Shown here piece by piece: positions 1 through 55,843 of a stretch of 55,843 nt of DNA. The translations under genes were made by a program, and so were the position numbers. The number at the start of each line of letters is the position of its first letter. The first letter of the stretch is position 1. Under the pieces are notes generated by a model, which was not told the DNA's origin, made no database searches, and worked only from the letters and a program-made list of their open reading frames with translations. The DNA is taken from assembly GCA_002839645.1 (NCBI GenBank), contig PGYL01000024.1, forward strand, positions 1-55,843. The letters are read 5' to 3'. Origin of the DNA: Methanomicrobiales archaeon HGW-Methanomicrobiales-2. Lineage in GTDB: Archaea > Halobacteriota > Methanomicrobia > Methanomicrobiales > Methanoculleaceae.

Positions 1-1
1 G

Positions 2-1066
2 CACACCCTGATCCTCGGGCTTGTATTCTCGATTATCCTCAGCGTCATCGGCATCCTCTTCGCCAGAGATATGCTTCTCCTCCTCGGCGCCGAGCCATCC
101 GTCGCAGCCCTCGGGGCATCCTACCTGACGGTTCTCTTCACCGGCAGCGTGACGCTGGTCGAGCTCTGGGTGATCAACTCAACGTTTCAGAGCTGCGGCG
201 ATGCCACCACGCCGATGCTCCTTGTGATCCTTGCGAACGTCCTCAACATCGTCCTCGACCCGCTCCTGATCTTCGGCTACGGGGCAGTTCCTGCCTGCGG
301 CGTCGCCGGGGCGGCATACGCTACCGTCATATCCCGGAGCGTGGCGTTCGCTATAGCGTTTGGCCTGCTCCTCTCGGGACGGACAGTGATCCCCTTCTCG
401 CTCCGGACGAAGTTCGAGATTCCGCTGGCATGGAGGCTGATCCGGGTCGCCGTCCCGAACTCCGTCCAGTCCGGGCTCCGGAGCGTCACGTTCCTTGCGA
501 TGATGGCGATTGTGGCGGTCTTTGGGACCGCAGCCCTCTCTGCCTACGGCATCGTAGGAAGGCTTGAACTGGTCGCGCTCATGCCGGGGTTCGGCATCGC
601 GACCGCAACCGCCGTGATCGTCGGCCAGAACCTCGGTGCCAAAAAGCCCGAACGGGCGGAAGAGGGAGTGAGGCTCTCCGCGCTCATCAATGGGGGGTTC
701 ATGGCGCTTGTAGGAGTCGTCTTTTACTTTGCCGCGCCCGCGATCATCGAGGTCTTCGACCCGAGCGGCGCGAGCACGGAGATCGGCATGTCGTACATGC
801 AGACGGTCGCGCCGTTCTACATCTTCCTTGCCGTTGCAATCATCCTCGCGTTCGCGCTCAACGGGGCCGGGGATACGAAGAAGCCAATGTACGCCACGCT
901 CGTCTCCATGGCCCTCTTCCAGGTGCCGCTCGCGTGCATCCTCCCCGACCTGCTCGAGATCGGGATCATCGGGGTCTGGCTTGCGGTGATCTCCGGGACT
1001 ATCCTCCAGACGGGCATCCTCTTCTCGATGTACCGGCGCGGGGCCTGGAAGACGACCGCGATATAA
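2..1066 (+). CDS. MATE family multidrug/cation antiporter, 5' truncated
   Basis: This is the C-terminal part of a membrane exporter of the MATE (NorM/DinF) family, which couples Na+ or H+ entry to efflux of organic cations or drugs. The frame is open from base 2, so the true start lies outside the window. About 354 residues are visible, against roughly 450-480 for a full MATE protein, so the first two or so helices are missing. Many hydrophobic segments are visible, with the typical internal motif GAAYATVISR, a GxG-rich GQNLGAKKPERA stretch and the ALNGAGDTKKPM motif of the second half. The gene ends in TAA with no close downstream gene on this strand. The family call is firm; the substrate cannot be inferred. 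Confidence 0.9.
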   Translation, partial: HTLILGLVFSIILSVIGILFARDMLLLLGAEPSVAALGASYLTVLFTGSVTLVELWVINSTFQSCGDATTPMLLVILANVLNIVLDPLLIFGYGAVPACGVAGAAYATVISRSVAFAIAFGLLLSGRTVIPFSLRTKFEIPLAWRLIRVAVPNSVQSGLRSVTFLAMMAIVAVFGTAALSAYGIVGRLELVALMPGFGIATATAVIVGQNLGAKKPERAEEGVRLSALINGGFMALVGVVFYFAAPAIIEVFDPSGASTEIGMSYMQTVAPFYIFLAVAIILAFALNGAGDTKKPMYATLVSMALFQVPLACILPDLLEIGIIGVWLAVISGTILQTGILFSMYRRGAWKTTAI

Positions 1067-1300
1067 CCGCTGCGATGCAGGTATGGGGCGTCTCTGGCCC
1101 CTTCACCCTTCACGCCTCTGCTTGAGATCATGTTGCCTCGCATCTAACGGTGCTCGCTCTCGCTCACACACCGCTATTCCTTGATTCACGCGAGATGTTG
1201 CAGGAGACTGCCACAAAAGGGAGTGTGAGCTCCGCCAGATGTAAATATCCGGAGCGCAAAAAGGCCGAGAGCCTTGGAGGGAGAATGCCCGGCGCAAAAA

Positions 1301-1621
1301 TCAGAGCGAGTCGAGGCTGATCCCGCTGAACTCGTCGGCGACCGTGTTGATGTCTTTCACGCCGAACGCGGTCTGGACCGTGGAAAGTTCGAGGTCGCGC
1401 GCCACGTCGCACATGTAATCGATGATATCAACCGAGAGTTCCCGCCTCTGTTTGGACTTGCGGAGCTGGTCCACCAGGAACGTCATCCTCTCGGGAGACT
1501 CCATGCGGAGTTTGGCGAGGCTCATCACGCACATGTAGATCCGGGTCAGGTTCCTGTCCGTTCCGGTGATGGTGTCGAAGAAGTTCCGGAGGACCTGTGC
1601 CTGATAGACCTCGCCGCTCAT
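1301..1621 (-). CDS. conserved small soluble protein, function unknown
   Basis: A 106-residue protein I do not recognise. It is predicted soluble and largely helical, with charged segments such as KLRMESPERMTFLVDQLRK and no signal peptide, membrane segment or metal-binding motif. The ATG at 1621 lacks a Shine-Dalgarno sequence, but a TATA-like TTTATATC lies about 25-30 bases upstream on this strand (near 1643-1652), which fits a leaderless archaeal transcript. A T-run follows the stop codon (1290-1300), a plausible terminator. Codon use matches the neighbours. It stands alone between the exporter and ychF, so context gives no functional hint. Confidence 0.7.
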   Translation of the reverse strand: MSGEVYQAQVLRNFFDTITGTDRNLTRIYMCVMSLAKLRMESPERMTFLVDQLRKSKQRRELSVDIIDYMCDVARDLELSTVQTAFGVKDINTVADEFSGISLDSL

Positions 1622-1740
1622 GATGATTGGATATCTCTCAATGCGATATAAATGCCTGCCGGTTTATATTCGCCCGCCGGAGGTGCCGGTTCACTCCCCC
1701 GGGCACTGGGGGAGGCCGAGGGCCTCACCGTGCCGGCGTC

Positions 1741-2910
1741 TCACTTCCGGACGCTGACAATCTTGATGATATCGCCGTTCTTCAACTCGAGGCTGTCCTT
1801 GACCCGCATCCCGGTCTTCGCATCGATGGCATACAGGAACCCCTCGCCGATGTCGGTGTGGACCTGGAAGGCAAGGTCGCGGGGGGTCGACCCGCGCTTC
1901 ATGAGGTACGCATCAGGGAGCACCCGGCCCTTGCCATCGGTGAGTTTGTGCTCGTCCTCCACCGGGTAGACGACGATCCGGTCGAGGAGGTTGTAGATCG
2001 CGGCATCCAGCGCCTGCTGGACACCGGTGCCGCCGAACGTCTGCATGAAGTCCGCCACCTTCTGCAGCCCGGCGCGCTGCCCGGCGTTGAGCTTCGCCTC
2101 CGGGCTGACTTCAAAACTCCGGTCGCCGGGGAGGTAGCGGATAAACTGCCCCTCGGCGGCCATCCGGAGTGCAAGTTCCCCTGCCGCGCTCGCAATAATG
2201 ACGTTATGCTTTCTAAGCCGGTCAAGGCATTTCTCTGGAGCCTGATCGGCCTTGTTCCCGACGATCAGCATCGGCTTGCTGATCCTCATCAGTTCCTGGC
2301 AGAACCGGATCAGTTCCTCCTCCCCGGCAGTCCGCAGGTTGATTTGGGCCGCCTCGTTGGCGTCGCGGGCGTTCTCAAACGTTACGCCGAGACCGCCGAA
2401 GACCTCGGCGATCGCCTCTAAAAGAAGCAGATCTTTTCCCAGGGCCTGCCGGTGGAGTTTCGCCCAGTGCCGCGAGAGGATGCCGTACATCCACATCGAC
2501 ATCTCATACTGGAGGAACTCGATATCCTTCTCCGGGTCGCGCGAGCCGATATCGACCGGGTTTCCTTCGGCGTCCGTCGACCCGCTGGCATCGACGACCT
2601 GAAGGATCGCGTCCGCCTGCCGGAGGTTGTCGAGGAACTGGTTCCCAAGCCCCCTCCCGGTATGCGCCTCGGGGACGAGGCCCGCGACATCGATCAGCCC
2701 GATCGGGACAAACCTGACCCCATCCTGGCAGTTCTCGCACGGGACGTGCATCTCCTGGCAGGGGCAGGCGGTCCGGACATACGCGACGCCGTGATTGGCA
2801 TCGATGGTAGTGAACGGGTAATTAGCGATCTCTGCCTGGGCCAGGGTCGCTGCCCTGAAAAATGTCGATTTCCCACAGTTGGGTTTTCCTGCAATGGCCA
2901 GTGTAATCAT
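1741..2910 (-). CDS. ychF: YchF/Obg-family P-loop NTPase with TGS domain
   Basis: A TRAFAC-class NTPase of the Obg/YchF branch, usually ribosome-associated; bacterial YchF prefers ATP. The G1 loop GKPNCGKSTFF is at the N-terminus, the DVAGLVPEAHTGRGLGNQFL switch II region follows near residues 72-91, and NKAD is the G4 motif. The last ~80 residues form a TGS-like domain with DLAFQVHTDIGEGFLYAID. A cysteine cluster at residues 49-60 (CPCQEMHVPCENC) is typical of archaeal members and may bind metal. The start is put at ATG 2910, because GGAG lies about 7 bases upstream; a GTG at 2928 would add six residues but would contain that site. The length of 389 residues is normal for archaeal YchF. Confidence 0.92.
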   Translation of the reverse strand: MITLAIAGKPNCGKSTFFRAATLAQAEIANYPFTTIDANHGVAYVRTACPCQEMHVPCENCQDGVRFVPIGLIDVAGLVPEAHTGRGLGNQFLDNLRQADAILQVVDASGSTDAEGNPVDIGSRDPEKDIEFLQYEMSMWMYGILSRHWAKLHRQALGKDLLLLEAIAEVFGGLGVTFENARDANEAAQINLRTAGEEELIRFCQELMRISKPMLIVGNKADQAPEKCLDRLRKHNVIIASAAGELALRMAAEGQFIRYLPGDRSFEVSPEAKLNAGQRAGLQKVADFMQTFGGTGVQQALDAAIYNLLDRIVVYPVEDEHKLTDGKGRVLPDAYLMKRGSTPRDLAFQVHTDIGEGFLYAIDAKTGMRVKDSLELKNGDIIKIVSVRK

Positions 2911-3167
2911 GAGTAACTCCTGTTGCACCGTTCGGTTGAGAGTAGTGTTGGGTCATACACCATTTATCACCTTCTTTCGCCGGGAGTGCGGCCCGGGCTG
3001 TGCTGCTGGAACTGGTGCCGCCGATAGCCCGGGCATCGCGCCACCACAGTCCGGTGACCCTGCCGGTCAGGGCTTGCGGTCACGCTCCTGCACCGCCCTG
3101 TCTTCCCCAAAATATCTCCTGCCGCCAAAACGGGGGATTCAATTAGGAGCGAAAACAACATGACTGC

Positions 3168-3758
3168 ATGGGCTTCGTAACCCGAAATACCTACTATTTC
3201 GATGCTCCGGGCGCACAGAATACGCGTGATGCCGCCCGGTTCGCCGTCGAGCGGGCGCGGGAACTCGGCGTCCAGAAGATTGTGGTCGCGAGCACCAGCG
3301 GCCGGACGGCGCTTGCCTTCCGCGACGCCATGTCGGGAAAGGGCCTGGACCTGATCGTCGTCACCCACGCGGTCGGTTTCTCGAGACCCGGTGAGTGGGA
3401 GTTCGCAGAGGACGTAGCCGAGACCCTCCGGGGGGAGGGTGCGAAGATCGTCACCGGCACGCACGCGCTCTCCGGGCTCGAGCGCGCGATCTCCCGCTCG
3501 TCGAAACTCGGCGGGAGCTCCCGCACCGAGGCGGTCGCCGAGGCGTTGCGGCGCACCGTCGCGGTCGGCCTGAAGGTCGCGGTGGAATGCGTCCTCATGG
3601 CAGCAGACCAGGGTGCGGTCGCCGTCGATGAAGAGGTGATCGCGGTGGGAGGCACCGCAAGCGGTGCCGATACCGTCTGCGTTATTCGCCCCGCGCATAC
3701 CGCGGCGTTCTTTGACCTGCAGGTGCGCGAGATCGTCGCCATGCCGAGAGTTAGGTGA
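3168..3758 (+). CDS. pyruvate kinase C-terminal-domain-like protein
   Basis: A stand-alone protein of 196 residues resembling the C-terminal alpha/beta domain of pyruvate kinase (COG1751-type). In pyruvate kinase this is a regulatory domain; the stand-alone archaeal proteins have no established function. Visible features are KIVVASTSGRTA, VVTHAVGFSRPGEWEF and a glycine-rich VIAVGGTASGADT segment that probably binds a phosphate or nucleotide. No catalytic TIM barrel is present, so it cannot be a pyruvate kinase by itself. The ATG at 3168 lacks a close ribosome binding site. The next gene starts two bases after the stop, so the two are co-transcribed. Confidence 0.75.
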   Translation: MGFVTRNTYYFDAPGAQNTRDAARFAVERARELGVQKIVVASTSGRTALAFRDAMSGKGLDLIVVTHAVGFSRPGEWEFAEDVAETLRGEGAKIVTGTHALSGLERAISRSSKLGGSSRTEAVAEALRRTVAVGLKVAVECVLMAADQGAVAVDEEVIAVGGTASGADTVCVIRPAHTAAFFDLQVREIVAMPRVR

Positions 3759-3760
3759 CC

Positions 3761-4594
3761 ATGACGCTCAAATCCGTCACCAATGCCGCCTCACTCCTCC
3801 GGCGGCACCCCGTCCTCTGGTCGGTCGGCCTCGCCATGGGCGCTCTCGCAGTCCTCGAGATCATCATCCCCTTATACGGCGGGGCTTTCTACACAGAGCC
3901 TCTGGCACTCCTGCAGCTCCTCGTGATGCCGTTCCTGGCCGGGGGTGTCTACGGCACGGTCAAGGGAGAGACGTTCTCCGCCGGGGAGTTCCTGCGGTCC
4001 GGCAAGACCTATTACTTCCGGATACTCCTGCCCGCGCTGGTCATCTTCTTTGGAGTTGTCCTGACGGTCTTTCTGCTTGCGATCCCGCTTGCGCTCCTCG
4101 GGGCCGGTGCCGCCGCAGGTATGGCGCCGCTCCTCCTTGGGGTGCTCGTCTCGATCGCCTTCTTCACGTTCTTCTACGATACCGTAGCAGTCTTTGAGGA
4201 TACGAACGTCTTTGAGTCGATCCGGCGGAGCATCGAGTTCGTCATGAACAACCTCGGCAGCGTCCTCCTCTTCTACCTGGCAAACATTGTTGTTTTCGTA
4301 GCGCTCGGGTTCGCGGGCATCTTTGCCTGGACCGCCCTCCTGGCCGAGAAACTCGAACCGCTCACCCGCATGGGCCCCGAAGAACTCCAGACGATGATGC
4401 CGCAGGATATCCTTGCCCTCATCGGGACCGAGGGAATATGGATCACCGCCGTCATCTACGCGGTCGTGATGGTGCTCTTCTCAGCGTTCCTGTACGCCTA
4501 CAAGGCGAGTTTCTTCCACAGCCACGCAACAGGCGTGCCGCAGCAGGTGGAGCAGGGCGAGTACGACGAGAAGGGCCGGTGGTATAAGTACTGA
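3761..4594 (+). CDS. polytopic membrane protein, unknown function
   Basis: A 277-residue integral membrane protein with about six hydrophobic segments, including LWSVGLAMGALAVLEIIIPLY near the N-terminus and ITAVIYAVVMVLFSAFLYAY near the C-terminus. It resembles archaeal membrane proteins annotated only as DUF7847-like or hypothetical; I recognise no catalytic motif. The start is ATG 3761, with GGTGA in good position; that site overlaps the stop of the upstream PK-C-like gene, so translation is probably coupled. The C-terminus is short, charged and probably cytoplasmic. A strong hairpin terminator follows directly. Confidence 0.75.
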   Translation: MTLKSVTNAASLLRRHPVLWSVGLAMGALAVLEIIIPLYGGAFYTEPLALLQLLVMPFLAGGVYGTVKGETFSAGEFLRSGKTYYFRILLPALVIFFGVVLTVFLLAIPLALLGAGAAAGMAPLLLGVLVSIAFFTFFYDTVAVFEDTNVFESIRRSIEFVMNNLGSVLLFYLANIVVFVALGFAGIFAWTALLAEKLEPLTRMGPEELQTMMPQDILALIGTEGIWITAVIYAVVMVLFSAFLYAYKASFFHSHATGVPQQVEQGEYDEKGRWYKY

Positions 4595-4597
4595 CGG

Positions 4598-4627
4598 GTG
4601 TCCGGCGGACACTACATTCTTTTTTTG
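4598..4627 (+). terminator. intrinsic terminator after the 3168-4594 operon
   Basis: A near-perfect inverted repeat, GTGTCCG then CGGACAC, is followed by a run of seven T. It begins four bases after the stop codon of the membrane protein gene, as expected for an intrinsic terminator. Confidence 0.75.
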
Positions 4628-4811
4628 TTCGGTGCGGTTTTTGTGAGAAGGTTATAGTCCGGGACACTTGTTGTCTCACCACGGGCATAGATCCTATTGA
4701 GTTCTGCAGTTCGCACCTTCGCTCCGGCGCAACTCGCACCTCCGGTGTTCATATTTCGTTCCGTCCGGGGTATTACTGCAGGAGAGCAGCGCGGGTTTCC
4801 CCGGCTCGCCC

Positions 4812-4990
4812 GTATACTGGACCGTGGAATTATCCCCACGCGGGGGAGAGACCGGGAGGGGGTGTCCCCCTCCCGGTTACAAGGTGACATCCTTAAATTC
4901 CCCCTGCGAACCCACCCCGCCCACGCTTCGCGCTCCTCCCCCGCCCTCAGGGTGGGGGCAGTGCGTGGCGATATCCACGGTAATCCGTGC
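4812..4990 (-). repeat. MITE/REP-like dispersed element, copy 1
   Basis: About 179 bases that align, in opposite orientation, with the element at 20454-20639. Shared blocks include TGGACCGTGG at the left, GGGAGGGGG...CCCCCTCCC hairpins, CCACCCC, CTCCTCCCCCGCCC, GGGGGCAGTGC and GGCGATATCC at the right end. Ends are inverted repeats of each other, less perfect here than in the other copy. It lies in a gene-free stretch (4595-5189) between a terminator and the convergent DUF92 gene. I see no gene in the rest of that stretch; open frames across it are GC-driven and resemble nothing. Confidence 0.7.
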
Positions 4991-5189
4991 ATGGGGTTGA
5001 GCGATGCCTCAAAGGACAGTACTTTGCGAGACTGAGTTCAAATATAGAATATGTAACATTTTGGTCGTGCCTATGCCCGTCATGGCGTCATAGGTGTTTA
5101 GAAATATGGCATTCTGCTCCATGATCCACAAACCTGCAGCCGACCCAGGTGAATTGAATCGCCTGAACTGGGGCACCCCCCGAGCCCCC

Positions 5190-6386
5190 TCACCCGAGCA
5201 TATAGATCAGCATCCCCGAGACCCCGCCGAAGAACGTGGCCGCCAGGTTTGTGCCTGAGTTCCCGACCCTCCCGCTGTTCTCGAGCGTTGCGCCCACGAG
5301 GCTGTCTACGTTCGTGCCGATGAACCCGGCGATGATCGTGACGACGACCATCCAGGGATCGGCGACGCCCATCACCCAGGCAGCGCCGGCGACGAGGACG
5401 GATGCAATGACGGCCGCCGCCTCACCCCGCAGGGTCACCCCACCGTTTGTTCCCCGGGAAACCGGCTGGAGCGTCGTGATCAGGTAGGGTGTCTTCCCCG
5501 TGACCCCGATCTCGCTTGCGGCGGTATCGGCGGCGGCGGGGGCGACGCTCCCCATGAAGAGCGCCCCAAACGCCGGATGCCCCGGTACACCGAAGAGGAT
5601 GGCGGCGCCGGTCGCCACCAGGCCGTTCGCAAAGACGTTGAAGTAGCCGCGCACGCCCCCGTGCTCCTGGGCGACCCCGAGCTGCTCCTTCTCAGCGTAG
5701 CGGTACCGGGTAGCCCCGGCGCCGATGATGAAGAAGGTGAGCATGATCAGGAACCACCGGATGTCCGCAAAGACGATGAGGATGATGCCGATCATGGCTG
5801 CCGAGAAGAGGCCGCTGATATCGGCCACCCGGAGCCGGTAAGAGATGTAGCCGAACCCGAACGCTATCGCGGCCGCAGCGACGAGGATGGTCAGGTCGAC
5901 CTCGAAGTTGAGCTCCTCAAAGAGGAACATGGTCATCGCGACACCGAGCGCCTCGATCATCAGGGCGTCGTCCCGCCCCCGGAGGGCCGCACGAAGCAGC
6001 ACCGCGGCCACCACGCCCATAACGACGACGAGCGGCGCAGTATACCCGAGGTAGAGCATCACGGCAAGCGATATGCCGATGGCGGCAACCAGATGGTGGA
6101 GATACGATGCCTGCTTCCCCCCGGTAAGGCGGAATGCCAGCTCCCCGATCACGACGATGCCGAGCGTGCAGGTGAAGACGAACGTCGAGAGCCAGCCGAG
6201 CCCGTAGAGCACGGCAAGTGCGATGATCGAGAGCGATACATACCGGGTATCCCTGATGAGGAAGAGGACGAGCGAGAGTGGAATGAGAAAGAGCGTGAGC
6301 AGCCATGCTGGCTGGAGCAGAGGGGCAAGGCCTATAAAGACGAGGGTGAGCGCCGATGCCAGAACCAACCCCTGCGGCTTTGTCAT
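5190..6386 (-). CDS. DUF92 family membrane protein
   Basis: An integral membrane protein of 398 residues. The C-terminal half carries the DUF92 signature: GAGATRYRYAEKEQ, an A-x-A-D-T-A-A-S-E-IG motif, a G-T-N-G-G-V-T-L-RGE loop and the terminal F-IGTNVDSLVGATLE block. Plant and cyanobacterial relatives include the phytyl-phosphate kinase VTE6, so a CTP-dependent polyprenyl-phosphate kinase activity is possible for an archaeal lipid pathway; that is inference. The N-terminal ~180 residues form an extra multi-helix region, so the protein is longer than the common ~240-residue bacterial DUF92. The stop is convergent with the upstream forward operon. Confidence 0.85.
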   Translation of the reverse strand: MTKPQGLVLASALTLVFIGLAPLLQPAWLLTLFLIPLSLVLFLIRDTRYVSLSIIALAVLYGLGWLSTFVFTCTLGIVVIGELAFRLTGGKQASYLHHLVAAIGISLAVMLYLGYTAPLVVVMGVVAAVLLRAALRGRDDALMIEALGVAMTMFLFEELNFEVDLTILVAAAAIAFGFGYISYRLRVADISGLFSAAMIGIILIVFADIRWFLIMLTFFIIGAGATRYRYAEKEQLGVAQEHGGVRGYFNVFANGLVATGAAILFGVPGHPAFGALFMGSVAPAAADTAASEIGVTGKTPYLITTLQPVSRGTNGGVTLRGEAAAVIASVLVAGAAWVMGVADPWMVVVTIIAGFIGTNVDSLVGATLENSGRVGNSGTNLAATFFGGVSGMLIYMLG

Positions 6387-6581
6387 TCATACTTGATTGG
6401 CGGTGCAGGGAAAAAGCCTTTAGGATCGAACGCCTGCCGTCTCCGGAGTTTCCGTGGGATGAGCATTCCATGAGGCTCCGATCGGGGACGACAAACCCAT
6501 GCACGGCGCAGGATATCCGCTGGCGCCAAAGCCCCGTAGAACAATATATTTCACTGGAAAGAGAGAGATCATACGCTGAAA

Positions 6582-9173
6582 ATGTCGCCGTCACATCAAC
6601 TACCTAAAAACTACGATATCGAAGAAGTGGAGAGGCGCTGGCAGAGCACCTGGCGCGATGAGGACAATTATTTCAATCCCGACTCGCCTAAACCCCGGTT
6701 CATCATCGACACGCCGCCGCCGTATCCTACCGGCAACTTCCATATCGGAAACGCACTGAACTGGTGCTACATCGACTTTATCGCGCGGTATAAGCGTATG
6801 CGCGGCTTTAACGTGATGTTCCCGCAGGGGTGGGACTGCCACGGCCTCCCCACCGAGGTGAAGGTCGAGGAGACTTACGGGATCACCAAAAACGATGTAC
6901 CGAGGGAGAAGTTCCGGGAGATGTGCCACGACCTCACGATCGGGAACATCGAGAAGATGCGGACGACCATGCGGCGGCTCGGGTTCTCCACCGACTGGAG
7001 CCACGAATACATCACCATGCTCCCGGAGTATTATAGAAAGACTCAGGCATCGTTTTTGCAGATGCTCAAAGCCGGCGACATCTACCAGAGCGAGCATCCG
7101 GTGAACTTCTGCACCCGGTGCGAGACGGCCATCGCGTTTGCCGAGGTCAACTACGTCCCCCGCACGACCACGCTCAACTACTTCGACTTTGACGGCATCG
7201 AGATCGCCACCACCCGGCCGGAACTGCTGGCGGCCTGTGTTGCGGTGGCGGTTCACCCCGATGACGAGCGATACCGTGGCACGAAGGGGAGGAGGCTCAC
7301 GGTCCCGATCTTCGAGCACGAGGTGCCGGTCATCGAGGACGTCGCGGTCGACCCGGGCTTCGGCAGCGGTGCGGTGATGATCTGTACGTTTGGGGACAAG
7401 ACGGACGTCTACTGGTGGAAACAGCACCACCTGGAACTTCGGAAGGCAATCGACCGTCAGGGCGTTATGACCGCAGCAGCGGGGTCCTATGCGGGGATGT
7501 CGTCGGAGACCTGCAGGAAGGCGATCCTCCACGATATGGAAGAGGCCGGGATCCTGAAACGGCAGGAAGAACTCGAGCAGCGGGTAGGGACCTGCTGGCG
7601 ATGCAAGACCCCGATCGAGATCCTGTCGGAACGCCAGTGGTTCGTGCGGGTTCACCGGGACGATATCCTGGATGCGGCCAAAAAAGTCTCCTGGACGCCG
7701 GAGCATATGTTTTCCCGGATGGAGAACTGGGCCAACTCGATGGAGTGGGACTGGTGCATCTCCCGGCAGCGGATCTTCGCGACGCCGATCCCGGTCTGGT
7801 TCTGCACCACCTGCGGTGAGGTGGTCCTCCCGGCCGAGGCGGATCTCCCGATAGACCCGACCGTCGATAAGCCCAGAGTCCCCTGCCCGAGGTGCGGTGG
7901 GTCCGACTTCATCGGTGAGAAAGACGTGCTTGACACCTGGATGGACTCGTCGATATCGGTGCTCCACGTCACCGGATGGGATGGGAGCGGCAAGCCCCCG
8001 CTCTTCCCGGCGCAGATTCGCCCCCAGGGCCACGACATCATACGGACGTGGGCGTTCTACACGATCCTCCGGGCAAAGGCGCTGGTCGGCGGCCACCCCT
8101 GGGACGAGATCCTCGTCAACGGCATGGTGCTCGGGGAAGATGGGTTCAAGATGAGCAAGAGCCGCAGCAACATCATCGCCCCCGAGGAGATCGTCGGGCA
8201 GTACGGCGCTGACGCACTGCGGCAGTGGGGTGCAGGAGGCGCGGCGATCGGCTCGGATATCATGTTCAACTGGAACGATGTCGTAGCCGCGTCCCGTTTC
8301 CAGACCAAACTCTGGAACATCTTCAGGTTCGTCATGGGGCACCTGGACAAGGTGACCGGGGAGCCGGCACCGGTGACGGAGCTCATCGACCGGTGGCTGC
8401 TCGTCCGGCTCTCCGAGACCGTCGCGGAGGTCACCGCCGCAATGGAAGGCTACCAGTTCGACCGGGCGCTCAAGGCGATCCGGGAGTTTGCCTGGAACAC
8501 GCTCGCCGACGACTACGTCGAGATCGTGAAGGGTCGCCTGTATGCGGACGACAGCAGCAGGGCCAGCGCATGCAGCGCACTTCGGACGACCATGGACGTC
8601 CTCTGCCGTCTCCTCGCCCCGATCATCCCCCACTTCGCGGAGGAGTGCTATCACAACCTGGCCGCAAGAAGCGTGCACACCGAGACCTGGCCTGACTTTG
8701 CGTATGCCGACGATGAGGCGCGACGCCACGGCGATCTCCTCGTGAAGACGGTCGCCGAACTCCGGCGCTACAAGCACGATAAGGGCATGGCGCTGAACGC
8801 GCCGCTCGGCCACGTGACGATCTACGCATCCGAGCCGGTCGACGACGCCGGCGATGCCGGGCGTGCGCTCGCCGCCGATGCCCGGTGGAGCGCCGGCACG
8901 CCCCGGCTTGAGGAGGTCGTGAGCGGCGTGAACTTCAACATGGCGATTATCGGGCCGACGTTACGGAAGCAGGCCCGCGGGTTCATGGAGGCCGTGCAGG
9001 CCCTTCCGCCTGAGTTACTCAAAAACCCACCCGCAACCGTCACCATCGGCGACGAGGAGGTTCCGGTGCCGGCCGGCTCCTTCACGCCGAAGGTCGCCTA
9101 CCGGGTGGCGGGAGAAGAGGTGGACGTCCTCACGCTCGGGGACGTCGTCGTGACGATAGGGCACCAGCCCTGA
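6582..9173 (+). CDS. valS: valyl-tRNA synthetase
   Basis: Class I aminoacyl-tRNA synthetase that charges tRNA-Val with valine. The HIGH-type motif appears as [12 protein letters not shown] near residue 50, [11 protein letters not shown] follows, and the KMSKS motif is intact as FKMSKSRSN near residue 522. The CP1 editing region (residues ~190-340) includes TTRPE. Several CxxC pairs (CTRC, CWRC, CTTC, CPRC) are zinc ribbons usual in archaeal ValRS. The length of 863 residues is normal for archaeal forms that lack the bacterial C-terminal coiled coil. The 3' end overlaps the convergent tmk gene by 44 bases. The start is ATG 6582. Confidence 0.97.
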
Positions 9174-9747
9174 TCTCGTCCGCGATGAACCGGGCCACCT
9201 CCTCTTTTGGAAGCAGCGCATCGACGATGACGAACCGCGACGGGTCGGCTGCCGCAAGGCCCAGGTAGTTCTCCTGCACCCGCGATAAAATTGCGGCACT
9301 CTCGAAATACTCCCTCTTTTTCTCCGGGCCGAGCCGTGAGACGGCGTCTTCTATCGGCAGAACCAGGAGGAACGTCCGGTCGGGCCGGATCGTCCAGCCC
9401 TCGTGAATCCGGAGGAGCCAGGAGAGCGGGTCGGGGATGACGCCGTCGAGGACGACCGGCTGGTAGGCGAACCGCGAGTCGGCGTAACGGTCGGAGATGA
9501 TGAGCCTTCCCTCGTCGAGCGCGGGCCGGATCAGGGTATCGATATGCGCGGCGTGGTCGGCGCAGAAGAGCAGCGCCTCGGTGATCGGGTCCATCCGCTC
9601 GGCAACCGCCCGCCGCACCGAGTCACCCACCCAGGTGGCGCCGGGCTCGCGGGTGAAGAGGGGGTCGAGGTCGGCGAGCAGTTCCCGGAGACGGGCGAGA
9701 AGGGTGCTCTTGCCGCTCCCGTCGATGCCCTCGATGGTGATCAGCAC
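9130..9747 (-). CDS. tmk: thymidylate kinase
   Basis: Phosphorylates dTMP to dTDP in dTTP synthesis. The P-loop is GIDGSGKST at the N-terminus; FTREPG is the dTMP-binding motif and [13 protein letters not shown] is the DRY-type motif. Of two in-frame GTG starts I chose 9747, because a GGAGAGG Shine-Dalgarno lies upstream and the start overlaps the stop of the HisA-like gene, giving coupled translation. The alternative GTG at 9768 would add seven residues. The protein is about 205 residues, usual for the family. Its 3' end runs 44 bases into the convergent valS gene. The C-terminus ends in an arginine-rich tail. Confidence 0.92.
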
Positions 9748-10421
9748 GGGTATCCTCTCCGGATCCACTCGACCGGTACCGTGCCGTGGTGGACGGCGGT
9801 CGCGACGATCGCCCCGTCAAACCCGGCGTCGTCGAGGAGATGGATGTCGTCGATCCCGGCGACGCCGCCCCCGTAGAGGAGCCGTCCGGGGTAACATGCC
9901 CGCATCTCCTCGAGGTCCTCCCGGACGAGGCCCCGCTCCGTTCCCACGGCACCGATGTTGAGAATGATACACCCCTCAAACGAGAACGCCGATGCACGGG
10001 CCAGCATCTCCGCCGGTCGGATGCCCCAGGGGAGCACCCGGCCTCTCTGGACGTCGATGCTGAGATAACCGGCCTCATATGCCGCAAGGTCCTCGATCGT
10101 TCTCGCCGCCGTCTCGGTGCCGACGACCGGCGTCACCCCGACGACTGCGGTGCATTCCGCAGGCGACCGGCAGCCGCGGTCGAGGTAGCACCGCTCGACA
10201 AGGGCGGCGCACTGCCGGACGAGGTTGTCCTGCGGCGTCCTGCCCTGGATGCTCTCAAGATCCGCAATATACAGATACCGGGGCGCGAGAGCGGATAGAT
10301 AGGCCTCCGGTTCAGCCGAGGGAGCAATCCCCCAGATTAGCGGCCGGTAACTGGCGCGGTCGCCGGACTTCCCGTGCACCACGAGACCGTCTGCCAGATC
10401 AACTGCAAGAATCAGTTCCAT
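9741..10421 (-). CDS. HisA/HisF-like TIM-barrel protein
   Basis: A (beta/alpha)8 protein related to HisA, the ProFAR isomerase of histidine synthesis. LILAVDLADGLVVHG matches the first HisA strand with its catalytic-type Asp, and LLYGGGVAGIDDI near residue 185 is the second-half phosphate-binding loop. The first half is divergent and lacks the usual GGGIR phosphate loop, so a true HisA role is doubtful. It is divergent from mfnB with 44 bases between, and upstream of tmk. Such HisA-like genes occur near C1-cofactor genes in methanogens; a link to methanofuran synthesis is inference. The start is ATG 10421, aligned with HisA; an ATG at 10457 would add twelve unconserved residues. Confidence 0.75.
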   Translation of the reverse strand: MELILAVDLADGLVVHGKSGDRASYRPLIWGIAPSAEPEAYLSALAPRYLYIADLESIQGRTPQDNLVRQCAALVERCYLDRGCRSPAECTAVVGVTPVVGTETAARTIEDLAAYEAGYLSIDVQRGRVLPWGIRPAEMLARASAFSFEGCIILNIGAVGTERGLVREDLEEMRACYPGRLLYGGGVAGIDDIHLLDDAGFDGAIVATAVHHGTVPVEWIRRGYPC

Positions 10422-10465
10422 GTCGTCAACGCAATCACTATTAGGGTGAAGGATCATTAATTTCT

Positions 10466-11155
10466 ATGCAATTACTCGTCAGTCCAAGCAGCATTGAGGA
10501 GGCAAAAAGCTCGCTTTCCGCTGACATCATCGACGTTAAAAAACCCTCTGAGGGCTCGCTGGGTGCGAATTTTCCCTGGATCATCCGGGATATCAAGACC
10601 CTCGCCGGCAACAAGCCTGTCAGCGCTGCAATCGGGGACAATGAGTATAAGCCAGGAACTGCGGCTCTTTCTGCCTACGGTGCCGCACATGCGGGTGCTG
10701 ATTTTATCAAGGTTGGCCTGATGTTCGACGGAGCCGATCGTGCCCGTGACGTCATCGAAGCGGTGACCATGGCGGTGAAACGGGAGTTTCCTGAGAAGTA
10801 CGTCGTTATCGCCGCTTATGCTGATTTTGAGAGAATGGGTACGATCTCGCCGTTTTCCATCGGTCCACTGGTTGCGGATGCCGGAGCTGATGTCGCCATG
10901 ATCGACACCGGTATTAAAGATGGGAAGAGTCTCTTTGAGTTCATGGACGAGGAGACACTGACCCGGTTCACCGAACAGAACCGGGAACTCGGATTGCAGA
11001 CGGCCCTTGCCGGTTCGCTGAAGTTCGAGGACCTCGATGCCTTAAAGCGGATCGACCCGGAGATCATCGGCGTCCGGGGAATGGTCTGCGGGGGCGATCG
11101 GTCCACCACGATCCGGGTCGAACTGGTGGAGAAAGCAATGATGATGCTCAGGTGA
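10466..11155 (+). CDS. mfnB: (5-formylfuran-3-yl)methyl phosphate synthase, methanofuran synthesis
   Basis: MfnB (formerly DUF556) makes 4-(hydroxymethyl)-2-furancarboxaldehyde phosphate from two glyceraldehyde-3-phosphates, the first committed step to the furan ring of methanofuran. It is a 229-residue TIM-barrel enzyme. MQLLVSPSSIEEA at the N-terminus, DIIDVKKPSEGSLGANFPW with the catalytic-type lysines, VAMIDTGIKDG and the terminal RGMVCGGDR motif all match the family. Full length. The stop is three bases before the guaB start (ATGTATG junction), so the two genes form an operon. A GGTGA-like site precedes the ATG. Confidence 0.93.
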   Translation: MQLLVSPSSIEEAKSSLSADIIDVKKPSEGSLGANFPWIIRDIKTLAGNKPVSAAIGDNEYKPGTAALSAYGAAHAGADFIKVGLMFDGADRARDVIEAVTMAVKREFPEKYVVIAAYADFERMGTISPFSIGPLVADAGADVAMIDTGIKDGKSLFEFMDEETLTRFTEQNRELGLQTALAGSLKFEDLDALKRIDPEIIGVRGMVCGGDRSTTIRVELVEKAMMMLR

Positions 11156-11158
11156 TGT

Positions 11159-12625
11159 ATGTATATCGAGAAGATGAACCTGGAAACAACATTTACGTTT
11201 GACGACGTGCTGCTTGAGCCCGCCGAATCGTGGGTCGAGCCCAATGAGGTCGATGTCGGGTCGCGGTTCTCGCGGAGCATCTCCCTGAACATCCCGCTCG
11301 TGAGTGCCGCCATGGATACGGTGACTGAATCGGCGATGGCGATAACCATAGCCCGGGAAGGCGGCATCGGCGTTATCCACCGGAACATGACGCCGGAGCA
11401 CGAGGTGGCTGAGGTCAGGATCGTCAAACAGGCTGAAGACCTGATCGAGCGCGAGGTCGTGGCGGTCGGCCCGGAGTCCACGGTCACCGATGTGGAACGG
11501 GTCATGAGGCAGCACGGTATCGGCGGCGTGCCTGTTATCGAGGGCGACAGGGTGATCGGCATCGTCAGCCGCAGGGATATCAGGGCGATCCTGCCCAAAC
11601 AGGGCGAGGCGAAGATCACCGGTTACATGACCAAGAAGTTGATCACGGCGTCCGAAGATGTCACGGCGGAGAACGCGCTCGAGACGATGTATGCGAACAA
11701 AGTCGAGCGCCTTCCAGTTGTGGACGCAAGAGGATGCCTTGTCGGGATCATCACAATGCGCGATATCCTCGAAAAGCGGCAGTATCCCCGCGCGAACCGC
11801 GATGCGAACGGGAAACTCCGGGTCGCCGCAGCGGTGGGCCCCTTCGACTTCGACCGGGCCATGATGCTCGTCGAGTCGGGGGTCGACGCCCTGGTCGTGG
11901 ACAGCGCTCACGGCCACAACATGAACGTCGTCAAAGCGGTCAGGGAGATCAAGGCGAGCGTCGGCGTCGACGTGGTGGCCGGAAACATAGCCACGAAGCA
12001 GGCGGCTTCTACTCTGGCCGACTCCGTCGACGGTCTGAAGGTGGGTATCGGGCCGGGTTCCATCTGTACGACCCGGATCGTCGCGGGCGTGGGCGTGCCG
12101 CAGGTCTCTGCAATAGCAAACGTCGCCGAGATAGCGCACGGGGTCGGCGTCCCGGTGATTGCCGACGGCGGCATCCGGTATTCCGGGGATATCGCGAAGG
12201 CGATCGCCGCAGGTGCGGACTGTATCATGGCGGGCAGCCTCTTTGCCGGCACCGATGAAGCGCCGGGAAGGGTTACGACGATCAAGGGTCGGCGCTACAA
12301 GCAGTACCGCGGGATGGGATCGCTCGGCGTCATGAGCAGCGGCGAGTCGAGCGACCGCTACTTCCAGAAGAAGGAGTTCGGGAAGACCAAGTTCGTTCCC
12401 GAGGGCGTTGAGGGAGTCACTCCGTATGTCGGCCATGTCTCGGACGTTATCTACCAGCTCATCGGCGGCCTGAAGTCCGGGATGGGCTACACTGGGTCAA
12501 AGACAATACCGGATCTGCAGAAGAACGGCAGATTCCTCAGGATTACGCCTGCAGGCTACGGCGAGAGCCACCCGCACAATATTATGATCACCGACGAGGC
12601 GCCGAATTACCGCCTCTTCGAGTAA
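11159..12625 (+). CDS. guaB: IMP dehydrogenase
   Basis: Oxidises IMP to XMP with NAD+, the committed step to GTP. The 488-residue protein has an N-terminal barrel strand block (TFDDVLLEP), a tandem CBS (Bateman) insert at about residues 95-215, and the catalytic loop GPGSICTTR with the active-site Cys near residue 302. GGIRYSGDIAKA and the KQYRGMGSLGAM-type flap with E-S-S-D-RYFQ follow. All key residues are present. A GGTGAT site overlapping the mfnB stop precedes the ATG at 11159. A CCTTTTTT run directly after the stop can serve as terminator. Confidence 0.97.
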   Translation: MYIEKMNLETTFTFDDVLLEPAESWVEPNEVDVGSRFSRSISLNIPLVSAAMDTVTESAMAITIAREGGIGVIHRNMTPEHEVAEVRIVKQAEDLIEREVVAVGPESTVTDVERVMRQHGIGGVPVIEGDRVIGIVSRRDIRAILPKQGEAKITGYMTKKLITASEDVTAENALETMYANKVERLPVVDARGCLVGIITMRDILEKRQYPRANRDANGKLRVAAAVGPFDFDRAMMLVESGVDALVVDSAHGHNMNVVKAVREIKASVGVDVVAGNIATKQAASTLADSVDGLKVGIGPGSICTTRIVAGVGVPQVSAIANVAEIAHGVGVPVIADGGIRYSGDIAKAIAAGADCIMAGSLFAGTDEAPGRVTTIKGRRYKQYRGMGSLGVMSSGESSDRYFQKKEFGKTKFVPEGVEGVTPYVGHVSDVIYQLIGGLKSGMGYTGSKTIPDLQKNGRFLRITPAGYGESHPHNIMITDEAPNYRLFE

Positions 12626-12629
12626 CCTT

Positions 12630-12657
12630 TTTTATACCTGAATCACTAACATTTAGT
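12630..12657 (+). promoter_or_regulatory. TATA box and palindromic operator upstream of the ArsR-type gene
   Basis: A T-rich TATA-like element (TTTTTTATA, about 12630-12636) is followed by the inverted repeat ACTAA-CAT-TTAGT at 12645-12657. The palindrome ends four bases before the ATG of the regulator, so it covers the expected transcription start. This is the usual layout for an autorepressed archaeal ArsR regulator. It resembles the CTAAC-type palindromes reported for the Archaeoglobus heat-shock regulator HSR1, but the spacing differs. Confidence 0.55.
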
Positions 12658-12661
12658 AAAC

Positions 12662-13285
12662 ATGCTTGAGGGCAGTGAGGTTTCCCGTCTCCTTGATATC
12701 CTGGGAAACCGGAACAGACGGCGAATAATAGAACTGCTGAGGCAGAAACCGTGTTTTGTGACCGAGATCTCCGAGCGCCTGGTGCTCAGTCCAAAAGCGG
12801 TTATAGAACACCTGCAGTTGATGGAACGCGAAGAGATCCTCATCTCCTGCCAGGACGAGCGCAGGCGAAAGTATTACTACCTCTCGCATGACATCAATGT
12901 CATCGTAAACCTGCAAAAGCAGGACGGGGTTACGCTTCCCTCCGTTGAAGAGAACCAGAGAACGCGATTTACCAGGAATATCGAGGCATTCAGGAGGATG
13001 GTCAGGGCTCGTGACGAACTTCTGGATAACCTCGAACAACTGGAGCGGGAGATCGAATCGAGGTTCACCGAGGTCGTGCGCATGAGGGGGGGCTTCGTCA
13101 CGGACGACGGGGATATGGAGATCATCCTCGCCCTCTCCCACGCCGACCTGATGCTCGTTGAACTCGACGAAGTGAGCAGCCTGTCCACGGATGAGCTGAA
13201 ACAGAGACTGGGCAACCTCATACGCATGGGGGTTGTCGAGCGAATCAACGACCGATACCGGATACGTGGTACACATGGCGAATAA
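12662..13285 (+). CDS. ArsR-type winged-helix transcriptional regulator, possibly heat-shock
   Basis: A 207-residue regulator. Residues ~8-75 form a winged helix-turn-helix: LDILGNRNRRRIIELL, then TEISERLVLSPKAVIEHLQLME as the recognition-helix region, then the wing RRRKYYYLS. A charged coiled-coil segment at ~95-140 probably mediates dimerisation, and a second small winged-helix-like stretch (ELKQRLGNLIRMGVVERIND) ends the protein. The downstream Hsp20-like gene overlaps its 3' end by 11 bases. This arrangement, the palindrome before its start, and the cdc48-hsp20 operon 3 kb away suggest an HSR1-like heat-shock repressor; that role is inference. Confidence 0.8.
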   Translation: MLEGSEVSRLLDILGNRNRRRIIELLRQKPCFVTEISERLVLSPKAVIEHLQLMEREEILISCQDERRRKYYYLSHDINVIVNLQKQDGVTLPSVEENQRTRFTRNIEAFRRMVRARDELLDNLEQLEREIESRFTEVVRMRGGFVTDDGDMEIILALSHADLMLVELDEVSSLSTDELKQRLGNLIRMGVVERINDRYRIRGTHGE

Positions 13286-13694
13286 TCCATACGACGAAAT
13301 GTTTAAAAATATCGCGCGGCTGATGGAGAAGATACTGAGCGAGATGCCCCTCCAGGACCCCAAGATCATCGGGTTCACCATCATCAGCGGGTCGTCCGAG
13401 GGGACACCCTATCTCGACCCGTCCGAGGACGAGGATGATGAGTCCGATGTTGAGGTGGTCGAGGGGGACGACTGCATCTACATCACCGCGGTGACGGATG
13501 CCCGGGCGGATGGCGCCCCGTACGTCACGTTCCAGGAAGATTCCGTGACCCTCTGCACCGGGGGTGACGAGGAGACGGTCATCGATCTCGAATGCGAGAT
13601 CGACGTCCCGCACAGTTTCTACAAGGTGCAGCACGGCGTTATCGATGCGGTCTGCCCCAAGAAGAGCGCGCCGGGCGAGATTGCCCGGTCCTGA
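13275..13694 (+). CDS. Hsp20/alpha-crystallin-like protein
   Basis: A 139-residue acidic protein. The N-terminal helix NPYDEMFKNIARLMEKIL parallels that of the second Hsp20-like protein at 16261-16713. After an acidic linker, the C-terminal ~70 residues (DDCIYITAVTDA, then short alternating strands ending in VPHSFYKVQHGVIDAVCPKK) look like a divergent alpha-crystallin beta-sandwich. The usual I-x-I tail is absent, so chaperone activity is uncertain. The start is ATG 13275, inside the 3' end of the regulator gene, indicating coupling; an upstream in-frame ATG at 13233 lies deeper in the regulator and is less likely. Confidence 0.6.
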   Translation: MANNPYDEMFKNIARLMEKILSEMPLQDPKIIGFTIISGSSEGTPYLDPSEDEDDESDVEVVEGDDCIYITAVTDARADGAPYVTFQEDSVTLCTGGDEETVIDLECEIDVPHSFYKVQHGVIDAVCPKKSAPGEIARS

Positions 13695-13810
13695 ACGGGG
13701 TCCGCGGATCCCGGTCTCCACTCTTTTGTAGCAACACTCCGGAGCCGGCGTTTCAGAATAACTTCCGCTGCCTCAGCTGAAAGCAGCCTGGCTCTCAAAA
13801 AAGAGGCGTC

Positions 13811-14152
13811 TTATTCCTGATACTCTTCAAGAGCAAGCTGGTACATCCAGTCGAGGAGGAGCGCGCACTCTTCTGGGGTGCATTCCTGATCGCAGCCGAT
13901 GCACGGGAGAACTTCTCCTCCTGCAAGGATGACGCAGGGGTCGATCGCCCGCTTCTTCGCCCGCAGAAGATAGGTCTTGATGCCGTCGCTGCGGAACTCG
14001 ATGCGTTCTATCAACCCGGCATCCAGCAGCCGCTTTACAATCCTTGAGCACTTTCTGCTGTCAATATCAAGGAGTTTCCAGAGCTCGCTCTGGAGAACGC
14101 CCTGACGGTGGGACTGGATAACTTTGAGTGCTTCTTCCTCCTGGTCGGCCAT
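13811..14152 (-). CDS. winged-helix regulator with C-terminal four-cysteine motif
   Basis: A 113-residue protein. Residues ~1-75 form a MarR/Lrp-like winged helix: GVLQSELWKLLDIDSRKCSRIVKRLLDAGLIER then a wing. The C-terminus carries PCIGCDQECTPEEC: four Cys spaced C-x2-C-x3-C-x4-C, which could hold zinc or an Fe-S cluster and make DNA binding metal- or redox-responsive. It sits five bases after the LSm gene, so the two form an operon. The target is unknown. Confidence 0.8.
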   Translation of the reverse strand: MADQEEEALKVIQSHRQGVLQSELWKLLDIDSRKCSRIVKRLLDAGLIERIEFRSDGIKTYLLRAKKRAIDPCVILAGGEVLPCIGCDQECTPEECALLLDWMYQLALEEYQE

Positions 14153-14157
14153 GGCTA

Positions 14158-14394
14158 TCAGAGCAGGGGTGCAATGGTCAGGATATTATTGCCGCGTATG
14201 ACAACAGTTCCCAGTGTGCGGCCCCTCTGATCACCGGTATACTCGGTGGTCTCGTCCATGTGGAGATTCAGGTGTTCATCCACTGCCACGAGTCGTCCCT
14301 GGAGTTTCCTGCCGTCATCCTTGATCTCAACGACGATTTTAGAATCCACGAGTGAAAAAACCTTCTTTACAGGAAGTACGATGCCGTTAACCAT
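14158..14394 (-). CDS. archaeal LSm (Sm-like) RNA-binding protein
   Basis: A 78-residue Sm-fold protein. The Sm1 motif is GRLVAVDEHLNLHMDET and the Sm2 motif ends in LGTVVIRGNNI, both canonical, with the RNA-contacting Asp and Asn of Sm1 and the RG of Sm2 present. Archaeal LSm proteins form homoheptameric rings that bind U-rich RNA and take part in RNA processing and decay. It is the first gene of an operon with the four-cysteine HTH regulator. Upstream lies an unusual ~40 bp tandem array. Confidence 0.93.
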   Translation of the reverse strand: MVNGIVLPVKKVFSLVDSKIVVEIKDDGRKLQGRLVAVDEHLNLHMDETTEYTGDQRGRTLGTVVIRGNNILTIAPLL

Positions 14395-14439
14395 CTGTTC
14401 CTATATGGTTATCTTCAAGCATTAAGTTTTTCCTATGAC

Positions 14440-14650
14440 CGACCACCGGTCGCCGGCGACCGGCGGGAGGAGTGGCACCACCGGGTGCCAAGGGCGACCG
14501 GTAGTTATCGTAGTAACCGCCACAGGTGCCACTGGCGACGAGTAAGTAGTCATGGCAACCGCCAGGTATCCTCAGCGACCGGTGATAGTGGGCCAACCGT
14601 CAGGTGCCACAGACCGCCGGTAAGGTATCATAAACAACCGCCCGGCAGAA
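14440..14650. repeat. degenerate ~40 bp tandem repeat array
   Basis: About five imperfect units of 37-41 bases. Units begin near 14457, 14495, 14536, 14576 and 14613, each with a CGACCGG-like head, a variable TAGTTAT/GTAAGTAGT middle, and an AACCGCCAGGTGCCAC-like tail. The array fills most of the intergenic space between the FBP aldolase/phosphatase stop and the LSm promoter. Units are adjacent, without spacers, so this is not a CRISPR array. I see no convincing protein in it. Confidence 0.6.
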
Positions 14651-14688
14651 CCAACAGTTCCGCGGCCGGCCAATCAGAAAAGGGGGGG

Positions 14689-15786
14689 TTATTCGGAAAG
14701 GTCTTCCCAGCGGTCCTTGAACTGCTTCTCGACACCCGGGAGGGTGGTATACTCCATCTCCTCAAGCGACAGGCGGTGCGGTTCAAACGGCCCGTGGGCC
14801 CGGAGCACGTCGGAGAGCTCGCAGCACCTGTCGCGGACGCGGTTGAACGCCGGGTCATCGAACATGTCTGCAGGCCCGATCAGTTTCCCATTGCTGATCT
14901 GGAACCCGAGACAGATGACCCGGGGCGGTCCGTCGAACGCGGTGCAGTTTGCGTCGCAGACGCCCACCGGCATGAAGGGCCCGTGGTGCGAACCGCGCAT
15001 CCAGCCGGCAACGAGGATGGGTGTCCTGAAGGGGTCGATGACTTCGCCGACCGACGGGAACCCGCTCTGCGCCCTGATGAGCATGACCGGATCGTCCTTA
15101 CCGACGTACCGGCCGGCCATCAGATTCAGCCGCTGGGTGCTGGTGGATGCCGCGATTTCGCCGTTCCTCTTCCAGATGTACTTGATCACATACCGGCTCG
15201 GTGCTCCGATGTAGGCAAGGAGGCTGTAGGACTCTTCCGGCGTGTTGAAGAGGATCTTCCGCTTCTCTATGACATCGTGGACCTCGAAGGTGAACCCATC
15301 ATGCATCGACGGGTCGATGACGAGGCCGGATGTGCTGAAGGGGTCGGCGAAGATCCGATAGAGGAAGTAGTTCCACGCGCCGGGCTCGGTCTTATCGGCC
15401 ATGAAGGCCAGGACCGGGTCGGAGCCGCGCTCTTCAAACTCCATCTCGGCAACACCCGGTCCCATCCCCTTAACATTGCCGCTGAACGCATCTGCGAGCA
15501 GGTCCTGACCGGCGCCGTAGAGTTTCATCTCTTTGGCGATCCCGGCACATTCCATGAAGATGTTCCACGCCAGTTTGTGGACCTCTTCGTTGTCCTCGCC
15601 CTTGGTGTGCGTCATGATCAACTCAAGATCATCACCGCAGTGGGTGACGTACGAGTCGGTTATGATGCTGCCTTCTGCTTCCTTGAGCATCTGTGCGGCC
15701 TTTTCAAGGAGTCTCGGGTGGGTGCGGGAATGCCCCGGAAAACTGCCTACATCTGCTTTAATTATGGACACGGTGGTTTTAACCAT
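14689..15786 (-). CDS. fbp: bifunctional fructose-1,6-bisphosphate aldolase/phosphatase
   Basis: Archaeal FBPA/P (class V FBPase) condenses glyceraldehyde-3-P and DHAP and dephosphorylates the product to fructose-6-P, making gluconeogenesis one-directional. The N-terminus KADVGSFPGHSRTHP has the Asp and His metal ligands. THCGDDLELIMTH carries further Mg2+ ligands, and YGAGQDLLADAFSGNVKGMGPGVAEMEFEER is the conserved active-site block, with the Schiff-base-type Lys in the later YVIKYIWKRNGE-like region. The length of 365 residues is typical. The GGTGATGAA site before ATG 15786 is strong, and a TATA-like ATATACAG lies ~60 bases upstream. Confidence 0.95.
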   Translation of the reverse strand: MVKTTVSIIKADVGSFPGHSRTHPRLLEKAAQMLKEAEGSIITDSYVTHCGDDLELIMTHTKGEDNEEVHKLAWNIFMECAGIAKEMKLYGAGQDLLADAFSGNVKGMGPGVAEMEFEERGSDPVLAFMADKTEPGAWNYFLYRIFADPFSTSGLVIDPSMHDGFTFEVHDVIEKRKILFNTPEESYSLLAYIGAPSRYVIKYIWKRNGEIAASTSTQRLNLMAGRYVGKDDPVMLIRAQSGFPSVGEVIDPFRTPILVAGWMRGSHHGPFMPVGVCDANCTAFDGPPRVICLGFQISNGKLIGPADMFDDPAFNRVRDRCCELSDVLRAHGPFEPHRLSLEEMEYTTLPGVEKQFKDRWEDLSE

Positions 15787-16260
15787 TTCATCACCACTAC
15801 CTGGAGGGGCGTAGCCCTTACGACTAGTAGATAGGTATTACTGTATATGTAGGTGTTGTTGCCTTGAAAAATGGTTTGCTACGGCAACCGTTTTTCTGGA
15901 TGGCTGAGAAGGACGATTATTGCCGTCATATCTTCTCTACAGAACCGCCGAGGCCAGTATGCCGCCGTTTACTTTTTTTGCCGTTTTCTCCGGACCTGCT
16001 GCGAACCGGAGCATCCCCGGGAGCAGCGTTTTTGGACCTCTCGCGTGGCGACCCGGGTGGCGATCGCGCGTCCTCCGGGGGAAGTAGTGTCCGGTTGCGG
16101 CCGGGAGGAGGACTAACTTGAGAAGAGTACGGAGTGAAGGGACATGTTGCAGCCTCCCTGCCCGGCACCTGCCGGCCTGTGGCCTCCGGTCTGCTCACGG
16201 GGATGCACCTGTCGATAAAATGTATTGTGCCGGGTCTGGTCCGGCAGACGTTTTGACGTC
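15787..16260. other. 474 bp intergenic stretch without a recognisable gene
   Basis: The left part holds the FBP aldolase/phosphatase promoter. A TATA-like CTGTATATGT at 15841-15850 can be read on either strand. A perfect-looking hairpin lies at 15867-15895. The right ~300 bases are GC-rich, with open frames of 80-85 residues that look like random GC translations (Arg/Pro/Gly-rich, no domain). I see no gene here. Confidence 0.5.
15867..15895. terminator. bidirectional hairpin with A5/T5 flanks
   Basis: A stem of AAAAATGGTT and GC closes on a TACG tetraloop and returns as GCAACCGTTTTT, with one bulged T. A-tract and T-tract flank both sides, so it could terminate transcripts on either strand, for example read-through from cdc48-hsp20 or a short transcript from the TATA box at 15841. 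Confidence 0.55.
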
Positions 16261-16713
16261 TCAGTCAATCCTGATCGATTTGCCCCGGGAAAATCTGACC
16301 TCCAGGACACCATGCTTGTACTTCGACTGCATGGAGTCGGCATCCACGGCCGGCACCTCCACCGAGGTCAGCTGGTTGCCGCCTGCGATGATCGTCAGCG
16401 TGCCGTTGATGAGTGACAGGTGAATATTCTCCGTATCGGCACCAGGGAGATCAATTGCCACCGTCACGTCGTCATCGGTTGCGTACATCTCTGCTATTGG
16501 CTCGATGGTCCCCCCGGACGAGGGTTCCGCCGGCTCTGCTGCGGGAGCCGCTTCCTCCGCCGGAGTCTCCGTCTTGCCAGCGTCGTGGAGGACGATCTTA
16601 AATCCGTAGGCAAACGGTCTGTTCTGATCTCCCTGCTCTTTGAGCCCCTGCTCCATGAGGCGTTTCATCAATTCGTTGAGTTGCTGGAAGATGTCTGCTG
16701 GACTGTCACTCAT
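16261..16713 (-). CDS. Hsp20/alpha-crystallin family small heat-shock protein (GvpH-like)
   Basis: About 150 residues. The N-terminal helix DIFQQLNELMKRLMEQGL is followed by an Ala/Glu-rich linker. The alpha-crystallin domain has DDDVTVAIDLPGADTENIHL and then LEVRFSRGK near the end, the typical first and last strands. It acts as an ATP-independent holdase. It is downstream of cdc48 on the same strand, 82 bases away, a probable co-transcribed stress pair. The start is taken at ATG 16713, because GTGAT lies five bases upstream; ATG 16719 is two codons earlier and cannot be excluded. Confidence 0.8.
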   Translation of the reverse strand: MSDSPADIFQQLNELMKRLMEQGLKEQGDQNRPFAYGFKIVLHDAGKTETPAEEAAPAAEPAEPSSGGTIEPIAEMYATDDDVTVAIDLPGADTENIHLSLINGTLTIIAGGNQLTSVEVPAVDADSMQSKYKHGVLEVRFSRGKSIRID

Positions 16714-16795
16714 GTGCATCACGTTGTTTCTGTCTCTGTTGATGGGGAGGTCGCATGACCTCCCCGGGGAGCGCCCCATCCACGGGGCACTCCCG

Positions 16796-19243
<2,448 letters not shown>

Positions 19244-19277
19244 TTACCATAGGTAAGTGCAAGGAAGTATTTATATT
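19244..19277 (-). promoter_or_regulatory. cdc48 promoter: TATA box and TTACC/GGTAA palindrome
   Basis: Read on the minus strand, AAATATAAATAC (19269-19277 region) is a strong TATA box. The perfect palindrome TTACC-TAT-GGTAA at 19244-19256 falls about 25 bases downstream, at the expected transcription start, and the GGAGGAG ribosome site and ATG follow. A repressor bound here would block initiation. The arm-3-arm geometry is the same as the palindrome before the ArsR gene at 12645, although the arm sequences differ. Confidence 0.55.
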
Positions 19278-19858
19278 TTTCCCACACTCTCCCTCCCGTT
19301 GTGCTGGATGATCCCCTTTTCTGTAACGATGCAATCCATCTTCACATCGTTATCGTCGGCAGGAATGCTCTCTGCCTGCTGGCAGGAGAACGCGATGCCG
19401 ATCTTCTGCGGGTGGGGGTAGCGGCAGAGGAAGCGATCGTAATATCCGGCACCGTAGCCGAGCCGGTTTTCTTCGGCGTCGAAGGCGAGCATCGGTATGA
19501 CGACGACCTCGACGTCCTCGGGCCGGGCCGGGAGTTCGTGGCCGATCGGTTCGGGTACGTTGAATGTACTGGGGGAGAGGACCGCGGGGTCCGGCAGGTA
19601 GGAGAGGCGGAGGCTGCAGGTCTCCCGTTCGATGATGGGCACGACGACCCGCACGCCCCGGCGGTTTAAGTCCGCGATCAGGTCGTTGGTCTCGGCCTCC
19701 GGGGCTTTTGAGGCGTAGACCATGACGGTCTTAAATCCGTTCAGGATTTCGAGGAGTCTTCGTTCGATGATGCTGCTGTATGTGGCAATCTCTGCAGGGG
19801 AGAGAAGGGATCGGGCCTCCTTTGCCTGCTGGCGAAGGGCCGCCTTTGTCTGGCTCAT
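19271..19858 (-). CDS. 5-formyltetrahydrofolate cyclo-ligase family protein
   Basis: A 195-residue member of the 5-FTHF cyclo-ligase (MTHFS) family, which converts 5-formyl-THF to 5,10-methenyl-THF with ATP. QTKAALRQQAKEARSLL is the usual N-terminal basic motif, and FDAEENRLGYGAGYYDRFL is the strongly conserved G-x-G-x-G-x-Y-D-R nucleotide/substrate loop. Methanogens use tetrahydromethanopterin mainly, so the substrate may be a pterin other than folate. The start is ATG 19858. There is no Shine-Dalgarno, but a TTTATGG element ~32 bases upstream suggests a leaderless message. The upstream neighbour is a broken CMD gene. Confidence 0.88.
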   Translation of the reverse strand: MSQTKAALRQQAKEARSLLSPAEIATYSSIIERRLLEILNGFKTVMVYASKAPEAETNDLIADLNRRGVRVVVPIIERETCSLRLSYLPDPAVLSPSTFNVPEPIGHELPARPEDVEVVVIPMLAFDAEENRLGYGAGYYDRFLCRYPHPQKIGIAFSCQQAESIPADDNDVKMDCIVTEKGIIQHNGRESVGKI

Positions 19859-20335
19859 TGCAGGAGAGGTTTGGCGCAATCAGACCATAAAGCATGCATG
19901 CCGAAGGGTGGAGCACAGGCAGCTTACTTCTCTGCTGGCTGCTCCTGCAGACCTCCCGGAACTGGCGGAGGGAGGATGCAAGGACCCGGGTCTTGCCGAT
20001 CATGGCGGCGATCTGGAGGGCGTCGAGGATCTCGTCGCGGGATGCGCCTTCCTTTAGCGCGGCCCCCATGTGTACTTTCAGGCAACTGTCCGCCCGGCCC
20101 CGGCGGCGGCCGCAACGGCGACCAGTTCCGCGGTCTTTGCGTCGAGGGAGTCGGGCCGGGAGATCCGGTAGTCGGCGATGGCGGAGAGCGCGAAGGCCTC
20201 GGGCCGGTCCCGGAGGATGGAGAAGATGAACGGCACGACGCCGAGCATCTCCTGTACATCCTCCGTGATGTCGTCGCCGAGGTCGTCGGCGTGGGTTAGG
20301 AAGTCGTTGATTAACTGCTCATTCTCGGGCTTCAT
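19731..20335 (-). pseudogene. carboxymuconolactone decarboxylase/AhpD-like protein, frameshifted
   Basis: The first 85 codons (20335 to 20078) read as a normal CMD-family N-terminus (IADYRISRPDSLDAKTAELVAVAAAAGAG) and then run into TGA. In another frame the sequence resumes as DSCLKVHMGAALKEGASRDEILDALQ, IGKTRVLASSLRQF, the expected CxxxH redox motif and C-terminal helices. One missing base in the G/C run at about 20090-20100 would join the two. The second frame stays open to 19731 and overlaps the cyclo-ligase gene, whereas a normal protein would end near 19905, so a second small indel near the end is possible. Either a recent inactivation or a sequence error. Confidence 0.75.
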
Positions 20336-20453
20336 TGGGCTGTCCTCTTACGTGATCGTGGGCGAGGGAGGCGATAATGGTGTGGATTTTAATGTGAGGA
20401 TGTTCGGGTGTTCTTGTGTGCAAGCGTATTTGACCGATTTTCCCACGCTCCGG

Positions 20454-20639
20454 GTACGCTGGACCGTGGGGATATCGCCATGCACTGCCCCCGCCCCCCA
20501 GGGGCGGGGGAGGAGGCCGAAGGCCGGGTGGGGTGGGGGTTATAGGTATCAGTTTACGCGATGGAGACAGGGGAGGGGGATTCTCCCCCCTCCCCGTCAG
20601 CCCCTCCCCCAGGGGCGATATCCCCACGGTCCACTGTAC
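20454..20639 (+). repeat. MITE/REP-like dispersed element, copy 2, with terminal inverted repeats
   Basis: A 186 base element with ends at 20454-20479 and 20614-20639 that are inverted repeats of about 26 bases with two mismatches (GTAC, then TGGACCGTGGGGATATCG). The interior is very G/C-rich with nested hairpins. It matches 4812-4990 in the opposite orientation. It sits in the gene-free stretch 20336-20809 between the CMD pseudogene start and the thiC terminator. No coding sequence lies inside, and target duplications are not evident. Confidence 0.75.
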
Positions 20640-20769
20640 TGGGACTTGCCCATGGTGGCCGTTCAGATATGTGCAAAGAGCAAGGAAGCACGATAAGACT
20701 GGCTCTGCAGCTCATGCAATCTACCACCCGGAAGAACGAACACCCTCCGCTACCCGGAGATCAGCACCC

Positions 20770-20803
20770 AAAAAACGAGATCCCGGGGGGGCACCCCCAT
20801 CTC
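20770..20803 (-). terminator. thiC terminator
   Basis: On the minus strand, GAGAT plus a G5/C6 stem closes and returns as ATCTC, followed by GTTTTTT. It begins seven bases after the thiC stop, and the stem is long and G/C-rich. Confidence 0.8.
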
Positions 20804-20809
20804 TCCTGT

Positions 20810-22084
20810 TCAGAAGTTAAAATGCCGTCCGACGATCTTCAACGCACAGAAGTCTCCGCACATCGTGCAGCCGTCGGTATCGGCCGGCATCCGCTCGGCC
20901 CGGATTGCCCGGGCGCGCTCGGGGTTCATCGCGACCGCAAACTGCCGCTCCCAGTCGAGGTCCCGGCGGGCGTGTCCCATCTCGAGGTCGGCATCCCGCT
21001 TCTTGAGCTTGATCATATCCCCGACGTGGGCGGCGATCCTCGAACTCATCACGCCCTCGTAGACCTCTTCGGGGGTGGGGAGCGCCAGGTGCTCCGCCGG
21101 CGTCACGTAGCAAATGAAGTCGGCACCGTAGGAGGAGGCGAGTGCGGCCCCGATCGCGGCTACCCGGTCGTCGTAGCCGGGCGCGATATCGGTGACGAGC
21201 GGGCCGAGCATGTAGAACGGCTTCCGGTTCGTGACGCGCTTTTGCAGCACGACGTTGGTCTGGATCTCGTCGACCGGGATGTGCCCCGGTCCCTCGATGA
21301 TCGCCTGGACACCCTGTTCATGTGCTTTATCGGCGAGTTCCGCGTTGATGAGCAGTTCCTGGATCTGGGCACGGTCGGTCGCGTCGTGGACCGCACCCGC
21401 CCGCATCCCGTTGCCGAAGGAGAGGGTGACCTCGTGCTCCTTCAAGATCTCGACTAAGTAGTCGAACTCCGCATAGAGCGGGTTTTCCTTCTCGTTGTGG
21501 AGCATCCACGCGGTCATGAAGGCCCCGCCGCGGGAGACGAGCCCGCCGTGCCGCCCCTGGTTCTTCAGGCGCTTCATCGTCTCATAGTTGATCCCGGTAT
21601 GGATCGCCATGAAGTTGGTCCCGAGCTTCGCCTGCTCCGCCGTGATCCGGAAGAGGTCGTCCTCTTCCATGTGGACGACCGCCCCGTGCTTCCGGGCGGC
21701 CTCGATGAACGCCTGGTAGAGCGGGACCGACCCGACCGAGAGGGTGGTCGCCTCGACGACCCGGCGCCGGATCTCCGCAAAGTCGCCGCCGGTGGAGAGT
21801 TCCATCAGCGTATCGGCACCGGCACGCTCTGCCTGCCGGACCTTCTCGATCTCCACATCGACGTCGACCATATCCGTCGACGTCCCGATGCTCGCGTTGA
21901 CCTTCGTGCGGAGCCCTTCGCCGATACCGCAGATCTTCACCTTCCGGTAGGGAGAGACCGGAATGACGATATGGCCTTCAGCCACGCCGTGCCTGACGAA
22001 CTCCTCAGAGACACCTTCCGCTGCTGCGACGATCCGCATCTCCTCGGTGACGACGCCACGTCGGGCGTCTTCTATGAGACCCAT
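20810..22084 (-). CDS. thiC: phosphomethylpyrimidine synthase ThiC
   Basis: Radical SAM enzyme that rearranges 5-aminoimidazole ribotide to HMP-P in thiamine synthesis. Conserved blocks include KVNASIGTS, a D-T-L-M-ELSTGG motif, IHTGI, RGGAFMTAWM, GNGMRAGAVHDATD, EGPGHIP and DFICYVTPAEHLALP. The C-terminal cluster motif reads CTMCGDFC, so the second and third Cys are separated by three residues rather than the four of bacterial ThiC. The start is ATG 22084 (424 residues, usual for the short archaeal form); upstream in-frame codons are not conserved. A TTTATC element ~27 bases upstream suggests a leaderless transcript, leaving no room for a TPP riboswitch. Confidence 0.95.
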   Translation of the reverse strand: MGLIEDARRGVVTEEMRIVAAAEGVSEEFVRHGVAEGHIVIPVSPYRKVKICGIGEGLRTKVNASIGTSTDMVDVDVEIEKVRQAERAGADTLMELSTGGDFAEIRRRVVEATTLSVGSVPLYQAFIEAARKHGAVVHMEEDDLFRITAEQAKLGTNFMAIHTGINYETMKRLKNQGRHGGLVSRGGAFMTAWMLHNEKENPLYAEFDYLVEILKEHEVTLSFGNGMRAGAVHDATDRAQIQELLINAELADKAHEQGVQAIIEGPGHIPVDEIQTNVVLQKRVTNRKPFYMLGPLVTDIAPGYDDRVAAIGAALASSYGADFICYVTPAEHLALPTPEEVYEGVMSSRIAAHVGDMIKLKKRDADLEMGHARRDLDWERQFAVAMNPERARAIRAERMPADTDGCTMCGDFCALKIVGRHFNF

Positions 22085-22154
22085 GACCTTATATTTGAGG
22101 AAAAGAGTTGATAAAGGCTTGTTTTTAGAATCCTGGCTAAAACCGGGTTGTTCT

Positions 22155-22227
22155 CTTGACAAGTAAACTTGACTTACTCTTACGCAGATCTTATTTCATA
22201 GCCGGAAAGCCAAGGCTTACATGAAAT
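22155..22227. promoter_or_regulatory. thiC / radical SAM divergent control region
   Basis: Between the divergent starts at 22084 and 22260 lie a direct repeat CTTGAC (22155-22160 and 22168-22173, 13 bases apart) and an inverted repeat ATTTCAT (22193-22199) / ATGAAAT (22221-22227) with inner AGCC/GGCT arms. The second is just upstream of the radical SAM gene. Both could be operator sites; the factor is unknown. Confidence 0.4.
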
Positions 22228-22259
22228 AGAGGAGCACCTCTATCCCGTCTGGTGATTGT

Positions 22260-22958
22260 TTGCACGTCAATTTCGGAGGTTTTGTCCCGATCAGCACCGT
22301 TGACTGGCGGGGGCGGGCGGCCTGCACCGTCTTCCTCAGGGGGTGCCCCGCGCGCTGCTTCTACTGCCATAACATCGCCATCCACGGTGGCGAAGACCTT
22401 CGCGACGCAGACGAGATCATCGCCATGATCCGGAGTTCCCGCACGGTTGCAGGCGCTGTAGTCTTCTCCGGCGGGGAGCCGACCCTGCAGGGGCCGGCGC
22501 TCGTCCACCTCGCCGCCGCCGCGCGGAACATGGGGCTCTCTGTGGGCCTGCACACGAACGGCATCTTTCCCCGGGTGCTCGAAGACCTGATCGGTCGGCA
22601 CCTGGTGGAGATGATCGCGCTCGATATCAAGACAACGTGGGAGCGCTACGACGAACTCCTGGAACTTACTGCCGCCGATGCGGTGAAGCAGTCGCTCGCC
22701 GTCTGCAAGCGGGCGAAGGCCGACGGCAGCCTTGGGACCTGCCAGGCTGTGGTCACTCTCTTCCGGGGCCGCGAGGATGATCTCCCGTCGATCGCGGAGG
22801 CTACCCAGGGGCTGGACCTCGTGCTCCAGCAGGGGGTTGCCGCGGGCTTCGTCCCCCTGACCCGGCAGGAACTCGAGGCGGTAGCGGCGTCGCTCGGCCG
22901 GAAAGTCCGGATACGGACCCGGGAGGACGGCGAGGTCGGGTACGACCCGGAGCAGTAA
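22260..22958 (+). CDS. radical SAM protein, NrdG/PflA-like activating enzyme
   Basis: A 232-residue radical SAM protein resembling the anaerobic ribonucleotide reductase activator. The cluster motif is CPARCFYCHN (C-x3-C-x2-C), preceded by VDWRGRAACTVFLRG and followed by VFSGGEPTLQ, the GGE SAM-binding motif. It would generate a glycyl radical on a partner enzyme using SAM and a 4Fe-4S cluster. No glycyl-radical enzyme lies next to it, so the partner is elsewhere. The start is TTG 22260, with a GGTGAT ribosome site three bases upstream; no ATG or GTG is in a better position. It is divergent from thiC. Confidence 0.85.
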   Translation: MHVNFGGFVPISTVDWRGRAACTVFLRGCPARCFYCHNIAIHGGEDLRDADEIIAMIRSSRTVAGAVVFSGGEPTLQGPALVHLAAAARNMGLSVGLHTNGIFPRVLEDLIGRHLVEMIALDIKTTWERYDELLELTAADAVKQSLAVCKRAKADGSLGTCQAVVTLFRGREDDLPSIAEATQGLDLVLQQGVAAGFVPLTRQELEAVAASLGRKVRIRTREDGEVGYDPEQ

Positions 22959-23120
22959 CCGTTCCGGTGACGTTAAGCATAATATCGTCGGGAACCCACT
23001 TTTATGGAGATAGTTGTGGCGGCCGCCGCAACCTGCACCGCCGGGACCCTGCAGCCGGTCTCTCACCGGTGCGGCCCGCTGTTCTGGATACGATAGCATA
23101 ACAAAGATGAAGGAGCCCTG

Positions 23121-23669
23121 ATGAAAGTCATTGGAATCGTTGGTATGCCGGCAAGCGGGAAAGGAGAGGTGTCGAAGATCGCCCGGGACCTCGGGATTCC
23201 GGTCGTGGTCATGGGAGATGCTATACGGGAACGGGTTAAGGAGGCCGGCCTTCTGCCGACGGACGCGAACCTCGGCGCAATGTCGGGGAAGTTGCGCGCG
23301 GACCTCGGCATGGATGCCATCGCGCGGATCACCATCCCGGTCATCGAGGCAGAGTCCGCCCCGGTGGTCCTGGTCGACGGCATCAGGGGGGACTACGAGG
23401 TGGCGGCGTTCAAGGAGCACTTCCCCGACTTCACCCTCATCGGGATCGTCTCGTCGTTTGAGACGCGCTACCGGCGGCTCACGAACCGGGGCCGGTCCGA
23501 CGACTCCCTCACCGCCGAAGAACTCCGGGTCCGCGATGAGCGGGAACTCGGGTGGGGGCTCGGTCGGGCTCTCGATCTCGCGGACTGCCGGATCACGAAC
23601 GAGGGAACACTCGAGGAGTTTGCCGAAGAGGTCCGTGCCCTGCTCTGCCGGCCGGGAGGAATAGAATGA
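23121..23669 (+). CDS. UPF0200 family P-loop kinase-like protein
   Basis: A 182-residue archaeal P-loop protein of the UPF0200 family, related to nucleoside-monophosphate and dephospho-CoA kinases. The Walker A motif is GMPASGKGE, followed by VVMGDAIRERVKEAGL; VLVDGIRGDYEVAAF is the Walker-B-like strand and RYRRLTNRGRSDD the lid region. The substrate is not known. Full length. The next gene starts at 23666 with an ATGA overlap, so translation is coupled. The 162 bases upstream carry no other gene. Confidence 0.85.
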   Translation: MKVIGIVGMPASGKGEVSKIARDLGIPVVVMGDAIRERVKEAGLLPTDANLGAMSGKLRADLGMDAIARITIPVIEAESAPVVLVDGIRGDYEVAAFKEHFPDFTLIGIVSSFETRYRRLTNRGRSDDSLTAEELRVRDERELGWGLGRALDLADCRITNEGTLEEFAEEVRALLCRPGGIE

Positions 23670-24439
23670 GTCTTGCCCCGTATTTTTCATCCTCATCAAA
23701 AGTCTGGGAATCCCGGGACTGGGTCTTCGGGCTCGAGGAACTCGGGTACACCGGCTGGGAGATCGTCGCCGACGGGAAGTACCGCCTGGACAACCCTGAG
23801 AATTTTGCCGCTATCCGGGAGAACCTCGAGAGCACCGGCCTTCTCGCGACCGTTCACGCCCCCTACAGCGACTTAAACCTCGCATCGTTAAACTACCCCA
23901 TCTGGCGCGAGTCCATCCGCCAGACCTGCTGCTGCATCCACCACGCGGCCGACCTGACCGACCGGGTGACGGTCCACCCCGGGTTTGTATCTCCTGTAGG
24001 AAAACTCGTCCCCGAGAAGGTCTGGGAGCTGCAGAAGACAGCACTCGTCGAGATCGGGAAATCTGCGGAAGAGCACGGCATCCTCGCGTGCGTCGAGAAC
24101 ATGATCAGCATCAGAGACTTCCTCTGCCGCTACCCCGAGGAGATACTCGGCCTCACGGAAGGTATCCCGGGGATCGGGGTCACGCTCGATGTGGGGCACG
24201 CCAACACCAACGGCCAGGTCGATGCGTTCCTTGCCCATGTCCGGGAGATCAGCCACCTGCACATCCACGACAACCACGGGAAGTCGGACGAGCACCTGGC
24301 ACTCGGCGACGGGACCATCGCCTGGGAGAAGGTCGGGCGGGTCGTCGCCCGCGACTACTCCGGTCCGGTTGTTATCGAAGGCCGGACACTCGAAGAGGCA
24401 AAGCGGAGCCTTGCAGCATTCAGGAGGTGGTTCGTATAG
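23666..24439 (+). CDS. sugar phosphate isomerase/epimerase, AP endonuclease 2-like TIM barrel
   Basis: A 257-residue xylose-isomerase-like TIM barrel protein. SSKVWESRDWVFGLEEL begins the barrel, VHAPYSDLNLASLN carries a metal-binding His, NMI with a preceding Glu (VEN) is the next ligand strand, TLDVGHANTNGQ gives Asp and His, and HIHDNHGK completes the metal set. This fits a divalent metal-dependent isomerase/epimerase or hydrolase; the substrate is unknown. ATG 23666 follows GGGAGGA and overlaps the upstream stop. The downstream RNase Z gene overlaps its 3' end. Confidence 0.85.
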   Translation: MSLAPYFSSSSKVWESRDWVFGLEELGYTGWEIVADGKYRLDNPENFAAIRENLESTGLLATVHAPYSDLNLASLNYPIWRESIRQTCCCIHHAADLTDRVTVHPGFVSPVGKLVPEKVWELQKTALVEIGKSAEEHGILACVENMISIRDFLCRYPEEILGLTEGIPGIGVTLDVGHANTNGQVDAFLAHVREISHLHIHDNHGKSDEHLALGDGTIAWEKVGRVVARDYSGPVVIEGRTLEEAKRSLAAFRRWFV

Positions 24440-25383
24440 CCGGCGAAACCCTGCACCTCCATTTCCTCGGCACGGCGGGAGCACTTCCGTCTCCGCAGAG
24501 GAACCCCTCCTGCATCCTGATCCGGCGGGGCTCCGACACCCTGCTCTTCGACTGCGGGGAGGGCACCCAGCAGCAGATGATGCGTGCCCGGACCGGATTT
24601 ACCGTGAACGCCGTCTTCATCACCCACTGGCATGCCGACCATTTCCTCGGCGTCTTCGGGCTCGTCGAGACGCTCGCGTTCATGGGACGGACCGACCCGC
24701 TCCCGATCTACGGCCCGCCCTGGGTAGGCGAGTTCGTCGACCTCGTGCAGAAGATAAGCCGCCACACCCGGGGCTTCTCCGTCACTGCGCACCCCCTCGA
24801 GCACGGTTCGGTCGTGCCCTTCAACGGCTACACCGTCCGGGCGTTTTCTACGCATCACGGCATTCCGGGGCTCGGCTATGTAATGGAGGAGGACGAGCGG
24901 CCCGGAAGGTTCAACCGGGAGCAGGCGATTGCGCTCGGTGTCCCACCGGGCCCGCTCTTCGGACGGCTGCAGCGCGGGGAAGCGGTCTGCATCGTCCGCG
25001 ACGGCGTCGAGACCGAGATCCGGCCCGCCGATGTGCTGGGAGAGCCGCGTCCGGGGCGGAAGGTGGTCTATACCGGGGACACGCGGCCGCTCCAGCACCA
25101 CCCCGGGATCACCGCGATGCTCCGGGACGCAGATATCCTGATCCACGACGCCACGTTCGATGACCAGGAGAGCGACCGCGCCCGGGAGGTTTTGCACTCC
25201 ACTGCCGGGGAGGCCGGGGAGGCGGCGGTCGCCTTGAACGCCCGTATGCTTGCCCTGATGCACATAAGTTCCCGTTATACCAGCACAGTAAACCATATAC
25301 GCGATGCAAAGCGACAGTATGAGGGAGACGTGATCCTGCCGGCCGATCTGGCCGTTCTGGAGATCCCGTATCGGAGTGATTGA
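24427..25383 (+). CDS. rnz: ribonuclease Z, tRNA 3' processing
   Basis: Metallo-beta-lactamase-fold endonuclease that cuts tRNA precursors after the discriminator base. FLGTAGALPSPQRNPS is the N-terminal motif, THWHADHFLGVFGL the zinc-binding HxHxDH motif, VYTGDTRP gives the bridging Asp, and the terminal HISSRYT provides the last His. A flexible-arm-like insert (EEDERPGRFNREQA and following) is present. About 318 residues, usual for the short form. The start is uncertain: GTG 24427 is the only standard codon, but the AGGAGG ribosome site overlaps it. The gene overlaps the upstream isomerase and lies just before the SLC41-like gene. Confidence 0.93.
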   Translation: MVRIAGETLHLHFLGTAGALPSPQRNPSCILIRRGSDTLLFDCGEGTQQQMMRARTGFTVNAVFITHWHADHFLGVFGLVETLAFMGRTDPLPIYGPPWVGEFVDLVQKISRHTRGFSVTAHPLEHGSVVPFNGYTVRAFSTHHGIPGLGYVMEEDERPGRFNREQAIALGVPPGPLFGRLQRGEAVCIVRDGVETEIRPADVLGEPRPGRKVVYTGDTRPLQHHPGITAMLRDADILIHDATFDDQESDRAREVLHSTAGEAGEAAVALNARMLALMHISSRYTSTVNHIRDAKRQYEGDVILPADLAVLEIPYRSD

Positions 25384-25400
25384 GATGGACGGTGATGGGG

Positions 25401-26597
25401 ATGGAGCAGGGCCTATCCAGCCAGAGCCGCCTGATACTGACCGGTCTTGGCGCCCTGCTCGTCAGTGCCGCTGTCTCGAGCATAGCAGGCATATATCTCG
25501 GTTCTGTCCGTGAAGTCCTCTGGCTGATACCCGGCCTGATGGTGCTCCTGCCGTCGATCATCCATATCCGGGGGAGCGTCGCCGGAGTCTTTGCATCCCG
25601 CCTCTCCTCCTCGATGCACCTTGGGGAGTTCTCTATTGATTTTCATGAGGGCTCTGTTCTCGGCGACAACATCCGCGCCTCGTTCGTGGTAACCATTCTC
25701 ATAGCGTTCGTCATCGGCATCTTCTCCTACGCGGCGAGCCGCATCTTCGGGTATCCTGTGGTGGGCGTCACCGACCTCGTTCTGATCTCGGTCGTCTGCG
25801 GCGTTGTCGCGGGGGTTGTGGTGATGGGGATCACCCTGGTCGTTGCGCTCGCGAGTTACCGCTACGACCTCGACCTCGACATGATCGCCGCACCGATCGT
25901 CACCACCTCGGGGGACATCGTCACGCTCCCGATCCTCATCATCTCCGCGACATTCATCATGCTCCTCTCTCCCTCTGCACGCCTGGTGCTCGGGGCCATC
26001 GCGGTCGCCGCTGCCATCGTCACCATCCTCTACACCCGGCAACGGCCCAGGGCAATCGGGCCGATCGTCCGCGAAAACCTCTACCTCCTCATCCCGCTCA
26101 GCGTCCTCGGCACGCTGGCCGGTCTGACCTACTCGCTCAATCTCGACAGACTGGTGGCGCTCGCGGTCTTTCTCGTCCTGATACCCCCGTTTATGGGTGG
26201 TCTCGGGTCGATAGGCGGCATTCTCGGGTCGCGCCTATCGACGGGGATGCACACCGGCGAGCTCAACCCCTCGTTCCTCCCCGAGCGCGGCGTTGTGCAT
26301 CATTTTATTATTTCCTATCTCTATACGTTGATACTGCTTCCACTGCTGGCGCTCATCGCGCATGGTGCGGCGGTGCTCATGGGGCTAAACAGCCCTGGCC
26401 TTGGAATGCTGGTCATTATCAGCCTTGTAGCGGGTCTGGTCGTCATGACACTGGTGAACGGCGTGGCGTACGTCACTGCCAGCCTTTCATTCCGGTATGG
26501 TCTCGATCCCGATAACTTCGGGATCCCTGTCATCACGAGCCTGATCGACCTGATTGGTGCAGCTACGCTCGTGGCAGTGATAGGCCTGCTGTTGTAA
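25401..26597 (+). CDS. SLC41/MgtE-like divalent cation transporter
   Basis: An integral membrane protein of about 398 residues built from two similar halves of ~195 residues, each with five or so helices and a signature loop: RGSVAGVFASRLSSSMHLGEFS in the first half and GSIGGILGSRLSTGMHTGELN in the second. These match the membrane domain of MgtE/SLC41 Mg2+ transporters, without the cytosolic N and CBS domains of bacterial MgtE. The start is ATG 25401, four bases after GGTGAT; upstream ATGs at 25395 and nearby lie inside that site. The next gene, a PhoU/TrkA-C protein, starts 11 bases after the stop and probably regulates it. Confidence 0.85.
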   Translation: MEQGLSSQSRLILTGLGALLVSAAVSSIAGIYLGSVREVLWLIPGLMVLLPSIIHIRGSVAGVFASRLSSSMHLGEFSIDFHEGSVLGDNIRASFVVTILIAFVIGIFSYAASRIFGYPVVGVTDLVLISVVCGVVAGVVVMGITLVVALASYRYDLDLDMIAAPIVTTSGDIVTLPILIISATFIMLLSPSARLVLGAIAVAAAIVTILYTRQRPRAIGPIVRENLYLLIPLSVLGTLAGLTYSLNLDRLVALAVFLVLIPPFMGGLGSIGGILGSRLSTGMHTGELNPSFLPERGVVHHFIISYLYTLILLPLLALIAHGAAVLMGLNSPGLGMLVIISLVAGLVVMTLVNGVAYVTASLSFRYGLDPDNFGIPVITSLIDLIGAATLVAVIGLLL

Positions 26598-26608
26598 GTG
26601 AAAAGTAT

Positions 26609-27835
26609 ATGAAAACGACGGTTAACAGACCCATGACGGAACGTGAATACCAGCCGATCAGTTTCAAAGACGTCCTGATCGAGATGAAGGATGTCTCCGA
26701 GCTGATGGTTGATCTCTCTTACTCTGCGATCCTCTTCGACAGTAAAGAGATAGCGCTCGAAGTGATCAATCTCGAGGAGAGCATGAACAAACTGGTCTAT
26801 CAGGCCAGAATTCAGAGTGTCCTCGGTGCCAGGCGCCTCGAAGAAGCAGAAGCGATGAGCGGCATGCTCCAGGTTGCCGAGGCGGCGGAGAGGATTGCGA
26901 ACTCTGCTTCGGATATAGCAAAACTCATCTTAAAAGACATCCGGTTTCCGGCTAAACTCAAGCGCGTCTTCCCTGAGGCCGAAGAGATCGTCACCCGGGT
27001 TATCATCAGCCCGGGAAGCGATCTCGCCGGCCGCACGCTCGGCGACCTCAAAGTCCAGAGCACGACGGGCATGCAGGTGATTGCCATCCGGCGTGGAAAG
27101 GGCTGGATCTACGATCCCGACAGGACTACCCGGGTGGAGAGCGGGGATATCCTGATTGTGCGGGGCCCGGAAGCCGGAGAGGACATTCTCTTCCTGATGG
27201 CGGGGACGGCAGAGCGCCCCGGGGGCGAACCCTCGCATGCGGGTGAGGTCGACGACCTTGACCGGGCGGTCCAGTTGATCATCGAGATGAAGAACCTCTC
27301 GGAGCTCTCTGTTGGGCTGGCGTACACCTCCCTGCTCTTCAACAACAAGGAAGTGGCGCACGAGGTGGTCGCCCTTGATTCGACGCTCGATGATATGCGC
27401 TACGACCTGGACCTCTGGATCCTTGAAGCGGCACGAAAGATCGACGATGTGCGCTACCTCCGGGGCCTCCTGTATATGTCCTCGTTTGCGCAGGCGATCA
27501 GCGATTCGGCCCATTCCATCGTCGACGTCCTCCTGCGCGACATCGAGATCCCGCCGGTCTTCAAAAAGATCGTCCGCGAGTCGGACGAGATCATTACGCG
27601 GATACCCGTGGCGGCGTCCTCGCCGCTTGTGACGAGGACCCTCAAGGAGGCGTCGCTCGGGACGGTGACCGGGATGGTCGTGCTTGCCATCAAGCACGGT
27701 GACCGGTGGGTCTACCGCCCGGGGAAGAGTGTCCGACTGGAGAGTGGTGATATTATTATCGCCAAGGGCAGACGGGACGGTGAGTGCCGGCTGTATGAAC
27801 TTGCCGGCTACGCCGTCGAGATGCCCGAAGAATGA
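26609..27835 (+). CDS. duplicated PhoU-TrkA_C regulatory protein
   Basis: A soluble 408-residue protein made of two PhoU-like helical blocks, each followed by a TrkA-C (RCK_C) ligand-binding domain. The first PhoU runs over ~20-125 (LIEMKDVSELMVDLSYSAIL) and the first RCK_C over ~128-200 (GRTLGDL, then VESGDILIVRG). The second set starts at ~228 (IEMKNLSELSVGLAYTSLL) and ends with RLESGDIIIAKG. No NAD-binding TrkA-N domain is present. RCK_C domains gate ion transporters by binding small ligands, including c-di-AMP in some bacteria. Being 11 bases downstream of the SLC41-like gene, it is probably its cytosolic regulator. GTGA lies seven bases before ATG 26609. Confidence 0.85.
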   Translation: MKTTVNRPMTEREYQPISFKDVLIEMKDVSELMVDLSYSAILFDSKEIALEVINLEESMNKLVYQARIQSVLGARRLEEAEAMSGMLQVAEAAERIANSASDIAKLILKDIRFPAKLKRVFPEAEEIVTRVIISPGSDLAGRTLGDLKVQSTTGMQVIAIRRGKGWIYDPDRTTRVESGDILIVRGPEAGEDILFLMAGTAERPGGEPSHAGEVDDLDRAVQLIIEMKNLSELSVGLAYTSLLFNNKEVAHEVVALDSTLDDMRYDLDLWILEAARKIDDVRYLRGLLYMSSFAQAISDSAHSIVDVLLRDIEIPPVFKKIVRESDEIITRIPVAASSPLVTRTLKEASLGTVTGMVVLAIKHGDRWVYRPGKSVRLESGDIIIAKGRRDGECRLYELAGYAVEMPEE

Positions 27836-27850
27836 ATTAGGTGAACTACT

Positions 27851-29686
27851 ATGGGAGATACGGAAGAGACAATTGTTTACCGCCTCGGTGCAAACTGCGA
27901 TATCGACGAGGTGGAGGAAGGAAAGAGTTACCTGGGACGGGTGCAGGGTTTTGCTCCGTTCGGCGTATTCGTCCAGTTAAACGACCGGGTCAAGGGGCTC
28001 GTTCATAAGAGCAACGTGAGGGCTCAGCACGAGGAACGCGATCCAATCATCGTTCACGTCCTCCAGATCCGGAGCAACGGCAACATCGACCTCGAGGAGG
28101 TCACGCCGACCGTCTACCAGACCGAGAACGTGACCAAGAAGACGACGAGCGTGCTTCTTGCCGATATCGGCAAGAAGATCGGCAGAACGGTGCTGATCGA
28201 GGGTGAGATCGTCCAGGTCAAGCAGACGTCGGGGCCGACAATCTTCACCATCGTGGACGAGTCCGGCACTGCGAACGGGGCCGCGTTCATCGAGGCGGGC
28301 GTCCGGGCCTATCCCGAGGTCGAACTCGGGGCTATCGTCGCCCTCACGGGTGAGGTGATGCAGCGCAACAACCAGCTCCAGATCGAGGTCGCGTCCATGG
28401 CGGTCCTGGAGCCGGAGGATGAGGCACGGGTCAGGGGGCGTATCGATGCGGCGCTCGATGAGCGTGCGGAACCGTCCGACCTCCCGTTCCTCATAGAGAG
28501 CGAGGTTCTGGAAGCCCTCAGGCCGCAGATGCGCCAGGTAGCAAAGGAGATCCGGAAAGCGGTCCTGTCGGCCCGGCCTATCATTCTCCGGCACCATGCG
28601 GATGCCGACGGCATATGCGCTGCCGTTGCCATCGAGCAGGCGGTGACCGCACTGCTCCGCGAGAGCGGCGGAGACTTCGATGCGGAGTTCTTCCTCTTCA
28701 AGCGGTCCCCGTCCAAGGCTCCGTTCTACGAGATCGAGGATATCACGCGGGATCTCGACTTCGCCCTCAAGGACAACGTCCGCTACGGGCAGAAGATGCC
28801 GATGATCCTCCTGATGGACAACGGGTCCACCGAGGAAGACATGCCGTCGCTGAAGGTGACCCGGATCTTCGGTCTCCCGGTGATGGTCGTGGACCACCAC
28901 CACCCCGACGAGATCGTGGACGATTACCTGATCGGGCACGTCAACCCCTATCATGTGGGCGGCGATTACGGGATCACCGCCGGGATGCTGGGCACAGAGG
29001 TCGCCCGCATGGTCAATCCAGCGGTCGAGAATCAGATACGGCACCTGCCGGCGATCGCGGCGCTCGGCGACCGGAGCGAAGCGCCGGAACGTGCCCGCTA
29101 CCTTGCGGTGGCCGCACCTGAGTATTCGGAGGATGATTGCCGCGCGATCGCGCTGGCGCTCGACTACGAGCAGTTCTGGCTCCGGTTCAGCGACGGGAGA
29201 GAGATCGTCAAGAGTATCCTGAACCTCGCTGGCGACACGGAACGCCATAACGAGTTCGTCAACCTGCTGGTCGATGAAGCAAATCACGCGATCGAGGAGC
29301 AGCTGGAGGCTATCATGCCCCATGTCGAGAGCCGGATGCTCCCGAATGGCGCCCACCTCTTCATGCTCGACGTGGAACTCTTTGCCCACCGGTTCACGTT
29401 CCCGCCGCCCGGTAAGACCTCGGGAGAGGTGCATGACCGGCTGGTCCGGGCACACCCGGGAGAGCCGGTCGTCACGATCGGGTTCGGGCCGGACTTTGCC
29501 GTCCTGCGTTCGCGTGGCGTCATGATGAACATTCCGCGGATGGTGCGCGAACTCCATAACGAGATCTCCGGCGGAGGAGTGAGCGGCGGCGGCCACCTTG
29601 TCGTCGGGAGCATCAAATTCGTGGAGGGAATGCGCGATGTGGTGGTCGATAGCCTGATCCGAAAGATTGGTGAAGCACCAATCTGA
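27851..29686 (+). CDS. DHH-family RecJ-like nuclease with S1 and OB domains
   Basis: An archaeal RecJ-like protein (COG1107-type), 611 residues. An S1 domain comes first (residues ~20-65: EGKSYLGRVQGFAPFGVFVQ), then an OB-fold (~110-185). The DHH core starts near 240 with RHHADADGIC (motif I); MDNG and VVDHHHPDE (motifs II/III) follow, and the DHHA1-type C-terminus ends with GGGVSGGGHLVVGS. Metal ligands appear intact. The N-terminal DnaJ-type zinc finger found in many archaeal members is absent. Likely a 5'-3' exonuclease on DNA or RNA. GGTGA precedes ATG 27851. It ends the forward block that starts at 22.3 kb. Confidence 0.88.
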   Translation: MGDTEETIVYRLGANCDIDEVEEGKSYLGRVQGFAPFGVFVQLNDRVKGLVHKSNVRAQHEERDPIIVHVLQIRSNGNIDLEEVTPTVYQTENVTKKTTSVLLADIGKKIGRTVLIEGEIVQVKQTSGPTIFTIVDESGTANGAAFIEAGVRAYPEVELGAIVALTGEVMQRNNQLQIEVASMAVLEPEDEARVRGRIDAALDERAEPSDLPFLIESEVLEALRPQMRQVAKEIRKAVLSARPIILRHHADADGICAAVAIEQAVTALLRESGGDFDAEFFLFKRSPSKAPFYEIEDITRDLDFALKDNVRYGQKMPMILLMDNGSTEEDMPSLKVTRIFGLPVMVVDHHHPDEIVDDYLIGHVNPYHVGGDYGITAGMLGTEVARMVNPAVENQIRHLPAIAALGDRSEAPERARYLAVAAPEYSEDDCRAIALALDYEQFWLRFSDGREIVKSILNLAGDTERHNEFVNLLVDEANHAIEEQLEAIMPHVESRMLPNGAHLFMLDVELFAHRFTFPPPGKTSGEVHDRLVRAHPGEPVVTIGFGPDFAVLRSRGVMMNIPRMVRELHNEISGGGVSGGGHLVVGSIKFVEGMRDVVVDSLIRKIGEAPI

Positions 29687-29962
29687 TCGCTACTTCTTTC
29701 CCGCTGACAGTACACGGTAGGTCGGTCTCTGTTCAAAGGCCGCAGACGGGGATTCGCATCCGGGACCAGCTGCGATAAGGGGGTCTTTGGCTGCCCGCAT
29801 TTCATGTCCGGACACTGTACCGGCATCTTGTTTTTTGACAGTTCACTGCTGTGCAACAGTGAGGTGTCGCCCTATTATGGGCCGCATCGGGTAGTTAACC
29901 GCCGATACAATTTTGAAAGCGACCGAAATATAAAAATAGGTTTATGCCAAACGGGAGTTCTC

Positions 29963-30568
29963 ATGGCAGGAAACCAATGGACATGGAGAGCACTCCTGGT
30001 TGTGCTTCTTGTGGCAGCAGCAGCTGTTGTGCCCCCCGTGGCAGCCCAGAGCACAGCACCCGAGACTTCTTTGACCTGGACTCTCCCTCCGACACCACCC
30101 GATGAGACTCCGGTAGAGACCCCGACGGAAACCCCCGAGGAGACCCTGACGGAACTCCCGGAGGAGACTCTGACGGAACTCCCGGAGGAGACTCTGGATG
30201 AGATTCCGGTAGAGACCCTGGACGAGATCCCGACGGAGACCCTTGATGACGAGACCGTCGTACAGGCCCTGGATGAAGAGACCCCTGAGGAAACCCTGAA
30301 CGAGACCACCAGCGGGACTCTGGACAACGAGACCACCAATGGGACCGCCAACGAAACCTCCCCTCCCGTTGTGATCGGGACGGATGAGGCGACGATGGAG
30401 ACGACGCCGGCAGAGACTGCCACGGCTGATCTGCCGACGTTCACGCCGATACAGGCGGCACAGGCTAACGTAAGCCCGACACCTGCAGCTCCCCTTTCGT
30501 TCATCGGCGTCATCCTGGCCGTTGCGGTCGCCGGGCTCCTCGCCGTGATCTGGAGGAACCGGAGGTGA
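29963..30568 (+). CDS. secreted, membrane-anchored Thr/Glu-repeat surface protein
   Basis: A 201-residue surface protein. Residues ~1-29 are a signal peptide ending in PPVAAQS. The body is low-complexity with repeats of ETLxELPEETL/DEIPVETL and several N-x-T sequons, so it is acidic and probably glycosylated. The C-terminus has PLSFIGVILAVAVAGLLAVIW followed by RNRR: one membrane helix plus a basic tail, reminiscent of archaeosortase-processed or anchored proteins. A GGGAG site precedes ATG 29963, and a TATA-like AAATATAAAAATAG lies ~30 bases upstream. No enzymatic domain. Likely a stalk or cell-envelope spacer. Confidence 0.75.
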   Translation: MAGNQWTWRALLVVLLVAAAAVVPPVAAQSTAPETSLTWTLPPTPPDETPVETPTETPEETLTELPEETLTELPEETLDEIPVETLDEIPTETLDDETVVQALDEETPEETLNETTSGTLDNETTNGTANETSPPVVIGTDEATMETTPAETATADLPTFTPIQAAQANVSPTPAAPLSFIGVILAVAVAGLLAVIWRNRR

Positions 30569-30907
30569 TGGTGGAACGCCGGGTGCCCACGGGAGAAGCG
30601 GGGCGAGCAGTCACCTGAGTGTGAGATCTATCCCTACCCCGATCGGTTCGCCCACGACCCCGATGCCGCTCCCGGCGTCGGGAAACGTTGTCGGGGGCGA
30701 CCCGCTCCTCTCTTCCCAAATCCGCGCAGGGGATGGCTATCTGTGCTGTCTGGATTGGAGATGATGCTCCTCGCCCCACCGATAGACACTATGATGCCCA
30801 CTTCTATACAGTGATTTGTATATTCATCTTAAAATTCTACGGACGTAAATGGGTAGACATATATATTGATCTGGACAAAAAGCACTTGCTCACGAGGGAA
30901 TCAGTCG
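30569..30907. other. 339 bp intergenic stretch
   Basis: The left 200 bases are GC-rich with no convincing gene. The right part is A/T-rich and holds ACATATATATTG (about 30855-30864), a TATA box for the small gene at 30908. Nothing else is seen. Confidence 0.5.
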
Positions 30908-31159
30908 ATGTCGACAAAGGACCGTATCAAAGAAAAATATAGCGATACCCAGCGAAAGATCCTGTATCATCTCAAGTCCGGGTTAAGAACAGGCAAATCC
31001 TACTTCAAATCCAAGTATATTGCAACTGATCTGGGCCTTTCTCCGAAAGAGGTCGGCATCAACCTTGCTATCCTCTCGGAGATCTGTGATGAGCTGGACA
31101 TCAGGCGCTGGAGTTACTCGAACAGCACGACGTGGCGCGTCACCTCCCGTGCATCATAA
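30908..31159 (+). CDS. small winged-helix protein, DUF7123-like
   Basis: An 83-residue basic protein. KILYHLKSGLRTGKSYFKSKYIATDLGLSPKEVG followed by WSYSNSTTWRVT matches the pattern of small archaeal DUF7123 proteins: a helix-turn-helix in which S-P-K-E-V-G begins the recognition helix and the S-T-T-W-R-V strand forms the wing. It is probably DNA-binding, with unknown target. The start is ATG 30908, inside a longer in-frame open stretch whose upstream part is not protein-like. A TATA box lies ~45 bases upstream. The assignment rests on pattern recall. Confidence 0.65.
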   Translation: MSTKDRIKEKYSDTQRKILYHLKSGLRTGKSYFKSKYIATDLGLSPKEVGINLAILSEICDELDIRRWSYSNSTTWRVTSRAS

Positions 31160-31188
31160 TTTTATTCCGGGACACTCTATTCTACGGC

Positions 31189-31374
31189 ATGAAGATCATT
31201 GAGTTCGAAGCACCCGTCGAGTTTGTGGCCACCATCGACGACCACAAAGACTGCCTCATGTCCCAGGACAAGAGCCATGAGAATCCGGATGTGCTCTGGT
31301 TCAACATCGATGTCCCTAAAGGTCACGGCGTACGGGCCGGAGATCGGGTCAGAGTCACCGTCGAAAAGATCTGA
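31189..31374 (+). CDS. small conserved protein, unknown
   Basis: A 61-residue protein I do not recognise. The sequence MKIIEFEAPVEFVATIDDH, then a central loop and GHGVRAGDRVRVTVEKI, suggests a small beta-barrel; the last segment resembles OB/SH3-like nucleic acid or subunit binding folds. No cysteine cluster or membrane segment. AATTTTATT (31157-31166) lies ~25 bases before ATG 31189, consistent with a leaderless message. The upstream HTH gene ends 29 bases before, so the two may be expressed together. Confidence 0.6.
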   Translation: MKIIEFEAPVEFVATIDDHKDCLMSQDKSHENPDVLWFNIDVPKGHGVRAGDRVRVTVEKI

Positions 31375-31376
31375 AG

Positions 31377-32096
31377 TTAGAGGTACCCGGGGAGCGTCTC
31401 CAGGGTAATGCGGTATGAATCGACCTCACTCACGCTGACGATGAGGTAGAAGTCCTTTCCTCCCCTCTCGACATTTTTGATGACGCTGCCCGGATAGTGA
31501 AGGTCGGCCCCTTCCACGACGGTCCCGCTCTCCAGCTCCACGAGCGCCATCCGGAAATGTGCCGCCTCGGGCCTTACTGTTGCAGAGACACTGCAATTAA
31601 GCCTCCATACCGCGTACGGCACGTGGAATACCTCGCTGATGCCTCCTCGCCCCTCCTCGATGTACGCGAACGGGATGCGATCAGCAGTTCCCTTCCAGGG
31701 CGGGTCGGAAACTCCATAGAGCGTCAGGTTGTCGGGGAGGTGACAGCGAGGGTAATTCCAGACCTGGGTCACATAGGAGAGCCTCGCGGGTTCGAGCGGC
31801 GCGGGCGATGTCGGTATGGGGGTAGCGGTGACGGTAGGTGTCCGGGTAAGATTTTCCGGAATCTCAGGCCCGGCCTCCGCTACGGGCGGTCGGAATACCA
31901 GGGCTACTACGGAGACTACGATCAGGGCGGCAAGAATGCTGAAGACGTCGCCTTTATCCACAGGTTTAGAGGGGTGTATCAGGTAAAAAGACCTTCGGGT
32001 TTGATTCTCTGCTCTTGCCCGCAGAGAATCGAACATCGACGTTCGAGAGGGGAGATATTCTGGTTTTACCCTACTTCCTCTCTTTGTTGAGATCAT
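31377..32096 (-). CDS. membrane-anchored extracytoplasmic protein, unknown
   Basis: A 239-residue protein. A basic N-terminal region is followed by one membrane helix at residues ~52-69 (SILAALIVVSVVALVF), a Pro/Thr linker (TRTPTVTATPIPTS) and a ~140-residue extracellular domain with N-x-T sequons and no familiar motif. The domain looks beta-rich. The start is ATG 32096, with a TATA-like ATATTAA ~23 bases upstream; a second ATG at 32036 would shorten the cytosolic tail by 20 residues. The stop is two bases from that of the preceding forward gene, so the genes converge. Confidence 0.65.
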   Translation of the reverse strand: MISTKRGSRVKPEYLPSRTSMFDSLRARAENQTRRSFYLIHPSKPVDKGDVFSILAALIVVSVVALVFRPPVAEAGPEIPENLTRTPTVTATPIPTSPAPLEPARLSYVTQVWNYPRCHLPDNLTLYGVSDPPWKGTADRIPFAYIEEGRGGISEVFHVPYAVWRLNCSVSATVRPEAAHFRMALVELESGTVVEGADLHYPGSVIKNVERGGKDFYLIVSVSEVDSYRITLETLPGYL

Positions 32097-32144
32097 AAAG
32101 CGGAACTGTTAATATGGAGACATGAGTATCGTCCTGATGAGAGC

Positions 32145-32405
32145 ATGGAAGTCACTGAGGTTCGCACATGGGTGATATTTTATCTGCTCTCGTTCGTGGT
32201 GCTCCTTGCAGCGACCTTCATCACAGCCCAGAACGACAGCCAGCTCTGGATCAGCCTCATGCTCATCATCATCGTCGTGGGTGTAAACTTTTTCCTGCTC
32301 TTCTCCGAGTTGAAGCGCTACCAGGCCCGGAAGGCCTTCATGCACCGGATGTCGAAGTTCGACGACACCGAGACGGAGAAGGACTCTTGCGGCAACCGCT
32401 GGTGA
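32145..32405 (+). CDS. small two-helix membrane protein
   Basis: An 86-residue protein with two hydrophobic helices, VIFYLLSFVVLLAATFITA and LWISLMLIIIVVGVNFFLLF, a short loop and a charged C-terminal tail of ~30 residues. No known family recognised. GATGAG lies upstream of ATG 32145. It is divergent from the preceding membrane-anchored protein gene and convergent with the cheR remnant, whose stop is 6 bases from its own. No functional inference is justified. Confidence 0.6.
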   Translation: MEVTEVRTWVIFYLLSFVVLLAATFITAQNDSQLWISLMLIIIVVGVNFFLLFSELKRYQARKAFMHRMSKFDDTETEKDSCGNRW

Positions 32406-32411
32406 CCACTC

Positions 32412-33105
32412 CTACGCGGCCTTGCGCAGAATCTTTTGCATGACGTTAAACGGTGTAAAGAGGTGCTCCACCTCTCTTGCCAGGTACTCGGTCTTGCCGA
32501 TGACATAGTAACCGTCGACGGCAAGTGCAGAGTAAAAAAGGTGCGTAAGATCGTTCTTCTGCTTCTCGGTGAAGTAGATGGTGACGTTTCTGCAGGTGAC
32601 GACGTCGAGGTAGCGCGAGATGGGAGCACCCGACATCAGGTCGTGCTGCCGGAACTTGACGAGGTCCTTGATATGGGGACGGACCTCGAACGTACCGTCT
32701 TCGTGGCAGATAAAGTGTTTGCGGATCTTCTTCTCGTCCACATTCTCGAGCGCCTTCCTGTCATAGACCCCGGCCGCGGCTTTCTGCAGCACTACGGTGT
32801 CGTTATCGGTTGCATATATCGTTACGTTGACGTCTTTATGGAGTGCCAAGTATCTCCCGTCGTATCGCTTCGAAGACTTCCGGATCGCGGAAAAATTTGG
32901 TGACGTTGATGGTGAGAGCGTTTCTGAGCAGATCGAGTTCCTGCGGGTTCGCGAGGAGGTACTTATGGTAAGCCTCGAAATCTGCGGTGTCTGTCAGGCG
33001 CATCCGGGAGAGGATGCGCCGTTTGATGTAGTCCTCCTTATAATTCGAGCACTTGATCCTGACCAGTCTCTCGATGCTCTTCTGGAGCGACATAAATGCA
33101 TCCAT
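32412..33105 (-). pseudogene. cheR: CheR chemoreceptor methyltransferase, internal deletion and frameshift
   Basis: CheR methylates receptor glutamates using SAM. The first ~89 codons (from ATG 33105) encode the CheR N-terminal helices, ending in NVTKFFRDPEVFEAIRREIL, then meet a stop at 32836-32838. In the next frame the C-terminal methyltransferase part resumes as LALHKDVNVTIYATD and continues normally (VTCRNVTIYFT, then GYYVIGKTEYL) to 32412. The intervening ~30 residues, which should carry the SAM-binding motif I (GCSTGEEPYS-type), are absent. This is a ~100-base deletion with frame loss at about 32845-32856, not merely a frameshift. No active enzyme can result. It is last in the ParA-receptor-CheW operon. 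Confidence 0.8.
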
Positions 33106-33134
33106 GGGGTAATCTACTCTCACCGGGTGTTGAT

Positions 33135-33614
33135 TTACGGAGCGTTCTGATAGCATCCGAGGTCGCTGATCACTTTCTGGACGTCGAGCCAGATGATAAG
33201 GGTCTTTGTCTTCTCGTCTTCTTTGTCCCCTATCTTGATGATTGCTTTGACATAATTGCTGATGGATGACGTGATGCCGTCGTTGATACGTTCGATCTGC
33301 TCGTTACGGATTGAAATGACGCTGTGAACGTCATCGACGATGATCCCTACGTTCGACCCGCTTGCCACATCCGGCATCAGCACGACGATCTTTTTGTTCT
33401 CGGCTTCTCCGGATTCAGGGAGCCCGAGGAGGTCTCGGAGGTCGATAATGTTTGTTATCTCGCCTCGCAGGTTGATGATACCCGCAAGGTATTCGGGAGC
33501 ACGGGGAAGGGGAGTGATCGGCATCATCTCCACGATCTCTCGTGCTATCTGGATATCCAGTGCGTAGTGCTCCTTCCCGAGCTGGAACTCTACCACATCT
33601 ATGGATGCTGCCAT
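33135..33614 (-). CDS. cheW: CheW chemotaxis coupling protein
   Basis: A scaffold protein that links receptors to the CheA kinase. The 159-residue sequence has the CheW SH3-like fold: VVEFQLGKEHYALDI, PLPRAPEYLAGIINLRGEI with the conserved N-L-R-G-x-I motif, then DLRDLLGL and GIIVDDVHSVISI. All hallmark residues for receptor and CheA contact regions are visible. It starts 12 bases after the receptor stop and is followed by the cheR remnant. No cheA gene lies in the window, so its kinase partner is encoded elsewhere or is absent. Confidence 0.93.
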   Translation of the reverse strand: MAASIDVVEFQLGKEHYALDIQIAREIVEMMPITPLPRAPEYLAGIINLRGEITNIIDLRDLLGLPESGEAENKKIVVLMPDVASGSNVGIIVDDVHSVISIRNEQIERINDGITSSISNYVKAIIKIGDKEDEKTKTLIIWLDVQKVISDLGCYQNAP

Positions 33615-33626
33615 CTTCTCCTCCAG

Positions 33627-36494
33627 TTAGTTAATCTTGAACTGTTTCATCACTGACTGGAGCTGTTCGGCCATACCTGCCAGTTCGTGCGACGCACTCC
33701 CGACTTCCTCGGTTGATGCGCTGACCTCTTCTGCGAGTGCCGCCATATCCTCGGTCCGGTCCAGGCTCTCCTTGGTCATGTGGGTGGACTGGTCCATCTT
33801 CTGCATGACATTGTTGGTGGAGCCCGCCTGGTCTTCGGTGGCCTTCGTGATCTCGGTGATACCGTGGGCGACTACTTCGACGCCGTTGACGATCCGGTTT
33901 AAGCCCTCGATGACCTTGTTGACGCTCTCGATGCCTGCCTGGATCTCCTGGTGGGACGCCTGCATCGAGCCTGCGGTCTTGTCGGTGCTCGCCTGGATCG
34001 TTCTGATCAGGTCCTCGATATCCTGGCTCGCCCGCTTGGACTCCCCGGCAAGATTTCTGATCTCGCCTGCAACCACGGCAAATCCGCGGCCGTGCTCCCC
34101 GGCGCGGGCGGCCTCGATTGCTGCGTTTAACGCAAGGAGGTTGGTCTGATTGGCGATATCGGTGATCAGCTTGACGATGTTGTTGATCTCCCTCATCTGG
34201 CTGTTGAGGGTGCTGATCTCGTCCACGGTCTGTTTGGAGATCTCCTCGACGAGCTGCATCTTCTTTGCTGCGACTTCACCGAGAGAGGCAGCATTGTCTC
34301 CCTCCTTCGACGCCTTCGAGGCCTGTTCCATGACCTCTTGCGACGTGCTTGCGATCTCCTCGATGGACGCCGAGAGATCGTTGATATCCGTTCCGATCTC
34401 CTCGATCTTCTCGAGCTGGCGTCGTGCATCCTCCGACGACTGCTGCGTCGAGGTGGCGACCTGCTCGGTGGCCCGGATGATCTCGTCGGTACTCTTGCTG
34501 ACCTCCTTTGTGGTCATATCTACCTGGTGGGCTGCTTTTGCCACGTCCGCGAGGAGTGCGCGAATAGCAGTCAATGAGGCGTTGTAATCGCTCTTGACTT
34601 CATGGAGAGGGTCGCCTGCCTCTGCGTCCACAAACGCCGTCAGGTCGCCCTTTGCCATGGCGGCGAGTGCGGTCCCGAGTTCCCGGGCGCTCTCTGCGAG
34701 TCTCTCGCTCTCTTTCTTTGCGGTCTCCATTAGTTCCCGGATCTGGTCCTCTCTCTCCCGCTGCTCGGTCCAGTCGTTCCAGACGTAGAAGGCCATCTCG
34801 ATATCGCCCTTCGCATCCAGGATCGGGATGGCGTTCAAGGTGAGGTACTTCCTTACACCGTCGGGCCACTTGACCATGACGTCGGTCCGTGCGAGTTTCT
34901 TCGTTTCGTAACAGGCGTAGAAGTGGTCGCCGCCGATGATGGTGATGTCGTAGTCGTAGAGCTTCTTCGCGATGGTCTCTTCCCGCGTCCCCCGCCACAT
35001 CCGGGCATACTCTTCGTTGATGTCGATCCGGCTCTTGTCCGCGCGGAGCGTCGCGATTGCAAGCGGGTTCTGTTTGATCATCGCATCCACCCGATGCTCG
35101 GTCTTCTTGACTTCTTCCTTCTCCTCCTGGAGGTTGGTCCAGTCGTTCCAGACGTAGAAGGCCATCTCGATGTCGCCCTTCGCATCCAGGATCGGGATGG
35201 CGTTCAAGGTGAGGTACTTCTTCACGCCGTCGGGCCACTTGACCATGACGTCGGTCTTTGCGGGCTTCTTCGTCTCGTAGCAGGCGTAGAAGTGGTCGCC
35301 GCCGATGACCGTGATGTCGTAGTCGTAGAGTTTCTTCGCGATGGTCTCTTCCCGCGTTCCCCGCCACATCCGGGCATACTCTTCGTTGATGTCGATCCGG
35401 CTCTTGTCCGCGCGGAGGGTTGCGATCGCAAGCGGGTTTAACTTGATCATCGTGTCTATGCGATGCTGCATCCTCCGGATCTCGTCCTCTTCCTTCCGCT
35501 TTTCAGTGACATCGTTATAGACGATCAGTATCCCGGTCAGCTCGTTCTTCTCGTTTAAAAGCGGGATCCCGTGTTGTTCCAGGATATAGGTGCCGGAGGG
35601 GAACTCAACCGTCACTTCACCGTAAACCCTTATCTTATCGGTGAGCAACTTCTTGATCCCTTCTCCTTTCTGGGCGTGGACCTTGAAGTCCCGGAGGGTC
35701 ATCGTGACGATACGTGACTGATTGATGCCGGTTAACTGGAGGTATGCCTCGTTGGCCGTGAGGATCTTCATCCCGGTATCGACGACCAGCATGGGCATCG
35801 GGTTCTTCTGGACGATCGTCTCGGACTGCCGCTGCAGTTCGGCAATATTCTCCATCTGGACCTTGATCTCTTCCTCCCCCTCCCGCTGTTTGGTGAGATC
35901 GTTGTAGACGATGAGGACGCTCTCGACTGCATTTTCCTTATCCAGAAGCGGGATGCCATACTGCTCGAGCGTATGGGTGCCCGAGGGCAGTTCGACGATG
36001 ACTTCCGCATACGCACGCTTCTTCTCCTGGATCGCCTGCCGGAGGCCGGAACCTTTCTGCGACGTTATTTTGAAGTCTCTGAGGCTCCTGCCGAGCATCT
36101 GGTCCATCGGGATCCCGCTCATCTCCGCATAAGCAGCGTTTGCCACAGTTACTTTGAACTGCGGATCGACGACCAGCATGGGCATCGGGTTCTGCTCGAT
36201 GATCATATCGGATCCCTTCAGAAGCGCTCTGGCTTCTTCCAGCCGGCGCCTGAGGGCCTGCTTCTCCTCCTGCTTCTTCTCAAGCAGCGCGTTGATCGAG
36301 GCGGCCAGCGGCCGGAATTCCTCTGAAATGCCAGCAAGGTCGATCTTTGCGGAGTTGTCGCCGCCAAGCCCCGCATTGAGTGCAGCCTCGATCGCCTCGG
36401 GGAGTATCACCGGCGCCTGTTTCTGTGCCTGTCCAGTCGTTCCCGGCACGATCGGCCCGGTAAATAGTGCTTTCCTTCCAGGTTTATCGATCAT
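33627..36494 (-). CDS. soluble chemoreceptor with four PAS domains
   Basis: A methyl-accepting chemotaxis protein of 955 residues with no membrane helix, so cytoplasmic. Residues ~55-95 are coiled coil. PAS1 is ~95-205 and PAS2 ~225-335, a related pair ([10 protein letters not shown] in both). PAS3 ~348-452 and PAS4 ~471-575 are a nearly identical second pair. A HAMP-like linker follows (~600-650), then the signalling hairpin with tip [20 protein letters not shown] and flanking TSQEVMEQ / [10 protein letters not shown] helices. The ATG overlaps the ParA stop by one base (TAATG). It probably senses a cytosolic signal or redox state; the ligand is unknown. Confidence 0.93.
34767..35467. repeat. 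tandem duplication inside the receptor gene
   Basis: Two copies of ~332 bases, 34767-35098 and 35136-35467, are offset by 369 bases (123 codons) and nearly identical at the DNA level. They encode PAS3 and PAS4 of the receptor. The unit preserves frame, so the duplication added a whole PAS domain. Confidence 0.9.
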
Positions 36495-37378
36495 TAATAC
36501 ACATCCTCATCATGTTTCTCGTCTCGTTCCAGAAGTGCAGTTGCTATTGCCCGGTATTCCCTGCCGGCGTCACTCTCGGGTGCGTAATGGGAGATGGGAA
36601 GCCCCCGTTGCTGTGTCTCGTAGATTGCAGGTGAGTAGGGGACTGTGAATACCTGCTTGAACGCTTTTTTGACCTCGGACTCAAACGCCTTCAGCCGCGC
36701 CCTCTCCCTCTCCTCTTCTGCGGAGGGGCCGGCTGAAAAGATCCGTTTCAGGAAGAGTGCAAGACCGCCCGTTCCGGCCGACGGGTCGCCCGATCCCTTC
36801 CAGCGGGTCAGAATGGCGAAATCTGCGGCGACGTCTTCTCCGAGCATCTCTCTGATGTCGCCAAAGACTGTTGACAGTGCTTCCATGCCTCTGAGGGCGA
36901 AGGTGCCCGGGTCGAGGGTGACAATGGTATGGTCCGCTGCGACGAGGCCGTTGATGACGAACTGGCCCATGCTCGGGGGCGTATCGATCAGGATGAAGTC
37001 GTAGGTATCCCTCATTGGGGCGAGCGCCTCCCTGAGCAGCCCTGCCCGGTCCTCGATACCGTAGAGGTAGGGCTCAACCCCCACAAGGTCCAGGGTTGCC
37101 GGAGCCAGGTCGACTCCTGCTGCCGTGGGGACGATCACATCGTTTATTGCGATGTCGGGAAAGCCCTCAAAGACATTCATAAAAACGTCATACATGCTCA
37201 GTTCGAGGGTCTCGGGGTTGACCCCGAGACCCGTGGTGGCATTGGCCTGCGGGTCGCAGTCTACTACCAGAACGCGTTTTCCGTCTTTCTGGAGATATCC
37301 TGCAATGTTGAGGCACGACGTCGTCTTTCCTGTGCCACCCTTATGGTGGGCGAACGCTACGATTGTAATATCCAGCAC
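36494..37378 (-). CDS. ParA/MinD-family ATPase associated with chemoreceptor operon
   Basis: A 294-residue ParA-like ATPase. The deviant Walker A motif is KGGTGKTT at residues 13-20, [15 protein letters not shown] is the A' motif, and [11 protein letters not shown] the Walker B region. It lacks the MinD amphipathic tail as far as I can see. It is first in the operon and overlaps the receptor start (TAATG), so the products are made in fixed proportion. In Rhodobacter and Vibrio, ParA-type proteins (PpfA, ParC) position chemoreceptor clusters; the same role is inferred here. The start is GTG 37378. The upstream 221 bases carry only promoter-like A/T-rich sequence. Confidence 0.88.
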
Positions 37379-37599
37379 CCCTCATACCACTATGTGAAAT
37401 GCGGGTTATTAAACCTATTTTTATGCTACTGTGCATATGTGGGGTGGGTTCCGCATTTAAATTACCACGGCACCCTTGATGGGAAAACTCTGCCTGTATC
37501 TGCCATTACGTCTCTCCGGGATCAGAGGGGCGGGTACAGAAGGTTTTACCTGCCGTTCGCCATCGCCCCGGAGTTCTCCCTGTGATTGAAGAGCAGATG

Positions 37600-38298
37600 T
37601 CAGCGCCAGAGGCTGCTACCTGTGCGGCTTGCTACGGGGTCCCCAACCTCGGGGTCTGCTGCATCCCGGACTCGCTCTACACGTTCGGCGATGGATGGGC
37701 AATGGTCGGGATTGGAATAAAAAAGCCCGGAGATCATCTCCGGAAGATAACCGGACCCCGTGCGGCGTGGGGTCGACGTCCCGGCCAGCAGGCCGGAGAG
37801 GAGGTTCTGGAGGAGGGCGCCGGGATCTCTGGTCCGGTAGCAACACCTCATCGCATCTGCCGCGTATCGGTCGGCGGTGAACTCTTCGTCGCACATGCGG
37901 CAATAATATGTCCGGTAGGCGAAGAAGATCGTCAGGAGGAGGAGGGCAATGAAGAAGAACTTTGTACCGCCAGGACCCCCTTCCTGCAGGGACGGATGCC
38001 CAAAGAGCATAAGGCAGAGAAGAACCGGGAGGGCCGGGAGGCCAGAGAGGAAGGAAGAGCCTTCTTTAGCATGCCCCTCTTCGTGGAGCAGAACGAACCG
38101 GAGTGTGTCGTCGCTGGCCCGGGAGAGGGTTCTCTCGTAGAACGAACGCCGGTAACGGATGCAGTTGAGCGCCGGGCATCCCCGCAGGGAGACTGTGAAG
38201 GTGCATCTCACCAGCCTCCTCTTGCGGTCGATCAGCCCCTTCTCCTGGAGTTCCCGGAAAATCCGGTACAGGCGGGAATCCCGGTCTGCTGTATTCAT
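37600..38298 (-). CDS. M48-like membrane zinc metalloprotease
   Basis: A 232-residue membrane protein. LLHEEGHAKEG contains an HExxH zinc-binding motif, and CDEEFTADRYAADAM provides the downstream Glu ligand of the M48/HtpX type. Two hydrophobic helices lie between (PALPVLLCLMLFG and KFFFIALLLLTIFFAY). A Cys pair (YYCRMCDE) precedes the third ligand. The N-terminal ~60 residues look like a small helical domain. It is shorter than HtpX (~290), so it may be a reduced or distant member. The start is ATG 38298, with A/T-rich TTATAATTT ~20 bases upstream and no Shine-Dalgarno; longer in-frame starts are not supported. Confidence 0.75.
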   Translation of the reverse strand: MNTADRDSRLYRIFRELQEKGLIDRKRRLVRCTFTVSLRGCPALNCIRYRRSFYERTLSRASDDTLRFVLLHEEGHAKEGSSFLSGLPALPVLLCLMLFGHPSLQEGGPGGTKFFFIALLLLTIFFAYRTYYCRMCDEEFTADRYAADAMRCCYRTRDPGALLQNLLSGLLAGTSTPRRTGSGYLPEMISGLFYSNPDHCPSIAERVERVRDAADPEVGDPVASRTGSSLWR

Positions 38299-38779
38299 TC
38301 TAACTAAATTATAATAATTTGCATATATTAAATGTTGCTCTGAAGTGGAATGTCGGCTATTCTGTAATTTACCGATTCCACCCGTACCAATCCCGGGACA
38401 GCGGGATCCCTGCGGCTGGGTACCGGCCAGATCCGCTGCAGCACGGCCCCTCTCTGTCGGCAGCTCCGGCTGCCTTATGATGTGTCCCGGATGTCCGGGC
38501 TCCTGCCGCTCCACCGGCCCCCTGTCCGGAAGAACGGATCCGGACGGGTTTTTCTCACCTCTCCGGAGCGATCTCTGTGAGTCCTGTCTGGCCTGGTACG
38601 GTTCTCCTGTATCGGCCCGGGCTCTGAAACATTTGCAATGCCCGTCTTTTTCACAATATATTAATAATAGCAGCCAAAATTGTGAATGAACAGAGTGGAG
38701 GTGAATTTATAGGACCGGAGAGTTCACATGGCCCGTGCTCGTGCAGGTACGGCATGCGGGTCTCCGGTACTCTGAGCAA
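38299..38779. other. 481 bp intergenic stretch with an inverted repeat
   Basis: A/T-rich next to the M48-like start, GC-rich in the middle. TTCACAAT (38650-38657) and ATTGTGAA (38679-38686) form a perfect inverted repeat around an A/T-rich TATA-like centre, about 100 bases upstream of the lipoprotein gene, and could be an operator. An open frame of 114 codons on + (38345-38689) is unusually Cys-rich but has no recognisable domain or ribosome site. Confidence 0.45.
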
Positions 38780-39139
38780 ATGTCCAGCAACTACGTGAGT
38801 CTTCTGATACTGGCCCTTGCCGTCCTCACCGGGGCTGCCGGGTGCCTCTCCACGGCATTTGGGGAGGTGACCTATAGCGGCGACGCCCTGCAGGTCCATG
38901 TGGAGCATACCGGTGAGCCCGTTGAGAACGCCGTGCTCCAGGTCACGATCATGGAGGTGGTCGCGCTTGAACAGCATGAAGCCTTCTCTGAAGCGCGGTA
39001 TATCAATCTCGACTCGGGAGAGAACGAATACACGATCCCGGTCGACCTGCAGCCTGGCTCCTACAAGGTCTTTCTGACCGTATTCGTCGGTAATGAACGA
39101 AGATCGTCTGTCATCCGGGACCTGGAGGTAGCAGCCTGA
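38780..39139 (+). CDS. secreted lipoprotein-like protein, unknown
   Basis: A 119-residue protein. The N-terminus is a signal peptide (LLILALAVLTGAAGC) with a lipobox-like AAGC, so it is probably a lipid-anchored extracellular protein. The mature part is a single beta-sandwich-like domain (VTYSGDALQVHVEHTG, then PVDLQPGSYKVFLTVFVGNE), perhaps of the carboxypeptidase-regulatory or Ig-like kind. The stop overlaps the likely start of adenine deaminase. ATG 38780 has no strong ribosome site; an ATG-like extension upstream is not preferred because the signal peptide starts here. Confidence 0.65.
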   Translation: MSSNYVSLLILALAVLTGAAGCLSTAFGEVTYSGDALQVHVEHTGEPVENAVLQVTIMEVVALEQHEAFSEARYINLDSGENEYTIPVDLQPGSYKVFLTVFVGNERRSSVIRDLEVAA

Positions 39140-40794
39140 TCCCGACCGGACTTGCGGCGGCGCGGGGGCTTGAACCGGCGGATGCCGTATTCTCCGGCGG
39201 CGAGGTCTTCAACCCGTTCGCGTGCACCTGGGAGCGCGTGGACTTCGCGGTGAAGGACGGCTATGTCGTAGGCCTCGGGGATTACCGGGGGACGCGGGAG
39301 TACGACCTCTCGGGCGCTTACGTGGTGCCCGGGTTGATCGACGCTCACGTCCACATCGAGAGTTCGCTCCTCGCACCGGCCGAGTATGCCCGGCTCGTCC
39401 TTCGCCACGGCACGACGACCGTGATCGCCGACCCCCACGAGATCGCCAACGTCTGCGGGGCGCCGGGGATCGAGTATATGCTTGCCGAAAGTATGCAGAC
39501 GCCGCTCGATATCCTCGTCATGCTCCCTTCCTGTGTGCCGGCAACGCCCCTCGACGCGGGCGGCGCCGTGCTTGCCGCCACCGACCTCGCCCGGTTCCGG
39601 GGGCGGGAGGGGGTCATCGGGCTCGCCGAGGTGATGAACGTCCCCGGCGTCCTCGCGGGCGACCAGGACCTCCGGGCGAAGATGGACCTCTTCGCGGTGG
39701 TTGACGGTCATGCGCCGTTCCTCTCCGGGAAGGACCTGAACGCCTACATCTACGCCGGGGTCCAGAGCGACCACGAGTGCACAACGCTCGCGGAGGCACG
39801 GGAGAAACTTCTCCGGGGGATGTACGTCATGATCCGGGAAGGCTCTACGGAGCACAACCTCAGGGACCTCCTGCCGCTTGTCGACGCCTGCACGGCGCCG
39901 CGGTGCTGCTTTGCCACCGACGACCGTCATGCCGACATGCTCGCCGGGGAGGGGCATATCGATGACTGCGTAAGAATTGCGGTCGCGTCAGGCCTCGAAG
40001 TCGAACTGGCGCTCCGTATGGCCACGCTCTCCGCCGCCGGACGGTTCGGGCTCCACGACCGGGGGGCCCTCGCTCCCGGGAGGCTCGCCGACTTCTGCGT
40101 CGTCGACGACCCCGACCGTTTCCGCGTCCTGCGGACGTTCAAGCGCGGCATCGAGGTAATCGACCCCGGTTACCGCCCGCCGGCCTGCCTCGCGGCCCCC
40201 CTGCACGCCCGCGTGCCGGAACCCCGCGATATCCTTCTTACCGGCCGGGGAGAGGCGCGGGTGATCGGGATCGTGCCCGGCCAGATCGCGACCCGGGACC
40301 TGCGCTGCCCGGTGGACGCCGCCGGGATTCCGGACATCGGCCGCGATATCCTCAAAGCGGTCGTCACCGACCGTTACCGGGCGGGCGGCTCCGGCATCGG
40401 ACTCGTCCACGGCTTCGGTCTCCATGAAGGGGCGCTCGCCGGGTCGGTTTCCCACGACTCACACAACATCGTCGCCGTCGGGGTCCGTGACGCCGATATC
40501 GTCCGCGCCGTCGGCGAGGTGGTCCGGCTTGGAGGAGGGCTCGCGGTGGCTTCTAATAACGACGTGACCGCGCTCCCCCTCGAGTGCGCCGGGCTGATGT
40601 CGGCGCTCCCCCACGACGAGGTCGTGCGACGGCTCGCGGCTCTCGAGGAGCATGCGCGACGGCTCGGGGCAATCGCGAACCCCTTCATGTACCTCTCGTT
40701 CCTCGCCCTGACCGTCATTCCCGAGGTCCGGGTCACGGAACGGGGGGTCTTTGACGTCCGGGCCTTTGCGGACGTCCCGCTCTTTTCCGGGTGA
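39136..40794 (+). CDS. ade: adenine deaminase, probable CTG start
   Basis: Converts adenine to hypoxanthine in purine salvage. LIDAHVHIESSLL carries the HxH metal site, with HGTTTVIADPHEIANVCG, GLAEVMNVPGV, DGHAP and HDSHN following in the standard order for the amidohydrolase family. The conserved N-terminal segment (LEPADAVFSGGEVFNPF) extends upstream of the first ATG/GTG (39238). The only start that keeps it is a CTG at 39136, six bases after a perfect GGAGGT and overlapping the lipoprotein stop. That gives 552 residues, the normal length. A hairpin terminator follows. No standard start exists in frame upstream, where a stop lies at 39094. Confidence 0.93.
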   Translation: MIPTGLAAARGLEPADAVFSGGEVFNPFACTWERVDFAVKDGYVVGLGDYRGTREYDLSGAYVVPGLIDAHVHIESSLLAPAEYARLVLRHGTTTVIADPHEIANVCGAPGIEYMLAESMQTPLDILVMLPSCVPATPLDAGGAVLAATDLARFRGREGVIGLAEVMNVPGVLAGDQDLRAKMDLFAVVDGHAPFLSGKDLNAYIYAGVQSDHECTTLAEAREKLLRGMYVMIREGSTEHNLRDLLPLVDACTAPRCCFATDDRHADMLAGEGHIDDCVRIAVASGLEVELALRMATLSAAGRFGLHDRGALAPGRLADFCVVDDPDRFRVLRTFKRGIEVIDPGYRPPACLAAPLHARVPEPRDILLTGRGEARVIGIVPGQIATRDLRCPVDAAGIPDIGRDILKAVVTDRYRAGGSGIGLVHGFGLHEGALAGSVSHDSHNIVAVGVRDADIVRAVGEVVRLGGGLAVASNNDVTALPLECAGLMSALPHDEVVRRLAALEEHARRLGAIANPFMYLSFLALTVIPEVRVTERGVFDVRAFADVPLFSG

Positions 40795-40804
40795 GGGGAG
40801 GACC

Positions 40805-40832
40805 GGAGAGCACCTGACGGTGCTTTCTCTCT
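40805..40832 (+). terminator. terminator-like hairpin after adenine deaminase
   Basis: GGAGAGCACC and GGTGCTTTCTC form an inverted repeat with a TGAC loop, ten bases after the stop codon, followed by a pyrimidine-rich tail. It lacks a long T-run, so it is moderate. Confidence 0.5.
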
Positions 40833-40979
40833 CCAATCACGTTCTGGAGTTCGATCACATCGATAAAAGTGGGGAAAGGGTGGCGATGTCCTTTCGGTTG
40901 CGAACGGGTCACCGTCCTGGTTTTACCAGATCCGGGTAGTCAGGCACGAACGGTTTTAACCGCAAGCCCCCACGGCGCG

Positions 40980-42035
40980 TCACTCGTCTTTCTTAGCCTC
41001 CATGATCTCTGATGAAGAGCGTGCCGTCTCTGCCGGGGTGTCATCTGCACCGAGGCTCCGGAGGGCAGGGCAGGCCGCGGCCTGCACCTCCTCCATCACC
41101 GGACAGGTCCCGGTGCGCCGGGTCCTGATCAACGACGCGACGATGGCCACTGCCAGGATCAGGATGATGACGGCGAGCGAGTTCGTCACCGGGACATGGT
41201 AGAGGTCGGCGAACAGCATCTTGAGACCGACAAAGCTGAGGATGCCGGCCAGACCGTACTTCAGGTAGCAGAAAGCGTTCATGACGTGCGCCAGCGCGAA
41301 GTACATCGACCTCAGGCCGAGGATGGCGAAGGCGTTGGAGCTGAAGATGATGAACGAGTTGGTGGTGATGCCGAGGATAGCGGGGATGGAGTCCACGGCG
41401 AACATGATGTCGGTGGTCTCCACCACCAGCAGGGTCACGAACATGGGGGTGGCCCAGGTCACCAGCTTGCCGGCCGCATCCGGCTTTTTGACGAAAAATT
41501 TGTCGCCTTCATAACCCTTCGTGACCGGCATGATCTTGCGGAACGCGCGGACCAGGATGTTCTTGTCGGGTTCGACCGCTGCTTCCTCCTTCTTGGTCAC
41601 CATCCTGATGGCGGTGAAGATCAGGAAGGCGCCGAAGATGTAGAGCACCCAGGAGAACGTCTCCACCAGCGCCACGCCTGCTATGATGAATGCAAACCGG
41701 AAGACCAGGGCCCCTAAGATGCCGTAGAAGAGCACCTTGTGCTGGTCCTCTCTCGGCACGCAGAATGAGGCGAAGACGATGACGAAGACGAAGAGGTTGT
41801 CGACGCTCAGCATCAGTTCCATGATGTAGCCGGTGGTGAACTCCAGTCCGGCCTGAGGTCCCATCCAGGTGTATATCCCGATGTTGAAGATCACCGCGGC
41901 GGCGATGAAGGTAGCGGACTGCAGAAGCGCCTCCCTCGGTTTTATGACATGGGCCTTGCGGTTGAAGACGCCGAGGTCCAATGCCAGGAGCGCCACTATG
42001 CTTATGATGAATATGATCCATGCTGTGTCTGTCAT
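40980..42035 (-). CDS. TerC family membrane protein
   Basis: Integral membrane protein of the TerC/Alx family, tied to tellurite resistance and, in bacteria, Mn2+ export. ALDLGVFNRKAHVIK, MELMLSVDNLFVFVIVF, LLVVETTDIMFAVDSIPAILGIT and YFALAHVMNAF are the diagnostic loops and contain the acidic residues that form the ion site. About 351 residues with 8-9 helices. The C-terminal tail has two Cys. The start is ATG 42035, with GTGAG close upstream; a TTG at 42047 would add four residues. I looked for a yybP-ykoY riboswitch upstream and did not see one. Confidence 0.92.
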   Translation of the reverse strand: MTDTAWIIFIISIVALLALDLGVFNRKAHVIKPREALLQSATFIAAAVIFNIGIYTWMGPQAGLEFTTGYIMELMLSVDNLFVFVIVFASFCVPREDQHKVLFYGILGALVFRFAFIIAGVALVETFSWVLYIFGAFLIFTAIRMVTKKEEAAVEPDKNILVRAFRKIMPVTKGYEGDKFFVKKPDAAGKLVTWATPMFVTLLVVETTDIMFAVDSIPAILGITTNSFIIFSSNAFAILGLRSMYFALAHVMNAFCYLKYGLAGILSFVGLKMLFADLYHVPVTNSLAVIILILAVAIVASLIRTRRTGTCPVMEEVQAAACPALRSLGADDTPAETARSSSEIMEAKKDE

Positions 42036-42268
42036 AGGCTCACTCAATCCGGGTATTCCGGACTCACGTTGCTCATGGGCGTTCCGGGTATCGTCTCGAT
42101 CATGCCGGGATGGCCGTAGGCGGGGCGGGAGGAGAATGTGCGATAGCGCGTGCTGAACTTTCGGGCGCCCTGTCTTCTCTCCTGATCATTTCCCATTCAA
42201 TCGACAAATGCTTTCTGTCGGCGACCCACTCCTCGCAGAGTTGCGCTTCCCGGCGGTCCTCGAACCCT

Positions 42269-43018
42269 TCATGGGAGCCCCGTCACCGCGCCGGGTGCGA
42301 GGACTGCGATCAGGATCAGGATAACCGGCTGGTGCAGGAAGTAGATGAAGAGTGAGTGCCGGCCCAGAAGCTCGAGCGGCCGGGCGAACGCCGGCTCCGC
42401 TACCGGGAGCGTAAAGCCCCGCCTGCCGTCCGGGTAGAAGAGATGCCCGCAGGCCATCCCGACGAGGACGAGGCCGAACCAGGGGAGGAGCGGCACGTAA
42501 TCGAGGCTCGTGAATGATTCGGGATGGATGCCAAGCCAGAGGAGGGGCCACGGCCCTGGAACGGCATTGGTGACGTAGCCCGCGACGATGCAGGCGATGC
42601 TCGCGAGGATGAGTTTTTCTGCGTCGAACCGGACGAAGAGCGGCGCGAGTACGATTGCGATGCCGATGAAGTGCAGGATGCCGAAGACGACGTAGACGGA
42701 CGGCAGGAAGAGCCAGGTGACGGCGGTGATGACGAGGCCGTAGCCGAATATGGTAAGGCCGCGCCGGACGTACTTGAGCGCGAGGTCACGCCCGGCGAGC
42801 CGTTGCGAAGCCCGGGCATAACTGATGGTGAAAGAGACCCCGACCAGGAAGATGAATGTCGATGCGGTCAGGTAGGCGAGCATCCGGAGGAGCCCGCCGG
42901 AGACGTCCAGCGGCAGGACGCCGAAGAAGTTGAGGTCGAAGGCGGAGTGAAAGAGGATCATCGTCACGACGGCGATGCCCCGGGCGACGTCGATCTCCCG
43001 GTAACGCTCCCCTGGCAT
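42269..43018 (-). CDS. DUF1624/HGSNAT-type acyltransferase-like membrane protein
   Basis: A 249-residue polytopic membrane protein of the DUF1624/HGSNAT catalytic-domain family. YREIDVARGIAVVTMILFHSAFDLNFFG is the typical first helix block with the catalytic His (FHSA), followed by about seven helices and a terminal LFIYFLHQPVILILI helix. Related enzymes transfer acetyl groups from cytosolic acetyl-CoA to sugars on the far side of the membrane; the substrate here is unknown. It starts at ATG 43018, 11 bases after a 52-residue zinc-ribbon gene, so the pair is an operon. The stop overlaps an out-of-frame ATG. Confidence 0.8.
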   Translation of the reverse strand: MPGERYREIDVARGIAVVTMILFHSAFDLNFFGVLPLDVSGGLLRMLAYLTASTFIFLVGVSFTISYARASQRLAGRDLALKYVRRGLTIFGYGLVITAVTWLFLPSVYVVFGILHFIGIAIVLAPLFVRFDAEKLILASIACIVAGYVTNAVPGPWPLLWLGIHPESFTSLDYVPLLPWFGLVLVGMACGHLFYPDGRRGFTLPVAEPAFARPLELLGRHSLFIYFLHQPVILILIAVLAPGAVTGLP

Positions 43019-43029
43019 GGTCCCCGCTG

Positions 43030-43188
43030 TCAGAAGGACCTTCTCCGGACAGGGGCGCCGCAGACGGGACAGATCTTTAAGTCGGCGATCTCGGTGCTCT
43101 GCTCTTCGGTAGGCTCGTTGTAGATCCGGGAGAAGCCGCATTGCCGGCTGCATTCGAGCACGACGAACGGGCTACAGATCCGGCCCAC
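43030..43188 (-). CDS. small zinc-ribbon protein (52 aa)
   Basis: A short gene, GTG 43188 to TGA 43030, 52 codons. The protein reads MGRICSPFVVLECSRQCGF, a linker (SRIYNEPTEEQSTEIADL), then ICPVCGAPV and a basic RRRSF tail. Five Cys are present; C13/C17 and the CPVC pair make a plausible zinc ribbon. GAGTGAGGGG lies upstream of the GTG. It ends 11 bases before the DUF1624 start, so the two are co-transcribed. Composition and Cys spacing, not just openness, argue that it is real. Confidence 0.65.
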   Translation of the reverse strand: MGRICSPFVVLECSRQCGFSRIYNEPTEEQSTEIADLKICPVCGAPVRRRSF

Positions 43189-43335
43189 GTCCCCTCACTC
43201 CGGCTTCCTGCTGTATGTATGTCATCAGCTCTTCTACACTCACAAGGAAGGGCTATCTGATAAGCGTTTACCCGGGGCCCGGGGAGAAGGCACTATTATC
43301 TCCCGACCCACCCTACCCTGCTGAGGAGCATGTCC

Positions 43336-44193
43336 ATGAGCAACCGTGACGAACATATCATAGAAGCCGCCGGCAGGTGCCGGGTCGTGATCCGGAACGG
43401 CCGGGTGGTCGAGGTCGGGACGCCGCAGATAAAAGACTGCCCGCTGGCGCGGCGGTTTGCCTGCCCGATAGAGGAGATGACGCCTGAGGCGATACGCGAG
43501 AACATCGAGGCGCGTATCCGGTCCTTCGGGATGTGCACGCCAAAGCGTGAGGTCCTTGCCGGGCCGGACTTCGTCATCTTCGGGGCTTCGGAACTCCTGA
43601 GCAGCGCCATCCGGCGAGGAGAGCTTGACGCTGCGGTGATCGCCTCCGACGGGGCCGGGACCCTGGTTGCAGAGAACCCTGCCCTCATACAGGGAATCGG
43701 CGGTCGGATGTCCGGGCTCGTCAAGACAAGCCCGATCCCGGAGGTGATCGCACGGATCGAGGAGAACGGAGGTGTGGTCCTCGATCCGGAGACCGCCGCA
43801 ATCGACCAGGCGGCCGGTGTCGTCCTGGCGACAACGCTCGGCCACCGGCGGATCGCCGTGACCACCGCCGTGGCCGCCGAGGCGGCGGCTATCCGGGAAC
43901 GGTTCCCCGACACTGTGATCGTCGGCGTCCACACGACCGGGATCTCGCGGGAAGACGCGGCGCTGATGGCCGGCGCGGCCGACCTGCTCACCGCCTGCGC
44001 TTCAAAGCATATCCGGGAGGAGGCGGCGAAGACCGCGCTCCTGCAGGCGGGGACATCGATCCCGGTCTTCGCGATGACCCGGGCGGGAAAAGCAATCATT
44101 CTTGGAAAGGTCGGGGAGACCGACCAGCCGATCATCGTCCATGGAGCACGCCTCCCGGTGCCGGGATCGCAGTCCCCTTCGCCACTCTGCTGA
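43336..44193 (+). CDS. methanogenesis marker protein 8 (DUF2099)
   Basis: A member of the methanogenesis marker 8 family, found only in methanogens and relatives. Its exact role is not settled, but the phylogenetic pattern ties it to the methyl-CoM reductase system. The 285 residues include the recognisable blocks GRCRVVIRNGRVVEVG, DCPLARRFACPIE and FGMCTPKRE, with three Cys in the first 70 residues, and VIASDGAGTLVAENP, GIGGRMSGLVKTSPIPEV, LVGVHTTGIS-type and TACASKHIREEAA. The start is ATG 43336, with GAGGAG seven bases upstream; ATG 43330 is too close to that site. It is convergent with the HAD gene, four bases away. Confidence 0.9.
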   Translation: MSNRDEHIIEAAGRCRVVIRNGRVVEVGTPQIKDCPLARRFACPIEEMTPEAIRENIEARIRSFGMCTPKREVLAGPDFVIFGASELLSSAIRRGELDAAVIASDGAGTLVAENPALIQGIGGRMSGLVKTSPIPEVIARIEENGGVVLDPETAAIDQAAGVVLATTLGHRRIAVTTAVAAEAAAIRERFPDTVIVGVHTTGISREDAALMAGAADLLTACASKHIREEAAKTALLQAGTSIPVFAMTRAGKAIILGKVGETDQPIIVHGARLPVPGSQSPSPLC

Positions 44194-44197
44194 CTCC

Positions 44198-44893
44198 CTA
44201 CCTGCCGGGAATGCCCACGTGGCCCGGGAGTTCGGCAAACTCAGCAAGGACGATATCTGCTAGGACATCCGCCACGCTGCTCCGGCGCCAGTCGCCGTAG
44301 GCGGCAAAGGCGGTCACCATGCCAAGCAGCCTCCCCGGGGCGATGTCGCGGACCAGGCTGTCGCCCACCATCATCGCCTTCGCCGGAGCCGTGTCGAGGT
44401 GCCGGAGGGCGTAGAGGAGGGAGTCGGGCTCAGGTTTTCGTCTTCCCGACAGCTCCGGGGTCACCACGACCTCGAAGTGATCGATGAGCCCGGTCTTTTC
44501 AAGCCGCCGGCGTGCCTGGAACGACTCCGCGTCGGTGGCGACCGCGAGCCCGATCCCGGCGTCCGCGAGGCACCGGAGCGTCTCTTCAACGCCCGGGTAA
44601 GCCGTGACCCGGTCGAGTTTCACGTCCTCGTAGGTGCGGCAGCAGACCTCGAATGTCTCTATCTCGTAGACCCCGAGATCGTTTAGGTAGTCGCGTATGT
44701 TCGCATGATCCTCAAACCCGTGGATGCCGCGGAGAAACTGCGAAAAAAGCGTCTCCGGGTCTCCGGTCCCGAGGTAGTCGACCACGCACCGGCATGCCTC
44801 CCGCTTCGCTCCCACCAGGTCGAAGAGGGTGTTGTCCATGTCGCAGAGGACTGCCTCTATCTTGTTATGCCGAGTGCTGAAAGTCGCCTGCAT
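44198..44893 (-). CDS. HAD-family hydrolase
   Basis: A 231-residue haloacid dehalogenase-type phosphatase. Motif I is CDMDNTLFD (nucleophile and acid/base Asp), motif II is VATDAES, motif III uses RRKPEPDS, and motif IV is MMVGDSLVRDI. A helical cap lies at ~25-90. The substrate is unknown. Its start (ATG 44893) lies 37 bases inside the end of the PIN-like gene, so it is third in a tightly overlapping operon with the CARF-like and PIN-like genes. Whether it acts with them, for example on a nucleotide signal, is speculative. Confidence 0.88.
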   Translation of the reverse strand: MQATFSTRHNKIEAVLCDMDNTLFDLVGAKREACRCVVDYLGTGDPETLFSQFLRGIHGFEDHANIRDYLNDLGVYEIETFEVCCRTYEDVKLDRVTAYPGVEETLRCLADAGIGLAVATDAESFQARRRLEKTGLIDHFEVVVTPELSGRRKPEPDSLLYALRHLDTAPAKAMMVGDSLVRDIAPGRLLGMVTAFAAYGDWRRSSVADVLADIVLAEFAELPGHVGIPGR

Positions 44894-45864
44894 ATCTCCA
44901 GTTCCCTTGTAAATGCACGGTAGGCCTCATCGTCTCCGAAACGCACCTTCAGTTCGTCGAGATCGTTGCCCTTCCCGCCGTACTCACCGAAAATCGTGAA
45001 ACCGTTGCATCCGACGAACCCGAAGACGGCGGCGAGGTCAAAGAGCAACCGCCGAAATGCCGGCGCCGTGCAGGTTGTTGCCTCCTGTCTGTATGGGCGG
45101 TCAAAGTAGAAGTACTCGAGCCCCTCGGCCATGCAGAGGTCTGCCATGTAGATGTCCGCGGTGAGAAGAACCGGGAGGGCATACCGCTCCTCCTCGAACT
45201 TCCGGAGCGCCCGCACGATGTTACGGTCGTTCTCCTCGGAAAGATGCGTGTGGGGGCCCGGCGCCGCGATCTCCATCGCCCGGTCGCGGATAGTGCGATA
45301 CTCTTTCAGTGCGAGGTAAGCCGCTTTCCGGGACCGTTTCATCCGCTTGTTCTCGAGTTCCCCGATCAACTCCCGGTGACCGGGCGCGTGTGCTGTCATC
45401 TCGCCGATCAACTTTGCCGGGTACTTGCGGTTGATGGCGTACGCGATCTCATCGCGGACGGTATCGACGATCAGGTAAGAGGAGTGACTGATCCCCGGGT
45501 TGTTCGATGCAAAACCGTGGTAGAAGAGGTTCGTATCCAGGCCGAAGAAGACGGTCTTCTTGAGCTGCCCGTAGGATGCGAGCATCGCATCAAAAGCGGC
45601 CTGGTTCACGTAACGTGCGATTCCGCTTGCAAACATGCACTCCTGGAGATCGGCGTAGGTGGGGAGTTCGCCGGCCATCGGTCCGTACGCGGCGAGCCAG
45701 CCCTGGAAGGTCTCCCGGGACGCGGGCAGTTCGATCCGGAAGCCGGCCCCTTCGGGGCGTGCGACGAGGAAGTCCCCCTCAAAGAGCGGGTACGAAACCC
45801 GGACCTCGTCGAGACTGTTGAGGAGGACCTGCAACTCGTCCTCCCTGATGATCGCATCGTTCAT
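44857..45864 (-). CDS. PIN-like nuclease domain protein
   Basis: A 335-residue protein with no close relative I can name. The region after ~100 looks like a PIN domain: FFGLDTNLFYHG (D110), VRDEIAYAIN (E139), LLTADIYMADL (T235, D237, D242), the acidic residues expected for a metal-dependent RNase. The N-terminal ~100 residues are an extra domain of unknown fold. The C-terminal part (~250-335) contains FRRLLFDLAAVFGFVG. The ATG overlaps the CARF-like stop (ATGA), so the two are coupled. A role as the nuclease effector of the CARF-like sensor is inference. Confidence 0.65.
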   Translation of the reverse strand: MNDAIIREDELQVLLNSLDEVRVSYPLFEGDFLVARPEGAGFRIELPASRETFQGWLAAYGPMAGELPTYADLQECMFASGIARYVNQAAFDAMLASYGQLKKTVFFGLDTNLFYHGFASNNPGISHSSYLIVDTVRDEIAYAINRKYPAKLIGEMTAHAPGHRELIGELENKRMKRSRKAAYLALKEYRTIRDRAMEIAAPGPHTHLSEENDRNIVRALRKFEEERYALPVLLTADIYMADLCMAEGLEYFYFDRPYRQEATTCTAPAFRRLLFDLAAVFGFVGCNGFTIFGEYGGKGNDLDELKVRFGDDEAYRAFTRELEICRRLSALGITR

Positions 45865-46373
45865 GGCCTCACCCCCGCATCCTCCATGATATCCCGGATC
45901 TTCTGGATCTGGTGCGGAATCATCATGTACGGCTTTGCGACGTTGTCGGTACTCTTCATGGCCAGGTAGTAGATGTGCCGGAGATCAAGTCCCGCGAGCG
46001 TGACCGCGATGAGTGCCCCGGCGACCGTGACCTTCCTCCCGGAAGTGATATCAATCGCCACATGGAACCCCTGCCCGATAAGGTCTCCGGCAAGCGAGCG
46101 GATCGTCTGCCCCGCCCGTACAAAGTCCGCTTCTGGCAGGACCTCCACCTGGACCTCCGGAACGAACCCATACCCCTCGGAGACTATCCGGATTGCCTCG
46201 GCTGCGGTCGATGCATCTCCCGCGTAGGGTTCTTCGGTGACGATAGAGACCCGTTTCGGGCGCAACCCCTTCTCCCGCAGGACTGCATGATAGGCGTTGA
46301 CGAGCGCCCATGTTGAGCGTCCGAGTAGTGTAATGTAGGCATCGCCGGAGACGGGCGTCACGGGGGAGATCAC
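45861..46373 (-). CDS. CARF-like domain protein
   Basis: A 170-residue Rossmann-like protein. YITLLGRSTWALVNAYHAVL forms the first strand and helix, VSIVTEEPYAGDASTAAEAI the second, and AIDITSGRKVTVAGALIAVTLAG is the signature loop: D108-x-T-x-G-x-K114 followed by a helix, as in the D/N-x-T-G-G-T-K motif of CARF domains that bind cyclic oligoadenylate. There is no effector domain in the same chain; the next gene supplies a PIN-like nuclease. GTG 46373 is preceded by GGGTGAG, and a CTATATAG TATA box lies ~25 bases upstream. Alternatives include another nucleotide-binding Rossmann regulator. Confidence 0.6.
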   Translation of the reverse strand: MISPVTPVSGDAYITLLGRSTWALVNAYHAVLREKGLRPKRVSIVTEEPYAGDASTAAEAIRIVSEGYGFVPEVQVEVLPEADFVRAGQTIRSLAGDLIGQGFHVAIDITSGRKVTVAGALIAVTLAGLDLRHIYYLAMKSTDNVAKPYMMIPHQIQKIRDIMEDAGVRP

Positions 46374-46680
46374 TGTTCAAGACTCACCCTGCTTCTATAT
46401 AGGCTTTTTCGGGGCCCCTCTCCCGGGATTGGAGTTCACGGCCGGGGTTTGGAGTCTGATTCTTTGCTCTTTTGCACTTATACGCTTCATAATTGCTCTA
46501 CCTCGAAATGTGCCCCGAATTCTGCAAAATTATGACTGCAATTCACTGCCGGGGTCCTTATAATAAGCCTTTAGCGCTAAAGAAATCGCAAAATCTCGCG
46601 AAATATTTGGTAAATCTTTTATGATCGGTGTCCCTATAGGGGTATAGAAGAGCGCGAAATTACCCCGGAGAATATGATCC
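46374..46680. promoter_or_regulatory. divergent control region with perfect 12-base palindrome
   Basis: A 307-base, unusually A/T-rich region between divergent genes. The CARF operon TATA (CTATATAG, ~46394-46402) lies at its left end. TTTAGCGCTAAA at 46570-46581 is a perfect palindrome, and CCCTATAGGG (46633-46642) is a second one covering a TATA-like core before the HTH gene at 46681. The T/A-rich stretch around 46595-46625 may be another binding site. No coding sequence is seen. Confidence 0.5.
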
Positions 46681-47286
46681 ATGGAGATAAGAAGAGTGCG
46701 ATTACAGACACCAGCCGACACCTGGGGGCTGGCGGACCCGGAGCAGCAGAGGAAGGCCCGGCAGGATGCTATCGACGACGGGGATCTGATCGAGATCACC
46801 CGGATGGGAAGGGATATGGGCATCACCCTCCCCCTCGCGGTCTCGGCACGGGCCACGCAGAGTATGGTGCCGTTTGCAAACATCCCGCAGGAGACCGTCA
46901 CGGAGAACTTATGGGACACCCTTCATGCGTTCAGGGACAAAGCCCTGACGACGACCGAGGAGGAGTTCGAGTTTCAGGTCAGCCTCTACCAGAACGGGCT
47001 CGTCCCCACCCTCACCTTCAAAGCCACGGTCTCCCCGGGAGACGACGGCGAACCGGTCATCACCATCATGATGCCGGACGAGGACTGGGAGACGATTGGG
47101 TGCGGCCACCCCCAGAGCGCAGGCGACGCGATGCTCACTGTCGACGACGTTGCCTCGACCCTGAGCTTCACCCCCGGCCGGATCCGGGAGTTCATCAGGG
47201 AAGATCGGATCGCCGCGGTCAAGTGCGGGGGTTCCTGGCGAATCAAGCGCTCAGAGCTCAACCGGATCATGAACGAAGGGTTCTGA
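46681..47286 (+). CDS. DUF6573-like protein with C-terminal excisionase-type HTH
   Basis: A 201-residue two-part protein. Residues ~10-140 resemble DUF6573-type proteins common on plasmids and mobile elements: DGDLIEITRMGRDMGITLPLAVS, LWDTLHAFRDKA and the ending GDDGEPVITIMMPDED. Residues ~148-195 (TVDDVASTLSFTPGRIREF, then WRIKRSELNRIM) form a MerR/excisionase-type helix-turn-helix that ends in the usual wing. A DNA-binding regulator is likely. It is divergent from the CARF operon and shares a 307-base region with palindromes. The link to mobile elements rests on recalled family context. Confidence 0.65.
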   Translation: MEIRRVRLQTPADTWGLADPEQQRKARQDAIDDGDLIEITRMGRDMGITLPLAVSARATQSMVPFANIPQETVTENLWDTLHAFRDKALTTTEEEFEFQVSLYQNGLVPTLTFKATVSPGDDGEPVITIMMPDEDWETIGCGHPQSAGDAMLTVDDVASTLSFTPGRIREFIREDRIAAVKCGGSWRIKRSELNRIMNEGF

Positions 47287-47402
47287 TCGGCTGTTCCGGG
47301 TTGGATACAGGCCGATCCGGGCCTGCAGGCGACGGTGAGGGTTAATACGGCAGAGGATAAACACTCCTCCGACAACCTCTGCTCTTAAATGGAGTTCTGC
47401 TC

Positions 47403-48149
47403 GTGCCGATACCGCCTGTCTGGATATACTGGGTGATCAGTCTCACCATCGCGACCTATGCAGGTGCCGCAGTCGTCAGGCGGTTTCCCGGGTACGGGTT
47501 TGCCACTCTGACCGGCCTGTACATCATCTACCTTGGCGCCTCCCAGATCATCGCGGCCCGGCTTATTGAGTTCGATATCGGTATCGCCACATTCGTTGCC
47601 CCTGCTTCTGTCTTCATCTACCCGTTCGTCGCACAGGCGATCGATATGATCAACGAGGTCTATGGCCGGGCCATGACCCGGGTCGCCATCGGCATTGCCC
47701 TCCTCTCGCAGATCCTTCTTATCGTCCTCATCGCCATGACGAACACCCTGACCCCGGCGCCGATCTTTGCGTTCGAGATGGCGTGGCAGAGCATCTTCAC
47801 CCAGGGGCTGTGGATCATCCTCGCATCGTGGGTTGCGTTCCTGGTCTGCCAGAACCTCGATTGTTACGTCTTCGACCGGCTGAAGCGTGCCTACCCCGAC
47901 CGCATCGTCCTCCGGAGCGCGGTCTCCGATGTCGCCGACCTGACGCTCGACAGCGTCATCTTCGTGAGCATCGCTTTCTTCAGCGCCGGGATTCCCCTGC
48001 TCCCCCTGATCATCGGGCAGGTCGTCAGCAAGAGCATCATCGGAGTTCTTGATACTCCCTGGTTCGTCTGGTACAAGCGCTACCTGGGTGCCGCCGGTCC
48101 GGGGGCGGGCGAGGAAGGACGCCGTCCTCCTGAAACAGGTGTTATTTAA
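47403..48149 (+). CDS. queuosine-precursor transporter family (YhhQ/DUF165)
   Basis: A 248-residue integral membrane protein of the VUT/YhhQ family, whose bacterial members import queuosine precursors (preQ0/preQ1, queuine). In archaea it may serve archaeosine precursor uptake. VFIYPFVAQAIDMINEVYGR carries the family motif, and AWQSIFTQGLWIILASWVAF, SAVSDVADLTLDSVIFVSIAFF and the final IIGVLDTPWFVWYKRY helix complete it. Seven or so helices. The start is GTG 47403, with GGAG ~8 bases upstream. The preceding intergenic ~115 bases show no riboswitch I can identify. Confidence 0.87.
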   Translation: MPIPPVWIYWVISLTIATYAGAAVVRRFPGYGFATLTGLYIIYLGASQIIAARLIEFDIGIATFVAPASVFIYPFVAQAIDMINEVYGRAMTRVAIGIALLSQILLIVLIAMTNTLTPAPIFAFEMAWQSIFTQGLWIILASWVAFLVCQNLDCYVFDRLKRAYPDRIVLRSAVSDVADLTLDSVIFVSIAFFSAGIPLLPLIIGQVVSKSIIGVLDTPWFVWYKRYLGAAGPGAGEEGRRPPETGVI

Positions 48150-48214
48150 AAATTCTTTTCTAGATAAGGCACAGGAAACAAACATATTTAATTTTTAGAC
48201 GTAGAGTTCTCATA

Positions 48215-51200
48215 ATGTGCGCCGAGGACCCACCAGAATTCTCAGACAACTCTTTCGCTGATCCTGCAACTGGAATGCACGATGTGGCGACAGAGTTGCC
48301 GGCATCTGCGGGTGGGTGCGCGCCCGGGCCTGATGGTCGTCGTGCGTCTTCTCCAGCGTCATGGACCCCAGTGTGGGCGATCTTCGGGGCCGGGTGCCTT
48401 CTCCTCTTTCTGCTCGGTGTGGGGGTGCCGGATATGCCATCAATCCCCACGGTCGAAGCTGTATGTCCCATCGTGTGCCTTCCGGGGCTCTTTGGGCCAA
48501 ACAGATTCTCGTTCCTCAGGCACTGGGTGAGGAGAGGTACTGAAGAGAGCGCCACTGTGGACGGGCCGGGACCCTCCTCGCCCGGTGTGCCCATTGAGCC
48601 ATCCCTGGCCGATGATGTGACGAGCGTCCTTGAGAGACCTGAGAAGATCTCGGATACCCTCCGTTGGCTCGACGATCTCGACTCCCCCGACCAGGCGAGT
48701 GCAGCCCTCCCCGCCGATGAACCGGAGGGAGCCCGGACGCTCCCGGAGAGCCCGGATGACGGTGTCTCCAGCGATCCGGAGGGAGTTCGTCCGGATGACG
48801 GGTCTGCCCCGCTGTCCGGTTCCCTCACCGATGACGAACTCATGCGAATGCTCGGGTTCGATGATGGGGATGTCGACGCCACGTCCGGGCTTCTCGAATT
48901 CGATGCCTCCCTGCAGGAGGACGAGCCGGCGGCTGCGACCCCTGCCTGTGAGGTTGCCGTGGACCAGGAACGCCCGGTGAAGTCGCTCATCGACGACCTT
49001 GGCAGTGATGATGCCGGAGTCCGCGGACGTGCCATGGATGCCATCGCAGAGCATGGAGCCGATGCCGTAACTCCCCTGATCCGGGCTCTCGCTCTTACAG
49101 GTGACAGGAGACGGTGGTGCGTTGCCGAAACCCTCGCCTTGATCGGTGAAGGTTCAATCCCGCCGCTGATCGCTGCGCTCGGGGACAGTGCGACGCAGGC
49201 CGGGGCGGCTGCTACGCTCGTGCGTATCGGGGGTCCCGCCGTGCTGCCCCTCATCACGGCACTTGCCGGCGATGACGGCGAGGTGCAGTTCGGGGCTCTC
49301 TACGCGCTCCGGGAGATCGGCGATGAGGCGATCCCTTCCCTTGTTGAGGCCCTTGACGCGCCTGAAGGGAGCATCCGGAGATCTGCTGCCTCGGTTCTCC
49401 GGGAACTCGGGTGGAAAGCGCCCGATGACGCCGGAGCGATCCGCTACCTCATTGCCAGCGAGGCGTGGCTTGATGTCGCGGATTACGGCCAGGCCGCAGT
49501 CGCTCCCCTCATCCGCATCCTGGAGTCTCCGGATAAGGAGTCATGGTGGAATGCCGCCCGGACCCTTGGAGAAGTCGGCGGGGCCGCAGTCGGCCCCCTG
49601 GTCGATCTCCTGCACCGGGCAGGTGATGAGGTCCGGCCGCTCGCGGCCATGGCGCTCACGGAGATCGGTCTCGCTGCGGTGGATCCGCTCATCGGGATGC
49701 TTTCCGACCTCTCTCTTCGGAGCACCGCGGCGATGGCCCTGGTAAAGATCGGGGAGCCGGCCGTGGAGGCGTGCGTCCGGGCTCTGGACGACACGGACGA
49801 GGAGGCACAGGAAGCGCTCAGGGAGATCCTCGGTGCGCTCGGGGAGGCTGCTGTCCCGTCCCTGATCCAGGCGCTGACTTCCGGCCGGTCCCGGACCCGT
49901 GACCACGTTGCCGATATCCTGTGCGGGATGGGCTGGGAACCCTGGAGTGACACCGAGCGGGCATGGTACCTGATTGCCCGGGAGGAGTGGGTGGAACTTG
50001 CCCTGATGGGTAAACCGGCGGTCGTTCCCCTGATCCGGACGCTCAACGGCGACGACGACCGTATACGCGGCGAAGCTGCGGCGACGCTCGGCGAGATCGG
50101 CGATCCGACGGCTGTAGGGCCGCTCGTGGATGCCCTCGCCGACGATGCCGTTGCCCCGGTAGCGGCGGATGCGCTCGTTGCCATCGGGAGACCGGCCGTT
50201 GCCCCTGTCCTCGAGCTGCTTGAAGGAGAGACCGGGGAGGCCCGGGAAAACGCCGTCGAGGTCCTGGGCAGGCTCGGGGCGCCCGAGGCGGTCCCGGTCA
50301 TCGTCGAACTCGTCAGGAGTGGGGGCGACCGCCTTCACCGGAAGGCCGTCGACGCCCTGGTCGGCATCGGTGCGCCTGCGGCAGAAGCCCTCATCCCCCT
50401 CCTCGGCGAGGACGGCGACGGGCAGGCAGGAGCAGCGGCTGCGCTCACCAGAATCGGCGACGCAGCACTTCCGCTGCTTGCCGATGCACTCGGCGGCGAG
50501 TACTCCCTGACCCGCATGGGGGCCGCCACGGTCCTTGAGAGACTCGGGTGGGTTCCCACGGGGGTAGAGGAGCAGGCCGCCTATCTGATCGCGTTGCAGC
50601 GGTGGTCGGAGACCGTGGATCTCGGAGCCCCCGCCGTCGACCTCCTGATGGCGCGGTTTTGCGATCCGGATGCGGAAGTGCAGGCGGGGGTGGCGGAGTC
50701 GCTTGCCTGCCTCGGGGCCCCTGCGGTTCCCCCCCTGATCCGCCTGCTTGGCGAAGAGGCTCATCAGGGGTCTGCAGGCGATACCCTGGTGCGGATCGGG
50801 GAGGCAGCCGTGGAGCCCCTGATCCGTGCCCTGAACGAGGAGACGCTCCGCCCGGCAGCCGCCGGGGTTCTGGTCCGGATCGGGAGGCCTGCCGCCGGTG
50901 CGCTCATTTCGGCGCTCGGGCTTCCTGATGCCTGGCAGGCTGCGGCGGAGGTCCTGACGACGATGGGGGAGCCTTCCCTCGATGCACTGGTCGAGGCGCT
51001 CGGGAACGACGACCCCGGGATTCGGCAGCGGGCCGGGGGCGTGCTGGTCAACCTTGGGGATCTTGCCATCGCCCCGCTCATCGGGGCACTGGGACACCCG
51101 GACGATTGCATCCGCCTGGAGGCGATCGATACGCTCACCCGGACCGGCAGACCGGCCGTCGCCGATCTTACGGTGGCGCTTTTAGACGAGCGTTACAGGG

Positions 51201-52429
51201 TACGGCTGGGTGCGGCGGAGGTCCTCGGGAGGGTCGGATGGGCGCCGGAGACCGAGGGCGAGACTGTCCGCTACCTGATTGCAAAGGAGCAGTGGGCCTC
51301 GGTTGCCGAGATCGGGCCCGGTGCTGTCGAGCCGCTGATCCTGACGCTCAACGACCCTGACAGCGCGATTCAGATGGGTGCTGCACGGGCGCTCGGCATG
51401 ATCGGTGCGCCTGCAGTCACAAGACTGATTTATGAACTCCGGACCGAGCAGGATGGCGGGCAGAGAAAGGCGGTCGAGGCGCTCAAGATGATCGGGGAGC
51501 CGGCGGTAGTACCGCTCATCGACGCTCTCCAGGATCGCGACTGGCATATCCGTCTGGGAGCGGCACGGGCGCTCTCCTGTATCGGGGATCCCGCCGTCGA
51601 ACCGCTGGTCCTGGCTCTCCGCGCCGCCCCCCCGGCGGTCCAGATGGGAGCAGCCGCAACGCTCGGCAAGATCGGGAACCCGGGCGCAATCGAGCCGCTT
51701 ACCGATGCGCTCCTGCAGGAGGACTGGCGTCTGGGGCGTGTGGTGGTGCGGGCGCTTGGCATGATGGGCGATGCGGCGGTCAGACCGCTCCTGCACGTTC
51801 TGCGGGAAGGGAACGATACGGCCCGGAAGGGTGCGGTGATGGCCCTCGTGCTGATCGGTGAGCCGGCGGTTCGGTTTCTCCCCGGTGCGCTCACTGACGG
51901 GCATTTCCGCGTCCGTGCCGGGGTTGCGGACGCCCTCGACCGTCTGGGCTGGTCGCCCGGACCGGGGGAAGAGACGGCTCTCTACCTGATTGCGAAGGAA
52001 CGATGGGGCGATCTCACCCGGATGGGCCCGCTTGCGGTCGAGCCGCTGGTCGCGGTCTTGAACGATCGCGATGACAGCATCCGGCGGCGGGCGGCGAAGG
52101 TCCTTGGCGAGGTGCGCGATCCGCGCGCGGTCCCGGCGCTCATGGCCCTCCTCCACGACGACTACTACAGCGTCCGGCGGGAGGCGGCGGCGGCGCTCGT
52201 TGTCGTAGGGACCCCGGCGATGGATCAAGTCGTATCCGCACTCGGCGACCCGGACGGCGACGTCCGAAAACGTGCGGCGGATGTGCTGGCCGTGATCGGG
52301 GATGCGGGAGCGATCGAGCCCCTCGAGGGCCTTTTCGAAGACGAGGACTGGTATGCCCGGAGGGCCGCCGAGGACGCGGTGGCGAGGATCCGGGAGCGGG
52401 CCGGGGAAGGGTTGGGGAAGGACGCATAG
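48215..52429 (+). CDS. giant membrane-anchored HEAT-repeat protein
   Basis: A 1404-residue protein. The N-terminal ~50 residues are followed by one membrane helix at ~53-71 (AIFGAGCLLLFLLGVGV), an acidic low-complexity linker to ~250, and then about 30 HEAT/PBS-lyase repeats to the end. Repeats carry the AVPPLIRLL / GD-x-x-A-x-x-PL-x-x-AL pattern. Five copies of a longer unit, LGW-x-P...E...YLIA...W.....G..AV.PLI, recur near residues 397, 571, 775, 1005 and 1242, dividing the solenoid into super-blocks. Likely a protein-binding scaffold on the membrane; partner unknown. ATG 48215 follows a TATA (CATATTTAATTT) ~25-30 bases upstream. Confidence 0.88.
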   Translation: MCAEDPPEFSDNSFADPATGMHDVATELPASAGGCAPGPDGRRASSPASWTPVWAIFGAGCLLLFLLGVGVPDMPSIPTVEAVCPIVCLPGLFGPNRFSFLRHWVRRGTEESATVDGPGPSSPGVPIEPSLADDVTSVLERPEKISDTLRWLDDLDSPDQASAALPADEPEGARTLPESPDDGVSSDPEGVRPDDGSAPLSGSLTDDELMRMLGFDDGDVDATSGLLEFDASLQEDEPAAATPACEVAVDQERPVKSLIDDLGSDDAGVRGRAMDAIAEHGADAVTPLIRALALTGDRRRWCVAETLALIGEGSIPPLIAALGDSATQAGAAATLVRIGGPAVLPLITALAGDDGEVQFGALYALREIGDEAIPSLVEALDAPEGSIRRSAASVLRELGWKAPDDAGAIRYLIASEAWLDVADYGQAAVAPLIRILESPDKESWWNAARTLGEVGGAAVGPLVDLLHRAGDEVRPLAAMALTEIGLAAVDPLIGMLSDLSLRSTAAMALVKIGEPAVEACVRALDDTDEEAQEALREILGALGEAAVPSLIQALTSGRSRTRDHVADILCGMGWEPWSDTERAWYLIAREEWVELALMGKPAVVPLIRTLNGDDDRIRGEAAATLGEIGDPTAVGPLVDALADDAVAPVAADALVAIGRPAVAPVLELLEGETGEARENAVEVLGRLGAPEAVPVIVELVRSGGDRLHRKAVDALVGIGAPAAEALIPLLGEDGDGQAGAAAALTRIGDAALPLLADALGGEYSLTRMGAATVLERLGWVPTGVEEQAAYLIALQRWSETVDLGAPAVDLLMARFCDPDAEVQAGVAESLACLGAPAVPPLIRLLGEEAHQGSAGDTLVRIGEAAVEPLIRALNEETLRPAAAGVLVRIGRPAAGALISALGLPDAWQAAAEVLTTMGEPSLDALVEALGNDDPGIRQRAGGVLVNLGDLAIAPLIGALGHPDDCIRLEAIDTLTRTGRPAVADLTVALLDERYRVRLGAAEVLGRVGWAPETEGETVRYLIAKEQWASVAEIGPGAVEPLILTLNDPDSAIQMGAARALGMIGAPAVTRLIYELRTEQDGGQRKAVEALKMIGEPAVVPLIDALQDRDWHIRLGAARALSCIGDPAVEPLVLALRAAPPAVQMGAAATLGKIGNPGAIEPLTDALLQEDWRLGRVVVRALGMMGDAAVRPLLHVLREGNDTARKGAVMALVLIGEPAVRFLPGALTDGHFRVRAGVADALDRLGWSPGPGEETALYLIAKERWGDLTRMGPLAVEPLVAVLNDRDDSIRRRAAKVLGEVRDPRAVPALMALLHDDYYSVRREAAAALVVVGTPAMDQVVSALGDPDGDVRKRAADVLAVIGDAGAIEPLEGLFEDEDWYARRAAEDAVARIRERAGEGLGKDA

Positions 52430-52476
52430 ACCGTCTCCACCGGTTCATCTCTCTCAACCTGTCACGTTAACCCGGC

Positions 52477-52713
52477 TTATGCGTCCAGAACAGTTCCCGA
52501 GATATACGCCACCGCGAGTTTCGCCCGCCGGATCCGGGTACTGTCCTTGAGGTGCCGCATATCGACGAACCCGGCCCCGGTCACGATCCGCTTGATCTGC
52601 CGGTCAGGATCAAGCGCCGTGTCCCCGAGGTTTGAGAGCGTGCTCCCGCAGATCGATCGGGAGTTTCCGCCCGGCTTTTCTGTACCGGGATGAAGGTCAC
52701 GCCAAAAAAAGAG
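52477..52713 (-). other. possible gene remnant between HEAT and PKD genes
   Basis: On the minus strand one frame is open for ~78 codons to TAA at 52477, with protein-like composition: NLGDTALDPDRQIKRIV, then VDMRHLKDSTRIRRAKL, ending VAYISGTVLDA. There is no suitable start codon at its beginning, so it may be the 3' end of a lost gene. It is not recognised. In a GC-rich genome such frames can be accidental. Confidence 0.25.
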
Positions 52714-55700
52714 TTACCGGCCCTGGTCCTGCTTCTTCTTTCTCCAGATGTACAGGGCTGTGCCGATCGCGATCGGGATGATGACCAACAGGAACCACGG
52801 TATCGTGGGTTCAGCAGGCGTCACCGCGGGCGTTGCCTGATCGATCCGGGGCATGAAGAATTCGTAGATGCTGAAGTGGGTGATCGAAGCGGAAACCCAT
52901 ACGTGTGTCTCATTTCCGTCGATCGACGCTATCGGAATAGTCTCCCATGCTCCCGATGCCGTATCCTGCCACAGGACAGACATGTTGGCCGTATCGGGCG
53001 TTGCCCAGACATCCCGCGGGATGTTGAAGGTCAGGGTGATCGGCGAGCTGAAGGTCGCGCCGTCGGGCTCGACACGATAGGCATACTGTCCGAACAGGAA
53101 TGCGGAGGTGGTGTCATCAGTAACTTCGTGCGTTTCGGTGAGGTTGACCGTATCCATGGGCACGATGATGATCTCCTGCAGATTCCCTCCTGCGGCATCC
53201 CACGCCTGCACGCCGCCGGGGATGGTCAGCATACCAACGGTATCCGAGGCGACGATCTCGATGGTCCCTGTGACCCTGCCGTCAGTGTCCATGGGCAGTT
53301 CAACTACGACCGGGACGGGCGCCGGGGTCGGGGTTGAGGTTGTCGTCGAGGTCGGGATAGGGGTAGGGGTAGAGGTCGAGGTCGGGACTGGCGTCGGGAC
53401 CCCCGTCGGAGTTACGCTGCCGCCTCTTCCTTTGCCATGGCTGGGAGATGTAACGATGACTGCATCCGGCTTCGTCACGCTGTTCCATCCGTAAGCGTTG
53501 CTGACGTTCAGGGTAACGGAGTAGGCGCCCGCGACGGTATAGGTGTGCCCGGGGTTTGTTTCAGTGGAGGTTGAACCGTCACCGAAGTTCCACGCCGTTG
53601 CCATGATGTTGCCGGTGGAGGCCGACGTGAAGGCTACGGTCAGGGGGACGTTGCCGCTGCCCGGTGTATGAGTGAAGTTCGCGAACGGTGCCTGGAGCAC
53701 CCGGGCGGCGTCCGTGACCGTAGACGTGTTGAACCCATAGACGTTACTGGCGTTCAGGGTAACCGTGTAGATCCCCGCGCTCGTGTATGTGTGGACCGGG
53801 TTCACGTCGGTGGAGGTGTCCCCATCGCCGAAGTCCCAGGTCCATGCCGTAACGTTGCCTGCGGAAGCATCGGTGAACGTCACGGTCAGGGGTGCATTGC
53901 CTTCATCCGGGGCGAACGTGAATCCGGCGACAGGTGCTGAAAGCACGCTGACAGCATCAGTTGCCGTAGAGACGTTGAACCCATAGGCGTTGCTCGCGTT
54001 CAATGAGACCGTATAGTCACCGACACTCGCGTAGACATGCACCGCGTTCTGTTCGGGGGAGGTGTTCCCGTCCCCGAAGTCCCATGACCAGGCAGTAATG
54101 TTACCCGTCGATGCATCGGTGAAGGCCACCGTCAGCGGGACATTGCCTTCGCCTGGTGTGTAGGTAAACCCGGCGTTCGAAGACTCAAGTACCCGAACAG
54201 CACTCGCCACCGTGGAGACATTGAACCCATAGGGGTTACTGGCATTCAGGGTAACCGTGTAGGTTCCCGCACCTGCGTAAATGTGCGACGGGTTCGCTTC
54301 GATGGAGATGTTGCCGTCACCGAAGTCCCAGTGCCACGCGGTAACGTTCCCGGCAGAGGCATCGGTGAAGGCCACCATCAGCGGGGCATTTCCCTCGTCC
54401 GGCGTGTAGGTGAAGTTCGCAGCTGGTGAAGAAAGCACGAGAACCGCGTCAGACACACTTGAAATATTGAACCCGTAGGCGTTACTGGCGTTCAGCGAAA
54501 CACTATAGATCCCTGCGGTTGTGTAAGTGTGGGTCGGGTTCGGATCGGTAGAGGTCCGCCCGTCACCGAAGTCCCAGGTCCACCCGGTTACATTGCCCAA
54601 AGATGTGTCGTTGAACTGGACACTCAGCGGAGCGTTTCCTTCGGGTGGAGCAAAGGTGAACCCGGCGGTCGGAGGCTCAAGGACCCGGATGGCGTCCGTG
54701 ACCGTGGCGATGTTGGACCCGTAAGCGTTGCTCGCGTTCAGGGTAACCGTGTAAGTCCCTGCATTCGCGTAGGTGTGGGCTGGGCTCGCTTCGGCAGAGG
54801 TGTTCCCATCGCCAAAGTCCCAGGCCCACGCGGTGACGTTGCCCGAGGAGGCATCGTTGAACTGCACCGCCAGGGGTGCGTTTCCTTCAGAGGGAGCGAG
54901 CGCGAACCCGGCGACAGGCGCCGGGAGAACACTGACAGCATCCGTCGCAGTAGAGACATCGAACCCGTAGGCATTGCTGGCATTCAGCGAGACCGTGTAG
55001 GTTCCGGCTGTCATGTAGGTATGTGACGGGTCCCGTTCACTCGATGTGTTTCCGTCGCCGAAACTCCAGTGCCACGCCGTCACGCTCCCTGAAGAGGTGT
55101 CGTTGAACTGCACCATCAGAGGAGCATTCCCCTCGTCAGGGGTGTAGGTGAAACCTGCCGCCGGTGCCGGGAGAACGCTGACGGCATCCGCGGTCGTGGA
55201 GACGTTGAACCCATACGCGTTACTGACGTTCAGCACGATGGCGTAGGTGCCTGCATTCACATAGGTGTGTGAGGGATTCTGTTCACTCGATTCGTTGCCG
55301 TCATCGAAATCCCAATGCCACGCAGTGACGTTCCCGGTGGAGACATCGGTGAGCTGTACCGTGAGGGGTACGTTCCCTTCGCCCGGAGTGTAGGTGAATC
55401 CCGCGACCGGCGCAGGGAGAACCTGGACAGCGTCCGTAGTCGTCGAGACGTTGAACCCGTAAGTGTTGCTCACGTTCAGCGAGACTGTGTATGTTCCGGT
55501 GACTTCGTAGATATGAGTCGCATTCCGGTCGGTGGAGGCGTTGCCGTCACCGAAGTCCCAGAGCCAGGCGGTGACGTTCCCGGCAGAGGTGTCGTTGAAC
55601 AGCACCGTCAGCGGTGAATTCCCTTCGCCGGGAGCGTAGGTGAAGTTTGCGACAGGTTCCGGGAGAACGTTGATGCCGTCAGTCATTGTGGAGACGTTGA

Positions 55701-55843
55701 ATCCATAGGCATTGCTGGCGTTCAGGGTAACCGTGTAAGTCCCTGCATTCGCGTAGGTGTGGGTTGGGTTTGCATCAGAAGAGGTAGCTCCGTCACCGAA
55801 GTCCCAGGACCACGCCGTGATATTCCCGGTGGAGGCGTCAGTG
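52714..55843 (-). CDS. PKD-repeat surface protein, 5' truncated by window
   Basis: The frame is open to the window edge, so the N-terminus lies outside. At least nine complete PKD domains of 82 residues (246 bases) plus one partial are seen. Each reads GFTYTPGEGNxPLTVxF, then WxWDFGDGxxS, NPxHTY, GTYTVxLNxSNAYGFNVST and VLPAP. The DNA copies are highly alike. After the last one come a Pro/Thr linker (PTPVPTSTSTPTPIPTS), a ~170-residue beta-rich domain (SITHFSIYEFF), and a terminal membrane helix PWFLLVIIPIAIGTALYIW with a KKK tail. N-x-T/S sequons are frequent. This is a cell-surface adhesin or stalk. A T-run follows the stop. Confidence 0.92.
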   Translation of the reverse strand, partial: TDASTGNITAWSWDFGDGATSSDANPTHTYANAGTYTVTLNASNAYGFNVSTMTDGINVLPEPVANFTYAPGEGNSPLTVLFNDTSAGNVTAWLWDFGDGNASTDRNATHIYEVTGTYTVSLNVSNTYGFNVSTTTDAVQVLPAPVAGFTYTPGEGNVPLTVQLTDVSTGNVTAWHWDFDDGNESSEQNPSHTYVNAGTYAIVLNVSNAYGFNVSTTADAVSVLPAPAAGFTYTPDEGNAPLMVQFNDTSSGSVTAWHWSFGDGNTSSERDPSHTYMTAGTYTVSLNASNAYGFDVSTATDAVSVLPAPVAGFALAPSEGNAPLAVQFNDASSGNVTAWAWDFGDGNTSAEASPAHTYANAGTYTVTLNASNAYGSNIATVTDAIRVLEPPTAGFTFAPPEGNAPLSVQFNDTSLGNVTGWTWDFGDGRTSTDPNPTHTYTTAGIYSVSLNASNAYGFNISSVSDAVLVLSSPAANFTYTPDEGNAPLMVAFTDASAGNVTAWHWDFGDGNISIEANPSHIYAGAGTYTVTLNASNPYGFNVSTVASAVRVLESSNAGFTYTPGEGNVPLTVAFTDASTGNITAWSWDFGDGNTSPEQNAVHVYASVGDYTVSLNASNAYGFNVSTATDAVSVLSAPVAGFTFAPDEGNAPLTVTFTDASAGNVTAWTWDFGDGDTSTDVNPVHTYTSAGIYTVTLNASNVYGFNTSTVTDAARVLQAPFANFTHTPGSGNVPLTVAFTSASTGNIMATAWNFGDGSTSTETNPGHTYTVAGAYSVTLNVSNAYGWNSVTKPDAVIVTSPSHGKGRGGSVTPTGVPTPVPTSTSTPTPIPTSTTTSTPTPAPVPVVVELPMDTDGRVTGTIEIVASDTVGMLTIPGGVQAWDAAGGNLQEIIIVPMDTVNLTETHEVTDDTTSAFLFGQYAYRVEPDGATFSSPITLTFNIPRDVWATPDTANMSVLWQDTASGAWETIPIASIDGNETHVWVSASITHFSIYEFFMPRIDQATPAVTPAEPTIPWFLLVIIPIAIGTALYIWRKKKQDQGR

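Follow-up and report, generated by a model that had tools for sequence, protein, structure and literature searches.

ParA-type ATPases are known to position chemoreceptor arrays in several organisms. In Rhodobacter sphaeroides, the ParA-like ATPase PpfA is encoded beside the soluble receptor TlpT without a ParB (PMC3964821, PMC5706961, PMC2829493), and its binding partner is the N-terminus of TlpT (PMC3964821). In Vibrio, the partner of ParC is ParP, in which an N-terminal ParC-binding part is joined to a CheW-like AIF domain (PMC5706961). In the archaeon Haloferax volcanii, MinD4 and MinD2 position both arrays and archaella (PMC11588486). ParA homologues are common in the che operons of bacteria, being recorded in 77 species out of a surveyed set of 206 that included Methanoregula boonei (PMC2829493), and little is known of what the archaeal ParA/MinD ATPases do (PMC10241942). 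The literature searched yielded no description of a Soj-type, receptor-linked archaeal system or of the N-terminal tag reported below, nor of an array-positioning system in hydrogenotrophic methanogens. ParA-type positioning of arrays is the known part of the present finding, and the archaeal Soj-type receptor-linked variant with its tag appears to be the new part.

This study analyzed a window of 55,843 nucleotides (the whole stretch of DNA under consideration, contig PGYL01000024.1) from the 2.78 Mb, 99.5% complete genome of Methanomicrobiales archaeon HGW-Methanomicrobiales-2. One operon in it probably encodes a ParA-driven system that would position and partition a cytoplasmic chemoreceptor array, a reading based on gene content and protein sequence. 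Its likeness to PpfA/TlpT, which is drawn from the published descriptions of that pair and not from sequence alignment, lies in a ParA-like ATPase gene placed in a che operon beside a soluble receptor, without parB; further, as the receptor N-terminus is the ParA partner there, the basic N-terminal tag of the receptor is the candidate partner here. Unlike PpfA/TlpT, the present system is archaeal, is linked to an archaellum che system, and has a PAS-rich receptor, a fixed GRKALF tag that is able to move to a CheW fusion, and an insertion of 30–50 aa in ParA. In the three bacterial plasmid che operons examined (two from Leisingera and one from Sinorhizobium), no ParA was found.

The operon and its Soj-type ATPase

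All four genes lie on the minus strand at the places assigned to them in a preliminary description of this DNA, as profile matches and coordinates confirmed. The parA gene (36494–37378) has a GTG start and encodes 294 aa matching AAA_31/ParA (E=4.6e-47); it overlaps the receptor gene (33627–36494) by exactly one base, in TAATG. The receptor, of 955 aa, consists of a basic N-terminal tag, a linker, four PAS-type repeats, a HAMP-like linker, and an MCP signalling domain (33780–34277; MCPsignal, 5.8e-46). It is cytoplasmic, with no transmembrane segment and a maximal 19-residue hydropathy of 0.98 vs 3.05 for the membrane receptor of the same genome. These two are the only MCPs in the whole genome, and the window receptor is the only soluble one. 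After a spacing of 12 bp follows cheW (33135–33614; 159 aa, 2.8e-33) and then a broken cheR (32412–33105). By sequence, the operon thus joins a Soj-type ParA to a soluble PAS receptor by translational coupling and adds CheW and, in the relatives, CheR.

The ATPase is of the Soj type and not MinD, both by sequence and by fold. Its best solved relatives in phmmer/hmmsearch searches of the PDB were ParA/Soj proteins, and Foldseek with the AlphaFold (AF2) model (mean pLDDT 89.8) gave Soj/ParA at E~1e-21, McdA at 1e-16, and MinD at 1e-15 or weaker. The protein carries a deviant Walker motif, given as an 11-residue stretch, and ten residues of this deviant Walker A, of the KGGxGKT(T) type, are invariant in 37 family members. 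In the tree, the archaeal proteins form one family distinct from bacterial Soj (100/100). The system shares with Soj/Spo0J (ParA/ParB) the fold and the Walker A type, and the basic activating peptide of that ParB has a G-R/K...A-L-F/I pattern; unlike that pair, the present genome encodes no ParB, and the proposed cargo is a receptor array. No ParB_N protein was found in the whole genome, and none among the identified neighbours of parA. Haloferax MinD4 and MinD2 are likewise archaeal ATPases of the ParA/MinD superfamily, needed to place chemosensory arrays and archaella; unlike these MinD-type proteins, the ATPase described here is Soj-type and shares an operon with a receptor, and no ortholog of it was found in most other members of the phylum sampled.

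A further character of the family is the variable insertion of 30–50 aa that follows LTRW in ParA and contains a recurring basic amphipathic segment. In the window, the short amphipathic basic helix LALFLKRIF occupies ParA residues 206–214 (36737–36763, minus strand) within this family-specific insertion. The segment is kept in an otherwise variable region and could be a contact site for membrane or DNA.

The N-terminal tag and its changing carrier proteins

The N-terminus of the ParA-linked receptor, given over 13 residues, contains the candidate ParA-activating tag at residues 4–13 (36456–36485, minus strand). In every complete ParA locus examined, one operon protein begins with a basic tag of the consensus (K/R)-x-G-R-K-A-L-F, with GRKAVF and GRKTLF as variants. 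When 36 operons were aligned on the tag, G, R, and L were present in all 36, F in 35, A in 32, and K in 30, counts to which the search pattern itself contributes in part; the K or R two residues before the G, to which this does not apply, was present in 33/36. The sequence past the G that follows the tag is not conserved in these operons. The loose form of the tag was found at the start of a downstream protein in 64/70 ParA entries, the pattern having been refined on the very loci in which it was counted, and in 2/598 bacterial ORFs when their N-terminal 40 residues were searched as background. The six entries without it comprise GRKAVF (L020), GRKTLF (L029), a truncated start with TGRKALF (L171), and three contig ends, which stop before the second receptor.

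The distribution of the tag across genomes follows that of ParA. The exact PGRKALF DNA pattern occurred in 66/199 genomes of the order, all of them ParA-positive (66 with and 38 without the pattern), vs 0/95 ParA-negative genomes (p=7e-26), and a reversed-pattern control gave 0/199. The matches share the strand of parA and begin between tens of bp and ~4 kb downstream of it, except four off-operon matches (G080, G079, G043, G076), which are near or in unrelated genes and were dismissed as chance. In the phylum sample, the pattern was found in 45 genomes, of which 42 have ParA and three do not (G297, G507, G365); the reversed control matched four genomes, a number similar to the three ParA-less matches.

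The protein that carries the tag differs among lineages. In Methanoculleus, Methanofollis, and others, it is the PAS receptor directly after parA, and in the Methanoregula loci with two receptors (L039, L042, L043, L174, L176) it is the second and not the first. In nine other loci (L161–L163, L165–L170), the tag stands on a protein of 537–845 aa with a C-terminal CheW domain and no MCP domain; most of these fusions contain PAS domains, L164 is similar, and where an MCP lies beside the tagged fusion (L163, L165, L168), it has no tag. Outside the order, the tag was found on a HAMP-array receptor in family f10 and on a bare receptor of 392 aa in f32. As the tag occurs on several receptor classes and on CheW fusions, it therefore follows ParA and not any receptor family. 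On the best ParA tree, the cargo changed at least twice, although a single origin is also conceivable, since the tree supports the family but not a number of changes.

The archaeal family thus shows both known layouts, namely the TlpT-like tag on a receptor and the ParP-like tag on a CheW-domain protein. Relatives such as L161–L170 resemble Vibrio ParC/ParP in carrying the tag on a protein with a C-terminal CheW domain, although their CheW fusions, unlike ParP, contain PAS domains, and the tag in the window is on the receptor; a ParP-like partner with an N-terminal ParA-binding part and a CheW-like AIF domain was not found in the window.

Several findings in the literature bear on the function of such a tag: ParA/MinD ATPases are activated by short basic N-terminal peptides, and Myxococcus ParB binds through hydrophobic contacts and needs one arginine in order to activate (PMC7993993; PMC13170346). 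The ParB N-termini at the bacterial loci examined follow LG[RK]G[LI]x(A/S)L(I/F), for example GLGRGLDALI and ALGKGLKALI. They share with GRKALF a G-R/K ... A-L-hydrophobic pattern, which, for a short motif compared by eye, is a resemblance and not homology. The tag is most likely a ParA-activating peptide, which would both bind the ATPase and stimulate it. The analogy with PpfA/TlpT is strengthened, since a conserved N-terminal tag follows ParA.

Genomic context: kinase, cheR, and distribution

The preliminary description had called the operon one without CheA or CheY, apparently dependent on a kinase encoded elsewhere. The first point is true of the operon but not of the genome, and the second is borne out: a genome-wide search for CheA, CheY, and CheB located the kinase on contig C66, in a cheF-cheY-cheB-cheA-cheC-cheD cluster adjoining archaellum genes (a T2SSE ATPase, a KaiC-like ATPase, and an archaellin-domain protein). 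Receptor, CheW, and CheR genes are all missing from the C66 cluster; of these parts, the window operon has the MCP signalling domain and CheW, and the third, CheR, is broken here and intact in relatives. The separation of kinase and parA holds in this genome but not in some relatives: a cheY-B-A-C-D cluster lies ~3 kb upstream of parA in L042–L044 and directly downstream of the parA-receptor pair in L187, and a kinase cluster is also close to parA in L173. With these parts absent from C66 and two MCPs in the genome as a whole, the archaellum system on C66 most likely draws its receptor and CheW from the window operon, a view supported by the proximity of the same che cluster to parA in relatives and by the 16 of 39 CheA-ParA pairs on a common contig that are within 30 kb of each other. 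A second system, on contig C29, consists of a double CheW, a Cache-HAMP membrane receptor, a CheA-receiver hybrid, and histidine kinases.

The cheR gene was previously described as a remnant. It is indeed disrupted, being split over two frames (32836–33156 and 32412–32849, corresponding to CheR_N and the CheR SAM domain), with its start at 33105 set by comparison with relatives; the disruption is one recent lesion, not a general feature of the operon, as relatives have an intact cheR of 262–299 aa. Compared with the nearest intact copy (L011), a single frameshifting deletion of 101 bp at 32848/32849 takes out 35 residues, SAM motif I, and the S-adenosylmethionine-binding stretch of 19 residues is gone. 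cheR is thus a member of the conserved operon, and its break here reflects either a single event or an error of assembly. That the break arose in sequencing or assembly, with the operon intact in the organism, is a serious possibility that we rate at somewhat less than even: the 101 bp are the sole lesion, with no further stops and with DNA identities of 91% and 88% to L011 on its two sides, and the relatives carry intact copies, although the genes on either side keep intact reading frames. Just one further CheR is encoded in the genome, as part of a CheB-CheR-PAS fusion of 1005 aa on contig C12.

ParA orthologs were identified in 104/199 Methanomicrobiales genomes at E<=1e-50, and a sample of 393 genomes from the phylum was searched at E<=1e-45. 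The gene order parA-receptor(-CheW)-cheR is conserved across the order. Outside it, ParA was found in the phylum sample only in family f10, at 51–55% identity in the search, and in one genome provisionally assigned to f32. The f10 genomes may represent ANME archaea, as suggested by multiheme cytochrome genes near the locus; the f32 genome is 73% complete, and its copy is on a contig of high GC content. CheA was present in 97/104 ParA-positive vs 36/95 ParA-negative genomes of the order (Fisher p=9e-18). Of the 133 CheA-positive genomes, 36 (~27%) have no such ParA, and ParA is therefore dispensable for chemotaxis.

The preliminary description had named two observations that would speak against its reading, a parA not linked to receptors in relatives and a second che operon with its own ParA, and both were checked. 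parA lies with receptor and/or CheW-domain genes in the related genomes examined, both across the order and in the two outside lineages, and a genome-wide search for a second complete che operon with its own ParA found none, the genome having three ParA-type proteins, of which the other two are 28–30% identical to this one and are on other contigs.

A proposed positioning mechanism and its alternatives

Based on this evidence, the positioning system may work as follows. The receptor and CheW would build arrays with CheA of the archaellum-linked C66 cluster, and ParA-ATP dimers, bound to the nucleoid or the membrane, would use the tag to capture the array. ATP hydrolysis would then be stimulated by the tag, in the way that Soj is activated by the ParB N-terminus and, as has been proposed, PpfA by that of TlpT. 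Cycles of capture and release could distribute the array, leaving one in each daughter cell or bringing it close to the archaella. In such a mechanism, the tag would be a portable module, with either a receptor or a CheW-domain adaptor as its carrier.

Where ParA acts can be read differently. It might position the array at the membrane or the pole, in the manner of MinD or ParC and not over the nucleoid, with the amphipathic helix as the anchor; the retention of the basic segment within the variable insertion and the polar positioning of arrays and archaella by Haloferax MinD4 (PMC11588486) point in this direction, but the closest solved relatives in sequence and fold are the DNA-binding Soj/ParA proteins and not MinD, and the helix is internal and of low confidence in the model, so that we consider this reading rather unlikely, at roughly one chance in four. 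A portable GRKALF tag moving between receptor classes and a CheW adaptor, combined with a ParA that acts through its internal helix on the membrane and not the nucleoid, would be a third design beside PpfA/TlpT and MinD4; this combination is put forward as a slightly more doubtful idea still.

A different role of ParA altogether is less probable. The ATPase could act on signalling, using ATP to regulate, for instance, array assembly or the activity of CheA while bound through the same tag, and the coupling of array formation and localisation by Vibrio ParP/ParC indicates that such roles can overlap (PMC5706961), but the match of the basic N-terminal tag to ATPase-activating peptides makes this improbable. 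We know of no Soj-type ParA that is a signalling enzyme. Least probable is that ParA segregates a chromosome or plasmid and merely lies beside chemotaxis genes: its Soj fold group would permit this, but the tag on array proteins tracks ParA, and a chromosome-segregation role was rejected on account of the absence of ParB from the genome and from the identified neighbours of parA and of the conserved coupling to receptor and CheW genes.

The preferred reading, positioning and partition of a cytoplasmic array by ParA, would give one archaeal ParA a specific cargo, a partner protein, and a candidate interface of ten residues in hydrogenotrophic methanogens. The same tag recurs with one ParA while the protein that bears it changes, a domain swap made by nature against which the modularity of ParA activators can be judged. 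For the organism itself, the data suggest that steering by the archaellum relies on just one soluble PAS receptor.

Other chemosensory genes of the genome

A second chemosensory system of the same genome (contig C29, 5915-14547 of locus L009) comprised a double CheW, a Cache-HAMP membrane receptor and a CheA fused to a receiver, together with a receiver-kinase and a PAS kinase, and neither CheB nor CheR was seen adjoining it. The sole intact CheR domain in the genome lay within a 1005 aa CheB-CheR-PAS fusion on contig C12 (3737-6757 of L094). On contig C66, an ORF similar to TnpB-type transposases (1030-2208 of L010) was located ~8 kb from the archaellum-linked che cluster.

ParA insertion, diverged members and upstream gene

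Family alignment A2 revealed a family-specific insertion of 30–50 aa in the operon's ParA, inside which lies a basic amphipathic segment (36737-36763, minus strand); this segment resembles a membrane-targeting helix, yet it is internal in the protein. The most diverged ParA members (~40% identity) were those of L161 and L162 in genus g35, where PAS-CheW fusions bear the basic N-terminal tag as GRRGLF/GRRALF.

An M48-like peptidase gene (37600-38514, minus strand) lies directly upstream of parA on the same strand. It was retained in most Methanoculleus loci with sufficient flank, and none was seen at parA in loci outside Methanoculleus.

A full che gene set that includes parA in a genome outside the order

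Outside Methanomicrobiales, genome G391 (73% complete) carried parA, a bare MCP, cheY, cheB and cheA in one run on a high-GC contig, which is possibly contamination. With cheC and cheD, which are probably also present, the run makes up an entire che operon that has a ParA of its own.
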